Assembly (NCBI RefSeq): GCF_000025345.1
Contig: NC_013757.1
Coordinates: 3,286,001 to 3,350,000, forward strand
DNA: 64,000 bases
Source: Geodermatophilus obscurus DSM 43160
GTDB lineage: Bacteria; Actinomycetota; Actinomycetes; Mycobacteriales; Geodermatophilaceae
Direction: 5' to 3'
Positions 1 through 64,000 of the stretch are shown here, in pieces. The position numbers and the translations under genes were made by a program. Positions within the stretch are counted from its first letter, which is position 1. The number at the start of each line of letters is the position of its first letter. The notes under the pieces are model-generated. The model did not search any database. It was not told where the DNA came from and saw only the letters and a program-made list of their open reading frames with translations.

Positions 1-2294
<2,294 letters not shown>

Positions 2295-2295
2295 G

Positions 2296-3462
2296 TCAGG
2301 CCTTCTCCCCCGTGCTGTGCTCCACGACGGGAGGCGGGCTGACGGCGTCCCCGCCGTCGCGGGTGGTCTCCATGAGGTCCACGAAGCGCTGGAACAGCGG
2401 CGCGGCGTCGTGCGGCCCGGCAGCGGACTCCGGGTGGAACTGCACGCTGAACGCCGGGACGTCGAGGCAGCGCAGCCCCTCGACGACGTCGTCGTTGAGG
2501 CCGACGTGGCTGACCTCGACCTGCCCGTAGGGGGTGCCGGTCGGCCGGTCCAGCGGCGCGTCGACGGCGAAGCCGTGGTTGTGGCTGGTGACCCGCACCG
2601 TGCCGCTGACCCGGTCGAGCACCGGCTGGTTCAGGCCGCGGTGGCCGAAGCGCAGCTTGTAGGTGCCCAGGCCCAGCGCCCGGCCGAGGATCTGGTTGCC
2701 GAAGCAGATGCCGAACAGCGGCCGGCGGGCGTCGAGCACCCCGCGCACCGCCTCGACCGCGTAGTCGGCGGCCGCGGGGTCGCCGGGACCGTTGGAGAGG
2801 AAGACCCCGTCGGGGCCGTGCTCCAGCAGGTCCGCCGCGGTCGCGGTCGCGGGCAGCACGTGGGTCTCCACGCCGAGCTCGGCCAGGTGCCGCGGCGTGG
2901 CGGTCTTGATGCCCAGGTCGAGCGCGGCGATGGTGAACCGCCGCTCCCCCACCGCCGGGACGACGTAGGGGCCGTTGGCAGTGACCGCGGGCGCGAGGTC
3001 CGCGCCGCTCATGCTCTCCGAGTCGCGCACCCGGGTCAGCAGCTCCTCGACGGGGAGACCCTCGCTGCTGATGCCGGCGCGCATGGCGCCGCGCTCGCGC
3101 AGGTGGCGGGTCAGCGCGCGGGTGTCGATGCCGCTGATGCCGACGACGCCCTGCTCGGCCAGCTCGTCGTCCAGGCTGCCGGTGGCGCGCCAGTTCGCCG
3201 GGCGTCGGGCGGGGTCGCGGACGACGAAGCCGGCCACCCACATGCGGCGGCTCTCGTCGTCCTCCTGGTTCACGCCGGTGTTGCCGATGTGCGGTGCGGT
3301 CATCACCACGATCTGGCGGGCGTAGCTCGGGTCGGTCAGCGTCTCCTGGTAGCCGGTCATCCCGGTGGCGAACACCGCCTCACCCAGCGTCGTCCCGACC
3401 GCGCCGTAGGCCTCGCCGCGGAACGTGCGCCCGTCCTCGAGCACGAGGATCGCGCCGGTCAC
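2296..3462 (-). CDS. carA: Carbamoyl-phosphate synthase small (glutaminase) subunit
   Basis: Class I glutamine amidotransferase subunit that releases ammonia from glutamine for CarB. 388 residues, normal length. The C-terminal half has the nucleophile motif [11 protein letters not shown] and the His/Glu pair in [10 protein letters not shown]; the N-terminal half starts [22 protein letters not shown] 3462 is chosen because homologous sequence begins there, although the frame stays open further upstream. That GTG overlaps the stop of a 34-codon micro-ORF separating it from pyrC. Many actinobacteria carry a small membrane-protein gene between pyrC and carA; it is absent here. Confidence 0.97.
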
Positions 3463-3563
3463 CGGACCACCGCCGTCCGGGGCGGGATCTGCACACCGGT
3501 CGTCTCCGGGGCCCTGGAGACGGCGAGTGTGCAGATCTCGCCGCCGGGGAGCTGGTGCCTCAC
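3459..3563 (-). CDS. Intercistronic micro-ORF pyrC-carA (34 aa), coextensive with an inverted repeat
   Basis: GTG 3563 overlaps the pyrC stop (GTGA) and the TGA at 3461-3459 overlaps the carA GTG start (GTGA), with no stop in between. Ribosomes leaving pyrC could therefore restart, read 34 codons and restart again at carA. The encoded peptide begins [16 protein letters not shown]. It resembles no protein I know, and the sequence is dominated by an inverted repeat. More likely a coupling spacer than a functional peptide. Confidence 0.45.
3481..3545. repeat. Large imperfect inverted repeat between pyrC and carA
   Basis: Left arm 3481-3507 (contains GATCTGCACAC and GTCTCC) pairs with right arm 3515-3543 (GGAGAC and GTGTGCAGATC), with a GC-rich loop of about 7 nt. 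It could fold in the pyr mRNA as an intercistronic hairpin. It may be a member of a dispersed palindromic family; only this copy is in the window. Confidence 0.7.
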
Positions 3564-4846
3564 TTCTGTGCCTTCCCGTCCAGAACGGTCGGGACGCCCC
3601 GCAGGAACGTCGCGACCACCCGACCGGGCAGCTCCCGGCCGGCATAGGGGCTGTTGCGGCTGCGGCTGGCCAGCGCGGCGGGGTCGACGACCGCGCGCGT
3701 GCCCGGGTCCAGCAGCAGCAGGTTGGCGGGCTCACCCGCTGCGAGCGGGCGGCCGTGGCCGTCGAGCCGGCCGATGGCGGCCGGGCGGGCCGACATGCGG
3801 TCGGCGACGCCGCGCCAGTCGAGCAGGCCCGTCTCCACCATCGTCGCGACGACGACCGACAGCGCCTGCTCCAGGCCGAGCATCCCCGGGCGGGCGCTGG
3901 CCCACTCGGTCTCCTTGTCCTCGACCGCGTGCGGCGCGTGGTCGGTGGCGACGGCGTCGATCACGCCCTCGGCGAGACCGGCGCGCAGCGCCTGCACGTC
4001 GGCGTCGGTGCGCAGCGGCGGGTTCACCTTGAAGACGGGGTCGTAGCCCTCGGCGCACTCGTCGGTGAGCAGCAGGTGGTGCGGGGTCACCTCGGCGGTC
4101 ACCTGCACGCCGCGGGACCTGGCCCAGCGGAGGATCTCCACCGAGCCCGCGGTCGATACGTGGCAGACGTGCAGCCGCGCGCCGACGTGGTCGGCGAGCA
4201 GCACGTCGCGGGCGATGATCGCCTCCTCGGCCGCGGCCGGCCAGCCGGTCAGGCCGAGGCGGGCCGAGCGGTCGCCCTCGTGCATCTGGGCGCCCACGGT
4301 CAGCCGCGGCTCCTCGGCGTGCTGGGCGACGACGCCGCCCAGCGCCTTGACGTACTCCAGCGCGCGGCGCATCAGCGCCGGGTCGGCGACGCAGTGCCCG
4401 TCGTCGGAGAAGACCCGCACCCGGGCGGCGGAGTCGGCCATCGCGCCCAGCTCGGCCAGCCGCTCACCCGCGAGCCCGACGGTCACCGCACCGACGGGGA
4501 CGACGTCCACCAGGCCGGCCTGCTGGCCGAGGCGCCACACCTGCTCGACCACGCCGGCGGTGTCGGCGACCGGGTCGGTGTTGGCCATGGCGTGCACCGC
4601 GGTGTAGCCGCCGAGCGCCGCCGCGCGGCTGCCGGTCTCGACGGTCTCGGCGTCCTCCCGGCCGGGCTCGCGCAGGTGGGTGTGCAGGTCGACCAGGCCG
4701 GGCAGCGCGACCAGCCCGGCGGCGTCGACCACCTCGGCGCCGGTCGCGGTGAGGTCCTCGCCGATCGCGGCGATCCGGCCGTCCTCGACGAGGATGTCGG
4801 CGGCGTCCTCGCCGTAGGGCTTCGCGCCCTTGATGAGCAGCGTCAC
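3560..4846 (-). CDS. pyrC: Dihydroorotase
   Basis: Cyclises N-carbamoyl-aspartate to dihydroorotate, the third step of pyrimidine synthesis. 428 residues, type I dihydroorotase size. The metal motif is [11 protein letters not shown] near residue 58, followed by substrate-contact NTDP. The later ATDHAPH motif near residue 298 supplies the catalytic aspartate. GTG 4846 overlaps the pyrB stop by four bases (GTGA), so it is translationally coupled to pyrB. The stop opens the micro-ORF leading to carA. Confidence 0.97.
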
Positions 4847-5763
4847 GAGGGAGCGCCTCCCAGCAGCAGGTAGAGCACGGCCATGCGCACGGAGACCCCG
4901 TTGCCGACCTGCTCGACGATCGTGGAGCGGGCGGAGTCGGCCACCTCGGCGGCGATCTCCATCCCGCGGTTCATCGGGCCCGGGTGCATGACGATCGCGT
5001 CGTCGCCCAGGGCCCCCATCCGGCGCGCGTCCAGGCCGTAGCGGCGGCTGTACTCGCGGGCGCTGGGGAAGTAGGAGGCGTTCATCCGTTCGGCCTGCAC
5101 CCGCAGCATCATTACCACGTCGGCCTTGGGCAGGACGGCGTCCAGGTCGTACGAGACCTCCGCCGGCCAGCTGCCGACACCGACCGGCAGCAGGGTCGGC
5201 GGCGCGACCAGGGTGACCTCGGCGCCGAGGGTGTGCAGCAGCCGCACGTTGGAGCGGGCCACCCGGCTGTGCAGCACGTCGCCGACCACCGCCACGCGCA
5301 CGCCCTCCAGCCGGCCCAGGCGGTGCCGGATCGTGTAGGAGTCCAGCAGCGCCTGGGTGGGGTGCTCGTGGGTGCCGTCGCCGGCGTTGACCACGCTGCC
5401 GCGCACCCAGGTGGCCAGCCGGTGCGGTGCGCCCGAGGCCGAATGCCGGACGACGATCGCGTCGGAGCCCATCGCCTCCAGCGTCAGCGCGGTGTCCTTG
5501 AGGCTCTCGCCCTTGGACACGCTGCTGCCCTTGGCGGAGAAGTTGAGGACGTCGGCCGACAGCCGCTTGGCCGCCAGCTCGAAGGAGATCCGGGTGCGGG
5601 TGGAGTCCTCGTAGAAGAGGTTGACCACCGTCCGGCCGCGCAGCGTCGGCAGCTTCTTGACCTCGCGGCCGGCCAGCGCCTGGTCGATCTGCGCGGCGGT
5701 GTCGAGCACCAGCGTCGCGTCGGCGCGGTCCAGGTCGGCCGCCTCCAGCAGGTGGCGCTTCAC
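4843..5763 (-). CDS. pyrB: Aspartate carbamoyltransferase catalytic chain
   Basis: Joins carbamoyl phosphate and aspartate to carbamoyl-aspartate, the committed pyrimidine step. 306 residues. [19 protein letters not shown] binds the carbamoyl phosphate; [15 protein letters not shown] near residue 128 and the [12 protein letters not shown] segment are typical of the catalytic chain. GTG 5763 overlaps the pyrR stop (GTGA). No regulatory-chain gene pyrI is present, as usual for actinobacteria, so control probably lies with PyrR at the RNA level. Confidence 0.97.
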
Positions 5764-6365
5764 CGGTCCTCTCCCTCCGTCACCAGCACCTCGTCGACGC
5801 CGTCGATCTCGGCCAGCCGGACCCGCACCGACTGGCCGCGGGCGGTCGGCAGGTTCTTGCCCACGTAGTCGGCGCGGATGGGCAGCTCGCGGTGGCCGCG
5901 GTCGACCAGCACCGCCAGCTGGACCGCGCGCGGGCGGCCGAGGTCGCGCAGCGCGTCGAGCGCCGCGCGCACCGACCGGCCCGAGTACAGGACGTCGTCG
6001 ACCAGGACGACCAGCCGGCCGTCGATGCCGCTCTCGGGCAGGACGGTCTCCTCCAGCGCGCGGACGCCGCGCATCCGCAGGTCGTCGCGGTACAGGGTGA
6101 TGTCGACGGTGCCGACGTCGACCGGGCTGCCGGAAAATGCCTCCACCCGGGCGGCCAGCCGGCGGGCCAGCGGGGCGCCACGGGTCGGGATGCCGACGAG
6201 GACCAGGTCGGCGAGGCCGCCGGCTGCGTCGTCGTCCGCCCCGCCACCCCCGGCGCACTTCTCGATGAGCTGGTGGGCCATCCGGTCGACCACGCGGGTC
6301 ACGTCGGCGGCGGAGAGCACTGCGGACGGTGCATCGCTCCGGGCAGGCTCGGGCTGGCGGGCCAT
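5760..6365 (-). CDS. pyrR: Bifunctional pyr operon RNA-binding regulator / uracil phosphoribosyltransferase PyrR
   Basis: Senses UMP/UTP against PRPP and binds pyr leader RNA; many members also have weak uracil phosphoribosyltransferase activity. 201 residues. The PRPP loop is [20 protein letters not shown]. An N-terminal ~20-residue extension precedes the usual start of the fold ([14 protein letters not shown]), and ATG 6365 has a good AAGGAGG at 6376-6370. First gene of the operon and divergent from bldD. It is probably autoregulated through the leader annotated at 6370-6404. Confidence 0.96.
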
Positions 6366-6369
6366 CAGG

Positions 6370-6404
6370 CCTCCTTCCCCGCCTCACGGGACGGGTCGTT
6401 AAAG
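6370..6404 (-). promoter_or_regulatory. Probable PyrR-binding mRNA leader of the pyr operon
   Basis: Read on the minus strand, just upstream of pyrR, the leader contains CCCGTCCCGTGAGGCGGGG followed directly by AAGGAGG. A small hairpin with the GTGAGG loop overlaps the Shine-Dalgarno sequence. Its form resembles PyrR-binding loops described for pyr operons, and the overlap suggests translational repression as proposed for mycobacteria. The rest of the 6366-6583 gap holds the divergent pyrR and bldD promoters; I cannot assign exact -10/-35 boxes. Confidence 0.55.
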
Positions 6405-6583
6405 GAGTGGTCGGGACCGCGATCGACGGTACTGCACGCCCGGATGTGACCCGCGCCGCGCCGGGACGGGGCACGATCGGGGCCTTCTCACCCGGAGGAG
6501 CGTCCCGGTGTCGTCGGACCCGCTCGACCAGTACGCTCCGTGACGACAACCCGCCCTCGACGACGGACAGTGAGCAGGAAGCG

Positions 6584-7135
6584 ATGAGCACCGACTACTC
6601 ACGGGCCCTCGGTGCCCGGCTCCGCGCCATCCGCAACCAGCAGGGGCTCTCGCTCCAGGGAGTGGAGGACAAGTCCCACGGCCGCTGGAAGGCGGTGGTC
6701 GTCGGCTCCTACGAGCGCGGCGACCGCGCCGTGACGGTTCAGCGGCTCTCCGAGCTCGCGGTCTTCTACGGCGTACCCGTCTCCGAGCTGCTGCCCGACC
6801 CGCGGCCCAGCTCGGCGGTCACGTCGACGACGAAGATCGTGCTCAACCTCGAGTCCCTGGGCTCGCTGCCCGCGGACGAGGCCGGCCCGCTGGCCCGGTA
6901 CGCCTCGACCATCCAGGCGCAGCGCCACGACTACAACGGCAAGGTCCTCTCCATCCGGGCCGAGGACCTCAAGTCGCTGGCGATCATCTACGACATGAGC
7001 CCCGACGAGCTGACCAGCCGGCTCATCGAGTGGGGCGTCCTCTCCCCCGGCATGGAGAGCGTCGTCGGCTTCGGTGGCGACGAGGACGAGGACGAGGTCA
7101 ACCCGAACTGGGAGCGCCGCCGCGCCCCTCGCTGA
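6584..7135 (+). CDS. bldD: BldD, c-di-GMP-responsive developmental regulator
   Basis: Master transcription repressor of actinobacterial development that dimerises on cyclic di-GMP. 183 residues. The N-terminal XRE helix-turn-helix ([20 protein letters not shown], then [17 protein letters not shown]) is followed by a C-terminal domain with [16 protein letters not shown]. This reproduces the RxD-x8-RxxD c-di-GMP signature exactly, so ligand binding is predicted to be intact. ATG 6584 follows AGGAAG. In Streptomyces bldD also sits next to the pyr operon and nusB; here the island 7.3-17.1 kb follows it. Transcription ends at the hairpin 7253-7300. Confidence 0.95.
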
Positions 7136-7252
7136 GACCGGATCCGTCCTCCGCACCGCTCGTGGGGAGGGCCCTCCCGCACCCTTCGCGAGCCCGGGGC
7201 GGTGCCGTGGAGGAGGCCGACGCCAGGAGGAGTCCGAGCCTCGTCTCGGGCC

Positions 7253-7300
7253 GGAACGCCGAGGGCCCACTCCGATCCCGGAGTGGGCCCTCGGCGTTCC
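7253..7300 (+). terminator. Strong bldD terminator hairpin
   Basis: A perfect 21-bp stem (7253-7273 with 7280-7300) and a 6-nt loop GATCCC, 118 bp after the bldD stop. There is no U-tract, as is common in high-GC actinobacteria. It is symmetrical and may also stop transcription from the convergent LuxR gene. Confidence 0.85.
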
Positions 7301-7323
7301 GCGCCCTCGCTGCGCCATCGAGT

Positions 7324-7383
7324 GTGCAGTTGTGGTCGCTCGGGACGGCGGGTCGGCGCGTGCCGACGACAGCAACTGCTCAG
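7324..7383. repeat. Palindromic element, GAGCAGTTGC family, copy 1
   Basis: Arms 7324-7343 (GTGCAGTTGTGGTCGC) and 7363-7383 (CGACGACAGCAACTGCTCAG) are imperfect inverted copies. The same sequence family recurs at 32472-32543 and 33500-33558. All three lie at gene 3' ends, here between convergent bldD and the LuxR gene, so a bidirectional terminator role is plausible. Confidence 0.65.
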
Positions 7384-7435
7384 TCGGCGGTGCCGGCGGA
7401 GGGTGTTGACCGCGCCGCCTCCGGGTCCAGGACGG

Positions 7436-10075
7436 TCAGGAACGCGCCAGGGCGGCCGTCGGCAGCATCGCCCTCAGGTCCGCGCGGCTGCTGATCCCCA
7501 GTTTGGCGTAGGCGTGCGAGAGGTGGGTCTCCACCGTGCGCACCGACACCACGAGCCGGCCGGCGATCGCCTGGTTGCTCAGCCCTGCACTGGCCAGGCG
7601 GGCGACCTCCTGCTCCCGAGCGGTCAACGCCGGCAGGGGCAGGACCTCGAGCGCCGACCCCTGGGTCAGTCCGCACTCTCGGGCGAAGGTGGCCGCTCGC
7701 AGCCGGGCTGCAGCCGCCGCTCGGCGTTCCCCGCGCTGCTCGTAGGCCGAGGCGGCCCCGGTCGCCGCGTCCGCCGCCAACAGCAGCGCTCCGGTCTGCT
7801 CGAAGCGGGAGCTCACCTCCTCCAGCCCCTCGGCGGACTGGGCGACAGCGGCCGCCGCGTGCGCGGCGAGGTCGGCCATGAACGGTGCGTCCAGCCGTTC
7901 CGCCTGCTGGTACAGCCTGTCGACGATCCTCGGGCCCTGCCCCAGCCGCAGCCCGTCGTGCAGCAGGACCGCCTCGACTGCCTCCTGGCCCTGACGAGCG
8001 GCCAGCGCCGCCGCCTCGAGCACGAGGACACCGGCCTGGCCCCTCCGGCCCTCCGCCGCGGCGACCCAGGCCTCCGCCATCCGCCGCAGCGGATCGAACA
8101 CCGCGATCGCCCCGGCACAGGCCGGCTGCGAGCCGTCGATCAGCCGACGGGCGCCGCAGACGTCTCCGACGAGGGCTCGCGACGCCGCCAGGGAGGACCG
8201 GCACAGCGGGAGCAGGCCGATCGGATCCCGCTCCTCGAGAGCCGGCAGCGCCTCGGCCAGCCACCGGCTCGCCACGCGCGGCTGCCCGCTGGCCAGTGCC
8301 GCCCACCCCCGGTGGACGCAGGCGATCGCATCCCCGATCCACTCGGGCGCCGTTGCCAGGTTCTGCCGGTGCAGCTCGGCCGCCCGCTGCTCGAGTCGGC
8401 AGAACCGTCCGCTCAGACCCAGCGCCAGGATCTCCGCCTGAGCGAGCGTGACCCGCGTGTGGATCCGTTCTGCCGGATCGGGATGGGAGTCGAGCGCCAG
8501 CCAACCCGACTCCGCCGTGGTCAGCGCCTGCCCCGCCCGGCCGGTCACCGCCAGGCCGGCTGCAACCGCTGCCGCCGCGAGCGCGGAAGCGGCGCCCGTG
8601 GGCGCGGACAGCACGGTCATGCCCCGCCGCACCGCTCGGTGGGGATCCCCACCGAGGAAGGCCAGCATCGCCTCGGCTGCGGCGAGGAGGGCGCGGCCCT
8701 CACCGTCCTGCACGGTCGTCCGGGCCTCGCGGAGCACTGCCTCCGCCTGGTCGGCCTGCCCCAGCCCGCAGAACAGGGTCAGCGCCCGCGCCGCTGCCAA
8801 CCGTCCCCGGTCGTCGTCGGAGGTCGCCGCGGGTGCTGCGGCGGCTGCCAGCCGTTCGGCGAGCGCCGGCTGGCCCTGCCATCGGACGGCCTCGATCAGG
8901 GCCGCGTAGGCGGGGAACCCGCCACCCTCGTCGACAGCGGCCCGGGCCAGGCGCTCGGCCAGGGGGAGGTCCAGCTGCGCGACCGCCTGACGGGCCCCAG
9001 CGGTGAGCAGGGGGCTGCTGTCCGCGGTGACTCCGCTGTCGAGCAGCACGACGGCGCGGTGCAGGAGGTGGTCGTCGCGTCCGTCAGCGGCCTGGTCCCG
9101 GGCCAGCCGGCGACGGGTCCGTTGCCGTGCGGCCTCAGGGACGAGGCTCCGGATGACCTCGGTGTAGAGCGGGTGGGCGACCCGGACCTCCCCGGATCCA
9201 TCCGCGTCGTCCTCGATCGTGCCGCGCCGCTCCAGAGCCGTGACGGCGTCCGGGCTGCTGAACTCCACCAGCTGTTCGACGCTGCAGGTCCCGGCCGTAC
9301 CGAGGACCTGCATGGCCCGCCACTCGTCGGCGTCCAGGTCTCCTAGGTGAGCCAGGACGATCTCCGTGAGGCGTTGGGACGGGACCATCTCCCCGACCCA
9401 GGACCAGAGGTCCTCGTACCGCCTCAGTCGGCCGGAGCGCAGGCCGTCCTCCACGAGTTCGTGCAGGTACAGCGGGTTCCCCGCGCTCAGCCGCCAGAGA
9501 CGCTCGACGGTCCGGGTCTGCACCTGACCGTCCACGCACCGGCCGATCAGCAGTTCGGCGTCCTCGCGCTGGAGCGGCTGCAGCTCGACGCGGGTGGCCA
9601 GCCCGTCCTTCCACAGGGCCGCCGCCGGGTCCTGGACCGCGTTGCCGGTGCGGACCGTCAGGACCAGGCTCACCGCCCCGCCGGCGGCAAGCTGGTGCAG
9701 CAGGGTGACCGACAGGGGATCGAGGAGGTGGACGTCGTCGACGCCCAGGACTCGTGGCGTTAAGGCTCCGTCCCCGACGATGGCCCTGGTCGCCTGCTGC
9801 AGGAGTGCCAGGGTGTCCGCCCCGGTGTCGATGGCCGGGAGCAGGTGTGCGAGGGCGCCGAGAGGTACCCCGGCAGCAGCCCTCGTCCCCGCGGCCCAGC
9901 GGGTGGAACGCCCCTTCCTCTCCGCCAGGACCAGCGCCTCCCGGGCGAGCCGGGTGCGGCCGGCACCCGCTGGACCCACGATTACCACGTTTCCCGGAGG
10001 GTCGGCGCCCAGCGCGCTCATGATCTCCTGGCAGGCGGCATCCCGACCGAGCAGCAGCGCGCGCTCCCCCGCCAT
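7436..10075 (-). CDS. Large ATP-binding LuxR-family (LAL/MalT-like) transcription regulator
   Basis: 879 residues from ATG 10075. The N-terminal STAND-type ATPase has Walker A GPAGAGRTRL near residue 35 and Walker B RVLGVDDVHLLD near residue 110. A long alanine-rich helical middle of TPR type follows. The C-terminal LuxR helix-turn-helix starts with LTAREQEVARLASAGLSNQA and includes SVRTVETHLSHAYAKLG. Such regulators couple a ligand and ATP to promoter activation. It is divergent from the first glycine-rich peptide cassette and is the only regulator in the island, so control of the cassettes is a reasonable inference. The frame is open upstream to about 10339. ATG 10075 is preferred because the stop of a small upstream ORF overlaps it (TGATG). 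Confidence 0.88.
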   Translation of the reverse strand: MAGERALLLGRDAACQEIMSALGADPPGNVVIVGPAGAGRTRLAREALVLAERKGRSTRWAAGTRAAAGVPLGALAHLLPAIDTGADTLALLQQATRAIVGDGALTPRVLGVDDVHLLDPLSVTLLHQLAAGGAVSLVLTVRTGNAVQDPAAALWKDGLATRVELQPLQREDAELLIGRCVDGQVQTRTVERLWRLSAGNPLYLHELVEDGLRSGRLRRYEDLWSWVGEMVPSQRLTEIVLAHLGDLDADEWRAMQVLGTAGTCSVEQLVEFSSPDAVTALERRGTIEDDADGSGEVRVAHPLYTEVIRSLVPEAARQRTRRRLARDQAADGRDDHLLHRAVVLLDSGVTADSSPLLTAGARQAVAQLDLPLAERLARAAVDEGGGFPAYAALIEAVRWQGQPALAERLAAAAAPAATSDDDRGRLAAARALTLFCGLGQADQAEAVLREARTTVQDGEGRALLAAAEAMLAFLGGDPHRAVRRGMTVLSAPTGAASALAAAAVAAGLAVTGRAGQALTTAESGWLALDSHPDPAERIHTRVTLAQAEILALGLSGRFCRLEQRAAELHRQNLATAPEWIGDAIACVHRGWAALASGQPRVASRWLAEALPALEERDPIGLLPLCRSSLAASRALVGDVCGARRLIDGSQPACAGAIAVFDPLRRMAEAWVAAAEGRRGQAGVLVLEAAALAARQGQEAVEAVLLHDGLRLGQGPRIVDRLYQQAERLDAPFMADLAAHAAAAVAQSAEGLEEVSSRFEQTGALLLAADAATGAASAYEQRGERRAAAAARLRAATFARECGLTQGSALEVLPLPALTAREQEVARLASAGLSNQAIAGRLVVSVRTVETHLSHAYAKLGISSRADLRAMLPTAALARS

Positions 10076-10173
10076 CAGTCCGTCGGAGCAGGGATCGGGG
10101 CCTGACTCTCCTGTGGATCTCCGCTGCCCGGATCCGGCCGCTGCCGGGTGCAGACCTGAACGAGAACGATCAT
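10075..10173 (-). CDS. Upstream small ORF (32 aa) coupled to the LuxR regulator
   Basis: ATG 10173 has GGGGGGAG nine bases upstream, the best ribosome site in this region. The peptide starts MIVLVQVCTRQRPDPG and its TGA overlaps the regulator ATG (TGATG). The downstream gene has no good Shine-Dalgarno of its own, so it is probably translated by re-initiation. The frame could be a true leader peptide or only a coupling device. The alternative is that the regulator starts further upstream in its own frame (for example ATG 10255), making this frame meaningless. Confidence 0.45.
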   Translation of the reverse strand: MIVLVQVCTRQRPDPGSGDPQESQAPIPAPTD

Positions 10174-10228
10174 GAACGCTAGCTCCCCCCGGGCCAATGT
10201 GCGAAACGGCCCTGTAGCGCAGAGTAGT

Positions 10229-10251
10229 GACGGTTCCGTGACGGAGCCGTC
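10229..10251. promoter_or_regulatory. 23-bp inverted repeat, candidate operator
   Basis: GACGGTTCCGT-G-ACGGAGCCGTC: 11-bp arms with one mismatch around a single central base. It lies in the 600-bp divergent region between the LuxR gene and cassette A, 56-78 bp upstream of the small ORF start, where an autoregulatory operator or promoter would be expected. The remaining 10252-10530 shows no gene I can support. Confidence 0.4.
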
Positions 10252-10533
10252 TCATCACGATCCGTCTTTCGTTGTTCACGTGTCTGAGCGGCGTGGGCGG
10301 CCCGGTCATCACACCGAGTAACAAAGCACTTACCGTCACGATGCCGCGGGGACCCGTCGCGGCACGAGGTGCACGATGACACGTCGGCGTATCGCCGCCG
10401 CGGTCGCACCGACGTTGCTCCCGGGGCGACGCGACGAGCTGATCGCGGTCGGCCTCGGCGTCCCGGTCCCGCCAAGCCGTCCCTGGGTCGCGTCCCGACG
10501 ATCATCGGTGTCGTGGACGTGCCGTCGCCGGGC

Positions 10534-10561
10534 ACTACGTGGTCGGGCAGCGTCGGTACGT
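10534..10561 (+). promoter_or_regulatory. Paired TACGT boxes upstream of cassette A
   Basis: ACTACGTGGTC at 10534-10544 and GTACGT at 10556-10561. The two TACGT cores start 21 bp apart, two helical turns. The same arrangement precedes cassettes B (21 bp) and C (22 bp), so it is a candidate activator site, possibly for the LuxR-type regulator. Confidence 0.5.
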
Positions 10562-10615
10562 GAACCACGGCAGTGAGATCCGTGCGTACAGCCGTCATCT
10601 CGGTGGCTCTCAGCA

Positions 10616-10644
10616 TTGCCGGGACGTCGCCCTGTCGTCAGGAT
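10616..10644 (+). promoter_or_regulatory. Promoter of cassette A
   Basis: -35-like TTGCCG (10616-10621), a 17-bp spacer, then -10-like CAGGAT (10639-10644). Hexamers and the exact 17-bp spacing recur upstream of cassettes B and C, where most other upstream sequence of B has diverged. Predicted 5' UTR of about 125 nt. Confidence 0.5.
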
Positions 10645-10777
10645 CGAAATCGCCGACATCCACATGGTGATCGGCGGCCAGTCGGGCCGGAAATGGACAC
10701 AGCCCGCCCGCGGACTGCCTCTGCACGAGGTCTCCGGCTCTCCTGGCACCATTTCGTCGAGCATTCCAGGAGGAACC

Positions 10778-11014
10778 ATGTTCGAGGACCAGACCGTCGA
10801 CCTGCTGCCCGCACGGACCACCCTGCAGGCCGGAGCCGGCGGTGCCGGCGGTGCCGGCGGTCGCGGCGGAGACGCCGTCGCCGTCTCGGCCGCGGTCATC
10901 TTCGTCGGGGGCGACGTGGACGACAGCACGCTGTCGGCGACGTCCGCTGCGGCCACGGCGACCGGTGGCGCCGGTGGCGACGGTGGCGACGGTGGCGACG
11001 GTGGCGACGACTGA
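10778..11014 (+). CDS. Glycine-rich small peptide A (putative precursor)
   Basis: 78 residues, starting at ATG 10778 behind a perfect AGGAGGAACC. The N-terminal block MFEDQTVDLLPARTTLQAG is nearly invariant in the three copies. It is followed by a GGX block (AGGAGGAGGRGGDA), a hydrophobic segment (VAVSAAVIFVGGDVDDSTL) and a C-terminal GGDGGDGGDGGDD tail. There is no Sec signal, no cysteine, and the peptide is very acidic. A conserved leader plus a low-complexity body suggests a processed peptide or a small polyglycine-helix structural protein. Function unknown. Neighbours include an M50 protease and a glutaminyl cyclase. Confidence 0.85.
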   Translation: MFEDQTVDLLPARTTLQAGAGGAGGAGGRGGDAVAVSAAVIFVGGDVDDSTLSATSAAATATGGAGGDGGDGGDGGDD

Positions 11015-11085
11015 TCGCTGGACTGCGCCGGCGGCACCGCACCGATGACACCCTGTGGATGACGGCCCGCCGCTGAACTGACGAC

Positions 11086-11120
11086 GAGGAGGGGCGACCG
11101 GGCACCGGTCGCCCCTCCTC
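11086..11120 (+). terminator. Terminator hairpin of cassette A
   Basis: Perfect 15-bp stem (11086-11100 with 11106-11120), 5-nt loop GGCAC. Nearly identical hairpins end cassettes B and C. The stretch 11121-11230 after it holds nothing I recognise. Confidence 0.85.
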
Positions 11121-11231
11121 CCGTCTCCTCCACAGGTCCTGGGGGACGCTCCGACCGGTCGATCCCCTCCGCGCACCCCGCCGAGGCGGCGCCGCCGGCC
11201 ACGGTCCCTCGACATCTCGTGCGTCGACCGG

Positions 11232-11263
11232 ACTACGTGGTCCGGACCCCGGCGTACGTAGTC
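11232..11263 (+). promoter_or_regulatory. Paired TACGT boxes upstream of cassette B
   Basis: ACTACGTGGTC at 11232-11242 and CGTACGTAGTC at 11253-11263; TACGT cores are 21 bp apart. In this copy the outer parts form an inverted repeat (GACTACG ... CGTAGTC), which supports binding of a dimeric protein. Confidence 0.5.
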
Positions 11264-11314
11264 GGACGGGGATGGGTCCGTGGAATTGCGCCGCAATCCC
11301 CGTAATGCACGGCG

Positions 11315-11343
11315 TTGCCTGGACGTGTCCGGCTCGTCAGGAT
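11315..11343 (+). promoter_or_regulatory. Promoter of cassette B
   Basis: TTGCCT (11315-11320), 17-bp spacer, CAGGAT (11338-11343), within the block GTTGCCTGGACGT...TCGTCAGGATCG conserved in all three cassettes. Predicted 5' UTR of about 170 nt, longer than in A and C. Confidence 0.5.
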
Positions 11344-11522
11344 CGGTCGGGCCAACACCGGAATGGTGTCGATCTCCACGGGGTGATCCGCTCTCGGGCG
11401 GATGGGAACGAATCCGGCTTGTTGTGGCTCCCTCTCGGACCGCACTCACGGCGGCCTCGGTTTCCGGACGCCATCACCTCGTGTCCTCGGCACCATCTCG
11501 TCAAGGACATCTAGGAGGAACC

Positions 11523-11765
11523 ATGTTCGAAGACCAGACCATCGACCTGCTGCCCGCACGGACCACCCTGCAGGCCGGAGCGGGCGGTAACGGCGGATGG
11601 GGTGGCGACGGCGGAGACGCCCTTGCCGCCTCGACCGCGGTCGTCATCATCTACGGAGACGTGATCGACAGCGAGATCACGGTGATCTCCGGTGACGCGA
11701 CGGCGACCGGCGGCAACGGTGGCGACGGTGGCGACGGCGGCTGGGGTGGCGACGACAACGACTGA
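11523..11765 (+). CDS. Glycine-rich small peptide B (putative precursor)
   Basis: 80 residues from ATG 11523 with AGGAGGAACC. Same N-terminal block with one change (MFEDQTIDLLPARTTLQAG), then GGNGGWGGDGGDA, a hydrophobic strand (LAASTAVVIIYGDVIDSEI) and a tail GGNGGDGGDGGWGGDDND. It differs from A and C mainly by Asn and Trp in the GGX blocks and by a more diverged upstream region. The leader is kept while the body varies, the pattern expected of precursor families or of interacting structural paralogues. The M50 protease gene starts 142 bp further on in the same direction. Confidence 0.85.
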   Translation: MFEDQTIDLLPARTTLQAGAGGNGGWGGDGGDALAASTAVVIIYGDVIDSEITVISGDATATGGNGGDGGDGGWGGDDND

Positions 11766-11826
11766 TCGTTGAGCGTTGTCAGCGGCACCGCGTCGATGAC
11801 GCCGGCCTGCCGCTGAACCGGTGAGG

Positions 11827-11859
11827 AGGAGGGGCGACCGGGCACCGGTCGCCCCTCCT
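11827..11859 (+). terminator. Terminator hairpin of cassette B
   Basis: 14-bp perfect stem (11827-11840 with 11846-11859), loop GGCAC, same sequence as the cassette A hairpin. The M50 gene begins 48 bp later with no obvious promoter between, so partial read-through may set a low protease-to-peptide ratio. Confidence 0.8.
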
Positions 11860-11906
11860 TCCGTCCGCCCCGGGTCCTCGGTCCGGGCAGAGTTGAGGTG
11901 AGCTGG

Positions 11907-14192
11907 ATGACGACCCTGACCGACGACGGGCAGAGCCCGCCCGCGGCCGTCGTGGAAGACCCCGTGCGCCGGCTCGCCGAGGGCACGGAGCTGCTGGGGG
12001 AGTACCAGGACTCCGGGTACCGGACCCCCAAGTTCCTCGTGCGACGGGCCGACGGCCAGGTCATGCAGCTGCCACTGCTCCTGTACCGGGTGGCCTGCCT
12101 CCTGGACGGTCGCGACGCCGAGCGCATGGCCACGGACCTGAGCGCCGAACTCGGCCAGGACCTCACCGCCGACCAGGTGACGTACCTGGTCGAGGAGCGG
12201 CTCCGGCCGGCCGGCCTCCTCGCCCCCGACCACACCGACGCCCACGACCCCGGCACGGTGACGGCCCCGACCCGGTCCGATCCCCTGCTGGCCCTCCGTT
12301 ACCGGAAGGCCGTGGTCCCGGCGAGGGTCACGTGGCGCATCGCCGGCGTCTTCCGGCTGCTCTTCAGGCGTCCCGCATGGGTGGCGGCGCTGGCCACCTT
12401 CCTGGCTCTGGACGCGCTCGTCCTCCTGCAGGGCGACTTCGTAGGCCGCGTCACGGCGGGCGCGACGACGCTGGTCCACCGACCCGGGCTGACCCTCGTC
12501 CTCCTCACGCTCCTGGTCCTCTCGATGGCCTTCCACGAGATCGGCCACGTCACGGCGTGCCGCTACGGCGGGGCTCGTCCTGGCGACATGGGGGTCGGCC
12601 TGTACCTCGTCTGGCCGGCCCTCTACAGCACGGTGACCGACACTTACCGCCTGGGCCGGGTCGGACGGCTGCGCACGGACCTCGCGGGCGTCTACTTCAA
12701 CGCCATCTTCATGGCCGTCCTGACCGGCCTGTACCTCCGCACGGACGCGACCTGGCTGCTCCCGGGGATCCTGCTCATGCACGTCCAGGCCGCCCAGCAG
12801 TTCCTGCCCAGCATCCGGTTCGACGGCTACTACATGCTCGCCGACCTGGCCGGGGTGCCCGAACTGTTCAACTACGTGGGCCCGGTGCTGAGGAGCCTGG
12901 TCCCGGGCCGACCCGCACATCCACGGGTCCAGGAACTGCGGCCCCGCTCACGGCGGCTGATCGTGCTCTGGGTCACGGTGACCGTCCCCATGCTGCTGTT
13001 CTACCTGGTCACGTTCCTGCTCGTGGTGCCGAGAGTCCTGCCGGTGGTGTGGGACGTGCTGCTCGACTACCAGAGCCGGATGGAGGCGGCGATGCGGGCC
13101 GGCGACGTCACGACCGTCGCCCTGAGCGTGTTCCAGCTCCTCCTCATCCTCCTGCCATGGGTGGGCGGCGCCCTGGTGGTCGCCATGCTCGCGGGGATCC
13201 TGCGTCGCCTCGGCGATGCGCGGGGATGGGCGTGGGCCGCCCCCGGTCGCTGGATCACCGTCCGGCGGTACGCAGCCGTCGCAGGGGTCGCCGGGGTCGC
13301 CGGTGCGCTCGTTTGGCGAGTGGCGCAGGTGGCCGGGTCGGCCCCGACGTCGACCCCCAGCACCGGGGCGGTCGGACGGCAGGCCGACGTGCTGACCGGC
13401 AGCTCGGCGCTCGCGGTGCTGCCCTCCGTTGTGCTGGTCGCCTGCTTCCTGGCGTCGGCCGCGCTGCTCCGGTGGCGAATGTCGGCGGTCGTCGTGCCGC
13501 TGGCCGTGGTCGCGGCGATGGGGCCCGCCGTCTCCGTCCTGGCCACTCCGTCCCCTGCCGTGGTCGGTGCGGCGTGGACGGCACTGGGGGCGACGATCCT
13601 GGTGACGACCACCCGGCTCGGTGCCAGCGCGGGTCGACGAGGACCACGGTCGGTGCCGTGGCAACGTGTCCTGATCGGAGCGGGGGTGGTGGCGATCGCC
13701 GCCGGTGTGGCGACGACGCCGCTGCTGGCGCTGCCGCTCGCCATGGGTGCGGCGCTGTTGGCCATCAGGACGGGGTGGCGCAGCGATGTGCTGATGCGTG
13801 GGTGGGTCCTGTCGACGGCCGGCGTGGTCGGGGTGACCGCGCTGGCCGCACTGGCCACCCCTGCAGTGCTCCGGACGATCCCGAGTGCACTGTCCCCCGT
13901 GGGACATCAGGTCCTCCTGCTGGTGGCGGGGCTGACCGTGGTCGGCGCCTCCATGGTGCGCGAGCTCCGGTGGCTGGCCCCCGCCCCTGCTCTTCTCATC
14001 GTGACCGCCGTCGTTCCCGCGCTCGGCGCCGCCGCTGCCCTCCCCCTCGTGCTGTGCTCGACCGTCGTGCTCGGTGCGCTGCTCGTCCAGGCGCTGACGC
14101 GTCACCCGGTGGAGGACCGGCCGCATCCGCTGCTCAGGGCGGCGCTCATCGTCCCGACCCTCGTCGTCGTGGTCGTCGGAGCCCTCCTCTGA
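11907..14192 (+). CDS. Multi-pass membrane M50-type zinc metalloprotease with PqqD-like N-terminus
   Basis: 761 residues. ATG 11907 is chosen over GTG 11898 because GAGGTG sits six bases before it. Residues ~25-110 (LPLLLYRVACLLDGRDAERM, then LTADQVTYLVEERL) look like a small winged-helix PqqD-type domain, the fold that often binds peptide leaders. Membrane helices follow, then HEIGH at 210-214 (FHEIGHVTACRYGG) and the third-ligand motif RFDGYYML with Asp306, the site-2-protease/YydH pattern. The long C-terminal half adds many alanine/valine-rich helices of unknown role. Family members process small peptides within membranes. Its place directly after two glycine-rich peptide genes makes it the prime candidate for their maturation. 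Confidence 0.88.
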   Translation: MTTLTDDGQSPPAAVVEDPVRRLAEGTELLGEYQDSGYRTPKFLVRRADGQVMQLPLLLYRVACLLDGRDAERMATDLSAELGQDLTADQVTYLVEERLRPAGLLAPDHTDAHDPGTVTAPTRSDPLLALRYRKAVVPARVTWRIAGVFRLLFRRPAWVAALATFLALDALVLLQGDFVGRVTAGATTLVHRPGLTLVLLTLLVLSMAFHEIGHVTACRYGGARPGDMGVGLYLVWPALYSTVTDTYRLGRVGRLRTDLAGVYFNAIFMAVLTGLYLRTDATWLLPGILLMHVQAAQQFLPSIRFDGYYMLADLAGVPELFNYVGPVLRSLVPGRPAHPRVQELRPRSRRLIVLWVTVTVPMLLFYLVTFLLVVPRVLPVVWDVLLDYQSRMEAAMRAGDVTTVALSVFQLLLILLPWVGGALVVAMLAGILRRLGDARGWAWAAPGRWITVRRYAAVAGVAGVAGALVWRVAQVAGSAPTSTPSTGAVGRQADVLTGSSALAVLPSVVLVACFLASAALLRWRMSAVVVPLAVVAAMGPAVSVLATPSPAVVGAAWTALGATILVTTTRLGASAGRRGPRSVPWQRVLIGAGVVAIAAGVATTPLLALPLAMGAALLAIRTGWRSDVLMRGWVLSTAGVVGVTALAALATPAVLRTIPSALSPVGHQVLLLVAGLTVVGASMVRELRWLAPAPALLIVTAVVPALGAAAALPLVLCSTVVLGALLVQALTRHPVEDRPHPLLRAALIVPTLVVVVVGALL

Positions 14193-14498
14193 TCCCTCCG
14201 ACGCGACAGGCGGCCGTGCCGAGCGCACGTCCCTCCTCCACGCCTGCCGTCAACGGCGTCGCCACGGGCGTCCGACGAGAGGCGGCTGCGCACCGGTCAC
14301 GAACGTGGAACCCACGTACCCGGTCTGATCCGACTGCCTGCGCTGTGGAGTCTCACGGACTTTTTCCGGGTCGCGCCGGAATGGCCCGAAATGGCACGCA
14401 CGGCGAGTGACGATCAGCGCGATGAGGCGCACACTATTGCCGAGCGGATGTCGTTCTGTTGACACCGTCGACGTTCCGGTCAAATCTTGGAGGTAGCC
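14193..14498. other. Intergenic region before the frameshifted cysteine protein
   Basis: 306 bp with no supported reading frame. There is no hairpin of the cassette type after the protease gene. TTGACA at 14459-14464 fits a -35 box for the downstream gene, but 19 bp later I see only a weak CAAATC as a -10 match. TTGGAGG at 14488-14494 is the ribosome site of the next gene. Confidence 0.4.
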
Positions 14499-14940
14499 AT
14501 GCATTTCCTGATCTCCGGTGATGCCCTCGTGCGGATGACCCGGGCCACCAAGCTCTGTGCGGACGCCCTCGTCCCGGCGCTGGTGCTCATGGCGTGCTCG
14601 GCCTCTGCCGATCCGAGCAGTTCTGCGAGCGCGGGCGTCTCGGCCAGCGCCGCGAGCGCGGCCCGGCTCCCCCGGTACCGATGCGGATGCCGGTGCCCTG
14701 AGCATCGCCTCCTGCTCGGAGAGTTCGTGTTCGGTGACGCTCGCGGGCACCGGGTCACGTGTCCAGGTCCTCGGTACGACGATCACGTTCGAGGACGTAC
14801 GCGACGGCCGGGCAACCCTTCGCGTCGACGACCAGCCCATCACCTGCACCGAGGGGCAGAGCGCATCAGCTGGTCCTTTAACGCTGACGTGCACGGACGT
14901 CACGAGCGACGCCGTCACCGTGACCGTCTCGCTCGGCTGA
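14499..14940 (+). pseudogene. Cysteine-containing small secreted protein, frameshifted
   Basis: ATG 14499 has TTGGAGG at ideal distance. The first frame gives a lipoprotein-like signal (VPALVLMAC, Cys33) and an Ser/Ala linker, then becomes Arg/His-rich. The second frame, shifted by one base, encodes ALSIASCSESSCSVTLAGTG and continues to a stop at 14938-14940. That second part is clearly related to the gene at 16753-17109. Removing one base in the C-rich run around 14660-14676 would join signal and domain into one ~146-residue protein. Either a real inactivating frameshift, a sequencing error in a C run, or rarely a programmed shift. Function unknown; four conserved cysteines suggest two disulfides outside the cell. 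Confidence 0.6.
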
Positions 14941-15259
14941 TGCGACGGCCCCGGTAGGAGGTGAGTCGGTCGACGGCGAAAGGAATCCGGCTCGGCGCCG
15001 GTCTCGGAGCGAGGGCGAAGGCCGTTGACACCCAGCGATGGCTGCACGCGGCCACGAGCGACGCCGAGGTGGGGACGGCGGTCCCGACGGACCGGACTCG
15101 CAGGCCGTGGCAGACCGACCGGCTCCCTCGTCTCCACCGACCCGGGCTCGGGCAGGGGACTGCGCCCGGCTCCGGCCTCATGGAGAAATCTTCCACGCAG
15201 CTGCAGCTCCCCCCGTGCGGATCCGCAGGGGCCGTCGAACTGCGTGGCCGTGTTAGCAA
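14941..15259. other. Intergenic region before cassette C
   Basis: 319 bp. A GTG-started frame from 14961 can be read but its TAGGAGG lies directly on the start codon and its composition is not convincing. I support no gene here. Confidence 0.4.
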
Positions 15260-15287
15260 CTACGTGGTCCACCCGAGTGGGTTACGT
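15260..15287 (+). promoter_or_regulatory. Paired TACGT boxes upstream of cassette C
   Basis: ACTACGTGGTC at 15260-15270 and TTACGTG at 15282-15288; cores 22 bp apart. Relative to cassette A the distance from the second box to the -35 is 21 bp shorter (37 against 58-59), a difference of two helical turns. Confidence 0.5.
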
Positions 15288-15320
15288 GTGCACGCACCGT
15301 CATCTCGGTAGCGCTCACCG

Positions 15321-15349
15321 TTGCCTGGACGTCGACCTCTCGTCAGGAT
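15321..15349 (+). promoter_or_regulatory. Promoter of cassette C
   Basis: TTGCCT (15321-15326), 17-bp spacer, CAGGAT (15344-15349). The sequence from here to the start codon is almost identical to cassette A, indicating recent duplication or gene conversion. Confidence 0.5.
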
Positions 15350-15482
15350 CGAATACGCCGACATCGACACGGTGATCGGCGGCCAGTCGGGCCGGAAATG
15401 GACACGGCCTGCCCGCAGGCTGCCTCTACGAGAGGTTTCCGGCCCTGCTGGCACCATTTCGTCGAGCATTCCAGGAGGAACC

Positions 15483-15719
15483 ATGTTCGAGGACCAGACC
15501 GTCGACCTGCTGCCCGCACGGACCACCCTGCAGGCCGGAGCCGGCGGTGCCGGCGGTGCCGGCGGCCGGGGCGGAGACGCCGTCGCCGCCTCCGTCGCAG
15601 CCATCTTCGTGCAGGGCAACGTGTCCGACAGCACGCTGACCGTCGAGTCCGGTCCTGCCGAGGCGACCGGTGGCGACGGCGGTGCCGGTGGCGCCGGCGG
15701 CGCTGGCGGCGACGACTGA
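15483..15719 (+). CDS. Glycine-rich small peptide C (putative precursor)
   Basis: 78 residues from ATG 15483 behind AGGAGGAACC. The N-terminal block is identical to A through residue 33 (MFEDQTVDLLPARTTLQAG then AGGAGGAGGRGGDA). The hydrophobic strand (VAASVAAIFVQGNVSDSTL) and the tail GGDGGAGGAGGAGGDD differ. All copies keep Gln17 after the ARTTL motif. Upstream and downstream regions match cassette A. The glutaminyl cyclase gene follows 190 bp downstream. Confidence 0.85.
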   Translation: MFEDQTVDLLPARTTLQAGAGGAGGAGGRGGDAVAASVAAIFVQGNVSDSTLTVESGPAEATGGDGGAGGAGGAGGDD

Positions 15720-15790
15720 TCGCTGACCCTTGCCGGCGGCACCGGACCGATGACACCGCGTCGATGACGGCCTGCCGCTGAACCGGTGAC

Positions 15791-15825
15791 GAGGAGGGGC
15801 GACCGGACACCGGTCGCCCCTCCTC
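15791..15825 (+). terminator. Terminator hairpin of cassette C
   Basis: 15-bp perfect stem (15791-15805 with 15811-15825), loop GACAC; same stem sequence as cassette A. The next start codon is 84 bp downstream. Confidence 0.85.
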
Positions 15826-15909
15826 CCACGACCTCCACCGGTCGCTGGCCACTCGGCACTGCCGGACCCGAGTGGCTCCTCCCCCCACCTGGAGAATCGA
15901 GATCGTTCC

Positions 15910-16749
15910 GTGAACCGCATGACCCACCACCGGACCCTCGGCGTCGTCCTCACCACCGCCGTGTTGTGCGGCTGCTCGTCGGGGGACGGCGCGGAGGCCG
16001 CGGCCGAGGGTCAGCCGGCGGTCCGGGAAGCAATCACGGGTGGCTCGGCGCAGTCCTTCCCGGTGCTGCGCCCCGAGGTCCTGGCGGAGGTGCCGCACGA
16101 CCCGTCAGCCTTCACCCAGGGACTGGAGCTGCACGAGGGCACTCTCTACGAGGGCACCGGCCTCGAGGGGAAGTCCCAGCTGCGCGTGCTGGACCCGGCC
16201 ACGGGTGAGGTCCTGCGCGCCCAGTCGCTGCCCGGACAGCTGTTCGGGGAGGGCATCGCCGTCGCGGGGGACCGCATCTGGCAGCTCACCTGGCAGGACG
16301 GCGTGGTGCTCGAGTGGGACCGCGCCACTCTCACGCTGCGCCAGCAGCTGCCGCTCGACGGGGAGGGATGGGGGTTGTGCCACGACGGCACCCGCCTGGT
16401 GCGCAGCGACGGGACCGACCGGCTGCGCTTCCACGACCCGGTCACCTTCGCCGAGACCGGCTCGGTCACGGTGACGATCGACGGCGAGCCGGTGACCCAG
16501 CTCAACGAACTCGAGTGCGTCGACGGGCAGGTCTGGGCGAACGTGTGGCCCTCCGACGTCCTCGTCCGCATCGACCCGGCCAGGGGACGCGTCACCGCTG
16601 CCGTGGACGCTGCCGGGCTGCTCGACCCGGAGCAGCGCGCGAACGCCGACGCCGTGCTCAACGGGATCGCGGCGTTGGGCGACGACGAGTACCTGCTCTC
16701 CGGCAAGCTGTGGCCGGTCTCGTTCCGCGTCCGCTTTGTGGAGGAGTAG
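15910..16749 (+). CDS. Glutaminyl-peptide cyclotransferase, lipoprotein
   Basis: 279 residues of the beta-propeller (plant/bacterial) glutaminyl cyclase family, which converts N-terminal glutamine of peptides to pyroglutamate. Hallmarks are PHDPSAFTQGLELHEGTLYE and TGLEGKSQLRVLD near residues 64-100. LNELECVDGQVWANVWPSD (~198) and LNGIAALGDDEYLLSGKLWP (~253) complete it. The N-terminus MTHHRTLGVVLTTAVLCGC is a lipoprotein signal, so the enzyme acts outside the membrane. GTG 15910 or ATG 15919 could be the start. It sits in the glycine-rich peptide island; all three peptides have a conserved Gln17 as a possible substrate after cleavage (inference). Confidence 0.92.
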   Translation: MNRMTHHRTLGVVLTTAVLCGCSSGDGAEAAAEGQPAVREAITGGSAQSFPVLRPEVLAEVPHDPSAFTQGLELHEGTLYEGTGLEGKSQLRVLDPATGEVLRAQSLPGQLFGEGIAVAGDRIWQLTWQDGVVLEWDRATLTLRQQLPLDGEGWGLCHDGTRLVRSDGTDRLRFHDPVTFAETGSVTVTIDGEPVTQLNELECVDGQVWANVWPSDVLVRIDPARGRVTAAVDAAGLLDPEQRANADAVLNGIAALGDDEYLLSGKLWPVSFRVRFVEE

Positions 16750-16752
16750 TCG

Positions 16753-17109
16753 GTGACCGGTCGGCGTCGTCCCCGACCTGCCGGCGCGAGCGCCGGTAGG
16801 TCGGGTGTCTCGTCCGGGGCAGTCAGCGTGTCCGCGGCGGGCGCGTCCGGCTCCGGGTCCAGATCCGTGAGCCTCGTGTCCTGTTTCGGGAACTCCTGCT
16901 TGGTGACGCTCGGCGGCAGCGGTTCACGAGCGCACGTCCTCGGGACGGACTTCGGCCTCGCGGCGATCGACGGGGACCGGGCGACCCTCCACGTCGATGG
17001 CCGGGAGGTCACCTGTGACCTGGGGCGGAGCGTCTCCGTCGGCGCGTTGCGCCTCACCTGCACGGCCGCCACGGACGGCACGGTGACCTTCACCGTCGTC
17101 CGGGACTGA
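16753..17109 (+). CDS. Small four-cysteine protein, paralogue of the gene at 14499
   Basis: 118 residues. The C-terminal 80 match the frameshifted gene upstream: SLVSCFGNSCLVTLGGSGS, HVLGTDFG, RATLHVDGREVTC and LRLTCTAATDGTVTFTV. The paired cysteines (C-x4-C, then TC and LTC) are conserved in both, and the pattern of short strands suggests a beta-sandwich. The N-terminal Gly/Ser/Ala part has no signal peptide from GTG 16753, so export is uncertain. It starts three bases after the cyclotransferase stop with GAGGAG as ribosome site, so the two form an operon. I do not recognise the family. Confidence 0.7.
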   Translation: MTGRRRPRPAGASAGRSGVSSGAVSVSAAGASGSGSRSVSLVSCFGNSCLVTLGGSGSRAHVLGTDFGLAAIDGDRATLHVDGREVTCDLGRSVSVGALRLTCTAATDGTVTFTVVRD

Positions 17110-17136
17110 CCCCTTCGCGTCTGCGGTGTCCGACGG

Positions 17137-17544
17137 TCAGCTGGTGGGGACCTCGGCGTCGAGCACGCCGCCCAGCACGCCGTTGACGTAGGCCGGCGAG
17201 TCGTCGGTCGACAGCGACCGGGCCAGCTCGACGGCCTCGTCGATCACGACGGCGTCGGGGACGTCGTCGACCCACAGCAGCTCGAAGACCGCCATCCGCA
17301 GGATCGCGCGGTCGACGTCGGGCAGCCGGTGGATCGACCAGCCGCGCGCGTGCCGGTCGATCAGCTCGTCGACGCGGGCGGCGTGCTCGGCCACCCCCTC
17401 GACCAGCCGGACGGCGTGGTCGGGGATCGGCGGGGAGGCGAGGGCCACCCGCTCGCGGAGCAGCTCCAGCGGGTCGCTGCCGCGGAGGTCGGCCTCGTAG
17501 AGGACGTCGACGGCGCGCTTGCGCGCCTTGCTGCGGGCAGCCAT
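17137..17544 (-). CDS. nusB: Transcription antitermination factor NusB
   Basis: RNA-binding all-helical factor that acts with NusE/S10 at boxA in rRNA transcription. 135 residues. ARSKARKRAVDVLYEADLRG at the N-terminus and VDRAILRMAVFELLWVDDVP in the middle are typical. It lies 22 bases downstream of efp, the usual actinobacterial pair. Its stop faces the island gene at 17109 in convergent orientation. Confidence 0.96.
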   Translation of the reverse strand: MAARSKARKRAVDVLYEADLRGSDPLELLRERVALASPPIPDHAVRLVEGVAEHAARVDELIDRHARGWSIHRLPDVDRAILRMAVFELLWVDDVPDAVVIDEAVELARSLSTDDSPAYVNGVLGGVLDAEVPTS

Positions 17545-17566
17545 GCCGACCTTCCCGCCCCCGCCG

Positions 17567-18127
17567 TCAGTTGGCGCGGCCGAGGTACCGGCCGTCGCGG
17601 GTGTCGACCTTGAGCTTGTCGCCGGTGTTGACGAACAGCGGCACCTGGATCTGCGCGCCGGTCTCCAGCGTGGCGGGCTTGGTGCCGCCGGTGGAGCGGT
17701 CGCCCTGCAGTCCCGGGTCGGTGTGCTGCACCACCAGCTCCAGGGTCACCGGGAGCTCGACGTAGAGCGGGGTGCCCTCGTGGACGGCGACGACGACCTC
17801 GGTGTTCTCCAGCAGGTAGTCCGCGCCGCCGCCGACGGTCTCGGCCGGGACGTGGATCTGGTCGTAGGTCTCGCCGTCCATGAAGACGAAGTCGGTGCCG
17901 TCCTTGTACAGGTACGTCATGTTCCGCTTGTCGACGGTGGCGGTGTCCACCTTGGTGCCGGCGTTGAAGGTCCGGTCGACGACCTTGCCCGAGAGCACGT
18001 TCTTGAGCGTGGTGCGGACGAACGCGCCGCCCTTGCCCGGCTTGACGTGCTGGAACTCGGTGACGGCCCAGAGCTGGCCGTCGAGGTTGAGGACCATGCC
18101 GTTCTTGAGGTCGTTGGTAGTAGCCAT
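17567..18127 (-). CDS. efp: Translation elongation factor P
   Basis: Relieves ribosomes stalled on polyproline. 186 residues, three beta-barrel domains. The tip loop is [17 protein letters not shown] with lysine at the position that is modified in some bacteria; no modifying-enzyme genes are in this window. ATG 18127 directly follows the pepQ stop (TAGATG). Confidence 0.97.
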
Positions 18128-19240
18128 CTAGAGGACCAGGAGTTCCTTGCTCGTGAGGGTCAACAACTCGGGCTCGTCGTCCGTGACGATCAGCGTGTCC
18201 TCGATCCGGACACCGCCGTGGCCGGGGAGGTAGACCCCCGGCTCCACGGTGACGGCCATGCCGGCGGCCAGCCTACCCGCGCCCAGCTGCCCGATGCCCG
18301 GCGCCTCGTGGATCTCCAGCCCCACCCCGTGGCCCAGGCCGTGGGGAAAGTGCTCCGCGTGGCCGGCCCGCGCGATGACGTCGCGGGCGGCGGCGTCGAC
18401 GGCGACCACGTCGGCGCCGACGGCCAGCGCGGCCCGGCCCGCGGCCTGCGCGGCGGCGACCAGCTCGTACACCTCGCGCTGCCAGTCGGCTGCCCCGCCC
18501 AGGACGACGGTGCGGGTCATGTCGGAGTGGTAGCCGTCGACGGTCGCGCCGAAGTCCAGCTTGAGGAGGTCACCGGCCCGCAACTCGGTGCTGTCGGGCC
18601 GGTGGTGCGGGATGGCGGAGTTCGCGCCGGTGGCCACGATCGTCTCGAAGGACGGCGCCTCGGCACCCAGCGTCAGCATCCGGGAGTCCAGCTCGCGGCC
18701 GACCTGCAGCTCGGTGCGCCCGGGCCGCAGCGCCCCCTCGGCGGCCAGCTCGGCCAGCGCCGCGTCGGCGACCGCGCAGGCCCGGCGCAGGGCGTCGATC
18801 TCGTCGTCGTCCTTGACCGCGCGCAGCGCCTCGACCGCCCGGCGCACGCTGGTCAGCTCCGGCACGATGCCACCGGCGGCGTCGGCGAGCACCGACTCGA
18901 GGGCGCGCAGCCCGTCGACGGTGAGGTGGTGGCTCTCGTACCCGATCGTCCGGGCGGGTGGGCGACCTGATCGAGGCAGCACCGCCTCGCGTGCCAGGGC
19001 GGAGACGGTGCCGCGGTCGACGAGCAGCTCCAGGTCGGGCACCTGGGTGCCGGCCTGGGTCGTGTAGCGGCCGTCGGTGCCGAAGACGTCGCCGCCGTCG
19101 GCGCGCAGCAGCAGCGCCCCGTTGGAGCCGGTGAACCCGGTCAGGTAGCGGACGTTGAGCAGGTCGGTCACCAGGACGGCGTCCAGTCCGCGCTCGGTCG
19201 CCGTCGCCCGCAGCCGCTCCCGCCGCGCCGCGTACCTCAC
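18128..19240 (-). CDS. pepQ: Xaa-Pro aminopeptidase / proline dipeptidase family (M24)
   Basis: Cytoplasmic metallopeptidase that removes residues next to proline. 370 residues with a creatinase-like N-terminal domain ([20 protein letters not shown]). The pita-bread catalytic domain has metal ligands in [34 protein letters not shown] and [19 protein letters not shown]. Start GTG 19240 overlaps the aroQ stop (GTGA). The aroQ-pepQ-efp-nusB order is conserved in actinobacteria. Confidence 0.93.
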
Positions 19241-19671
19241 GCCACCCCCCGCGCGGCCAGCCAGCGCAGCGCCAGCACGTAGCCCTGCACCCCGAGCCCG
19301 GCGATCACGCCGTCGGCGACGGCGGAGACGTAGGAGTGGTGCCGGAACTCCTCGCGCTTGTGGATGTTGCTGATGTGCACCTCGACCAGCGGGGCGGTCA
19401 GCATCGCCAGCGCGTCGCGCAGCACCACCGAGGTGTGCGACCAGCCGGCCGGGTTGAGCACCACCGGGTCGCCGGCGTCGGCCGCGGCGTGCACCCAGCG
19501 CAGCAGCTCGCCCTCGTCGTTCGTCTGCCGGACCTGCACCTCCAGGCCCAGCTCGGCGGCCGCGGCCGTGACCAGCTCGACCAGCTCGGCGTACGTCGTC
19601 GTCCCGTACTTCTCCGGCTCGCGCGTGCCGAGCCGGCCGATGTTGGCGCCGTTGAGCACCTGGATCGTCAC
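19237..19671 (-). CDS. aroQ: 3-dehydroquinate dehydratase, type II
   Basis: Third step of the shikimate pathway. 144 residues, dodecameric type II family. [18 protein letters not shown] holds the catalytic arginine and tyrosine; [16 protein letters not shown] and [18 protein letters not shown] are the other active-site motifs. GTG 19671 overlaps the stop of the 26-codon micro-ORF that separates it from aroB, and that micro-ORF supplies its GAGGAG ribosome site. Confidence 0.96.
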
Positions 19672-19748
19672 GTCGTCTCCTCGCTGGCGCTCGTCGTCGC
19701 CGTGCCGAAACGTGCTCCGTCCCTGCGTGACCTCGCGAGCTCGGTCAC
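19668..19748 (-). CDS. SASEE-type repeat micro-ORF between aroB and aroQ (26 aa)
   Basis: GTG 19748 overlaps the aroB stop and the TGA at 19670-19668 overlaps the aroQ start, both as GTGA. The peptide begins VTELARSRR and ends TSASEETT. It belongs to a dispersed repeat with copies at 25834, 51183 and 51263, marked by the palindrome GAGCTCGCGAGSTC near the start and GCGCCAGCGAGGAG at the end. This copy is the most diverged. Likely a coupling element rather than a peptide selected for itself. Confidence 0.55.
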
Positions 19749-20806
19749 GTGGGCACTCCTCCACTGACGGCCGCCCACGCGGCGTCGAGCCAGGCCTGGT
19801 CGGGATCGGCGAGGATGCGCGGGTTGCCGATCCCGTCCAGGACGACGAACCGCAGCGAGGCGCCGCGGGCCTTCTTGTCCACCCGCATGACCGACTGGAT
19901 GCGGTCCCAGTCGCCGGCGTAGCGGGTGGGCAGCCCCATCGCGGCGACCAGCCGGGCGTGCCGGTCGACGCCGTCGCGGGTCAGCAGCCCGGCCTGGCCG
20001 GCCAGCTCGGCGGCGAAGACCAGGCCGACGGCGACCGCCTCACCGTGCCGCCAGCCGAAGTCCTCCACCCGCTCGATGGCGTGGGCCAGGGTGTGGCCGT
20101 AGTTGAGGAACTCCCGCACACCGGTGTCGTAGAGGTCCTCCCCCACCGCGTCGGCCTTGACCCGCACCGCGCGCTCGATGAGCTCCTCGGTGTCGCGGCG
20201 GCCGGTCGGGTCGGCCTCGAGCAGGTCCAGGACGGCAGGGTCGGCGATGAAGCCGCACTTGACCACCTCGGCCATCCCGGCGCGGAACTCCGCCTCGGGC
20301 AGCCCGCCCAGCGCGTCGGTGTCGGCCAGCACGGCAACCGGCGGGTGGAAGGCGCCGACGAGGTTCTTGCCCGCGCCGGTGTTGATGCCGGTCTTGCCGC
20401 CCAGCGCGGCGTCCACCATGCCCAGCACGGTCGTGGGCACCTGGACGGCCCGGACGCCGCGGGTCCAGGTCGCGGCGACGAACCCGGCGAGGTCGGTGAC
20501 CGCGCCGCCGCCCACCCCGACGACGGCGTCGGACCGGGTCAGCCCCAGCCGGCCGAGCTCCTCCCACACCCCGGCGGCGACCGCGGCGGTCTTGGCCGCC
20601 TCCCCGTCGGGGACGACGACCGCGTCGGCGGCCACCCCGGAGGTCTGCAGCGTCTCCACGACCGCGCCGGCCAGCCCGGCCAGCGGCGGCGCGTGGACGA
20701 CGGCGGCCCGCGCGGTGCCGTCCAGGACGAGGCCGAGCTCGTGCTGCGCCCCGGACCCGATGACGACGTCGTAGGGCCGGTCGCCGGGGACGGTCACCCG
20801 CCTCAC
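19745..20806 (-). CDS. aroB: 3-dehydroquinate synthase
   Basis: NAD- and zinc-dependent second step of the shikimate pathway. 353 residues. [20 protein letters not shown] near residue 98 binds [22 protein letters not shown] and [14 protein letters not shown] carry the zinc ligands. GTG 20806 overlaps the aroK stop (GTGA). Part of aroC-aroK-aroB-aroQ. Confidence 0.97.
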
Positions 20807-21381
20807 GGCGTGACCTCCGCGGGCACCGCGGCGGCGACCTCGTCGACGACCGCGCCGGGCTCGCGGCCGCCGGTCGGGACCGTGACGGTGGCGACCTCGG
20901 CGTACAGCGGAGCCCGGGCGGCGAGCAGGGTGCGCAGCGTGGCCCGGGGGTTGAGGCCGAGCACCGGGCGGCTGCGGCCCAGCCCCACCCGCTCGGCGGC
21001 CGAGGCCAGGTCGACGTCCAGCCACACGACGGTGCCGCCGGCCCGGGTGTAGCCGGCCAGCCGCTCGCGGGTGACGGCGCTGAGCACCGCGCCGCCGCCG
21101 AGGGCCAGGATCCCGTCGTGCTCCTCGAGCGCGACCGCCACGGCCCGCTCCTCCAGCGCCCGGAAGTGCGGCTCGCCGAGGTCGACGAACAGGTCGGCCA
21201 CCCGCTGGCCGGTGCCGGCCTCGACGTCGGCGTCGGTGTCCCGGAACGGCACGCCGAGCCGGTCGGACAGCGCGGTGCCGACGGTTGTCTTGCCCGACGA
21301 CGGCGGCCCGACCAGGACCAGCAGCGGGCGGCGCACGGAGGTCATCGGGGAGGCGGGGGTCCCGGGTCCGGCGGAGGTCAT
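20803..21381 (-). CDS. aroK: Shikimate kinase
   Basis: Phosphorylates shikimate. 192 residues. Walker A is [39 protein letters not shown] and [11 protein letters not shown] are the shikimate-binding segments, and GRSRPVL the lid region. ATG 21381 overlaps the aroC stop (ATGA). An internal ATG at codon 13 ([12 protein letters not shown]) is an equally possible start because the first 12 residues are outside the fold. Confidence 0.96.
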
Positions 21382-22571
21382 CGGATGCTCAGCGCGTCGA
21401 GGTAGGCGCGGGCGTTGCGGCGGGTCTCGGCCACCGAGTCGCCGCCGAACTTCTCCAGGGCGGCGTCGGCCAGCACCAGCGCCACCATCGCCTCCATGAC
21501 GACGGCGCCGCGGGGCACCGCGCAGGCATCGCTGCGCTGGTTGATCGCGACGGCCGGCTCGCCGGTGGCGACGTCGACGGTGGCCAGCGCCCGCGGCACC
21601 GTCGAGATCGGCTTCATCGCGGCGCGGACCCGCAGCACCTCGCCGTTGGTCATGCCGCCCTCGATGCCGCCGGCGCGGTCCGACAGCCGCTGGATGCGGG
21701 CCTCGCCGTCCGCACCGGGGGCCAGGACGATCTCGTCGTGGGCGACCGAGCCGCGGCGGCGGGCGGTCTCCAGCCCGTCGCCGACCTCGACGGCCTTGAC
21801 CGACTGCACGCCCATCAGCGCGCCGGCCAGCCGGGAGTCCAGCCGGCGGTCCCAGTGCACGTGGCTGCCCAGGCCCGGCGGCAGGCCGTGCACGACCACC
21901 TCGACGACGCCGCCGAGGGTGTCGCCGTTCTTCCGGGCGTCGTCGACCTCGGCCACCATGACCGCGCTGGTGGCCGGGTCGGCGCAGCGCACCGGGTCCT
22001 CGTCGATGCGCGGGTTGTCACCCGGGCCGGGGACCACGCCGTCGGGGACGACGACCGGGCCGATGCCGACCACGTGGCTGACCACCTCGACGCCGAGGGC
22101 CTGGCGCAGGAAGGCCTTCGCGATCGCGCCGAGGGCGACCCGGGCCGCGGTCTCCCGGGCGCTGGCCCGCTCCAGCACCGGCCGGGCGTCGTCGAAGCCG
22201 TACTTCTGCATGCCCGGAAGGTCGGCGTGGCCCGGCCGCGGGCGGGTGAGCGGGGCGTTGCGGGCCTGGCCGGCGAGCACCTCGGGGTCGACCGGGTCGG
22301 CGGACATCACCGTCTGCCACTTCGGCCACTCGGTGTTGCCCACCTGGACGGCGATCGGCCCGCCCTGGGTGAGCCCGTGCCGGATCCCGCCGGTCAGCGA
22401 GACGGTGTCCTGCTCGAAGGACATCCGGGCGCCGCGACCGTGGCCGAGGCGGCGGCGGGCGAGGTCGACGTCGAGGTCGGGGGTCGTGACCTGCACACCG
22501 GCGGGCAGGCCCTCGAGGATGGCGGTGAGCTGCTGGCCGTGCGACTCACCGGCGGTCAGCCAGCGCAACAT
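21378..22571 (-). CDS. aroC: Chorismate synthase
   Basis: Last shikimate-pathway step, FMN-dependent. 397 residues, from ATG 22571 ([20 protein letters not shown]). [20 protein letters not shown] and [17 protein letters not shown] are family signatures; the C-terminus has [20 protein letters not shown]. First of the four aro genes that run without gaps or via overlaps. Confidence 0.97.
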
Positions 22572-22589
22572 GACCGTGATTGTGCCAGT

Positions 22590-22720
22590 CGGAGGACCCC
22601 CTTCTTCCCCACCCCTCGGACCAGGACCCCCTGCTCCCACGGCCCCGTCCCGAGGCTCCCCCCGAGCCTGCGAGGTGTGAGGAGAACGGGGTGGCCCCTG
22701 CGAGGGGCTGGGGTCCTCTC
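22590..22720. repeat. CCTCGCAGG-type repeat, copy 1
   Basis: The gap between the prepilin peptidase stop and aroC is filled by GC-rich sequence. On the minus strand it contains CCCCTCGCAGGGG, then CACACCTCGCAGGCTCGGG and CGGGACGGGGCCGT. A similar order occurs at 50290-50433. Probably a REP-like intergenic element; it may fold as an mRNA hairpin between the two genes. Confidence 0.5.
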
Positions 22721-23395
22721 TCAGGCGGGGGGCACCGGACCGGCCACGGCCAGGGCCAGGACCGCGCCCACCAGCAGCGGCGGCCCGAACGGCAGCGCGG
22801 TGCGCCAGCCGGCCCGCCCGGCGGCGATCAGCGTCAGCGACGCCGCCGCCCCGGTCACCAGGCCGAGGAGGACCCCGGTCAGCAGCGCGCCCCAGCCCAC
22901 CCAGCCGAGCACGAGGCCGAGCAGACCCAGCAGCTTCACGTCGCCGAACCCGAGCCCCCGCGGGGAGAGGACGGCGGCGCACGCGGCCAGTCCGAACGCG
23001 GCCCCGCCGGCCAGGACGGCCCGCAGCAGCGCCGGCCAGGGGCCGAGGGCGACGGTGTCGACCAGCAGCGCCGTGGCCACCGCCGCGTACGCCGGCAGCG
23101 TCACCGCGTCGGGCAGCCGGTGGACGGCGAGGTCGACGGCCCCGAGCACGACCCCGGCGACCCCCGCCCAGGCCAGCGCGACGGTGCCCGGCCGCAGCCC
23201 GCCGGCCAGTAGCGCGCCGGCCAGGGCCAGCGCGACCAGGAGGCCGGTGAGGGCGGTGCGCAGCGGGCTCGCCGACGCCGCGTCGTCCCGCCAGGCCAGC
23301 CGGACCGACACCCGCGCCAGCCACGGTCCGAGCGCCAGGCCGCCGACGAGCGCCAGGGCGGCGACGACACCGGCCGGGAGGTCCGCGGTGGGCAC
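22721..23395 (-). CDS. Prepilin peptidase (A24 family)
   Basis: Membrane aspartic peptidase that removes class III/IV prepilin leaders. 224 residues, about six alanine/leucine-rich helices, without the N-terminal cysteine domain of classical PilD. The catalytic aspartates are in [17 protein letters not shown] (~80) and in the GxGD motif [18 protein letters not shown] (~145). GTG 23395 lies five bases after the aroE stop. A type IV or Flp/Tad pilus target is implied but none is in this window. Confidence 0.85.
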
Positions 23396-23400
23396 GCCGC

Positions 23401-24204
23401 TCAGCGGGGACCGACGGCGGCGTCGAGCGCGCCGCGCATCGCCACCAGCGGCGCGGGCTGCCCGGTCATGAGCTCCACCTGCGCGGTGGCCTGCCAGAAC
23501 AGCATCTCCAGGCCGCCGACCACGGAGCCGCCGGCCGCGGTGACGGCGGTGGCCAGCGGCGTCGGCCACGGGTCGTACAGGACGTCGAGCACCGTCTGGT
23601 CCGCCGTCCAGGGCAGGGCGGCCACGGCCTCCTGGCCGCCGACCGGCACGGTGCTCACCACGACGTCGGCCTCCACGACGGCCGAGTTCAGCGACACCAC
23701 CGTGGTCGGGACGCCGAGGGTGTCGAGCACCCGCAGCAGGTCGACGGCGCGGGCCGGCTCGCGGACGACGACGTCGACGTGCTCGGCGCCCAGCGAGGCG
23801 AGCGCGACCGCCGCGGCCGCCGCCGTGCCCCCGGCGCCGACGATCGCGCCGCGGGTCACCTCGGTGACCCCGGCCTGCTGGAGGGCGGTGCCGGCCCCGA
23901 GGACGTCGGTGTTCTCCGCCCGCCAGCCCGCCTGGGTGCGCACCAGCGTGTTGGCCGCATGGAGCAGGCGCGGCAACGGCTCCACCACGTCGGCGACGTC
24001 CACCGCCGCCTGCTTGCACGGCATCGTCACCGAGAAGCCGCGCCACTCCTCGCCGAGCCCGGCCAGCAGCACCGGCAGGTCCGCAGGCCCGACGTCGAGG
24101 GCGTCGTAGGTCCAGTCGTCGAGGCCCAGCGCCGCGTAGGCGGCCCGGTGCAGCAGCGGGGACAGGGAGTGGCCCACCGGGCGGCCGAGGACGGCTGCCC
24201 TCAC
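23401..24204 (-). CDS. aroE: Shikimate dehydrogenase
   Basis: Reduces 3-dehydroshikimate with NADPH. 267 residues. [19 protein letters not shown] is the shikimate-binding start, [11 protein letters not shown] carries the catalytic lysine, and [20 protein letters not shown] is the nucleotide-binding loop. GTG 24204 overlaps the stop of a nine-codon micro-ORF after mltG. Confidence 0.95.
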
Positions 24205-24230
24205 TCCCCCACCCTCCCGGCGATCCTCAC
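24201..24230 (-). CDS. Intercistronic micro-ORF mltG-aroE (9 aa)
   Basis: GTG 24230 overlaps the mltG stop (GTGA); VRIAGRVGE then stops at TGA 24203-24201, which overlaps the aroE GTG (GTGA). The same bases provide the ribosome site GGAGGGTGGGGGA. Too short to be a likely functional peptide. Confidence 0.4.
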   Translation of the reverse strand: MRIAGRVGE

Positions 24231-25837
24231 CCGCCCGGCTGCTCGCGCAGCCACTGCTGGAACAGCAGCACGTTCTGCTGGTGCTCCTCGGCGGTGCGCG
24301 CGAAGCGGGTCTCGCCGGTGTCCGGGTCGATGACGACGAAGAAGCGCCAGTCACCCGGGGCCGGCGCGAGCACCGCCTCGATGGCCTGCTCGCCGGGGTT
24401 GCAGATCGCACCCGGCGGCAGCCCGGCGTGCACGTAGGTGTTGTACGGGGAGGGGTTGGCCCGGTCCTGCGGCGTCGTGGTGATCCCGGACTTGCCGTTG
24501 GCGTAGTTGACCGTGGTGTCCAGCTGCAGCGGCATGCCGTCGGCCAGCCGGTTCTCCAGCACGCGGGCCACCATGGCCATGTCCTCGGGCGAGGCGGCCT
24601 CGGCCTGCACGATGCTGGCCTTGGTGAGCACGGTCAGCCGGTCGGCCTCGGGCACCTGCAGCGCGTCGAGCGCCTGATCGGTCCGCCTCACCATGCCGCC
24701 GAGCATGTCGGCGGGGGTGTCCCCCGGCTCGAAGTCGTACGTCGCGGGGAACAGGAAGCCCTCGAGCACCCCGTTGGCGTAGGCCGGCAGGCCCAGCGCC
24801 ACGGGGTCGGCGGCGACGGCCTGCAGCTCGGCCAGCGGCGTCCCGGTCTCCTCGGACAGCAGCGTGACGGTCCCGGCCACGGTGAGCCCCTCCCGCACGG
24901 TGACCCGGGTGACCTGGCGGGCCTCGGGGTCGAGCAGCAGGTCCAGGGCGGCCGCGCCGCTCATCTGCGAGCGCAGGGCGTAGACGCCGGGCTGGATGCC
25001 CGTGGCGGCCGGCTCGGTCTCCGCGGCGTCGACGAACGGGCCGGGCGAGGCGATGACGCCCTCGGCGACGAGGGTGCGGGCGATGTCGCTGAGCGTGTCA
25101 CCGGAGGAGACCCGCACCTCGACGCTGCCGCTGCCCTGCCCCGTGTAGTCCTCGCCACCGGGGTTGACCAGCCCGATCAGCGCCTTGCCGCCGTAGAAGA
25201 TCCCGGCCACGAGACCGGCCAGGACCAGCAGCGAGAGGACGACGGCCAGCGGGCTGCGCCGGCGACGCGGCCGGCCGGAGCTCCGCCCGCCGCCGGGCGG
25301 CTCCTCACCGCCGAACCCGTCGGCGTGGTGCTCGTCGGCGTGGTGCTCGCGCTCGGCGCGCCGGTCGCGGCGCCGGCGGCGCACGTCGGAGGAGCCGGAG
25401 GCGCCGAGCACCTCCAGGCCGCCGGTGGAGTCCGCGTCGTCCCACTCGTGCGGGTCGGCGCGGTGCACCGCGGTGTCGTCGGGGTGCGCGCCCGGGACGG
25501 CGGGGACGCCCCCCAGCCCGACCGTGGCGTCGTCGGCGGCGCCGTCGCGACGGGAGGAGAGCCGGGACCAGGCGCCTGCGGGCATCGGCGGCAGGTCGGG
25601 CAGCGGCTCGGACGGGTGCGGCGGGCGGTCGCCGGCGCGCGCGGCCGGGCCGGGCAGCGGCCCGGTGCTGCGTTCGTCGGCCCGGCGGCGCCGCGGCGCC
25701 GGACCGGGGTGCCGGCCCTCGTCCCCGCCCGGCGGCCGGCTCGGCATCGAGGCGAGCCAGGCGGACGCAGGCACACCGCTCGGGGACTCGGGAGAGGCGT
25801 GCCGACCCCGCCGCCCCGGCGGGGTCGGGCCGGTCAC
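24227..25837 (-). CDS. mltG: Endolytic transglycosylase MltG (YceG/LytG)
   Basis: Cuts nascent glycan strands at the membrane. 536 residues, long for the family because of a ~195-residue cytoplasmic Arg/Pro/Gly-rich N-terminus. The single helix SPLAVVLSLLVLAGLVAGIF is followed by a LysM-like part (VRVSSGDTLSDIARTLVAEG) and the YceG domain. The catalytic Glu is in LTKASIVQAEAASPEDM, followed by MPLQLDTTVNYANG. GTG 25837 overlaps the stop of the SASEE micro-ORF after ruvX, whose last codons give AGGAGG as ribosome site. Confidence 0.94.
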   Translation of the reverse strand: MTGPTPPGRRGRHASPESPSGVPASAWLASMPSRPPGGDEGRHPGPAPRRRRADERSTGPLPGPAARAGDRPPHPSEPLPDLPPMPAGAWSRLSSRRDGAADDATVGLGGVPAVPGAHPDDTAVHRADPHEWDDADSTGGLEVLGASGSSDVRRRRRDRRAEREHHADEHHADGFGGEEPPGGGRSSGRPRRRRSPLAVVLSLLVLAGLVAGIFYGGKALIGLVNPGGEDYTGQGSGSVEVRVSSGDTLSDIARTLVAEGVIASPGPFVDAAETEPAATGIQPGVYALRSQMSGAAALDLLLDPEARQVTRVTVREGLTVAGTVTLLSEETGTPLAELQAVAADPVALGLPAYANGVLEGFLFPATYDFEPGDTPADMLGGMVRRTDQALDALQVPEADRLTVLTKASIVQAEAASPEDMAMVARVLENRLADGMPLQLDTTVNYANGKSGITTTPQDRANPSPYNTYVHAGLPPGAICNPGEQAIEAVLAPAPGDWRFFVVIDPDTGETRFARTAEEHQQNVLLFQQWLREQPGG

Positions 25838-25914
25838 GCTTCCTCCTCGCTGGCGCTCATCGGTCGCGCGACCGGCGGTGCTGTGCCCCTGCGTGAACTC
25901 GCGAGCTCGTTCAC
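25834..25914 (-). CDS. SASEE-type repeat micro-ORF between ruvX and mltG (26 aa)
   Basis: GTG 25914 overlaps the ruvX stop and TGA 25836-25834 overlaps the mltG start, both GTGA. The peptide starts VNELASSRRGTAPP and ends PMSASEEEA. Near-palindromic GAGCTCGCGAGTTC at the 5' end and GCGCCAGCGAGGAGGA at the 3' end are the repeat's constant parts. Confidence 0.55.
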   Translation of the reverse strand: MNELASSRRGTAPPVARPMSASEEEA

Positions 25915-26588
25915 GAGCGCTCCCGCTGCGCGTCCAGATAGGCCTGGAGGATGACCACGGCCGCGGCCTGGTCGATCACCGGACGCTGGCGGCGGCTGTC
26001 CAGACCGTTCGCCCGGAGGGAGCTGGCTGCGGTCACGGTGGAGAGCCTTTCGTCGACGAGGTGCACGGGCACCGAGCCGATGCGCCCGGCGAGTGCCCGA
26101 GAGTAGGCACGCGCCTCCTTCGCCGACGCGCCCGACGCACCCGAGAGGTGCCTCGGCTCCCCCACGATCACCTCTGTCACCTCGTGTTCCACGACGAGGG
26201 CGGCGATGCGGTCGAGATCGGACTCGTCCCGGGCCCGCTGCACCGTCTCCAGCGGGCTGGCGAGGGTGCCGGTGGGGTCGGAGATCGCCACGCCGACGCG
26301 CACGGTGCCGACGTCGATACCCAGCCGGCGGCCCTGCCGCCTCGGGCGGGGCGGGATCGGCAGGCCGCCCGGCAGCCCCCCGGACAGGTCGATCTGGGCG
26401 GTCTCGTGCCGCACCGGCGGGAACCCGGCGCGCAGGTCGATCTGCTCGGTGGCGTGGTGGACCGGCCGCGGGGGCTGCGGAGGCGGTGTCGCGCGCGGCC
26501 GCGACGGGGGGACGGCGGGCCGTCCCTGCATCGGGCGCTCGCCCGCCGGACCGGTCTGGTCGGGGTGCTGGTCGGGCACTCCGCTCAC
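25911..26588 (-). CDS. ruvX: Holliday junction resolvase-like YqgF/RuvX
   Basis: RNase H-fold protein; roles in recombination and 16S rRNA 5' maturation have been assigned to the family. 225 residues, of which only the last ~140 are the usual domain. It has GIDVGTVRVGVAISD with the first acidic residue, VDERLSTVTAASSLRANG and PVIDQAAAVVILQAYLD. The ~85-residue N-terminal extension is Pro/Arg-rich and contains two similar units (HATEQIDLRAGFPP, HETAQIDLSGGLPG). GTG 26588 overlaps the alaS stop. Confidence 0.9.
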   Translation of the reverse strand: MSGVPDQHPDQTGPAGERPMQGRPAVPPSRPRATPPPQPPRPVHHATEQIDLRAGFPPVRHETAQIDLSGGLPGGLPIPPRPRRQGRRLGIDVGTVRVGVAISDPTGTLASPLETVQRARDESDLDRIAALVVEHEVTEVIVGEPRHLSGASGASAKEARAYSRALAGRIGSVPVHLVDERLSTVTAASSLRANGLDSRRQRPVIDQAAAVVILQAYLDAQRERS

Positions 26589-29278
26589 CTCCCTGCGGCG
26601 GTCGCGACCGCCTGTTCGCCGGCCTGCAGGGCCGCTGGGATGCCCGCGGGGTCGGTACCGCCCCCCTGGGCGACGTCTGGCTTGCCGCCACCGCGTCCGC
26701 CGACCGGGGCCGCTGCGGCTCGCAACACGTCGCTGGCGGTGAGCCCGCGCGCCTGTGCGGCCGGGTTGAGGGCCGTCACGAGAGCCACCTTGCCTCCGGA
26801 CTCGGACGCGAGCAAGACCACCGCCGGCCGGTCGGCGGACAGCCGCCCCCGGACGTCGAGGGCCAGTGTGCGCAGGTCCCCGCCGGCCAGTCCGGTCGGC
26901 GCGCCGGTGACCACCGCCACCCCGCCGACGTCGCGGGCGCCCGCGGCGAGCTCCCCGGCCGCGGCCAGGGTCTGCTGCGCGCGCAGCTCGGCGAGCTCCT
27001 TGTCGACGTCGCGGAGCCGGGCCAGCATGCCGCTGACCCGCTCGACCAGGTCGTCGGTGGGCGTCTTGAGCAGCTCACCGAGCTGGCGCACCAGGTCGCG
27101 CTCGCGGGCCAGGTACCGGAAGCCCTCGAGACCGACGACGGCCTCCACCCGGCGTGAGCCCGAGCCGACCGACGACTCGCCGGTCAGCGCGAGGGTGCCG
27201 ATCTGGGCGCTGCCCTGCACGTGGGTGCCCCCGCAGAGCTCGCGCGACCACGGGCCACCGATCTCCACGACGCGGACCTGCTCGCCGTAGGTCTCGCCGA
27301 ACAGGGCCAGCGCGCCGAAGGCCTGCGCCTCGGGCAGCGTCATGTACGTGGCGCTGACCCGGTGGTCGGCGCGGACGGCGGCGTTGGCGACGTCCTCGAT
27401 GTCGTGCCGCTGCTGGGCCGACAACGCGCCCTGCCAGGCGAAGTCCAGCCGCAGGTAGCCGGGCCGGTTGTAGGAGCCCGACTGCAGCGCCTGCGGGCCG
27501 AGCACCTGGCGCAGCGCCGCGTGCACCACGTGGGTGCCCGAGTGCGCCTGGCAGGCCGACAGCCGCCACTCGCGGTCGACCTCGGCGGTCAGCTCGGCGC
27601 CCTCCCGCAGCTCCCCCTCGAGCACCCGCACCTGGTGGGCGACCAGGCCCTTGACCGGGCGCTGCACGTCGAGCACCTCGGCGCGCCCGCCGTCCCAGGT
27701 CAGCACGCCGGCGTCGGCCACCTGGCCACCGGACTCGGCGTAGAACGGCGTGCGGTCCAGCACCACGCGGGTGATCTCACCGGGGCCGGCCGGCGTGCTG
27801 GTCGGGCCCTCCTCGGCGGCCAGCTCGGAGACCAGGCCGAGCACGCGGGAGTCGGTGCGCAGCGTGTCGTAGGCCCGCCAGTCGGTGGGCCCGTGGTCGG
27901 CCAGCAGCCGCCGGTAGGCCAGCACGTCGACCGAGCCGGTCCTCTTGGCGCGGGCGTCGGCGCGGGCCCGGTCGCGCTGCTGCTGCATGAGCGCGCGGAA
28001 GCCCTCCTCGTCGACGGTCACGCCCTGCTCGGCGGCCATCTCGAGGGTGACGTCGATCGGGAAGCCGTAGGTGTCGTGCAGCGAGAACGCCTGGTCACCG
28101 GAGAGGGACGCCGTCCCCGCGGCCCGGGCCTCGCGCACCGCGGTGTCGAACAGCGCCGTCCCGGAGCTCAGCGTGCGACGGAACGCCTCCTCCTCGGCGT
28201 AGGCGACGCTCGAGATGCGGGCGAAGTCGGTCTCCAGCTCCGGGTAGCTGGCCTTCATCGCGTCCCTGGACACCGGCAGCAGCGCGGGCAGGGTGGCCTC
28301 GTCGACGCCGAGCAGCTTCATCGAGCGGACGGCGCGGCGCAGCAGCCGGCGCAGGATGTAGCCGCGGCCCTCGTTGCCGGGGGTCACGCCGTCGCCGATG
28401 AGCATCAGCCCGCTGCGCACGTGGTCGGCGACGACCCGCAGCCGGACATCGTCGTCGTGCTTCGCGCCGTAGGTGACCCCGGCGATCTCGGCGGCCCGGT
28501 GCAGCACCGGCGCGACCTCGTCGATCTCGTAGAGGTTGTCGACGCCCTGCAGCAGGTAGGCCACCCGCTCCAGGCCCATGCCGGTGTCGATGTTCTTCTT
28601 CGGCAGCTCGCCGACGATCCGGAAGTCCTCCTTGCTCCGTACGTCGGTGAGCTCGTACTGCATGAAGACGAGGTTCCAGATCTCCAGGAACCGGTCTCCG
28701 GCCGTGTCGACCAGCGGGCCGCCGTCGGGACCGAACTGGGGGCCCCGGTCGTAGTAAATCTCGCTGCAGGGGCCGCCCGGGCCTGGCTGGCCGGTGTGCC
28801 AGTAGTTGTCCTTCTTGCCCAGCCGCTGGATGCGCTCGACCGGCAGTCCGGCGATCCGGTGCCACGCTTCGGCGGCCTCGTCGTCGTCCAGGTAGACGGT
28901 GACCCAGATCCTCTCCGGGTCGAAGCCGAGCCCACCGTCGTCCACCGAGCCGGTGACGAGCTCCCAGGCGTGCTGGATCGCCCCCTCCTTGAAGTAGTCG
29001 CCGAAGGAGAAGTTGCCGTTCATCTGGAAGAACGTGCCGTGGCGGGTGGTCTTGCCCACCTCCTCGATGTCGAGGGTGCGCACGCACTTCTGCACGCTGG
29101 TCGCCCGCGGGTAGGGCGCCGGCTCCCGGCCGGTCAGGTACGGGATGAACGGCACCATGCCGGCCACGGTGAACAGCAGGGACGGGTCCGGGGAGACCAA
29201 CGAGGCACTGGGGACGACGGTGTGCCCGCGGCTGGCGAAGTGCTCCAGGAAACGGCGGCGGATCTCGGCGGTCTGCAT
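26585..29278 (-). CDS. alaS: Alanyl-tRNA synthetase
   Basis: 897 residues. The aminoacylation core has RHGTFFQMNGNFSFGDYFK. The editing domain carries the zinc site AHSGTHVVH together with ELCGGTHVQG, and the C-terminal C-Ala region ends with PVGGRGGGKPDVAQGGG. ATG 29278 (QTAEIRRRFLEHFASRGHT). The alaS-ruvX-mltG-aroE order is the common actinobacterial arrangement. Confidence 0.98.
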   Translation of the reverse strand: MQTAEIRRRFLEHFASRGHTVVPSASLVSPDPSLLFTVAGMVPFIPYLTGREPAPYPRATSVQKCVRTLDIEEVGKTTRHGTFFQMNGNFSFGDYFKEGAIQHAWELVTGSVDDGGLGFDPERIWVTVYLDDDEAAEAWHRIAGLPVERIQRLGKKDNYWHTGQPGPGGPCSEIYYDRGPQFGPDGGPLVDTAGDRFLEIWNLVFMQYELTDVRSKEDFRIVGELPKKNIDTGMGLERVAYLLQGVDNLYEIDEVAPVLHRAAEIAGVTYGAKHDDDVRLRVVADHVRSGLMLIGDGVTPGNEGRGYILRRLLRRAVRSMKLLGVDEATLPALLPVSRDAMKASYPELETDFARISSVAYAEEEAFRRTLSSGTALFDTAVREARAAGTASLSGDQAFSLHDTYGFPIDVTLEMAAEQGVTVDEEGFRALMQQQRDRARADARAKRTGSVDVLAYRRLLADHGPTDWRAYDTLRTDSRVLGLVSELAAEEGPTSTPAGPGEITRVVLDRTPFYAESGGQVADAGVLTWDGGRAEVLDVQRPVKGLVAHQVRVLEGELREGAELTAEVDREWRLSACQAHSGTHVVHAALRQVLGPQALQSGSYNRPGYLRLDFAWQGALSAQQRHDIEDVANAAVRADHRVSATYMTLPEAQAFGALALFGETYGEQVRVVEIGGPWSRELCGGTHVQGSAQIGTLALTGESSVGSGSRRVEAVVGLEGFRYLARERDLVRQLGELLKTPTDDLVERVSGMLARLRDVDKELAELRAQQTLAAAGELAAGARDVGGVAVVTGAPTGLAGGDLRTLALDVRGRLSADRPAVVLLASESGGKVALVTALNPAAQARGLTASDVLRAAAAPVGGRGGGKPDVAQGGGTDPAGIPAALQAGEQAVATAAGR

Positions 29279-29337
29279 GTCCTACTCGGTCTGGGAGGCG
29301 CGGCCGGCCGGGGTGCGGCAGCCCGCGGGGAGGGGAC

Positions 29338-29616
29338 TCAGCGGTCGGTCGCGTGCCGGCCGGGCAGCTGGGCCTGACCGGCCTCGGGCAGCGGGGCGTC
29401 CAGGCCGGTGCCGGCGCGGAGCTCCACCTCCCGCTCGGCCATCGCCGCGCGCACGTCGGCCCCGAAGTCGCCGATGGCGTCGGCCAGGTCGCGCAGGCCC
29501 TCGGCGATCGAGCCGCCGATGCCGGCGGGGGTCATCTTCTCCGCCGCGGCGGACAGCTTGCGGACGACGAGCACGCCGATGGTGACGCCCATCGCCAGCC
29601 AGAACAGCCGGCGCAT
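29338..29616 (-). CDS. Small membrane protein, DUF6167-like
   Basis: 92 residues. A single N-terminal helix (RLFWLAMGVTIGVLVVRKLS) is followed by a soluble charged part (IAEGLRDLADAIGDFGADVR). This small gene regularly sits between the DUF948 gene and alaS in actinobacteria; its function is unknown. The start overlaps the upstream stop (TGATG). Confidence 0.75.
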   Translation of the reverse strand: MRRLFWLAMGVTIGVLVVRKLSAAAEKMTPAGIGGSIAEGLRDLADAIGDFGADVRAAMAEREVELRAGTGLDAPLPEAGQAQLPGRHATDR

Positions 29617-30041
29617 CAGGCGGCCCGCCGGGCGGCACGGCGCGAGCGGCGCTCGGCCTTGTCACGGGCGGCGGCGTCGGCGAGCGCCTGGCCCTCGCGC
29701 TTCTTGCGGGCGGCGCTGCGCACGCCGTAGCTGAACGCGGCCACCTTGATCAGCGGGCTGCCGAGGGTGGCGGCGACGACGCTGGTGAGGGCGGCGACGT
29801 TGCTCGACACGTTGGCGGCGTTGCCGGTGATGTCGTCGACCCGCTCGAGGTTGCTGTTGACGTGCGCGACCGTCGTCGACGCCTGGCTCAGGATCGGGCC
29901 GCTCTGCTCCCGCGCCTGCCGGATGGTCAGCGTCGCCTCGTCCAGCGTGCGACCCAGCTTGAGGATCGGGACGGCGAGCAGCACCACCAGCAGCACCAGC
30001 GCCAGCGCTGCGATCAGTCCGGCCCACTCTCCTGCGGACAC
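29616..30041 (-). CDS. DUF948 membrane protein
   Basis: 141 residues from GTG 30041, chosen because CAGGAGG stands five bases upstream. One N-terminal helix (WAGLIAALALVLLVVLLAVP) is followed by a coiled amphipathic region (LGRTLDEATLTIRQAREQSG, then NSNLERVDDITGNAANVSSN) and a basic C-terminus. Family of unknown function, chemotaxis-receptor-like in helical pattern. The gap 30042-30218 to rarA contains no gene. Confidence 0.8.
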   Translation of the reverse strand: MSAGEWAGLIAALALVLLVVLLAVPILKLGRTLDEATLTIRQAREQSGPILSQASTTVAHVNSNLERVDDITGNAANVSSNVAALTSVVAATLGSPLIKVAAFSYGVRSAARKKREGQALADAAARDKAERRSRRAARRAA

Positions 30042-30218
30042 CCGGTCCTCCTGGTTCTTCGGCCGTGCTTCTCGGCGATGTGGTTGCTCCGGCGTCCGGG
30101 TCCGCCCCGCCGGCGCCGCCGGCGGGCGTCGGCCCGGCGTGGTCACAGTAGTCGGGGGCCCCGGCGCCCGTCCGTGCCCCGCCGGGGGCTCAGCGGCCGC
30201 GCCGGACGACGACCCCGG

Positions 30219-31556
30219 TCAGGCTCCGCGACCGCGCCGGACGATGGCGCGGAGCTTGGCCAGGCGCGCGCCGATGGTGGCCTCGGCGCCGCGGTTCGTG
30301 GGCCGGTAGTAGTCCTTGCCCACCAGGGCGTCCGGCGGGTACTGCTGCGGCACCACGCCGTCGGGGTGTGCGTGCGGGTAGACGTAGGTCCCGCCGTGGC
30401 CCAGCTTCTTCGCGCCGGCGTAGTGCGCGTCGCGCAGCCCCGGTGGCACCGGCCCGGCGAGCCCCGCGCGCACGTCGGCGACGGACTCGCCCATGCCCAC
30501 GGTGACGGCGTTGGACTTCGGCGCCGTGGCCAGGTGGACGACGGCCTGGGCCAGCGGGAAGTGGCCCTCCGGCATGCCGATGAAGGCCACCGCATCCGCG
30601 GCGGCGACCGCGGTGAGCAGCGCCGTCGGGTCGGCCATGCCGATGTCCTCGCTGGCGGAGATGACCAGCCGGCGGGCGATGAACCTCGGGTCCTCGCCCG
30701 CCTCCACCATGCGGGCCAGGTAGTGCAGCGCGGCGTCGACGTCGCTGCCGCGGATCGACTTGATGAGCGCGCTCGCGACGTCGTAGTGCTGGTCGCCCTG
30801 CCGGTCGTAGCGCACCGCGGCCTGCGCCACCGCCGTCTCCAGGGTGGCGAGGTCGATCTCGGTCAGCCCGGCCGCCAGTGCGGCTCCGGCGCCGGACTCC
30901 AGCGCAGTGAGCGCCTTGCGCCCGTCGCCGCCGGCGATGCGGACCAGGTGCTCCTCGGCCTCCGGGCTCAGCGTCACCGCGCCGTCGAGGCCGCGGTCGC
31001 TGGTGAGTGCGCGGCGCAGCAGGCTGCGGACGTCGTCGTCCGACAGCGGCTGCAGGGCCAGCACCAGGCTGCGGGACAGCAGCGGGCTCACCACGGAGAA
31101 GAAGGGGTTCTCGGTGGTCGCGGCGATGAGGCTGACGATCCGGTCCTCGACCGCCGAGAGCAGGCTGTCCTGCTGGGTCTTGGAGAAGCGGTGCACCTCG
31201 TCGATGAACAGCACGGTGCGCCGGCCGGCATAGGTCAGCTCGCGCTTGGCGCTCGCGATGACCGCGCGCACCTCCTTGACCCCGGCGTCGAGGGCCGACA
31301 GCTGCACGAACTGCCGCTTGGTGGCCAGCGAGATGACGTGCGCCAGCGTCGTCTTGCCGGTGCCCGGCGGGCCGTAGAGGACCAGCGACATCGGCTCGTC
31401 GGCCTCGACCAGGCGGCGCAGCGGCGCACGGGGGCCCAGCAGGTGGGACTGGCCGACGACCTCGTCCAGCGACCGCGGCCGCATGCGGACGGCGAGCGGC
31501 GCGCCCGGGTCGACGCCGGAGGCCTCCTGCGCCGGCTCGTCGAACAGCGAACTCAC
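30219..31556 (-). CDS. rarA: Replication-associated recombination protein RarA (MgsA)
   Basis: AAA+ ATPase acting at stalled replication forks. 445 residues. Walker [20 protein letters not shown] and Walker [19 protein letters not shown]; the C-terminal tetramerisation part has [20 protein letters not shown] and a [10 protein letters not shown] motif. GTG 31556 starts at SSLFDEPAQ; no close Shine-Dalgarno. Divergent from the aldo/keto reductase 36 bp away. Confidence 0.95.
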
Positions 31557-31592
31557 GGGTGGGAACGCTACCCGCGGGGCACGACAGCCTCC

Positions 31593-32450
31593 GTGCAGCA
31601 GCGACGCATCGGAGACCGGACCGTCAGTGCCATCGGGCTCGGGGCGATGCCCCTGTCGACCAAGGACGACCGGCCCGCACCGGAGGACGCGCAGGCGGTG
31701 GTGCACGCCGCGCTCGACGCCGGCGTGACCCTGATCGACACCGCCGACGCCTACGCGCGCGACGAGGCGGAGTTCGGCCACAACGAGTCCCTGGTGGCCG
31801 CGGCGCTGGCGTCCTACGGCGGCGACACGTCGTCGGTGCTCGTCGCGACCAAGGGCGGGCACACCCGGCGCGGCACCGACTGGGAGCTCGACGGCTCGCC
31901 CGCCCACCTGCGCAAGGCGTGCGAGGACTCGCTGCGCCGGCTGGGCGTCGACGCGATCGGGCTCTACCAGTACCACCGGCCGGACCCGGAGACGCCCTGG
32001 GAGGAGTCGATGGGCGCGCTGCGGCAGCTGGCCGACGACGGGCTGGTGCGCATGGTCGGCATCTCCAACGCCGACATCGCCCAGATCGACGTCGCCCGCT
32101 CGATCGTCGGCCCGTCGCTGGCGAGCGTGCAGAACCAGTTCTCCCCCGGCTGGCGGTTCTCCGCCGACGAGCTGGCCCACTGCGCGGCGCACGGGCTGGC
32201 GTTCATCCCCTGGAGCCCGTTCGGCGGGGTGACGGCGGCCGGCTCGCTGTCGTCGACCGCGCCGGCGTTTGCGGAGGTCGCCGGGGAACTGGGCGTCTCG
32301 GTGTACCGGGTGACGCTGGCCTGGCACCTGGCGCAGTCCGACGTCGTCGTCCCGATCCCGGGCGCCTCGCGGCCGTCGTCCATCCAGGACTCCGCGGCCG
32401 CCGCGAACCTGCAGCTGACTCCCGAGCAGCTCACCCGCCTGTCCGCTTGA
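31593..32450 (+). CDS. Aldo/keto reductase
   Basis: 285 residues, NADPH-dependent (alpha/beta)8 barrel. The catalytic tetrad is seen as Asp and Tyr in [19 protein letters not shown], Lys in [13 protein letters not shown] and His in [16 protein letters not shown]. The C-terminal cofactor site is [16 protein letters not shown] 31593 is the likely start ([20 protein letters not shown]). Substrate unknown. Followed by a palindromic element. Confidence 0.92.
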
Positions 32451-32471
32451 CGCTCCGCGGGCGTGTCGTGG

Positions 32472-32543
32472 GCCGAGTGAGCACCTGCGGTCGCCGACAC
32501 GCGCGGGCACGCTACCGTCAGCGACCCCCACTGCTCACTCGGC
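32472..32543. repeat. Palindromic element, GAGCAGTTGC family, copy 2
   Basis: Arms 32472-32494 (GCCGAGTGAGCACCTGCGG) and 32521-32543 (CCACTGCTCACTCGGC) pair with some internal mismatches. It lies 21 bp after the aldo/keto reductase stop, so it could terminate that gene; with copy 3 it brackets the DUF559 gene. The rest of the gap to 32622 shows nothing else. Confidence 0.65.
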
Positions 32544-32622
32544 GCCGTCCACAGCGGGTGCACCCGTCCACCGATGCGGCTGAGGCCGCCTGCGCGGCCC
32601 CTGCCGCGACGACGGTCGCGGC

Positions 32623-33492
32623 ATGGTCGACTCCGAGCTGGGACCCACCTACACCTGGCAGGACGCCCGGGACGCCGGGCTCACCCGTGCACAGCGCAGG
32701 GAAGACGGCGTGCGGGTCAGCCGCGGCGCCTACGTGTCCCGGGCCGTCCCGCTCTCGGTCCACGCCGCGTGCTGCGCCGTCCTGCCGGTTCTGCCCACCG
32801 GCGCTGTGGCCTCGCACCGGACTGCTGCGGCGCTGCTCGGCGCGCCCGTACCGCACGGCTGGCCGCTGGAGGTGAGCGTGCCGCCGGGCACCTACCGACC
32901 ACGCCGCCGCCGGATCCGGGTGCACGTCCGCGACCTCCTGGACGAGGACGCGATCCACCACCGTGGTCTCCCGGTCACCAGCGGGCCGCAGACGTGGCTC
33001 GACCTCGCGGCCGTCCTGCCACCGCCCGAGCTGGTGGCGGTGGGCGATCCCCTCTTCCGGGCCGGGCACCTCGACCAGCACTCGATGTCCGGGCGTCTCA
33101 CGCGGGTGGACGGCGTGCGCGGCGTCGTCCGGGCGCGGCAGTGGGCGCCGCTGCTGTCCCCGCTGGCGATGTCACGACCCGAGAGCCTGGTCCGCTGCGT
33201 GCTCATCGAGGCCGGCCTCCCCCACTCTCGACCTCAGGTGGAGATCAGGAGTCCCGACGGCCGGGTCGTCGCGCACAGCGACCTCGGCTGGCCGGAGTGG
33301 CGGGTGGCCGTCGAGTACGGGGGGCGCCAGCACGCGGAGCGCGGACAGTTCGGCAGGGACCTCGACCGGTACTCGCTGATGGCTGCCGACGGCTGGCTCA
33401 CGATCCGGTACGGCGCCCACCACCTCCGCCGGCCGGAGGTCGTCGTGGAGCGGGCGGCCCGGGCGCTGCGGAGTCGTGGGGCGGTCTGGTGA
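32623..33492 (+). CDS. DUF559/AbiEi-like protein with Vsr-type endonuclease fold
   Basis: 289 residues. The N-terminal part (YTWQDARDAGLTRAQRREDG, then RGAYVS) is the winged-helix start seen in AbiEi-like antitoxins. The C-terminal part has the PD-(D/E)xK-like pattern HSDLGWPEWRVAVEYGGRQH followed by FGRDLDRYSLMAADGW. Such proteins are abundant and multi-copy in actinobacteria with no proven role; the Vsr-like domain predicts DNA binding or nicking. It stands alone, without a toxin partner, between two related palindromes, which suggests a mobile or selfish history. Confidence 0.8.
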   Translation: MVDSELGPTYTWQDARDAGLTRAQRREDGVRVSRGAYVSRAVPLSVHAACCAVLPVLPTGAVASHRTAAALLGAPVPHGWPLEVSVPPGTYRPRRRRIRVHVRDLLDEDAIHHRGLPVTSGPQTWLDLAAVLPPPELVAVGDPLFRAGHLDQHSMSGRLTRVDGVRGVVRARQWAPLLSPLAMSRPESLVRCVLIEAGLPHSRPQVEIRSPDGRVVAHSDLGWPEWRVAVEYGGRQHAERGQFGRDLDRYSLMAADGWLTIRYGAHHLRRPEVVVERAARALRSRGAVW

Positions 33493-33499
33493 GCCGAGC

Positions 33500-33558
33500 G
33501 AGCAGTTGCGGTCGCCGACACTCGCCGACACGCCGCGGTGGGGCGACCGCAACTGCTC
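33500..33558. repeat. Palindromic element, GAGCAGTTGC family, copy 3
   Basis: A perfect 17-bp inverted repeat: GAGCAGTTGCGGTCGCC (33500-33516) with 33542-33558. It starts seven bases after the DUF559 stop and faces the convergent aspS end at 33580, so it can serve as a bidirectional terminator. Confidence 0.75.
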
Positions 33559-33579
33559 AGTTGCGCGGCAGGAACGACC

Positions 33580-35355
33580 TCAGCGGGTCGGGTCGGTCGG
33601 CCCGGGCGCGCCCGGCTCCCCGGGGAGGGCCGGCTCCTCGGGCTTCGCGTCGATGCCGGCCTCCTTGCGCTGCGCCTCGGTGATCGGCGTCGGCGCACCG
33701 GTCAGCGGGTCGAAGCCGGCGCCGGTCTTCGGGAAGGCGATGACCTCGCGGATCGACTCCACCCCGGCCAGCAGCGCGCAGGTGCGGTCCCAGCCGATCG
33801 CGGCGCCCGCGTGCGGGGGCGGGCCGTAGGCGAAGGCCTCGAGGAAGAAGCCGAACCGCTCGCGGGCCTCCTCGCGGGACATCCCGAGGGTCTCGAACAC
33901 CCGCTCCTGCAGGTCCGGGTCGGCGATGCGGACCGAGCCGCTGGCCAGCTCGTTGCCGTTGCAGACCAGGTCGTAGGCGTCGGACAGCGCGGCGCCCTTG
34001 TCCTCGGCGAAGCGGTCCCGCCACTCGGAGGTGGGCGAGGTGAACGGGTGGTGCATGAAGGTCCACTCGCCGTCCTCGGTCTCCTCGAACATCGGGAAGT
34101 CGACGACGAAGAGGAACGACCAGGAGCCCGGCTCGATCAGCTCCAGCCGGCGGGCGATCTCGTTGCGCGCCGCACCGAGCAGCTCCTGCGCCTGCCGGCG
34201 CGCGCCCGCGGCGAAGAACACGCAGTCGCCCGGCTGCGCCCCGACCGCCTCGACCAGCCCGGAACGCTCCGCCTCGGAGATGTTCTTGGCGACCGGGCCG
34301 CCCAGCGTGCCGTCCTCGGCGATCGTCACGTAGGCCAGGCCCCGGTGCCCGCGGGACTTCGCCCAGTCCTGCCACGCGTCGAACGCCCGCCGCGGCTGCG
34401 ACCCGCCGGCGGGCATCACGATCGCGCCGACGTAGGGCGTCTGGAACACCCGGAACGGGGTCTCGGCGAAGTAGGAGGTGAGCTCGGTCAGCTCGATGCC
34501 GAACCGCAGGTCGGGCTTGTCCGAGCCGAAGCGGTCCATCGCCTCGCGGTAGCTCATCCGCGGGATCTCGGGGACCTCGTAGGCGGCCAGCTCGCGCCAC
34601 AGCGCACGGACGACGTCCTCCACGACCGCCAGGACGTCGTCGCGGTCGACGAAGCTCATCTCGAAGTCCAGTTGGGTGAACTCCGGCTGCCGGTCGGCAC
34701 GGAAGTCCTCGTCCCGGAAGCAGCGGGCGATCTGGTAGTAGCGCTCCAGGCCACCGATCATCAGCAGCTGCTTGAACAGCTGCGGGGACTGCGGCAGCGC
34801 GTACCACTTGCCCGGCTGCAGCCGCACCGGGACGACGAAGTCGCGGGCGCCCTCCGGCGTCGAGCGGGTCAGGTCCGGCGTCTCGACCTCGACGAAGCCG
34901 TGCTGGGCCATGACCCCGCGGGCGACCCGGTTGACCTCCGAGCGCAGCCGCAGCACCCGGGCCGGGCCCTGCCGGCGCAGGTCGAGGTAGCGGTACCTGT
35001 ACCGGACGTCGTCCGAGGCGGCCTGGTCGGTCTCGATGGGGAACGGCAGCGGCGCCGCGGACGACAGCACCCGGAGCTCGGCCGCGGCCACCTCGATCTC
35101 ACCGGTCGGCAGCTCCGGGTTCTCGTTGCCCTCCGGACGGCGTCGCACCTCGCCGGTGACCAGCACGCAGAACTCGTTGCGGAGGGCGTGCGCCTCCTCC
35201 TCGCGGACGACGACCTGGACGTAGCCCGAGGCGTCGCGCAGGTCGACGAAGACGACGCCGCCGTGGTCGCGGCGGCGGGCCACCCAGCCGGCGAGGGTGA
35301 CGGGGGAACCGGCGTCGGACGCGCGCAGCGTTCCGGCGTCGTGGGTGCGGAGCAC
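33580..35355 (-). CDS. aspS: Aspartyl-tRNA synthetase
   Basis: 591 residues, bacterial type with OB-fold anticodon domain ([20 protein letters not shown]) and a GAD insertion. Class II motif 2 is [20 protein letters not shown] and motif 3 is [15 protein letters not shown]. Actinobacterial members are often non-discriminating and work with GatCAB; this cannot be decided here. GTG 35355 shares its first base with the stop of an eight-codon micro-ORF after the aldo/keto reductase (TAGTG). Confidence 0.97.
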
Positions 35356-35381
35356 TAGACGGCCTTTCGGGTGGAAGTCAC
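35355..35381 (-). CDS. Intercistronic micro-ORF aldo/keto reductase-aspS (8 aa)
   Basis: GTG 35381 overlaps the reductase stop (GTGA); VTSTRKAV ends at TAG 35357-35355, whose G is the first base of the aspS GTG. Very short; reported as part of the coupling pattern. Confidence 0.35.
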
Positions 35382-36367
35382 CAGCGGTCGTGGACGTGGG
35401 CGCGGATGCGCTCGTCGTAGACGCGCTCGAGGTCGGAGAGCTGGGCGTCGGTGAGCGGGGGCAGCTCGGCGGCGGCGACGTTCCCGCGGACCTGCTCGAC
35501 GGTCCGCGCGCCGGGGATCACCGTGGTGACGCCCGGCTGGTCGATCACCCAGCGCAGCGCGAACGCCGCCGTGGGCGCGTCCCCGGCGATCGCGGCGACC
35601 TCGCGGGCGGCGGCCACGCCCACCTCGAACGGCACACCGGAGAAGGTCTCACCGACGTCGAAGGCCTCGCCGTTGCGGTTGAAGTTCCGGTGGTCGTCGG
35701 GTGCGAACGTCGTCGACTCGTCGTACTTGCCGGTCAGCAGGCCGCTGGCCAGCGGCACCCGGGCGAGGACGCCGACGCCGGCCTTGGCGGCCGCGGGCAG
35801 CAGTTCCTCCAGCGGCTTGCGCCGGAAGACGTTGAGGATCACCTGGATGGTCTGCACGCCGGGGTGCTCCAGCGCGGTCATCCCCTCGGCGACGGTCTCC
35901 ACGGACACGCCGTAGGCGGCGATCGCACCGTCGGCCACCATCGCGTCGAGCGCGTCGTACACCCGGTGGTCGCTGTATACCGCCGGCGGCGGGCAGTGCA
36001 GCTGCACCAGGTCGAGGGTCTCGACGCCCAGGTTGCGGCGTGAGCGGTCGATCCAGGCCCGCAGGTTCTCGGGTGTGTACTGCGCCGCCTCGAACGGATC
36101 GGCGCGGCGGCCGGCCTTGGTGGCGACGAACGGACGGTCCGGGCGGGCCACCAGCGCCTGGCGGATGCGCTCCTCCGAGCGGCCGTCGCCGTAGACGTCG
36201 GCGGTGTCGAGCAGGGTGACCCCGGCGTCGAGCGCGGCGTCGAGGACCTCGGCCGCGCTGTCGTCGTCGACGTCCCCCCAGTCACCGCCCAGCTGCCAGG
36301 TGCCCAGGCCGACGACGCTGACGTCGGCACCCGTCCGGCCCAGTGGCCGCTGCTCCATGGAAGTCAC
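35378..36367 (-). CDS. Aldo/keto reductase (second, unrelated position)
   Basis: 329 residues if translated from GTG 36367, which overlaps the hisS stop (GTGA) and gives [23 protein letters not shown] 36358 is the alternative. Catalytic residues are in [32 protein letters not shown] and [19 protein letters not shown]; the expected histidine is followed by Cys. Cofactor end [17 protein letters not shown]. It is in one run hisS-reductase-aspS, an unusual place for a reductase. Substrate unknown. Confidence 0.9.
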
Positions 36368-37626
36368 TCCCCCACGCTCGCACGCACCGCGTCGAACAGC
36401 TCGCCCACGGGGACGGGGCGCTGCTCGCCGGTGCGCATGTCCTTGAGCTGGCCGACGCCCTCGGCCAGGTCCCGTTCGCCGATGACGACGACGTGCGAGG
36501 CGCCCGACCGGTCGGCGGCCTTCATCGCGCCCTTGAGCCCGCGCCCGCCGTAGACGGTGTCCGCGGAGACGCCGGCCTCGCGCAGCTGCCCGACCAGGCG
36601 CACCGCCAGCCGCTTGGCCTCCTCGCCCAGCGGGACGACGAACGCCTGCACGCCCGTCGCCGTCCCGACGTCGAGGCCCTCGGCCTGGACCGCCAACAGG
36701 GTGCGGTCGACGCCGACGGCGTAGCCGATGCCGGAGACGTCCGGGCCGCCGAGCGCGGCCGACAGGCCGTCGTAGCGCCCGCCGCCACCGATCGCCGACT
36801 GCGCGCCGAGCCCGTGGTGCACGAACTCGAACGTCGTCTTCGTGTAGTAGTCCAGCCCCCGCACCAGCCGCGGCGCCTCGGTCCAGGTCACGCCGAGGTC
36901 GGTCAGGTGCTGGCGGACGGCGTCGTAGTGCGCCCTGGTGGAGTCCGAGAGGTGGTCGACCATCAGCGGCGCGTCGTCCAGCTGCGCCTGGACCTCCGGC
37001 CGTTTGTCGTCGAGCACCCGCAGCGGGTTGATCGCCGCGCGCCGCCGGGTCTCCTCGTCCAGGTCCAGCTTGTCCAGGTAGGTGACGAGCTGTTCGCGGT
37101 ACTGCGGGCGGCAGGTCGCGTCGCCCAGCGAGGTCAGCAGCAGCTCGAAGTCGGTGAGCCCCAGGTCGCGGAAGCCCTGCACGCCCAGCGCCACCACCTC
37201 GGCGTCCAGCGCCGGGTCGTCGACGCCGAGCGCCTCCATGTCGACCTGGGTGAAGTGGCGGTAGCGGCCGGCCTGCGGGCGCTCGTAGCGGAACGCCGAG
37301 CCGACCGTCCACAGCTTCACCGGCAGCGCGCCGGTGTGCAGGCGGTGCTCGATGAAGGCCCGCATCAGCCCGGCGGTGAGCTCCGGGCGCAGGGTGAGCG
37401 ACCGGCCGCCGCGGTCGTCGAAGGTGTACATCTCCTTCGTCACGACGTCGGTCGACTCCCCCACGCCGCGGGAGAACACCTCCGTGTGCTCGAACACCGG
37501 CGTCTCGACGTAGCCGTAGCCGGCCCGCCGCAGCGGCGCGGTCAGCGTCTCGCGGACGGCGAGGAACCGCTCGGACTCCGGCGGCAGGACGTCGAAGGTG
37601 CCCTTCGGGGCGGTCAAGCCGGTCAC
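36364..37626 (-). CDS. hisS: Histidyl-tRNA synthetase
   Basis: 420 residues from GTG 37626. Motif 2 is [20 protein letters not shown]; the histidine-specific motifs are [19 protein letters not shown] and [11 protein letters not shown]; the C-terminal anticodon-binding domain ends at [15 protein letters not shown] 37629, one codon earlier, is possible. GTG is preferred because a 36-codon micro-ORF from the upstream hydrolase closes exactly on it (GTGA). Confidence 0.97.
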
Positions 37627-37733
37627 CATGCCTCCCGTTCGGCTCCGGACACGATCCGCTCCTCGGTCGCTGTCCCCCGCAAGCGGGAGGTGCCCCCAGC
37701 ACGCGGCGATGCTCCTTCGCCCGTCGCTCTCAC
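37623..37733 (-). CDS. Intercistronic micro-ORF metallo-hydrolase-hisS (36 aa)
   Basis: GTG 37733 overlaps the hydrolase stop and TGA 37625-37623 overlaps the hisS GTG, both GTGA. The peptide starts [16 protein letters not shown] and ends GAEREAW. The DNA contains the hairpin CCTCCCGCTTGCGGGGGA on the minus strand, so it may be another repeat type. It includes AACGGGAGG as ribosome site for hisS. Confidence 0.45.
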
Positions 37734-38425
37734 AGCCCGCGTCCCTTGGGAGCGCTCGCGGCCTGGGCCAGATAGGGGTTCGTCGCCCGCTCCCGGCCGA
37801 TCGTGGTGGCGGGGCCGTGCCCGGGCAGCACCACCGTCTCGTCCTCCAGCGGCAGGACGACGTCCTGCAGCGAGCGCAGCATGTCCTCCCACGACCCGCC
37901 GGGCAGGTCGACCCGGCCCACCGAGCCGGCGAAGAGCACGTCGCCGGCCAGCAGTCCCGGGGCCCCGTCGAAGTTCCTGCCGAGGTCGAAGGAGAAGACG
38001 ACCGAGCCCCGGGTGTGCCCCGGCGCGTGCCGCACCGTCAGCTCGACACCGGCCAGCGACAGCACCGCGCCGTCGTCCAGCGGCTTGACGTCGGCGGGGT
38101 CGGGCAGCCGGACACCGGTGATCAGCGGGGCCAGCTGCGGGCCGTGCCAGCGCGCGGGGTCGGACAGCATGCCGCTGTCGGCGGGGTGCAGGTAGGCGGG
38201 GATGTCGTAGCCGTCGCAGACCGGCAGCACGGAGAAGGTGTGGTCGAGGTGGCCGTGGGTGAGCACGACGGCGACCGGCTTGAGGCCGTCGTCGGCCAGC
38301 ATCCCGGCCAGCGGCTCGACGGCGTCCATGCCGGGGTCGACCACCACGCACTCCTGCCGGGGCCCGGGGGCGACGGCGTAGCAGTTGGTGCCGAACGCGC
38401 CGGCCGGGAACGAGCGGATGAGCAC
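37730..38425 (-). CDS. Metallo-beta-lactamase-fold hydrolase (glyoxalase II-like)
   Basis: 231 residues. Metal motif [20 protein letters not shown] near residue 55, later [12 protein letters not shown] and [20 protein letters not shown], and [12 protein letters not shown] at the end: the full hydroxyacylglutathione-hydrolase pattern. GTG 38425 ([20 protein letters not shown]). In actinobacteria this gene commonly precedes hisS and is divergent from the cyclophilin, as here. Physiological thioester substrate unknown. Confidence 0.92.
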
Positions 38426-38576
38426 CCGTGCAGGTTACGCGGGGCCTCCGCGCCGCTCCGGGCCTCTCACTGCCGGGAACGGTCAGGCCCGGCACCTAGA
38501 CTCGGGGCTCCGACCAGCGGGGTGCGGGCGCACCCGGACGTCCCCCCGCAGCCGTGCGTCTCGAGGAGTACCACCC

Positions 38577-39404
38577 GTGCCGAGCAACAAGCAGCGGCGG
38601 GAGGCCGCCCAGCGGCGCCTGCAGCGCCAACTGGAACGCCGCGCCGAGCTGGCGCGCAAGCGCCGTCGCAACCTGCTGATCGGGGTCACCGCCGCCGCGG
38701 TCGTGCTCGTCGTCGCCACCGTGCTGCTGATCACCGGGATCGGCGGCGACGACGCCGACCCCGCCGCCGCGGAGCCCACGCCCGCGCCGACCGCCCCGGC
38801 CACGCCGGGCGTCGTCGACGGCAGCGACGGCACCTGCGACTGGACGCCGGCCGACACCACCGCCAACCCGAACCTGCAGGCCGACACCGGCACCCCGCCG
38901 GTCGAGGTGGCGCCGGCCGGCACCACCGAGGTCGACATCACCACGAACGTCGGCCCGATCGGCCTCACGCTGGACAACGCCAACGCCCCGTGCGCGGTGG
39001 CGAGCATGGTGTACCTGGCCGGCCAGGGCTACTTCGACGACACGGCCTGCCACCGGGAGACCGACTCGGAGGGCCTCGCGGTCCTGCAGTGCGGTGACCC
39101 GAGCGGCACCGGCGCCGGCGGCCCGGCGTACGAGTTCCCGACCCAGGTCACCGGCGACGAGACCTACCCGCGCGGCACGGTGGCCATGGCCAACAGCGGT
39201 CAGGGCTTCGACGGCAGCCAGTTCTTCCTCGTCCACGGCGACAGCCAGCTGCCGCCGTCCTACACCGTCCTCGGCACCATCGACGAGGCGGGCCTGGCGA
39301 CGCTCGCCGCCATCGCCGCCAACGGCAACGACGGCAGCAACGGCCCGGGCGACGGTGCGCCCACCCAGGAGGTCCGCATCCAGTCGCTGACGGTGGCCGC
39401 GTGA
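38577..39404 (+). CDS. Membrane-anchored cyclophilin-type peptidyl-prolyl isomerase
   Basis: 275 residues from GTG 38577 with GAGGAG upstream. A basic N-terminus (NKQRREAAQRRLQRQLERRA) precedes one membrane helix (LLIGVTAAAVVLVVATVLLI), a Pro/Ala/Thr linker and a periplasm-side cyclophilin domain. Domain motifs are YFDDTACHRETDSEGLAVLQ, GDPSGTGAGGPAYEF and MANSGQGFDGSQFFLVHGDS. The usual catalytic Arg region (FHR in classical members) is replaced by CHRE. Overlaps the next gene by four bases (GTGA). Confidence 0.92.
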   Translation: MPSNKQRREAAQRRLQRQLERRAELARKRRRNLLIGVTAAAVVLVVATVLLITGIGGDDADPAAAEPTPAPTAPATPGVVDGSDGTCDWTPADTTANPNLQADTGTPPVEVAPAGTTEVDITTNVGPIGLTLDNANAPCAVASMVYLAGQGYFDDTACHRETDSEGLAVLQCGDPSGTGAGGPAYEFPTQVTGDETYPRGTVAMANSGQGFDGSQFFLVHGDSQLPPSYTVLGTIDEAGLATLAAIAANGNDGSNGPGDGAPTQEVRIQSLTVAA

Positions 39405-40114
39405 GCCGGCGCCTGCACGCGGCGGCCGGCCTGGCCGGGGCGCTGCTCGCGCTGACCGCCTGCGGCGACTCCTCCGCCGAGGGCGGGCAGGACGGCGCCA
39501 ACGGCTCGGGTGCCGGCGGAACGGCGGCATCCGGCACGGTGACCTGCGAGTGGGGCGAGGGCTCCTCGGCCAACCCCTACCTCACGGAGGTGGCCCCACC
39601 GGAGGACGTCGTCCCCGCCGCCGGCACCACCGACCTGCTGATGACGACCAACCTGGGCGAGCTCACCGTCACCCTGGACCGGGCGGCCACCCCGTGCGCC
39701 GCCGCCAGCCTGGTGCACCTCACCGAGCAGGACTACTTCGACGACACCCCCTGCCACCGCGAGGTCGACAGCCAGGGGCTGCAGGTACTGCAGTGCGGCG
39801 ACCCGACCGGCACCGGTGCGGGTGGGCCGACCTACACCTCGCCGACCGAGGTGACCGGCGAGGAGACCTACCCGCGCGGCACCGTCGCGATGGCCAACAG
39901 CGGTCAGGGCTTCGACGGCAGCCAGTTCTTCCTGGTGTGGGGCGACAGCCGGCTGCCGCCGTCCTACACCGTCGTGGGCACCGTCGACGAGGCCGGGCTC
40001 GAGGTGCTCGACCAGGTCGCGGCCAACGGCAACGACGGCTCGCTGGACCCGAGCCCGGGAGGCGGCGCCCCGAACGTCCCGGTGACCATCGAGTCCGTCA
40101 CCGTCGCCGGCTGA
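39401..40114 (+). CDS. Lipoprotein cyclophilin-type peptidyl-prolyl isomerase, tandem paralogue
   Basis: 237 residues. N-terminal lipoprotein signal RRLHAAAGLAGALLALTACG with the lipid Cys in LTAC. The cyclophilin domain is closely related to that of the preceding gene (YFDDTPCHREVDSQGLQVLQ, MANSGQGFDGSQFFLVWGDS). The pair arose by tandem duplication with a change of membrane anchor. GTG 39401 overlaps the upstream stop. Confidence 0.92.
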   Translation: MSRRLHAAAGLAGALLALTACGDSSAEGGQDGANGSGAGGTAASGTVTCEWGEGSSANPYLTEVAPPEDVVPAAGTTDLLMTTNLGELTVTLDRAATPCAAASLVHLTEQDYFDDTPCHREVDSQGLQVLQCGDPTGTGAGGPTYTSPTEVTGEETYPRGTVAMANSGQGFDGSQFFLVWGDSRLPPSYTVVGTVDEAGLEVLDQVAANGNDGSLDPSPGGGAPNVPVTIESVTVAG

Positions 40115-40773
40115 TGTCACCGGGCGAGGACGACCGCTACGCGGGCTTCCCGCCGGGCTTCTTCGACCGCGCCGACGACCGTGCGGACGGGGTCTTCTAC
40201 ACCCCGAGCCGGCTCGTGACGCACATCGACGACGCCGCGATCGCCGCGGTGGGCGACCTCTACGCCGAGCTGTCCATCGACGGGTCCGCGCCCGGACCCC
40301 GGCGGGTGCTCGACCTGATGTCGTCGTGGGTCTCGCACTTCCGGACGCCGCCGTCGGAGCTCGTCGTGCTCGGCATGAACGCCGACGAGCTGGCGGCCAA
40401 CCCGGCGGCCACGGAGCGGGTGGTGCACGACCTCAACGCCGACCCGCGGGTCCCGCTCCCCGACGCCGACGTCGACGCGGTCGTCTGCTGCGTGTCGATC
40501 GACTACCTGACCCGGCCCATCGAGGTGCTGGCCGACGTCGGGCGCGTGCTGCGACCCGGCGGCCCGCTGGCGATCAGCTTCTCCAACCGGTGCTTCCCCA
40601 CCAAGGCCGTCCGCGGCTGGCTGGCCACCGACGACGACCAGCACGGCCGGGTCGTCGCCGAGCTGGTCCGCCGTACGGGCCTGTTCGACGAGCCGCAGGT
40701 CGAGCTGCGAACGCCGTGGGGCGTCGGTGACCCGCTGTACGCGATGACCGCCACCCGGCTGGCGGCAGGCTGA
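40114..40773 (+). CDS. SAM-dependent methyltransferase-like protein
   Basis: 219 residues from ATG 40114, overlapping the upstream stop (TGATG). RRVLDLMSSWVSHF corresponds to motif I, VVLGMNADELAANPAA to the acidic loop, DVDAVVCCVSIDYLTRPIEV and VGRVLRPGGPLAISFSNRC to motifs IV and post-IV of class I methyltransferases. Motif I lacks the usual GxGxG glycines, so SAM binding may be altered. Substrate unknown. Confidence 0.8.
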   Translation: MSPGEDDRYAGFPPGFFDRADDRADGVFYTPSRLVTHIDDAAIAAVGDLYAELSIDGSAPGPRRVLDLMSSWVSHFRTPPSELVVLGMNADELAANPAATERVVHDLNADPRVPLPDADVDAVVCCVSIDYLTRPIEVLADVGRVLRPGGPLAISFSNRCFPTKAVRGWLATDDDQHGRVVAELVRRTGLFDEPQVELRTPWGVGDPLYAMTATRLAAG

Positions 40774-40934
40774 CGGGCGTCGGTCCCCCGCCGCGCAGCC
40801 GGGTCAGCGGCTCCGGCCTGATCGCCGGGCGCGAGCCGAAGAGCCCGGCGTCGGCCAGCCAGTCGTCCTCCGGTGAGATCAGCGATCCCGCCCGGTTCGG
40901 GCCCACCAGGCGTGCGAGACAGCCGATCCGGCCG

Positions 40935-43520
<2,586 letters not shown>

Positions 43521-43612
43521 GGCGACTCCTGCTCAGCCGGTGGACGGGTGACCCTCCCCATGCTAGACGGGGAGCCCCTGCTCGCGACCCCGTCCGCGGA
43601 GTCGTCCACCTC

Positions 43613-44206
43613 TCAGGTGTTCCAGAGGGCGTGCACGGCGTGCGGCGCCAGCCGCTGCCGCCCGCCGAGGTCGGTCAGCTCGATGACCACCGACACCGCG
43701 ACCACGACACCGCCGAGCGCCTCGATGAGCGACACGCTGGCGGCCAGGGTGCCGCCGGTGGCCAGCACGTCGTCGACCAGCAGCACCCGTTGCCCCGGGG
43801 TGAGGGAGTCGGTGTGCACCTCGAGGGTCGCGGTGCCGTACTCGAGCGCGTAGTCGGCCGAGAGCCGCTCGCGCGGCAGCTTGCCGGCCTTGCGCACCGG
43901 CACCACCCCCACACCGGCCTGCAGCGCCACCGCGGCGGCGAGCAGGAAGCCCCGGGCCTCGACGCCGACGACGACGTCGAAGCCGGGGTCCCCGGTGCCC
44001 GGGGTGGCCAGCGCCGCCGCGCGGGGGTCCACGAGGGACGGCGCGGCCAGCCCCTCGACCATCCGGCGGAAGGCGTCCCCGTCGGCGAACACCGGCGTGA
44101 GGTCGCGGAAGACGACCCCCGGCTGCGGGAAGTCGGGGATGTCGACGGCGAGCGAGGCGATGAGCTCGTCCAGCGGAGGGCTGCCCGCGGCGGCGGCGGC
44201 GCTCAC
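43613..44206 (-). CDS. apt: Adenine phosphoribosyltransferase
   Basis: Salvages adenine to AMP with PRPP. 197 residues. PRPP motif VLLVDDVLATGGTLAA; FDVVVGVEARGFLLAAAVAL and VRKAGKLPRERLSADYALEY are the family's other segments. GTG 44206 overlaps the secF stop (GTGA). The secD-secF-apt-relA order is the standard actinobacterial one. Confidence 0.95.
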   Translation of the reverse strand: MSAAAAAGSPPLDELIASLAVDIPDFPQPGVVFRDLTPVFADGDAFRRMVEGLAAPSLVDPRAAALATPGTGDPGFDVVVGVEARGFLLAAAVALQAGVGVVPVRKAGKLPRERLSADYALEYGTATLEVHTDSLTPGQRVLLVDDVLATGGTLAASVSLIEALGGVVVAVSVVIELTDLGGRQRLAPHAVHALWNT

Positions 44207-45606
44207 CGGCGCTTCCGTCCGCCGGAGCGGCCGGCGCCCGGCCGGGGCCGGGCGCCGGGCCGCGGCGCGGCGGTCGCACCGCTGCGGGGGGACGGCCGGG
44301 GGTCGGGGCGCACCGACTCCGGTGACTCGACCACGACGTCGGCCTGGGCCGGGCCGAGGTCCTGCTCGCGCTCGGCGAGGGCGACCCCGGCCGCCCGGCG
44401 GGCGACGCCGCCCGCACGGCGGGCACTGGCGACCGGACCGGAACCCGTTCCCCGGTCCCCGCCCTGCCGCGCCTGGGAGGACCGGCGGGCGAGCACCCGG
44501 CGACGCAGCGCCTGCACCCCCGGCTCGCGCTCCTTGAGGTCCGCCACGATCGGCGTGGCCAGGAAGATCGAGGAGTAGGCGCCCGCGGCCAGACCCACGA
44601 ACAGCACCAGGGCCAGGTCCTTGAGCGTCCCGACGCCGAGCAGCCCGGCGCCCACGAACAGCAGGCCTGCCACCGGGAGCAGGGCGATCACCGAGGTGTT
44701 GATCGAGCGCATCAAGGTCTGGTTGACCGCCAGGTTGGCCGCCTCGCCCCAGGTCATCCGCGCCGACCTGTCCAGGTCCTTGACGTTCTCGTCGACCTTG
44801 TCGAAGACGACGACGGTGTCGTAGAGCGAGAAGCCGAGGATGGTGAGGAACCCGATCACCGTCGAGGGGGTCACCTCGAAGCCGACGAGCGCGTAGACCC
44901 CCGCCGTGACGACGATGTCGTGCACCAGCGCCGCGATCGCACCGATCGCCATCTTCGGCTGGAAGCGGACCGCCAGGAACAGCACGACCGCGACGAGGAA
45001 GACGGCGAGGGCGACCAGCGCCTGACGGGTGATGTCCTGGCCCCACTCCGGGCTGACCGCCTCGGGGCTGACCTGCGACGGTGTGACGCCGGCCGCGGCC
45101 GCCACTGCGTCGACGACCGCCCGCTCGGTCTCGTTGTCCAGCGCGCCGGTGCGCAGCAGCAGGGCGTTGCCGCCGACCACCTGGGCGGAGGCCACCTCGG
45201 CACCGGCCTCCTCGGCGGCCTCCTCCACCTCCGCGAGCTGCTCGGCGCCCCCCGGCAGCCGCAGGCTGTTGCCGCCGGCGAAGTCGATGCCGAAGTTGAA
45301 GCCCCGGAAGACCATGGCGGCGATGCACAGCAGCACCACCACCGCGGTGATCCGGTAGATGAGCCGGCTGCGGCCCACGACGTCCAGCCCGGCCTCGCCG
45401 TTGTAGAGCCGGTGCGACAGGGAGCCGCGGTGCCGCGGACGCCGGCTGCCGGTCCCGCCCTCGCGAGGCAGGCCCGCGTCCTCCAGAGCCGTCTCGTCCG
45501 CCGCCGCGGCGGCGTCGGCTGCCGCGCTGTCGGCAGCGGCCGCCTCGTCGGCGTCGGTGCCCACGGGCAGCTCGTCGGTGCCCGGTCGGCTGTCGGGGCC
45601 GGTCAT
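44203..45606 (-). CDS. secF: Protein translocase subunit SecF
   Basis: Proton-driven partner of SecD that helps pull proteins out of the SecYEG channel. 467 residues, longer than usual because of an acidic Ala/Asp-rich N-terminus and a basic Pro/Arg-rich C-terminal tail (GARPRPGAGRSGGRKRR). Core signatures are FGIDFAGGNSLRLPGGAEQL, GFLTILGFSLYDTVVVFDKV and NTSVIALLPVAGLLFVGAG. ATG 45606 overlaps the secD stop (ATGA). Confidence 0.95.
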   Translation of the reverse strand: MTGPDSRPGTDELPVGTDADEAAAADSAAADAAAAADETALEDAGLPREGGTGSRRPRHRGSLSHRLYNGEAGLDVVGRSRLIYRITAVVVLLCIAAMVFRGFNFGIDFAGGNSLRLPGGAEQLAEVEEAAEEAGAEVASAQVVGGNALLLRTGALDNETERAVVDAVAAAAGVTPSQVSPEAVSPEWGQDITRQALVALAVFLVAVVLFLAVRFQPKMAIGAIAALVHDIVVTAGVYALVGFEVTPSTVIGFLTILGFSLYDTVVVFDKVDENVKDLDRSARMTWGEAANLAVNQTLMRSINTSVIALLPVAGLLFVGAGLLGVGTLKDLALVLFVGLAAGAYSSIFLATPIVADLKEREPGVQALRRRVLARRSSQARQGGDRGTGSGPVASARRAGGVARRAAGVALAEREQDLGPAQADVVVESPESVRPDPRPSPRSGATAAPRPGARPRPGAGRSGGRKRR

Positions 45607-47303
45607 GCGTCGCTCCTGTCCTGCGCGGTGCGGCCGGTGCCGGCGGCGACGAGCTCGCGGTCCCGGGCGGGACGGCGGCCGGCGGTCGCCGGCGGCCGGT
45701 CGAGGCTGGCGCCGAGGCCGGAGAAGCGGCTGCTGCCGAACACGCGGTACCGGGCCAGCACCGCCATCAGCGGGTGGGTGAAGAGGAAGACGACGACCAG
45801 GTCGAGCACCGTCGACATGCCCAGGGTGAAGGCGAAGCCCTTGACGTCGCCGATGGCCAGCACGTAGAGGATCGCCGCGGCGAGGAAGCTGACCGCGTCG
45901 GCCGAGAGGATCGTGCGGCGGGCCCGGACCCACGCCCGGGGCACGGCCGAGCGCAGGGTGCGGCCCTCGCGGATCTCGTCCTTGAGCCGCTCGAAGTACA
46001 CGACGAAAGAGTCCGCGGTGATGCCCAGCGACACGATGAACCCGGCGATGCCGGCGAGGCTGAGCGTGAAGCCGATCTGCCGGCCGAGCACGACCAGGAC
46101 GGCGTAGACGACGACCGCCGACAGCACCAGGCTGGCGATCATCACCAGTCCGAGCAGCCGGTAGTAGAGCAGGGCGTAGACGAACACCAGGGCGATGCCG
46201 ATGGCGCCCGCGATCAGGCCGGCCTGCAGCTGCTCGGCGCCCAGCTCGGTGGAGATCGACTGCGCGGTGGCCTGGGTGAAGGTCAGCGGCAGCGCGCCGT
46301 AGCGCAGCTGGTTGGCCAGCTCCTCGGCGCTCTCCTGGTCGAAGGAACCGGTGATCGTGGTCGGGTTGCTGGTGATCGCGCCCTGGATGGTGGGCGCCGA
46401 GATGACCCGGCCGTCGAGGGTGAACGCGACGTTGTTGCCGACGTTGGCCGCGGTGTAGGCGGCCCAGGTGGCCTCGGCGTCGCTGTCGAAGTCGAGCAGG
46501 ACGACCCACTCACCGGTGGCCTGCTGGGTGCCGGCGCTGGCGTCGGAGACCTGGGTGCCCTCGATGATCGCCGGGCCGAGCAGGTACTTGGCCGACCCGT
46601 CCTCGGTGCACGCGGCGACGTGGCTCTCCGGCAGGTCGACCTCGGGGGTGGTGTCCTCCGGGTCGCAGGTCAGCGTGGCGTACTGCGCCGCGGCCTCCTC
46701 CCGGGTGACCGGCGGCGCGCCCGGCTCGGGCAGCGACGGGTCGGCGACGGCGCCGTCGGAGGGCACGGCCGGGTCGCTCGGCGCGGCCGGGTCGGCCGGC
46801 GCGGCGGGATCGCTGGGCGCCGCCGGGTCCGACGGGGCGGCGGGGTCGGCGGGCGCGGCCGACTCGCCCGCGGCATCGGTGGGCGCGGCCGACTCCCCCG
46901 CCGGGGTCTCCTCGGCGGCCGGGGCGGCCGGTTCGGGGCCCTGGACGACCGGGCGGAAGCGCAGCTGTGCGGTCTGGCCCAGCTCCCGCGCCTGCTCGCC
47001 GTCGTCGCCGGGAACGGAGATGACGATGTTCGAGTCGCCCTCGGTCACCACCTCGGCCTCCGCGACGCCGAGGCCGTTGACCCGCTGCTCGATGATCTGG
47101 CGGGCCAGCTCCAGCTCGGTGGGGTCGGGGGCCTGGCCGTCCGGCGTGGCGGCGGTGAGGGTCACCGTCGTCCCGCCGCGCAGGTCGAGGCCGAGCTGCG
47201 GGGTGCGGGTGTCGCCGGTGAGGAACACGAGGCCGTACAGGACGGCGACGACGAGCAGGAAGGCGCCGAAGTACCGGCGGGCGGGCAGCGTGCGCTGGGC
47301 CAC
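45603..47303 (-). CDS. secD: Protein translocase subunit SecD
   Basis: 566 residues, six helices with a large external P1 domain. LGLDLRGGTTVTL and GVAEAEVVTEGDSNIVISVP mark the N-terminal part; AGIAGFIVSLGITADSFVVY and VKGFAFTLGMSTVLDLVVVF mark the conserved membrane helices. Inside P1 there is a low-complexity insert of repeated PSDPAAPADPAA-type units (residues ~145-180). Start GTG 47303, 14 bases after the yajC stop. Confidence 0.95.
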   Translation of the reverse strand: MAQRTLPARRYFGAFLLVVAVLYGLVFLTGDTRTPQLGLDLRGGTTVTLTAATPDGQAPDPTELELARQIIEQRVNGLGVAEAEVVTEGDSNIVISVPGDDGEQARELGQTAQLRFRPVVQGPEPAAPAAEETPAGESAAPTDAAGESAAPADPAAPSDPAAPSDPAAPADPAAPSDPAVPSDGAVADPSLPEPGAPPVTREEAAAQYATLTCDPEDTTPEVDLPESHVAACTEDGSAKYLLGPAIIEGTQVSDASAGTQQATGEWVVLLDFDSDAEATWAAYTAANVGNNVAFTLDGRVISAPTIQGAITSNPTTITGSFDQESAEELANQLRYGALPLTFTQATAQSISTELGAEQLQAGLIAGAIGIALVFVYALLYYRLLGLVMIASLVLSAVVVYAVLVVLGRQIGFTLSLAGIAGFIVSLGITADSFVVYFERLKDEIREGRTLRSAVPRAWVRARRTILSADAVSFLAAAILYVLAIGDVKGFAFTLGMSTVLDLVVVFLFTHPLMAVLARYRVFGSSRFSGLGASLDRPPATAGRRPARDRELVAAGTGRTAQDRSDA

Positions 47304-47317
47304 GATGCGGCTCCGGG

Positions 47318-47641
47318 TCAGCGGGTGCGGTCGGCCGGGCCGCCGTCCGCGTCGTCCCCGGGCAGCACCGGACCGTCGGCCACCGCGGGCTTGCGGATCT
47401 CGAGGACCGCCTGCCGGGCGAAGGTGACCACCACGCCGGGGGCGATCTCCAGGTCCACGGTGCCCTCACCCAGCGCGGCGACGGTGCCGTGCAGGCCCGC
47501 CGTCGTCATGACCGGGGTGCCCGGGGTCAGCGACTCCTGCAGCATCCGCTGCTGCTCCTGGCTCTTCTTGCGCTGCCGCGCCGGGAGCACGATGAGCAGC
47601 ACGAAGGCCAGGACCAGGATGACGAGCGGGAACAACTCCAC
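47318..47641 (-). CDS. yajC: Preprotein translocase subunit YajC
   Basis: 107 residues. N-terminal helix ELFPLVILVLAFVLLIVLPA followed by RQRKKSQEQQRMLQESL and the small domain TPVMTTAGLHGTVAALGEG. Accessory component of the SecDF complex. The 157-bp gap upstream (47642-47798) to the ruvB stop has no gene and probably holds the yajC promoter. Confidence 0.93.
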   Translation of the reverse strand: MELFPLVILVLAFVLLIVLPARQRKKSQEQQRMLQESLTPGTPVMTTAGLHGTVAALGEGTVDLEIAPGVVVTFARQAVLEIRKPAVADGPVLPGDDADGGPADRTR

Positions 47642-47798
47642 GACAGATGTGCCTCTCTACCGCGCCGTACGGGCCACGGTGGGTGCGGCCCGGGACGGGG
47701 CCGCGTCGGGTGCGTCGGCAGCGGCGCGGGGACATCCGGGCAGCCGAGCGGGACGCGCGCGGCGACGCCGGACGAGTTGCGCGCCAGCGCTCCGCAGT

Positions 47799-48923
47799 CT
47801 AGGCGTCGAACAACGTCTCTGACGACGACCCCGGGGCCTGTGGGTCGGCTGTGACGCGACCGAGGGGGACGCCGCCGCGCGGCACCGGCTGGCCGAGGTG
47901 GTGCCACGCCGCCTCGGTGGCCACCCGCCCGCGGGGGGTGCGGGCCAGCAGGCCCGCGCGGACGAGGAACGGCTCGCACACCTCCTCCACGGTGTGCGGC
48001 TCCTCCCCCACGGCCACCGCCAGGGTGGCGACGCCGACCGGGCCGCCGCTGAAGCGCATGACCAGCGCCTCCAGGACGGCGCGGTCGAGCCGGTCCAGCC
48101 CCAGGTGGTCGACGTCGTAGAGGGCGAGCGCCGCCTCGGCGACCGCGCGGGTCACCCGCCCGTCGGCGCGCACCTCCGCGTAGTCGCGCACCCGGCGCAG
48201 CAGCCGGTTGGCGATGCGTGGGGTGCCCCGGGACCGGCCGGCGATCTCCGCCGAGCCGTCCGCGGTGAGCTCGACGCCCAGCAGCGCGGCGCTGCGGGCC
48301 AGCACCAGCTGCAGCTCCGCCGGCTCGTAGAACTCCATCTGCCCGACGAAGCCGAACCGGTCGCGCAGCGGCCCCGTCAGCAGCCCGGCGCGGGTGGTGG
48401 CCCCGACCAGGGTGAACGGGTTGATCTCCAGCGGGATCGCGGTCGCCCCCGGCCCCTTGCCGACGACGACGTCGACCCGGAAGTCCTCCATCGCCATGTA
48501 GAGGAGCTCCTCGGCCGGACGGGCGATCCGGTGGATCTCGTCGATGAAGAGCACGTCGCCCGGGGCCAGGTTGGACAGCATCGCGGCGAGGTCGCCGGAG
48601 CGCTCGATCGCGGGACCGCTGGTGATCTTCACCGCCGTCCCCAGCTCGGAGCCGATGATCAGCGCCAGGCTCGTCTTGCCCAGGCCGGGCGGGCCGGAGA
48701 GCAGCACGTGGTCCGGCGGGCGGCCGCGCCGCTTGGCCCCCTCGAGGACCAGCTCCAGCTGGCGGGCCACCTTGGGCTGGCCGATGAAGTCGGTGAGCGA
48801 GTGCGGCCGCAGCGCCGACTCGACGACCCGTTCCTCGTCCCCGGCCGCGGCCGACACCGAGAAGTCGCGGGTGAGGCCCTCTGCCGGCTCGGCGGACAAC
48901 CCGCGGTCGAAGGGGCTGCTCAT
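47799..48923 (-). CDS. ruvB: Holliday junction ATP-dependent helicase RuvB
   Basis: AAA+ motor of branch migration. 374 residues. Walker [21 protein letters not shown], Walker [18 protein letters not shown], arginine-finger region [20 protein letters not shown]-terminal winged helix with [16 protein letters not shown] 48923 overlaps the stop of a 19-codon micro-ORF after ruvA (ATGA). Confidence 0.97.
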
Positions 48924-48979
48924 CGTGTCACCTGCTCGCTCCCGGCCGGCGGAGCCGGCACGGTCCCGAAGCCGCTCAC
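48920..48979 (-). CDS. Intercistronic micro-ORF ruvA-ruvB (19 aa)
   Basis: GTG 48979 overlaps the ruvA stop (GTGA); [19 protein letters not shown] ends at TGA 48922-48920, which overlaps the ruvB ATG (ATGA). AGGTGA within it is the ribosome site of ruvB. Confidence 0.4.
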
Positions 48980-49614
48980 GGCCGGCCCAGCAGGCGCAGC
49001 GCCTGGCGCAGCAGGACGGCGACCTCGACGGAGCCGGTCGAGGTGACCTGCTCGTCGGCCAGCGGGGCGAGCTGGCCGATCGCCGCGTCGGCCTCCTTGC
49101 CCGTCCAGCCCAGGCCGACCAGGGCGGAGGCCAGCTGGTCGCGCCACGGGGCGACGGGGGTGACCGCGGGCAGGCCCGCAGGAGCGGCACCGTCGAGCTG
49201 GGTGTCGGTCGAGGTGACGCCGAGCCGGTCGCGCAGTTCGAGGATCAGCCGCTCGGCGCCCTTCTTGCCGATGCCGGGGACCTGCATGAGCGCCTTGACG
49301 TCGGCCATCGACACCGCCCGGCGCACCTCGCGCGGCGGGTGGATGGCGAGCACGGCCTGCGCCAGGCGCGGGCCCACGCCGTTGGCCGTCTGCAGCAGCT
49401 CGAACAACTGGCGCTCGTCGTCGTCGGCGAAGCCGTAGAGGGTCAGCGAGTCCTCGCGCACCACGAGACTGGTCGCCAGCCGGGCGCTCTCCCCCACCTG
49501 CAGCCGGGCGATGGTGCCCGGCGTGCACTGCACCGCCAGACCGACGCCGCCGACCTCGACGACCGCGCCGTCCGGCGACACGGCGGCCACCCGGCCGTTC
49601 ACGCTCGCGATCAC
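48976..49614 (-). CDS. ruvA: Holliday junction branch migration protein RuvA
   Basis: 212 residues. Domain I ([20 protein letters not shown]), two helix-hairpin-helix units ([40 protein letters not shown]) and a C-terminal RuvB-binding domain. GTG 49614 overlaps the stop of the ruvC-ruvA micro-ORF. Confidence 0.96.
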
Positions 49615-49679
49615 CGCCGCTCCCCCGTCGGGATCGGCGCGCAGCGACGCGGGGGCACGCTGGTCAGCGGTGTGGTCAC
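49611..49679 (-). CDS. Intercistronic micro-ORF ruvC-ruvA (22 aa)
   Basis: GTG 49679 overlaps the ruvC stop and TGA 49613-49611 overlaps the ruvA GTG, both GTGA. The peptide starts [20 protein letters not shown] near its end is the ruvA ribosome site. Confidence 0.4.
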
Positions 49680-50242
49680 CTGGACACCCCCTGCCAGCGC
49701 GGCAGCGTCCGCTGCACCACCGGCGCGCCGATCCCGCCGGCCAGCGCGGCGACCTCGAGGCGCTGCTGCGCCGGGCCGCGCCATGCGTGGCAGACCGCCA
49801 GCGCCAGCGCGTCGGCGGCGTCGGCCGGCTTGGGCGGGCTCGCCAGCTCCAGCACCCGGGTGACCATCAGGGTGACCTGCTCCTTGTCAGCGCGGCCGCT
49901 GCCGGAGATGGCGGCCTTGACCTCGCTCGGGGTGTGCCAGGCGACCGGCCGGTCGGCCTGCGCGGCGGCCAGCGCGGCCACGCCCGCGGCCTGCGCCGTC
50001 CCCGTGGCGGTGCCCTTGTTGTTCTGGGTGAAGACCCGCTCGATCGCCACGACGTCGGGGCGGTGCTCGCGCAGCAGCGCGGTGACGGCGGTGTGCAGCT
50101 CCAGCAGCCGCAGCTCGAGGTCGAGCTCCGCGGCGGTGCGCACGACCCCCACGCCGACCGCGGTCGGCCGGGCACCCGGGCGACCGTCGACCACCCCCCA
50201 CCCACACCGGGTGAGGCCCGGGTCGATGCCGAGCACCCGCAT
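49676..50242 (-). CDS. ruvC: Holliday junction resolvase RuvC
   Basis: 188 residues. Catalytic acids in [28 protein letters not shown] and [17 protein letters not shown] 50242. First of ruvC-ruvA-ruvB; the gap to yebC carries a repeat element. Confidence 0.97.
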
Positions 50243-50289
50243 GGACGCGCCTCCCGCCGTCAGCCGAACTGGTGTTCGACCCACGGTAG

Positions 50290-50433
50290 CCGCCCGGGAC
50301 GACGGGACGGCGCGACACGCCCGCGTCGGCAGACGGGCCGGGACGGCCACGTCCCGAGCCAGCGAGGCGTGGCGAGGACGGCGGCCTCGTCCCGGGTCCC
50401 GCCCCCTGCCTGCGAGGGGGGAGGACGAGATCC
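50290..50433. repeat. CCTCGCAGG-type repeat, copy 2
   Basis: Between the yebC stop and ruvC. On the minus strand: CCCCCTCGCAGGCAGGGGG, then CACGCCTCGCTGGCTCGGG and GACGTGGCCGTC. The same motif order is found at 22590-22720. No reading frame here is convincing. Confidence 0.5.
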
Positions 50434-51182
<749 letters not shown>

Positions 51183-51186
<4 letters not shown>

Positions 51187-51266
51187 GAGTCCTCCTCGCT
51201 GGCGCTCGTCGGCCGCGTTCGCGGCTCCGCTGCGGTGTCCGTCGGTGAGCTCGCGAGCTCGCTCAC
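51183..51266 (-). CDS. SASEE-type repeat micro-ORF next to yebC (27 aa)
   Basis: GTG 51266 overlaps the stop of the preceding copy; TGA 51185-51183 overlaps the yebC GTG. Starts [16 protein letters not shown], ends TSASEEDS. Contains GAGCTCGCGAGCTC and GCGCCAGCGAGGAGGA. Confidence 0.55.
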
Positions 51267-51346
51267 GAATCCTCCTCGCTGGCGCTCATCGGCCGCGTTC
51301 GCGGTCCCGCTGCTGTGCTCGCCGCTGAGCTCGCAAGCTCGCTCAC
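51263..51346 (-). CDS. SASEE-type repeat micro-ORF next to pdxT (27 aa)
   Basis: GTG 51346 overlaps the pdxT stop; TGA 51265-51263 overlaps the start of the next copy (GTGA). Starts [16 protein letters not shown], ends MSASEEDS. Together with the following copy it is an exact head-to-tail tandem of 80-bp units. Confidence 0.55.
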
Positions 51347-51996
51347 GAAGTGCCCCTCTCGTTCCCGGCGTCCACGCCGGCCTGCTCGGCCAGGTGACGG
51401 CGGACGATGTCGACGAACAGCGCGTGCACCCGGCGGTCCCCGGTCAGTTCGGGGTGGAAGCTGGTGGCCACCAGGTTCCCCTGGCGGACCGCGACGATCC
51501 TACCGTCGGCCGGTCCGCCGACGACCCGGCCGAGGACCTGCACGCCCTCCCCTGCCTGCTCCACCCACGGTGCCCGGATGAAGACGGCGTGCACCGGACC
51601 GCCGGCCACGCCGTCGATCTCGACCTGCGACTCGAAGGAGTCCACCTGCCGGCCGAAGGCGTTGCGGCGCACCGTCACGTCCAGCCCCCCGACGGTGACC
51701 TGGTCGGCCGGGGCGTCCAGCAGCCGGTCGGCGAGCATGATCATCCCGGCGCAGGAGCCGTACACCGGAAGCCCGCCGGCCACCGCGTCGCGCAGCGGTC
51801 CGAGCAGCCCGAACCGCGCGGCCAGCTTTGTCATGGTGGTCGACTCCCCACCGGGGACGACGAGCGCGTCCACCGCGGCCAGCTCCCCGGGACGGCGGAC
51901 GGTCACCGCCTCCGCGCCCAACTCCGGCAGCGTGGCGAGGTGCTCCCGGACGTCGCCCTGCAGGGCCAGCACACCGACGACGGGGGTCCGGGACAC
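51343..51996 (-). CDS. pdxT: Pyridoxal 5'-phosphate synthase glutaminase subunit
   Basis: Supplies ammonia to PdxS. 217 residues. [17 protein letters not shown], the GGEST motif, nucleophile [16 protein letters not shown] and the His/Glu pair [13 protein letters not shown] 51996. It is separated from pdxS by a membrane-protein gene, in the same orientation. Confidence 0.96.
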
Positions 51997-52007
51997 GAGG
52001 TACCAGG

Positions 52008-53123
52008 CTACGGCCCGGCCACCCGCTGCGAACTCCAGGTCAGCAGCCGCTCCAGCGGGCCCCGGCCCAGCCGCCACCGCCACACCGACGCCAGCAGCAG
52101 GGCGGTCAAGGTGAAGCGCAGCCAGGTCACCCAGTCGTCGGAGGAGTCGACGTCCAGCGCCGCGATGGCGACGAGCTGCGCGGTGTAGACCGACAACGCC
52201 AGCGCGCCCACCGAGGCCAGGGGGTACGTCAGCCGGGGCAGCAGGTCGGCGACGACCAGGCACGCCCCGATGACGACCACCGCGACCCCGCCGGAGCCGA
52301 CCACCTCGAACGTCGTCGACGTGTGCGGCTGGGCGCCGGCGAACCAGGCCGCGTCCCACGGGCCGGAGGCGCCGAAGCCGGCCTCGATCCCGTTCAGGTC
52401 CTGCCCCGGCGCCAGCTGCCGGGTGCTCAGCCAGCCGCCGAGGTAGCCCAGCGCCGCGGCGCCGGTCCCGCCGGCGACCAGGACCGCACGCACCCGGGCC
52501 GCCCCCAGGTCCAGCCGGCCGACCGCGAGCCCGACCAGCACGAAGGCCACCCAGACCGCGGCCGGGTAGTAGCCCGTGAAGAACAGGAAGGCGAAGGCCC
52601 CGCCCTCCCCGTCGCGCTCGGTGGCGTACTGCCCGACCGCGAGGGTGAGCGGCGGCCCGGCCAGGGCGACGACGCCCGCCGCGGTGAGCAGCCGCGCCGG
52701 GGGCCAGCGCAGGAAGGGCAGCGCCAGGACGAAGAGCACCGCGTACACGCCGAGGATCACCGCGACGAAGGTGTCGAGCAGCTCCAGGACGCCGCCGATC
52801 GCGAAGACCCACGCCGCGCGGACCAGCACGCGGGTGCGCGCCCGGGCCAGCTCGCGGCCGGTGTACGGGGTGCGTCCGCCCGAGATCAGCGCGATGGAGA
52901 CCCCGGCCAGCGTGGCGAAGAGGATCGACGACCGGCCGTCGACCAGCGCCTTCCAGGTCGCCGGGTCCCAGCCCAGCTCGCCCGTGTCGCCCAGGTGCGC
53001 GCCGAACATCCCCAGGACGGCGAGGCCGCGCGCGAGGTCGAGGCCGCCGATGCGCCGTCCGCCTGCGGTCCCCCGCGACGGACGTGCGGCGACGCGATCG
53101 ACGTCGTCCCGCTGCGCCGTCAT
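52008..53123 (-). CDS. DUF1624/DUF418-type multi-pass membrane protein (acyltransferase-like)
   Basis: 371 residues, about nine hydrophobic segments. [20 protein letters not shown] near residue 26 is the DUF1624/heparan-glucosaminide acetyltransferase-like start. [20 protein letters not shown] near residue 300 and the C-terminal GPLERLLTW belong to DUF418. Such proteins are thought to acylate envelope molecules, but no substrate is known. It sits between pdxS and pdxT, four bases after the pdxS stop, an insertion into an otherwise tight pair. Confidence 0.85.
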
Positions 53124-53127
53124 GGGG

Positions 53128-54036
53128 CTACCAGCCGCGGGTGGCGTACCGCTCGCTCTGCGGCAGCGTGGCCACGTCGATGCCGACCATCGGCTCGCCC
53201 AGCCCGCGGGAGACCTTGGCGATCACGTCGGGGTCGTCGGAGAAGGTGGTCGCCTGCACGATGGCCGCGGCCCGCTGCGCGGGGTCGCCGGACTTGAAGA
53301 TGCCCGAGCCGACGAACACGCCCTCGGCTCCCAGCTGCACCATCATCGCGGCGTCCGCGGGGGTGGCGATGCCGCCGGCGGTGAAGAGCACGACCGGCAG
53401 CTTGCCCAGGCGGGCGACCTCGGCCACCAGGTCGTACGGCGCGCGCAGCTCCTTGGCGGCGACGAACAGCTCGGTCGCGTCCAGGGTGCCCAGCCGGCGG
53501 ATGCCCGCGCGGATGGCGCGCATGTGCCGCACGGCCTCGACGACGTTGCCGGTGCCGGCCTCGCCCTTGGATCGGATCATCGCCGCGCCCTCGGCGATCC
53601 GCCGCAGTGCCTCGCCGAGGTCGGTGGCGCCGCAGACGAACGGCACGGTGAACTCGCTCTTGGCGATGTGGTGCGCCTCGTCGGCCGGGGTGAGCACCTC
53701 GGACTCGTCGATGTAGTCCACCCCGAGGCTCTGCAGCACCTGGGCCTCGACGAAGTGCCCGATCCGGGCCTTGGCCATGACCGGGATGGAGACCGCGTCG
53801 ATGATGTCCTGGACCATGTCCGGGTCGCTCATCCGCGCGATGCCGCCCTGGGCGCGGATGTCGGCGGGGACCCGCTCGAGGGCCATGACCGCGACCGCGC
53901 CGGCGTCCTCGGCGATGCGGGCCTGCTCGGGGGTGACGACGTCCATGATGACGCCGCCCTTGAGCTGCTCGGCCATGCCGCGCTTGACGGCCTCGGTGCC
54001 GGTGGTGCTGGGGACGGTCGTGCTGTGCTCTGCCAC
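53128..54036 (-). CDS. pdxS: Pyridoxal 5'-phosphate synthase lyase subunit
   Basis: Makes PLP from ribose 5-phosphate, glyceraldehyde 3-phosphate and ammonia. 302 residues. [39 protein letters not shown] with the first catalytic Lys, and [16 protein letters not shown] with the phosphate site. GTG 54036. Confidence 0.97.
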
Positions 54037-54079
54037 GGGGACTGCCTCGGTCTCGGACGTCGGGGAGGGGCCCCCGATG

Positions 54080-54628
54080 CTACGGGCGCGCGCGGCCGCC
54101 CCCGGCGGCGCTGCCGGTGACCTCGCGCAGGTCGTCCTCGATGTCGAAGAACCGCGGCACCGGACGGGAGGCGTGCAGCCGCAGCAGGACCGGCAGCCGC
54201 CGAGTGCGCAGCGCGGAGGTGTCGCGGACGGCGTCGTTGTAGAAGCGCCGGGCCAGGCCGATGCGGATCGCCGTCCCCGCCAGGTCGGCGCGCAGCCCGG
54301 ACGGCACACCCGGCAGGTCGTCGGGGAGCTCCCGCAGCTCGCGGCCCAGGGCGTTCTCCGCCAGCTCGCGGTCACCGGTCCGCGGGGCGCGGACCTCGCG
54401 GACGCACGCCCGCAACCGGGCGGCGCGCTCCTCCCCGACCGCGGCGGCGTGGTGGCGGGCCAGCTCCTCGGCCAGCTCGGCGCGCCGCGTCAGCTGGGTC
54501 TCCAGGGCGGTCCAGGCCCGCTCGACGCGCGCCTCCAGCCGGCCCAGCCGGGTGAGCGTCCACGTCACCCAGGCCGCCAGCAGCAGGACGACGGCGGCGG
54601 TGAGCAGCAGCCAGACGTCGGGGGTCAC
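54080..54628 (-). CDS. LemA-family membrane protein
   Basis: 182 residues. N-terminal helix [20 protein letters not shown], then a helical bundle with [20 protein letters not shown] and the LemA signature [20 protein letters not shown]. Function of the family is unclear; helices on the cytoplasmic or outer side are antenna-like. Located between pimA and pdxS. Confidence 0.82.
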
Positions 54629-54639
54629 GACGGGTCAGG

Positions 54640-55854
54640 CTAGCGCTGCACCCACCGCCGCAGGGCCGACCGGGTCGGGACGTCACCCGGGACGGTGGCC
54701 AGGTCGGCCGGGTCGTCGTCCGACGCGGTGACCGCGCCGCTGCCGGGCAGCACGACGGTCTCGTAGACCGCCAGCACGCGGCGGGCCACCACCGACCAGT
54801 CGTACCCCGCGGCGACCCGCCGGCCGGTGTCGGACAGCCGCGCCCGGCGCTCGGGGTCGGCGAGCAGGTCGGACAGGGCGCGGGCGAGGCCGCGGGCGTC
54901 GCCGCGGCGCACCAGCACCCCGGCCGCGCCGTCCTCCAGCACGGCGGCGAAGGCGTCGAGGTCGCTGGCCACGATCGGCGCCCCGGCGGCCATGGCCTCG
55001 ATGAGGACGATCCCGAAGGACTCCCCCAGCAGGTTGGGGGCGCAGTACACGTCCACCGACCGCAGGAACGCCCCCTTCTCCGCCTCGCTGAGCTCGCCGA
55101 GCAGCGACACGTGCGGGGCGAGGTCGTCCCCGACCAGCTCCCGGACGGCCTCGGGGTCACCGCGGCCGGCGATGAGCAGCTGCGCGCCGGGGTGCCGGCG
55201 GACGACGGTGCGCATGGCCTCCAGCAGCACCGGCAGGCCCTTGCGCGGCTCGTCGTAGCGGCCGAGGAAGCCGATGGTCGGCCCGTCGACGCCGCGCGTG
55301 TGGCCGGGCAGCGAGGGCCCCTCCGCGAAGGGCGCCACGTGCACGCCGTTGGGGATGATCACCGCGTCGCCGCCGAGGTGCTCGACCTGCACCCGGCGGG
55401 CGAAGTCCGACACCGCGATGCGCCCGGAGATCTTCTCCAGCCACGGGCGGATGAGGGGCCCGACGGCAGCCAGCCACTTGGAGCGGGTCGTGGCGGCGTG
55501 GTGGGTGGCCACGACGGGGCCGGTGGCGACCATGCAGACGACCAGGGAGACCGAGGGCGTCGCCGGCTCGTGCACGTGCACGACGTCGAAGTGGCCCTCC
55601 CGCAGCCAGCGGCGCACCCGGGTGGCGCTGACCGGCCCGAGCTGCAGGCTGGCCATCGAGCCGTTGTACGGCACCGGAACGGCGCGCCCGGCCCAGGTCG
55701 CGTGCTCGGCCGGGAGTGACTCCTCCCGCTCCGCGGGGGTCAGCACCTCGACGTGGTGGCCCAGGCCGCGCAGCGTCTCGGCGAGGTCGCGCACGTGGTA
55801 CTGCACGCCGCCGGGGGTGTCCCACGGGTAGGGGCAGACCAGCCCGATGCGCAT
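54640..55854 (-). CDS. pimA: Phosphatidylinositol mannosyltransferase PimA (GT4)
   Basis: Adds the first mannose to phosphatidylinositol at the inner face of the membrane. 404 residues. RIGLVCPYPWDTPGGVQYHV (acceptor side), VVHVHEPATPSVSLV, AVSDFARR, IGFLGRYDEPRKGLPVLLEA and the GT4 ExxxxxxxE motif ESFGIVLIEAMAAGAPIVAS. ATG 55854 shares a base with the patA stop (TGATG). With pgsA and patA it forms the phosphatidylinositol mannoside operon typical of actinobacteria. Confidence 0.94.
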   Translation of the reverse strand: MRIGLVCPYPWDTPGGVQYHVRDLAETLRGLGHHVEVLTPAEREESLPAEHATWAGRAVPVPYNGSMASLQLGPVSATRVRRWLREGHFDVVHVHEPATPSVSLVVCMVATGPVVATHHAATTRSKWLAAVGPLIRPWLEKISGRIAVSDFARRVQVEHLGGDAVIIPNGVHVAPFAEGPSLPGHTRGVDGPTIGFLGRYDEPRKGLPVLLEAMRTVVRRHPGAQLLIAGRGDPEAVRELVGDDLAPHVSLLGELSEAEKGAFLRSVDVYCAPNLLGESFGIVLIEAMAAGAPIVASDLDAFAAVLEDGAAGVLVRRGDARGLARALSDLLADPERRARLSDTGRRVAAGYDWSVVARRVLAVYETVVLPGSGAVTASDDDPADLATVPGDVPTRSALRRWVQR

Positions 55855-56861
55855 CAGCCGCGCTCCTGCCGGGGCGGGTCGGGCGGGACGTCGTCCCAGA
55901 TGCGGCCGAGGACGTGCCAGTCCTCGGGGCGCTCGGCGATGCCGGCGGTGAACGCGTCGGCCACGCCCTGCATCGCGGCGGGCACCCGGTCGCGGAGCCG
56001 GCCGGGTCCGTCGACCGGCACCTCGGGCCGGACCTCGAAGGCCCAGCCGCGGTCGGTGAACCGGCAGATCGCGGGGTGCAGCGCGGCGCCGGTCCGGGCC
56101 GCCAGCAGTGCGGGCCCACCCGGCATGGTCGCCCGCCGGCCGAAGAAGTCCACCGGGACCCCGCCCGCGCCCAGGTCGCGGTCGACCAGCAGGCAGACCC
56201 AGCCGCCGCCGTCCAGCCACTCGGCGAGCACCGCCGAGCTCGGCCGCGGCCCCCCGGTGAGCGGGACGACGCGCATGCCCAGCGTCTCCCGGAACGCCAG
56301 GAACCGCCGGTAGAGCGACTCCGGCCGCAGCCGCTCGGCCACCGTCATGAAGGGCCCGCCCAGGAAGTCCACCAGCCACACGCCGGCGGCGTCCCAGTTG
56401 CCGCTGTGAGGCAGCGCGAAGACCACGCCGCGGCCGTCGGCCCGGGCCCGCTCCATGTGCTCCACACCGGAGCTCACGGTGTCGGCCACGATCCGCTCCC
56501 GGGACAGCCGCGGCAGCCGGAACGCCTCCTGCCAGTAGCGGGCGTAGGAGCGCATGCCGCGTGTGGTGAGCTCGTCGAGCGCGGCCTCGTCGAGCCGGCC
56601 GCCGGTGGCGACGCGGAGGTTGGCGCGCAGCTGCCGCACCCCGCGGCCCTCGCGCGCGGCCGCCCAGCGACCGGCGGCGTCGAAGGCGCCCCGGGCCACC
56701 GGCTCGGGCAGCGCCTGCACCGCGCTCCAGCCGGCGGCGTAGCCGAGGTCGGTGAGCCGTGCCGCGGCGCGGCCGCGCAGCCCCGGATCGCCCGGGACCA
56801 GCCGCAGCCCGGGCGCGCTCAGGGGTGCCGTCCCTGCGTCCGCCTCGGGGGCGTCGGTCAC
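55854..56861 (-). CDS. patA: PIM acyltransferase (LpxL/HtrB-like, PatA type)
   Basis: Acylates the mannose of PIM. 335 residues. LPHSGNWDAAGVWLVDFLGG near residue 145 contains the H-x4-D catalytic motif; LDGGGWVCLLVDRDLGAGGV and VDFFGRRATMPGGPALLAAR complete the family pattern. GTG 56861 overlaps the pgsA stop (GTGA). Confidence 0.92.
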   Translation of the reverse strand: MTDAPEADAGTAPLSAPGLRLVPGDPGLRGRAAARLTDLGYAAGWSAVQALPEPVARGAFDAAGRWAAAREGRGVRQLRANLRVATGGRLDEAALDELTTRGMRSYARYWQEAFRLPRLSRERIVADTVSSGVEHMERARADGRGVVFALPHSGNWDAAGVWLVDFLGGPFMTVAERLRPESLYRRFLAFRETLGMRVVPLTGGPRPSSAVLAEWLDGGGWVCLLVDRDLGAGGVPVDFFGRRATMPGGPALLAARTGAALHPAICRFTDRGWAFEVRPEVPVDGPGRLRDRVPAAMQGVADAFTAGIAERPEDWHVLGRIWDDVPPDPPRQERG

Positions 56862-57514
56862 AGCAGCAGGCCCGGGGACGGCGGGGTCGACGGCGGTCGG
56901 GTCGGCAGGGCCCGGCCGCGGGCCTGCCGGTGGACGGTGGCGAACCGCTGGGCGACGGTGACCGCGCTGCCCACCGTGAGCACCCACAGCGCGACGTGCA
57001 GCGCGTACGGGATGCCCAGGCCCAGGAAGCCGGTGCCGACCAGCACGAGGATCAGCCGCTCGGTGCGCTCCACGACCCCGACGTCGCAGTTGAGCCCCAT
57101 GCCCTCGGCGCGGGCCTTGACGTAGGAGGTGAGCAGGCCGAGCACCAGGCACAGCAGCGCCAGCAGCACGATGAGTCGGTTGTCGCCGGCCCCGGAGAAC
57201 CACCAGACCAGCGCGCCGAAGATCGCAGCGTCGGCCGCGCGGTCGCCGGTGGAGTCCAGCACCGCACCGAACACCGAGCCGCCGCCGCGGGCCCGGGCCA
57301 GCGCGCCGTCGAGCATGTCGAGCAGCACGAAGACGGTGACGGTGAAGGCGCCCCAGAACAGCTGCCCGGTCGCGATCAGGCCCACGGCGCCGGCGATCGC
57401 GCCGAGCGTGCCGACCAGCGTGACCGCGTCGGGGGTGACCCCGGCCCGGGCGAGCCGGGCCACGACCGGCGCCCAGAACCGGCCCACCGCAGCGCGCGCG
57501 TTGCCGCCGAGCAC
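56858..57514 (-). CDS. pgsA: Phosphatidylinositol phosphate synthase (CDP-alcohol phosphatidyltransferase)
   Basis: Transfers inositol phosphate to CDP-diacylglycerol. 218 residues, six helices. The CDP-alcohol motif D-x2-DG-x2-AR-x8-G-x3-D-x3-D is complete in DMLDGALARARGGG followed by SVFGAVLDSTGD. The position before patA and pimA supports the inositol-phosphate rather than glycerol-phosphate acceptor. GTG 57514, one base after the HIT-protein stop. Confidence 0.92.
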   Translation of the reverse strand: MLGGNARAAVGRFWAPVVARLARAGVTPDAVTLVGTLGAIAGAVGLIATGQLFWGAFTVTVFVLLDMLDGALARARGGGSVFGAVLDSTGDRAADAAIFGALVWWFSGAGDNRLIVLLALLCLVLGLLTSYVKARAEGMGLNCDVGVVERTERLILVLVGTGFLGLGIPYALHVALWVLTVGSAVTVAQRFATVHRQARGRALPTRPPSTPPSPGLLL

Positions 57515-57515
57515 C

Positions 57516-58094
57516 TCAGGCCTCCGGGACGCGCCGGCCGTCCGGCCAGTGCTGGGCCAGCAGCTCCCGGGTCTCGCGCAGCACCTGCGGCAGCACGCGG
57601 GTCAGCCCGATGACCGGCATGAAGTTGGTGTCCCCGCCCCACCGCGGCACCGCGTGCTGGTGCAGGTGGTCGGCGATGCCGGCGCCGGCGACCGAGCCCT
57701 GGTTCATGCCGATGTTGAAGCCGTGCGCCCCGGACACCGCGCGCACGACCCGCATGGCCGTCTGCGTGAACTCCCCGAGCTCGGCGACCTCGGCCGCCGT
57801 CAGGTCGGTGTAGTCGGGCACGTGCCGGTAGGGCACGAGCATCAGGTGCCCGGCGTTGTACGGGTACAGGTTGAGGACGGCGAAGACGTGCTCGCCGCGC
57901 GCGACGACGAGCCCCTCTTCGTCGTCCATCTGCGGGATCAGGCAGAACGGGCAGTCGTGCGCTCCGGTGGGCTTGCCCTCGCCGCGGATGTAGGCCATCC
58001 GGTATGGGGTCCACAGGTGCTCGAAGACCGTGGCCGGGCCGCCGTCGTCACTGGAGACGGCGATCCGGGAGGCCTCCTCCGAGTCGGTGCTCAT
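57516..58094 (-). CDS. HIT-family hydrolase (AP4A phosphorylase-like)
   Basis: 192 residues. Zinc cysteines in [30 protein letters not shown], and the catalytic histidine triad [20 protein letters not shown]. In mycobacteria the equivalent gene encodes a diadenosine tetraphosphate phosphorylase. ATG 58094 overlaps the thrS stop (ATGA). Confidence 0.93.
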
Positions 58095-60208
58095 CCGGCC
58101 ACCGTCAGCCCCGGCCCGAGGGCCTCGGCGGTGGGGTCGGTGTTGGCCCGGCCGGCGACCCACTCGGCGATCGCGGCGACGGCCTTCTCGACGGGGACGC
58201 CGTTGTGCTGGCTGCCGTCGCGGAAGCGGAAGGAGACCGCGCCGGCCTCGGCGTCGGTCGCCCCGGCGATGAGCACGAAGGGGATCCTCTGCTTGCTCGC
58301 GGTGCGGATCTTCTTCTGCATGCGGTCGTCGGAGTCGTCGACCTCCACGCGGATGCCGCGAGCGCGCAGCTGCAGGGCCACGTCGCGCAGGTAGCCGACC
58401 TGCTCGTCGGTGACGGGGATGCCCACGACCTGCACCGGCGCCAGCCAGGCCGGGAAGGCGCCGGCGTAGTGCTCGGTGAGGACGCCGAAGAACCGCTCCA
58501 TGGAGCCGAACAGCGCGCGGTGGATCATCACCGGCCGCTGCCGGGTGCCGTCCGCCGCGGTGTACTCCAGGCCGAAGCGCTCGGGGAGCATGAGGTCGAC
58601 CTGGATGGTCGACATCTGCCAGGTGCGGCCGATCGCGTCGCGCGCCTGCACCGAGATCTTGGGCGCGTAGAAGGCCGCTCCCCCGGGGTCCAGGACCAGG
58701 TCCAGCCCGCTGGCCTCGGCCGCCTCCCGCAGGGCGTCGGTGGCCCGCTCCCAGTCCTCGTCGCTGCCGATGGACTTCTCGGGGTTGCGGGTCGACAGCT
58801 CCAGGTAGAAGTCCTCGAGGCCGTAGTCGGCCAGCAGGTCGAGGACGAACTGCAGCAGCGAGCGGATCTCCCCCTGCATCTGCTCCGGCGTGCAGTAGAT
58901 GTGCGCGTCGTCCTGGGTGAACCCGCGGGCCCGGGTCAGCCCGTGGACCACGCCGGACTTCTCGTACCGGTACACCGTGCCGAACTCGAACAGCCGCAGC
59001 GGGAGCTCCTTGTACGAGCGGCCGCGGGAGCGGAAGACGAGGTTGTGCACCGGACAGTTCATCGGCTTGAGGTAGTAGTCCTGCCCCTGCCGCCGCACCT
59101 TGCCCTCGGCGTCGCGTTCCTCGTCCAGGTGCATCGCCGGGTACATCCCCTCGGCGTACCACTCCAGGTGCCCCGAGGTCTGGAACAACTGGCCCTTGGT
59201 GATGTGCGGGGTGTTGACGAAGGAGTAGCCCGCCTCCTCGTGGCGGCGGCGGCTGTAGTCCTCCATCTCCCGGCGGACGACCCCGCCCTTGGGGTGGAAG
59301 ACGGCCAGGCCCGAGCCGATCTCGTCGGGGAAGCTGAACAGGTCCAGCTCGGCGCCGAGGCGCCGGTGGTCGCGCCGCTCGGCCTCGGCCACCTGCTCCA
59401 GGTGGGCCTTGTGCGCCTCCCTGCTCTCCCACGCGGTGCCGTAGACGCGCTGCAGCTGCGGGTTCTTCTCGCTGCCCCGCCAGTAGGCGGCCGCCGACCG
59501 CGTGAGGGAGAAGGCCGGGATGTTCGAGGTGCGCGGCAGGTGCGGGCCGCGGCACAGGTCAGTCCACACCCGGTCGCCGGAGCGCGGGTCGAGGTTGTCG
59601 TACATGGTCAGCTGCGCGCCGCCCACCTCGACGTCCGCGCCCTCGGCCGCCTCGCCGGCTCCGCCCTTGAGGCCGATCAGCTCGAGCTTGAACGGCTCGT
59701 GCGCCAGCTCGGCCTGCGCGTCGGCGTCGCTGATTTCGCGGCGGGAGAAGTACTGGCCGGCCTTGACGATCTCCTGCATCCGCTTCTCGAGGGCCTCGAG
59801 GTCCTCGGGGGTGAAGGGCCGCTCGGGGGCGAAGTCGTAGTAGAAGCCGTTCTCCACCGGCGGCCCGATGCCCAGCCGGGTACCCGGGAAGAGGTCCTGC
59901 ACGGCCTGGGCCAGCACGTGCGCGGTCGAGTGCCGGATCACCGCTCGGCCCTCGGGGCTGGCGGCGGGCACCGGCTCGACCTCGGCGTCGGCCTCGGGGG
60001 CCCAGGCGAGGTCCTTGAGGTCACCGGTCGCCAGGTCCCGGACGACGACCGCGCCGTCCGGCCCCTTGAGCGGGGTGCCGGCCGCCTTGAGCGCGTCCTG
60101 GGCCGTCGTCCCGGCCGGCACCCGGATCGAGGCGGTGGCGGCGAGGGCGGGCGCGGCTGACACGGGAGCTCCTGCGGGGTCGGCGATGGGGTGGGCGGGA
60201 GAGGACAC
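58091..60208 (-). CDS. thrS: Threonyl-tRNA synthetase
   Basis: 705 residues. N-terminal TGS, editing domain with [19 protein letters not shown], zinc-dependent catalytic core with [20 protein letters not shown] and [19 protein letters not shown], and the anticodon-binding domain at the C-terminus. First gene of the thrS-HIT-pgsA-patA-pimA run. The 48-bp gap to the MOSC gene leaves no room for a T-box. Confidence 0.97.
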
Positions 60209-60256
60209 CGAGCCTAGTGCGCGGCGCGGGTCACCCCGGGACGCCGCCCGACCGGT

Positions 60257-60811
60257 TCAGGACGGCAGGACCTCGACGCGGTCCCCGACCCGCACCGTCC
60301 CGGGCCGCCGCACCTCGGCGTAGACCCCGAGGCAGTGCTTGGGCGTGCGGGTGACCGACACCTCGACCTCGCCGAGGCGCACCGTGCGCCCGACCCACGT
60401 CCGCTCGTCCTCGCCCTCGGGCAGGTCCAGCAGCAGGTTGGCGCGCGGGTCGTCGGCCGAGCAGCCCTCGGGGACGTCGCCCGCCGCGGCGCGGGCCACG
60501 GCCGCCCGGCTGACCAGGTGCACCGCGGCGGCGTCCACCTGCGGCTGCCCCGACCGCCGCAGGCGCACCGGCCGGCCCAGCACCTCGGTCAGCGTGATCG
60601 TGTCGGCCTCGTCGTCCCCGGTGGCGACGACCTCGGCCATCTGCGGGCAGGTCTTGACCGTCACCCGCTCCCCCGTCGTGGCGTCGACGACGGTCCAGGC
60701 GCGGTCACCGGCCAGCCCCGCCGGCCCGACCTCGGCCTCCCGCACGGTGCGCCCGCCGAGGCTCTTCACCGGGTAGACGCTCACCTGCACGACGCTGCCC
60801 GCTGCGGTCAC
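60257..60811 (-). CDS. MOSC-domain protein
   Basis: 184 residues. VVQVSVYPVKSLGGRTVREA is the MOSC N-terminal barrel start, then RAWTVVDATTGERVTVKTCP, NLLLDLPEGEDERTWVGRTV and the conserved cysteine in RTPKHCLGVYAEV. MOSC proteins bind molybdenum cofactor or carry sulfur; its substrate is unknown. GTG 60811 overlaps the HNH gene stop. Confidence 0.9.
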   Translation of the reverse strand: MTAAGSVVQVSVYPVKSLGGRTVREAEVGPAGLAGDRAWTVVDATTGERVTVKTCPQMAEVVATGDDEADTITLTEVLGRPVRLRRSGQPQVDAAAVHLVSRAAVARAAAGDVPEGCSADDPRANLLLDLPEGEDERTWVGRTVRLGEVEVSVTRTPKHCLGVYAEVRRPGTVRVGDRVEVLPS

Positions 60812-61263
60812 GAGGCGACCGTACGTGGATCGGTCGTGGCGGGCGGCCGGCGGCGCAGGCGGCGGCGCTGGGCGTCCAGGTAGGGCCGGGCCCGGCGCTG
60901 GCCGCCCTCGCGGTCGATGGCCTCCCGCAGCGCGTCCAGCGCCCGGGCCAGCCGCTCGGCGTCGGGCTGCCAGCCGCGCCGCTCGCACTCCTCGAGCCAG
61001 TCGACCGGCGCGCGGTGTCCGCGCTCGGCGTTGCAGCGGCGACAGGCGGCGACCTCGTTGGCCAGCCACGACGGGCCGCCCTTGAGCCGGGGGACGACGT
61101 GCTCGGTGGTCGGGGGGACCAGTCCGCCGAGGACGCGGCCGCACCAGATGCAGGTGTCGCCGTCGCGCGCCATCGCCTCGGTCAGCCGCTCGGCGCGCCC
61201 CGGCGTGCGGGAGCGGACCGGCTCGGGCGGGGCGGGCGGCCGGCGGCGGGACACCCCGGCCAT
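60808..61263 (-). CDS. HNH endonuclease-family protein
   Basis: 151 residues from ATG 61263, placed five bases after GAGGAGG. Zinc-type HNH pattern: CIWCGRVLGG, then TTEHVVPRLKGGPSWLANEV and CRRCNAERGH. Such stand-alone HNH proteins are common in actinobacteria. The upstream hypothetical frame lacks a stop before this gene. Confidence 0.85.
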   Translation of the reverse strand: MAGVSRRRPPAPPEPVRSRTPGRAERLTEAMARDGDTCIWCGRVLGGLVPPTTEHVVPRLKGGPSWLANEVAACRRCNAERGHRAPVDWLEECERRGWQPDAERLARALDALREAIDREGGQRRARPYLDAQRRRLRRRPPATTDPRTVAS

Positions 61264-61609
61264 GGTCCTCCTCGCCGCCGTCCTGCGCCGGACGCGTGGG
61301 CCGGGGACTCGGTCGCGGTGGCGTCCGGCCACCCGGCACCGGCGGGGCGGGCAGCTGTGCGACCCGGGCGGTGTGCCGCCGGCCGAGCACCCGCTCGGCG
61401 ACGTCGTCCTCGGTCAGTGGCCGGCCGAGGGTGTCGTCGCCGCCCTCGGCATCCGGGGCCTCGGTGTACCAGCGCTGCGACCCGGGCCCGGAGGCACGGT
61501 CGGCGGGGTCGGAGACCACGGCGGACGCCGCGTCGAGGGTCACGTCGGCGTCGAGTGCCAGGTCCAGCTCCACGACGGCGCGCAGGGTGTATCGGTCCGT
61601 AACGGCCAC
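61264..61609 (-). CDS. Hypothetical protein without a proper stop (about 115 codons before the HNH start)
   Basis: Start at 61609 gives AVTDRYTLRAVVELDLALDA, then DVTLDAASAVVSDPADRASG and LTEDDVAERVLGRRHTARVA, an acidic sequence of normal actinobacterial composition. After RPAQDGGEED the frame enters the HNH gene with no stop and stays open into the MOSC gene, where it coincides with the MOSC frame. I expect the true product to end near the HNH start; the end coordinate is therefore a guess. The stop codon was probably lost by a point change or small indel. No known family. Confidence 0.5.
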
Positions 61610-61792
61610 TGCCGGCCCCGCGCCGGGGCGGCGTCCGGGCCGGCGTCATCCGGGCCGTCCGTCGGCCACCGCCGCATCGCGCCAGGACGGCGCGCCGTCC
61701 ACCGATGGGAAACGGGAGCGACCAGGGTCTGTCGGACGACATCCAGCACCGGCGCACGGCCGCCGGACCGGACCACACGCGGAGGAGCACAC

Positions 61793-62344
61793 ATGGGCGT
61801 GATCAGGGTGCACGAGTTCACCACCGTCGACGGGGTCGTCGACGCCCCGATGTGGACGATGGACTACGGCTTCCCCGACGACCTGGCCGCGGCGATCGGC
61901 GCGCTCACGGCCCCGGCGCAGGGCATCCTGCTCGGCCGGACCACCTTCGAGATGTTCGCGCCGGCGTGGTCGACCCGGACGGTCGAGGACGACCCCGGCG
62001 CGCCGTTCTTCAACGACACGACCAAGTACGTCGTCTCCTCGACGCTGACCGACGCCGAGTCGGTGTGGCGCAACTCCACCGCCGTCGGCGGCTACGACGC
62101 CGACCGGGTGCGCGAGCTCAAGGCGCAGGGCGACCTCTACGTGAGCGGCAGCGCCACGCTCGTGCGGGCGCTGCTCGCCGACGGCCTGGTCGACGAGCTG
62201 CACCTGTACGTCTACCCGGTCGCCGTCGGCACCGGCATCCGGCTGTTCCCGGACGGCGCACCGCGGACGCCGCTGTCGCTGCTCGGCGCCGAGAGCCTGA
62301 GCAACGGGGTCGTCCACCTGACGTACGGCCCGGCCGCGGCCTGA
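61793..62344 (+). CDS. Dihydrofolate reductase / RibD C-terminal-like reductase
   Basis: 183 residues from ATG 61793 (GGAGGAGCAC upstream). VHEFTTVDGVVDAPMWTMDY, ILLGRTTFEMFAPAWSTRT, KYVVSSTL, DLYVSGSATLVRALLADGLV and DELHLYVYPVAVGTGIRLFP give the RibD_C fold with its NADPH loop. Such YyaP-like proteins have no firm function. Followed by a strong terminator. Confidence 0.9.
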   Translation: MGVIRVHEFTTVDGVVDAPMWTMDYGFPDDLAAAIGALTAPAQGILLGRTTFEMFAPAWSTRTVEDDPGAPFFNDTTKYVVSSTLTDAESVWRNSTAVGGYDADRVRELKAQGDLYVSGSATLVRALLADGLVDELHLYVYPVAVGTGIRLFPDGAPRTPLSLLGAESLSNGVVHLTYGPAAA

Positions 62345-62355
62345 CCCACCGACGA

Positions 62356-62389
62356 CGAGAGGCCCGGGCCGACCGGCCCGGGCCTCTCG
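62356..62389. terminator. Bidirectional terminator between the reductase and tRNA-Val
   Basis: Perfect 15-bp stem (62356-62370 with 62375-62389) and loop GACC. It lies 11 bases after the reductase stop and directly after the 3' end of the minus-strand tRNA. Confidence 0.85.
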
Positions 62390-62390
62390 C

Positions 62391-62465
62391 TGGTGGGCGA
62401 TACTGGGTTCGAACCAGTGACCTCTTCGGTGTGAACGAAGCGCTCTACCACTGAGCCAATCGCCC
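62391..62465 (-). tRNA. tRNA-Val (anticodon CAC)
   Basis: On the minus strand the acceptor GGGCGAT pairs with ATCGCCC. The D-arm has GGCTCAGTGGTAGAGC, the anticodon stem CTTCG/CGAAG encloses TTCACAC (anticodon CAC, codon GUG), and the T-arm is ACTGGTTCGAACCCAGT. The CCA end is encoded at 62393-62391. Confidence 0.95.
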
Positions 62466-62490
62466 CTGCGGCAGTCATTCTGCCAGACGC

Positions 62491-62961
62491 TCAGCGCCAG
62501 AGTGGCACCCACCCCGGCACCCAGTCGGGGACGCCCATGACGTGCAGCACGACCACCAGGACGCCGTAGACGAAGACGGCGGTGGCCAGCGCGACCGCGG
62601 CCCGCACCCAGACCCGCTGCCGGCCCAGCCAGTCGGTCCACGCCCGGACGTGCCGCCGCGTGAAGTCCAGCAGCCGCTCCGCCCAGGTGAACTCGGTGGC
62701 CAGCAGGAAGAGCCCGGCGATGACGGTGAGCCAGCCCGGCCCGGGCAGCGGGATGGTGACCAGCCCGAAGGCCACGACGAGGCCGCCGAGGGCGCCCACG
62801 ACCAGGCGGTAGCCGTGGTCGAGGGGACGGCGGGCGGCCAGGCGCTGCCGCCAGTGCGTGGCGGCGACGCGCTCCCGCAGTCTGCGGTGGCTGTGCTCGG
62901 GGTGGGCCCGCCGCGCACCGGACGCCGGGGCACTGCTCTGACCCGCGGCGGACGAGGCCAC
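62491..62961 (-). CDS. PGPGW-domain membrane protein (TIGR02611-like)
   Basis: 156 residues from GTG 62961 (CGGAG five bases upstream). A soluble basic N-terminus is followed by LVVGALGGLVVAFGLVTIPL and the signature PGPGWLTVIAGLFLLATEFT, then a third helix VALATAVFVYGVLVVVLHV. Family of unknown function in actinobacteria, often near envelope or sigma-factor genes. Confidence 0.85.
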   Translation of the reverse strand: MASSAAGQSSAPASGARRAHPEHSHRRLRERVAATHWRQRLAARRPLDHGYRLVVGALGGLVVAFGLVTIPLPGPGWLTVIAGLFLLATEFTWAERLLDFTRRHVRAWTDWLGRQRVWVRAAVALATAVFVYGVLVVVLHVMGVPDWVPGWVPLWR

Positions 62962-62975
62962 CGTCTCCGGACCGT

Positions 62976-63863
62976 TCAGCTGGGCACCTCCCCGGACGCC
63001 ACGATCGCGCTCGGCTCCGGCGGAGCCTGCCGGCCGGGCTCGAGGCTCACCGCGTAGCCGGTGTACCCGTCCAGCCCGGACGCCCCGGAGCCTACGGTCC
63101 AGAGGGCCGGCTGCGGGGACGTGACGTCGAAGGTGCCGAGCGGTGTGGCCGAGCCCGCGCTGGTCCCCCACACCACGTAGGTCTGGTCCTGCACGTCGTT
63201 GGGTGCCAGGCCCCGGGAGACCACCTGCACCTGGTCGTCGCGGGCGACGACGGTGGCGACAGTCGTCCCGTTGGCCGACATCGGCGCGATCGTCGCCTGG
63301 CCGGGGGTCAGCAGCGACTCCAGCAGCTGGGCCTGCTCGGCGGCCGTCGCCTGCGCCTCCTCCCGCGCCGAGCTGAGCACCACGTTCCAGGTGCCCAGGG
63401 CCAGGATCGCCGCGACCGCGGCCGCCACGAGGGCGTTGGGCAGCACCCGGCGCCAGCTGGGCTGCGGCACCGCCGGGCCCAGCGGGAGCGGAGCCCGGTG
63501 CGACCCCGACAGCCGGCCCTCGGGCCGGCGTCCGGGAGCAGGGGCGTCCGCGGCGACGGGCGGCAGCGGCCGCGCCGTCCGCTCGCCGTCCCCGGCCGGG
63601 CGGGGCAGCTGCTCGGTCTCCTCCACTGCGGCCCGCAGCCGGTCGCGCAGCCGCTGCGGAGGGTCCGCGGGCGGCAGGTCGCCGGCCAGGGCGCCCATGA
63701 CGTCGGCGGTCTCGGCCACCGTCTGCCGGCACCGGGGGCAGGTGGGCAGGTGGGCGACGAAGAGCTCCTCGTCCTCCGGCTCGAGCGCGTGCAGCACCCA
63801 TCCGACGGCGAGCTCGTCGAAGGACTCGTGCTGCCCGCGACGCGGGTCCTGGGGCGCGCTCAC
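62976..63863 (-). CDS. Anti-sigma factor, RskA type
   Basis: 295 residues. The cytoplasmic anti-sigma domain has the zinc-type H-x3-C-x2-C in VAHLPTCPRCRQTV. One helix (VLPNALVAAAVAAILALGTW) leads to an external RskA domain (MSANGTTVATVVARDDQVQV, TYVVWGTSAGSATPLGTFDV). It should hold its cognate sigma factor until regulated proteolysis. GTG 63863 overlaps the sigma-factor stop (GTGA). Confidence 0.92.
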   Translation of the reverse strand: MSAPQDPRRGQHESFDELAVGWVLHALEPEDEELFVAHLPTCPRCRQTVAETADVMGALAGDLPPADPPQRLRDRLRAAVEETEQLPRPAGDGERTARPLPPVAADAPAPGRRPEGRLSGSHRAPLPLGPAVPQPSWRRVLPNALVAAAVAAILALGTWNVVLSSAREEAQATAAEQAQLLESLLTPGQATIAPMSANGTTVATVVARDDQVQVVSRGLAPNDVQDQTYVVWGTSAGSATPLGTFDVTSPQPALWTVGSGASGLDGYTGYAVSLEPGRQAPPEPSAIVASGEVPS

Positions 63864-64000
63864 CGGCTCGTCCCGTCCACCGGCGCGGACTCGCCGACCG
63901 CGCCGCCCCGGGCGACACCCGCGGCGCCGCCGAGCTCCTCCCGGAGCCGGCGCATCCCGGCGAGCATGCGCGTCTTCACCGTGCCCAGCGGCGTGCTGGT
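63860..64000 (-). CDS. ECF sigma factor, SigK-type (C-terminal fragment; start outside window)
   Basis: Only the last 46 codons are visible. TPLGTVKTRMLAGMRRLREE is the end of the sigma-4 helix-turn-helix typical of ECF sigma factors; a Gly/Ala tail follows. Adjacent RskA-type anti-sigma gene, translationally coupled. Target promoters cannot be deduced here. Confidence 0.88.
   Translation of the reverse strand, partial: TSTPLGTVKTRMLAGMRRLREELGGAAGVARGGAVGESAPVDGTSR

What the first reader, a model, noticed from the sequence alone, without database searches (positions are those of the whole stretch)
11907..12260. M50 protease with a possible peptide-recognition (RRE/PqqD-like) N-terminal domain
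Before the first membrane helix, residues ~25-110 have the length and helix pattern of PqqD-like domains, which bind precursor leaders in many RiPP pathways. Joined to an intact HEIGH...FDG protease, this would give leader recognition and cleavage in one membrane protein.
Basis: inference. Interest (0 to 1): 0.55.

Follow-up and report, generated by a model that had tools for sequence, protein, structure and literature searches.

The report
Leader-reading membrane protease with glutamine capper
A soil actinobacterium's membrane protease carries a peptide-grasping domain that probably reads the first 16 residues of small glycine-rich precursors and cuts them off, so that a partner enzyme, in some relatives fused to the protease, can seal the new glutamine end; the grasp-and-cut design is known, the pairing with the sealing enzyme I did not find described.

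Summary
Residues 21-108 of the protease (nt 11967-12230) are predicted as a beta3-alpha3 winged helix whose best PDB matches are leader-bound RREs and PqqD. The architecture is not new: daptide peptidases are RREs N-terminally fused to a site-2 protease (PMC10036551, passages), and this protein matches that NCBI family over residues 61-320, below its cut-off. Around it lies a less familiar system, found only in Geodermatophilaceae: three precursors with a 16-residue leader (MFEDQTVDLLPARTTL), no tailoring enzyme among the neighbours scanned, and a glutamine cyclotransferase (QC, PF05096). At three loci of relatives QC is fused to the protease's C-terminus. QC was found in 7 of 112 family genomes (8 places), each time at such a locus; there 27 of 27 precursors have Gln right after RTT[LM], at 9 loci without QC 0 of 14. 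This suggests the cut site and a pyroglutamate cap. Independent switches are few (2-3), and no binding, cleavage or cyclisation was tested. A C-terminal membrane module that resembles GT-C glycosyltransferases by fold alone, and an accompanying lipoprotein with a collagen-like linker, remain unexplained.

The parts
11907..14192 (+). RRE-M50 membrane protease, 761 aa
   Evidence: ORF; NF041824 daptide_HExxH 93.9 bits over residues 61-320, under its cut-off of 300; homologues in 27 of 112 family genomes
11967..12230 (+). RRE / PqqD-like domain, residues 21-108
   Evidence: AlphaFold2 model, PDB fold matches to leader-bound RREs and PqqD
12534..12548 (+). HEIGH zinc motif, residues 210-214
   Evidence: sequence; H210, E211, G213, H214 invariant in 23 proteases; SpoIVFB and mjS2P fold rows within residues 132-334
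12819..12827 (+). FDG motif, residues 305-307 (third zinc ligand Asp)
   Evidence: sequence; D306, G307 invariant in 23 proteases; role recalled from the S2P family
13254..14189 (+). C-terminal multi-helix membrane module, residues 450-761, GT-C-like by fold only
   Evidence: 13 best VIA rows are enzymes that I class, from memory, as GT-C, Z 10.2-14.3; no match in PDB sequences; best Pfam match TgpA_N, E 0.0022, in 1 of 16 members
10778..11014 (+). precursor 1 (78 aa); leader 10778-10825, predicted cut before Gln codon 10826-10828
   Evidence: AGGAGG ribosome site
11523..11765 (+). precursor 2 (80 aa); leader 11523-11570
15483..15719 (+). precursor 3 (78 aa); leader 15483-15530
15910..16749 (+). 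glutamine cyclotransferase (QC), probable lipoprotein (lipobox rule recalled)
   Evidence: PF05096 E 1.7e-90; solved QCs 3nok E 1.4e-52, 3nol, 3mbr, 2faw
7436..10078 (-). large LuxR-type regulator (AbsR2-like, LuxR HTH)
   Evidence: best NCBIfam AbsR2 187 bits, cut-off 850; homologue at 17 of 18 type I loci or contigs, 0 of 4 type II
14499..14940 (+). companion lipoprotein gene (collagen-like linker, Cys-containing domain), out of frame in the window
   Evidence: alignment with two relatives; domain found at 13 other type I loci or contigs
16753..17109 (+). second copy of the companion domain

Best explanation
The protein is a leader peptidase of a RiPP-like pathway. Its N-terminal RRE domain, on the cytosolic side, holds the 16-residue leader of the neighbouring precursors (inferred) and presents the RTT[LM]|X junction to the HEIGH...FDG intramembrane zinc site, which cuts after residue 16 (inferred from conservation and from the Gln/QC link). 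The released core, 62-64 residues in the window, begins with Gln; QC, probably a lipoprotein outside the membrane, cyclises it to pyroglutamate (inferred). At loci of three relatives QC is part of the protease chain, placing cutting and capping in one polypeptide (shown as gene structure). Relatives without QC use the same kind of leader but another first core residue (shown).
For: RRE fold. Protease core. Precursors found beside the protease in 9 of the 10 genus genomes that have it and in 0 of the 16 without (E up to 0.001). L, L, P, R, T at P8, P7, P6, P4, P3 in 41 of 41 precursors, while the core varies; for the 12 found by a text pattern part of this is by construction, for the 29 found by similarity it is not. 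QC in 7 of 112 family genomes, 8 places, each fused to or within about 2.3 kb of such a protease. P1' is Gln in 27 of 27 precursors at QC loci and in 0 of 14 at loci without; P1' was not part of the pattern, and no other of the 20 positions compared separates the two groups. Fusions: PF05096 at 824-1054 of L060 and 818-1052 of L061, the third, G004, by open frame and alignment.
Against: No experiment. Foldseek's E for the RRE is only 0.015 and the domain's pLDDT is moderate (76-90 per block of ten). The locus association rests on related loci: at least 3 changes on the tree, 2 forced by well-supported branches, all going the same way, which cannot reach significance (sign test p 0.5); the naive Fisher value 4e-5 ignores this. 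QC of this family is not confined to such loci in bacteria at large: 3 of 14 named control genomes have it. Over all pairs of 39 precursors the last 13 leader codons show as many amino-acid-changing (1898) as silent (1896) codon differences. The precursors show no signal peptide and no dedicated exporter was seen, so how the core reaches an outside QC is open. G013 has the protease but no such precursor; it belongs to a second subfamily.
Confidence: 0.72

Rival explanations
1. The N-terminal domain is an RRE-like winged helix that does not bind the leader (for example a regulatory or assembly domain); the protease recognises the leader at its active site alone.
For: Winged helices are common: chains outside the RRE group score VIA Z 7.9 (Rv2067c), 7.6 (PKMT2), 6.7 (GdmN), tied with PqqD and the sactisynthase RREs. 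The YydH/LiaK epipeptide protease model matches over residues 190-320 only, that is without this domain.
Against: The three best rows are RREs solved with their leader (TbiB1, twice) and PqqD; the full-length model adds a lasso B1 protein with its leader at Z 9.1; the domain aligns in all 29 rows; RRE-dependence is reported for the daptide peptidase (PMC10036551, passages).
Confidence: 0.12
2. A canonical daptide or epipeptide protease whose tailoring enzymes lie elsewhere.
For: NF041824 93.9 bits, NF058609 45.3 bits.
Against: Both far below their cut-offs (300, 225); no aminotransferase, methyltransferase, alcohol dehydrogenase or radical SAM among the neighbours scanned between 5.7 and 19.2 kb; the precursors lack the ELExMEAP motif and the C-terminal Thr described for daptides (PMC10036551, passages).
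Confidence: 0.05
3. The QC link is a by-product of shared ancestry: QC and Gln happen to travel with the same lineages and QC acts on other secreted proteins.
For: Only 2 independent pairs on well-supported branches; QC exists without such loci in 3 of 14 control genomes outside the family.
Against: QC was not found in the other 105 family genomes, lies at the locus in 8 of 8 places and is fused to the protease in 3 of them; G018 carries loci of both kinds, each with the matching residue.
Confidence: 0.11

Closest known systems
Daptide leader peptidase MpaP/DapP (NCBIfam NF041824)
   Same: RRE at the N-terminus of a site-2 protease, beside several short precursors with a conserved N-terminal motif (PMC10036551, passages)
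   Different: Score 93.9 against a cut-off of 300; no daptide tailoring enzymes among the neighbours scanned; other leader; QC beside or fused. Whether MpaP has a like C-terminal module was not tested
Epipeptide metalloprotease EpeP/YydH (NF058609)
   Same: M50 core; PMC10885120 (passage) says EpeP is thought to cut and export
   Different: Only residues 190-320 match (45.3 of 225 bits); no radical SAM partner among the neighbours scanned
TMcin leader protease TmcP, S2P clan (PMC13252029, first of five parts read)
   Same: An S2P-clan membrane protease removes a RiPP leader
   Different: DUF3267 protein with four membrane helices acting on a membrane-spanning precursor; no RRE or QC mentioned in the part read
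Lasso-peptide RREs with leader (5v1u, 5v1v, 6jx3) and PqqD (5sxy)
   Same: Fold of the N-terminal domain
   Different: 16-18% identity; not fused to a membrane protease in those entries
Glutaminyl cyclases 3nok, 3nol, 3mbr
   Same: The QC partner is a near full-length relative (E down to 1.4e-52)
   Different: In this bacterial family found only at one type of locus, and at three of them fused to an intramembrane protease

Membership tests
RRE / PqqD-like domain | beta3-alpha3 winged-helix fold of about 85 residues | tested here: met
RRE / PqqD-like domain | match to a curated RRE/PqqD sequence model | tested here: inconclusive
   window domain: no Pfam match, NF041824 at E 0.035; 10 of 29 members match ApyI (best 2.6e-4), 3 of 29 TIGR03859 PqqD (best 0.011), 2 of 29 PF05402 (best 0.12)
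RRE / PqqD-like domain | binds the leader of a precursor | not testable with these tools
   needs a binding assay or two-chain co-folding
M50 / site-2 protease | HExxH plus distal Asp in membrane helices, S2P fold | tested here: met
   H210, E211, H214, D306 invariant in 23; SpoIVFB Z 7.8 over 133 residues, mjS2P Z 7.1 over 146; Pfam PF02163 only 10.1 bits of 27.2
Daptide peptidase (NF041824) | score above the curated cut-off of 300 bits | tested here: not met
   93.9 bits
Daptide pathway | oxidative decarboxylase, aminotransferase, methyltransferase in the cluster | tested here: not met
   none among the neighbours scanned between 5.7 and 19.2 kb; genes further away were not scanned
Epipeptide protease (NF058609) | score above the cut-off of 225 bits | tested here: not met
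   45.3 bits
Glutamine cyclotransferase PF05096 (partner gene) | whole-domain match above cut-off | tested here: met
   303.2 bits, cut-off 22.3
GT-C glycosyltransferase (C-terminal module) | GT-C membrane fold | tested here: inconclusive
   VIA Z 10.2-14.3 over 251-292 residues, rmsd 5.3-6.4 A; no Foldseek match under E 0.001; no sequence match
GT-C glycosyltransferase (C-terminal module) | acidic catalytic motif in the first outer loop (recalled) | tested here: inconclusive
   the loop where it would lie has 38 fewer residues in the window's protein than in L060; the place of the motif is my inference
RiPP | leader-core precursor processed to a modified product | not testable with these tools
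   precursor and processing genes present; product not observed

The most novel reading that the evidence does not exclude
One membrane protein reads a leader, cuts it, passes the core outward through its own extra C-terminal membrane module, and (in the fused forms) caps the emerging glutamine as pyroglutamate. The product is not an antibiotic but a glycine-rich, repeat-built surface material, with the collagen-stalked lipoprotein as its anchor or nucleator: a dedicated 'cut, export and cap' line for extracellular structural peptides.
Probability: 0.22. Interest if true: 0.78.

Novelty: new variant of a known kind. Interest (0 to 1): 0.55.

Why it matters
If right, the first residue of the core and the presence of a capping enzyme change together, so the cut site of an RRE-dependent intramembrane protease can be read from genomes to the residue; the natural protease-QC fusions are a ready test object for how such proteases hand their product to the outside, and pyroglutamate would be a simple, enzyme-made end for a bacterial RiPP-like peptide.

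Tried and rejected
Sequence-only tests of the N-terminal domain were weak: phmmer against PDB sequences found nothing at E up to 10, the 29-member profile found only matches at E 0.86 or worse, such as Lon, Pfam found nothing for the window's domain. The fold comparison was needed.

Daptide and epipeptide membership was considered and rejected (cut-offs not met). A second protease subfamily ('type II': G013 and others in the family; several order-level hits too) has a different partner of about 215 residues (motif ALPDKEVISLLDLNADL), seen in G013 and in 5 of 6 further family loci scanned (in the sixth, L118, only a shorter frame without that motif) and in 5 of 25 loci scanned. It was kept out of the Gln/QC count because no RTT[LM] precursor was found there. 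G059:C366 is a type I locus cut by the contig end with no precursor found; G059:C69 and G096:C22 are partial hits that I did not read; none of these is in the count. G005 is split over two contigs. The similarity search missed the three precursors of G018:C14, which came, so its misses in other genomes are not proof of absence. In one search only the 8 best candidates per genome were scored.

The GT-C reading of residues 450-761: Foldseek gives no significant match for the full model; profile searches found no relative in PDB sequences, only a TgpA_N match at E 0.0022 in 1 of 16 members in Pfam, and no relative outside this protease in four genomes and 197 class genomes. Kept as a lead only.

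An upstream shared motif was looked for by counting 9-mers; I saw only sharing within groups of related loci. Leader codons: among pairs of the four closest genomes 20 silent against 6 amino-acid-changing codon differences; over all pairs of 39 precursors 1896 against 1898 in the last 13 leader codons.

Literature: in the listings (open-licence PMC only) I saw no paper that joins an M50/RRE protease with a glutaminyl cyclase or describes these precursors. Seen further: passages of PMC10036551, PMC10885120 and PMC12710340, and the first of five parts of PMC13252029; the others as listings with the start of the abstract.

Full report
What was claimed.

Checking it. The ORF 11907-14192 encodes 761 residues with HEIGH at 210-214 and FDG at 305-307. 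I aligned the N-terminal parts of 29 proteases, the window's included, and predicted the structure (mean pLDDT 74.8, blocks of ten between residues 21 and 110 at 76-90, both ends low). The order of elements is three strands then three helices, as in PqqD. Foldseek's first PDB match is TbiB1 with its leader (E 0.015, probability 1.00; none under 0.001). VIA-align 2 lists TbiB1 (Z 9.4 twice; 80 and 84 residues, 2.5 and 2.9 A), PqqD (Z 8.4, 85 residues, 2.5 A), two sactipeptide-maturase entries, 5wgg and 5why (CteB, name recalled; 7.9 and 7.6), MccB (6.6), ThcOx (6.6), SuiB (4.2) and SkfB (3.9). Rows outside this group reach 7.9 (Rv2067c), 7.6 (PKMT2) and 6.7 (GdmN): TbiB1 stands clear, the rest are tied with them. 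The full-length model repeats the result, with a lasso B1 protein bound to its leader at Z 9.1 and TbiB1 at 8.9. By sequence alone the evidence is weak but points the same way: ApyI RRE in 10 of 29 members (best E 2.6e-4), daptide peptidase in 5 of 29, PqqD in 3 of 29. The protease core is real too: SpoIVFB (Z 7.8, residues 139-319) and mjS2P (Z 7.1, residues 132-332).

What is known already. [quoted passage not shown] The NCBI model of that peptidase matches here over residues 61-320 at 93.9 bits, cut-off 300. So the fusion as such is a known kind.

The locus. Three precursors of 78-80 residues (10778-11014, 11523-11765, 15483-15719) share the leader MFEDQT[VI]DLLPARTTL and then differ. Between 5.7 and 19.2 kb the other genes scanned are a phosphoribosyltransferase, a BldD-like regulator, a large LuxR-type regulator, a glutamine cyclotransferase, NusB, elongation factor P and an M24 peptidase, and two frames of a small domain without a family; no RiPP tailoring enzyme was among them. 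I did not scan the genes beyond 19.2 kb, nor the other loci in full.

Relatives. In the genus the protease is in 10 of 26 genomes, the precursors in 9 of 26, all among those 10, QC in 7 of 26, all among those 9. In the family the protease is in 27 of 112 genomes at E 1e-20 and QC in 7 of 112, the same 7, at 8 places; as a control, QC is found in 3 of 14 named genomes, so it is not confined to such loci in bacteria at large. In G002, G004 and G018:C34 QC lies in the same open frame as the protease; Pfam places it at 818-1052 and 824-1054 of the two that I scanned. At the other five places it is a separate neighbour; in the window, G009, G023 and G018:C14 its start looks like a lipoprotein signal (the lipobox rule is recalled). 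A search of 200 order genomes found a protease match in 34, 27 of them outside the family, at 37-45% identity. The C-terminal module that marks the precursor-bearing type was found in 1 of 197 genomes of the class, the window's own (E up to 1e-10).

The Gln/QC rule. Seventeen loci have readable precursors, 41 in all. At the 8 loci with QC, 27 of 27 precursors have Gln directly after RTT[LM]; at the 9 without, 0 of 14 (Lys 6, Thr 4, Ser 2, Asp 2; one of the 14 reads RTVM). Of 20 positions around this point only this one separates the groups. The patterns used fix parts of the leader but not this position. QC acts on N-terminal glutamine (established knowledge), so the rule also says where the cut lies. 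Limits: on the protease tree the trait changes at least 3 times, 2 of them forced; the 2 independent pairs agree but cannot be significant. Strongest single cases: G018:C14, whose cores resemble those of G025 and G049 (Lys, Asp) but start with Gln and have QC next door, and G018 as a whole, which holds Gln loci with QC and a Thr locus without one.

Mechanism. Shown or predicted: domain fold, gene order, fusions, covariation. Inferred: leader binding, cut after residue 16, cyclisation outside the membrane. Export is open; for EpeP, an M50 relative, export by the protease itself has been suggested (PMC10885120, passage). The extra module, residues 450-761, resembles GT-C enzymes in the thirteen best fold rows (Z 10.2-14.3; the class name is recalled), but the tool warns that helical models can reach such scores, and no sequence supports it.

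A companion. A small lipoprotein-like gene, in many loci with a Gly-rich, collagen-like linker, and a Cys-containing domain of about 80 residues, accompanies 14 of the 18 type I loci or contigs compared; it was not found in G018:C51, G106, G059:C366 and the G005:C56 contig, nor in the four type II loci compared (tblastn, E 1e-5). The LuxR-type regulator is at 17 of the 18 (not on the second G005 contig) and at 0 of the four type II loci. These look like constant parts of the system.

Verdict.

Noticed in passing
14499-14940: Companion lipoprotein gene: the collagen-like Gly-rich repeat is much shorter than in two relatives and the following domain is out of frame with the start.
   Followed up: partly
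16753-17109: Second copy of the companion domain, directly behind the QC gene.
   Followed up: partly
L064, L065, L104 (precursors): Cores built of two imperfect repeats of about 18 residues (Q-x-x-N-x-A-x-A...G-N-x-N / Q-x-N-x-A...A-G-S-N), reminiscent of curli repeats (recalled, not tested).
   Followed up: no
L067:10098-10745, L110:6961-7602 and others: A second protease subfamily has a partner of about 215 residues with the motif ALPDKEVISLLDLNADL and repeated AAPIDAAVAAN blocks; possibly its substrate.
   Followed up: no
L060:13370-15706, L061:4728-7226: Hsp70-like proteins with a beta-propeller C-terminus beside fused protease-QC loci; a frame with a like start also lies beside G004's.
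   Followed up: no
13254-14189: GT-C-like membrane module of unknown role at the C-terminus of the protease.
   Followed up: partly
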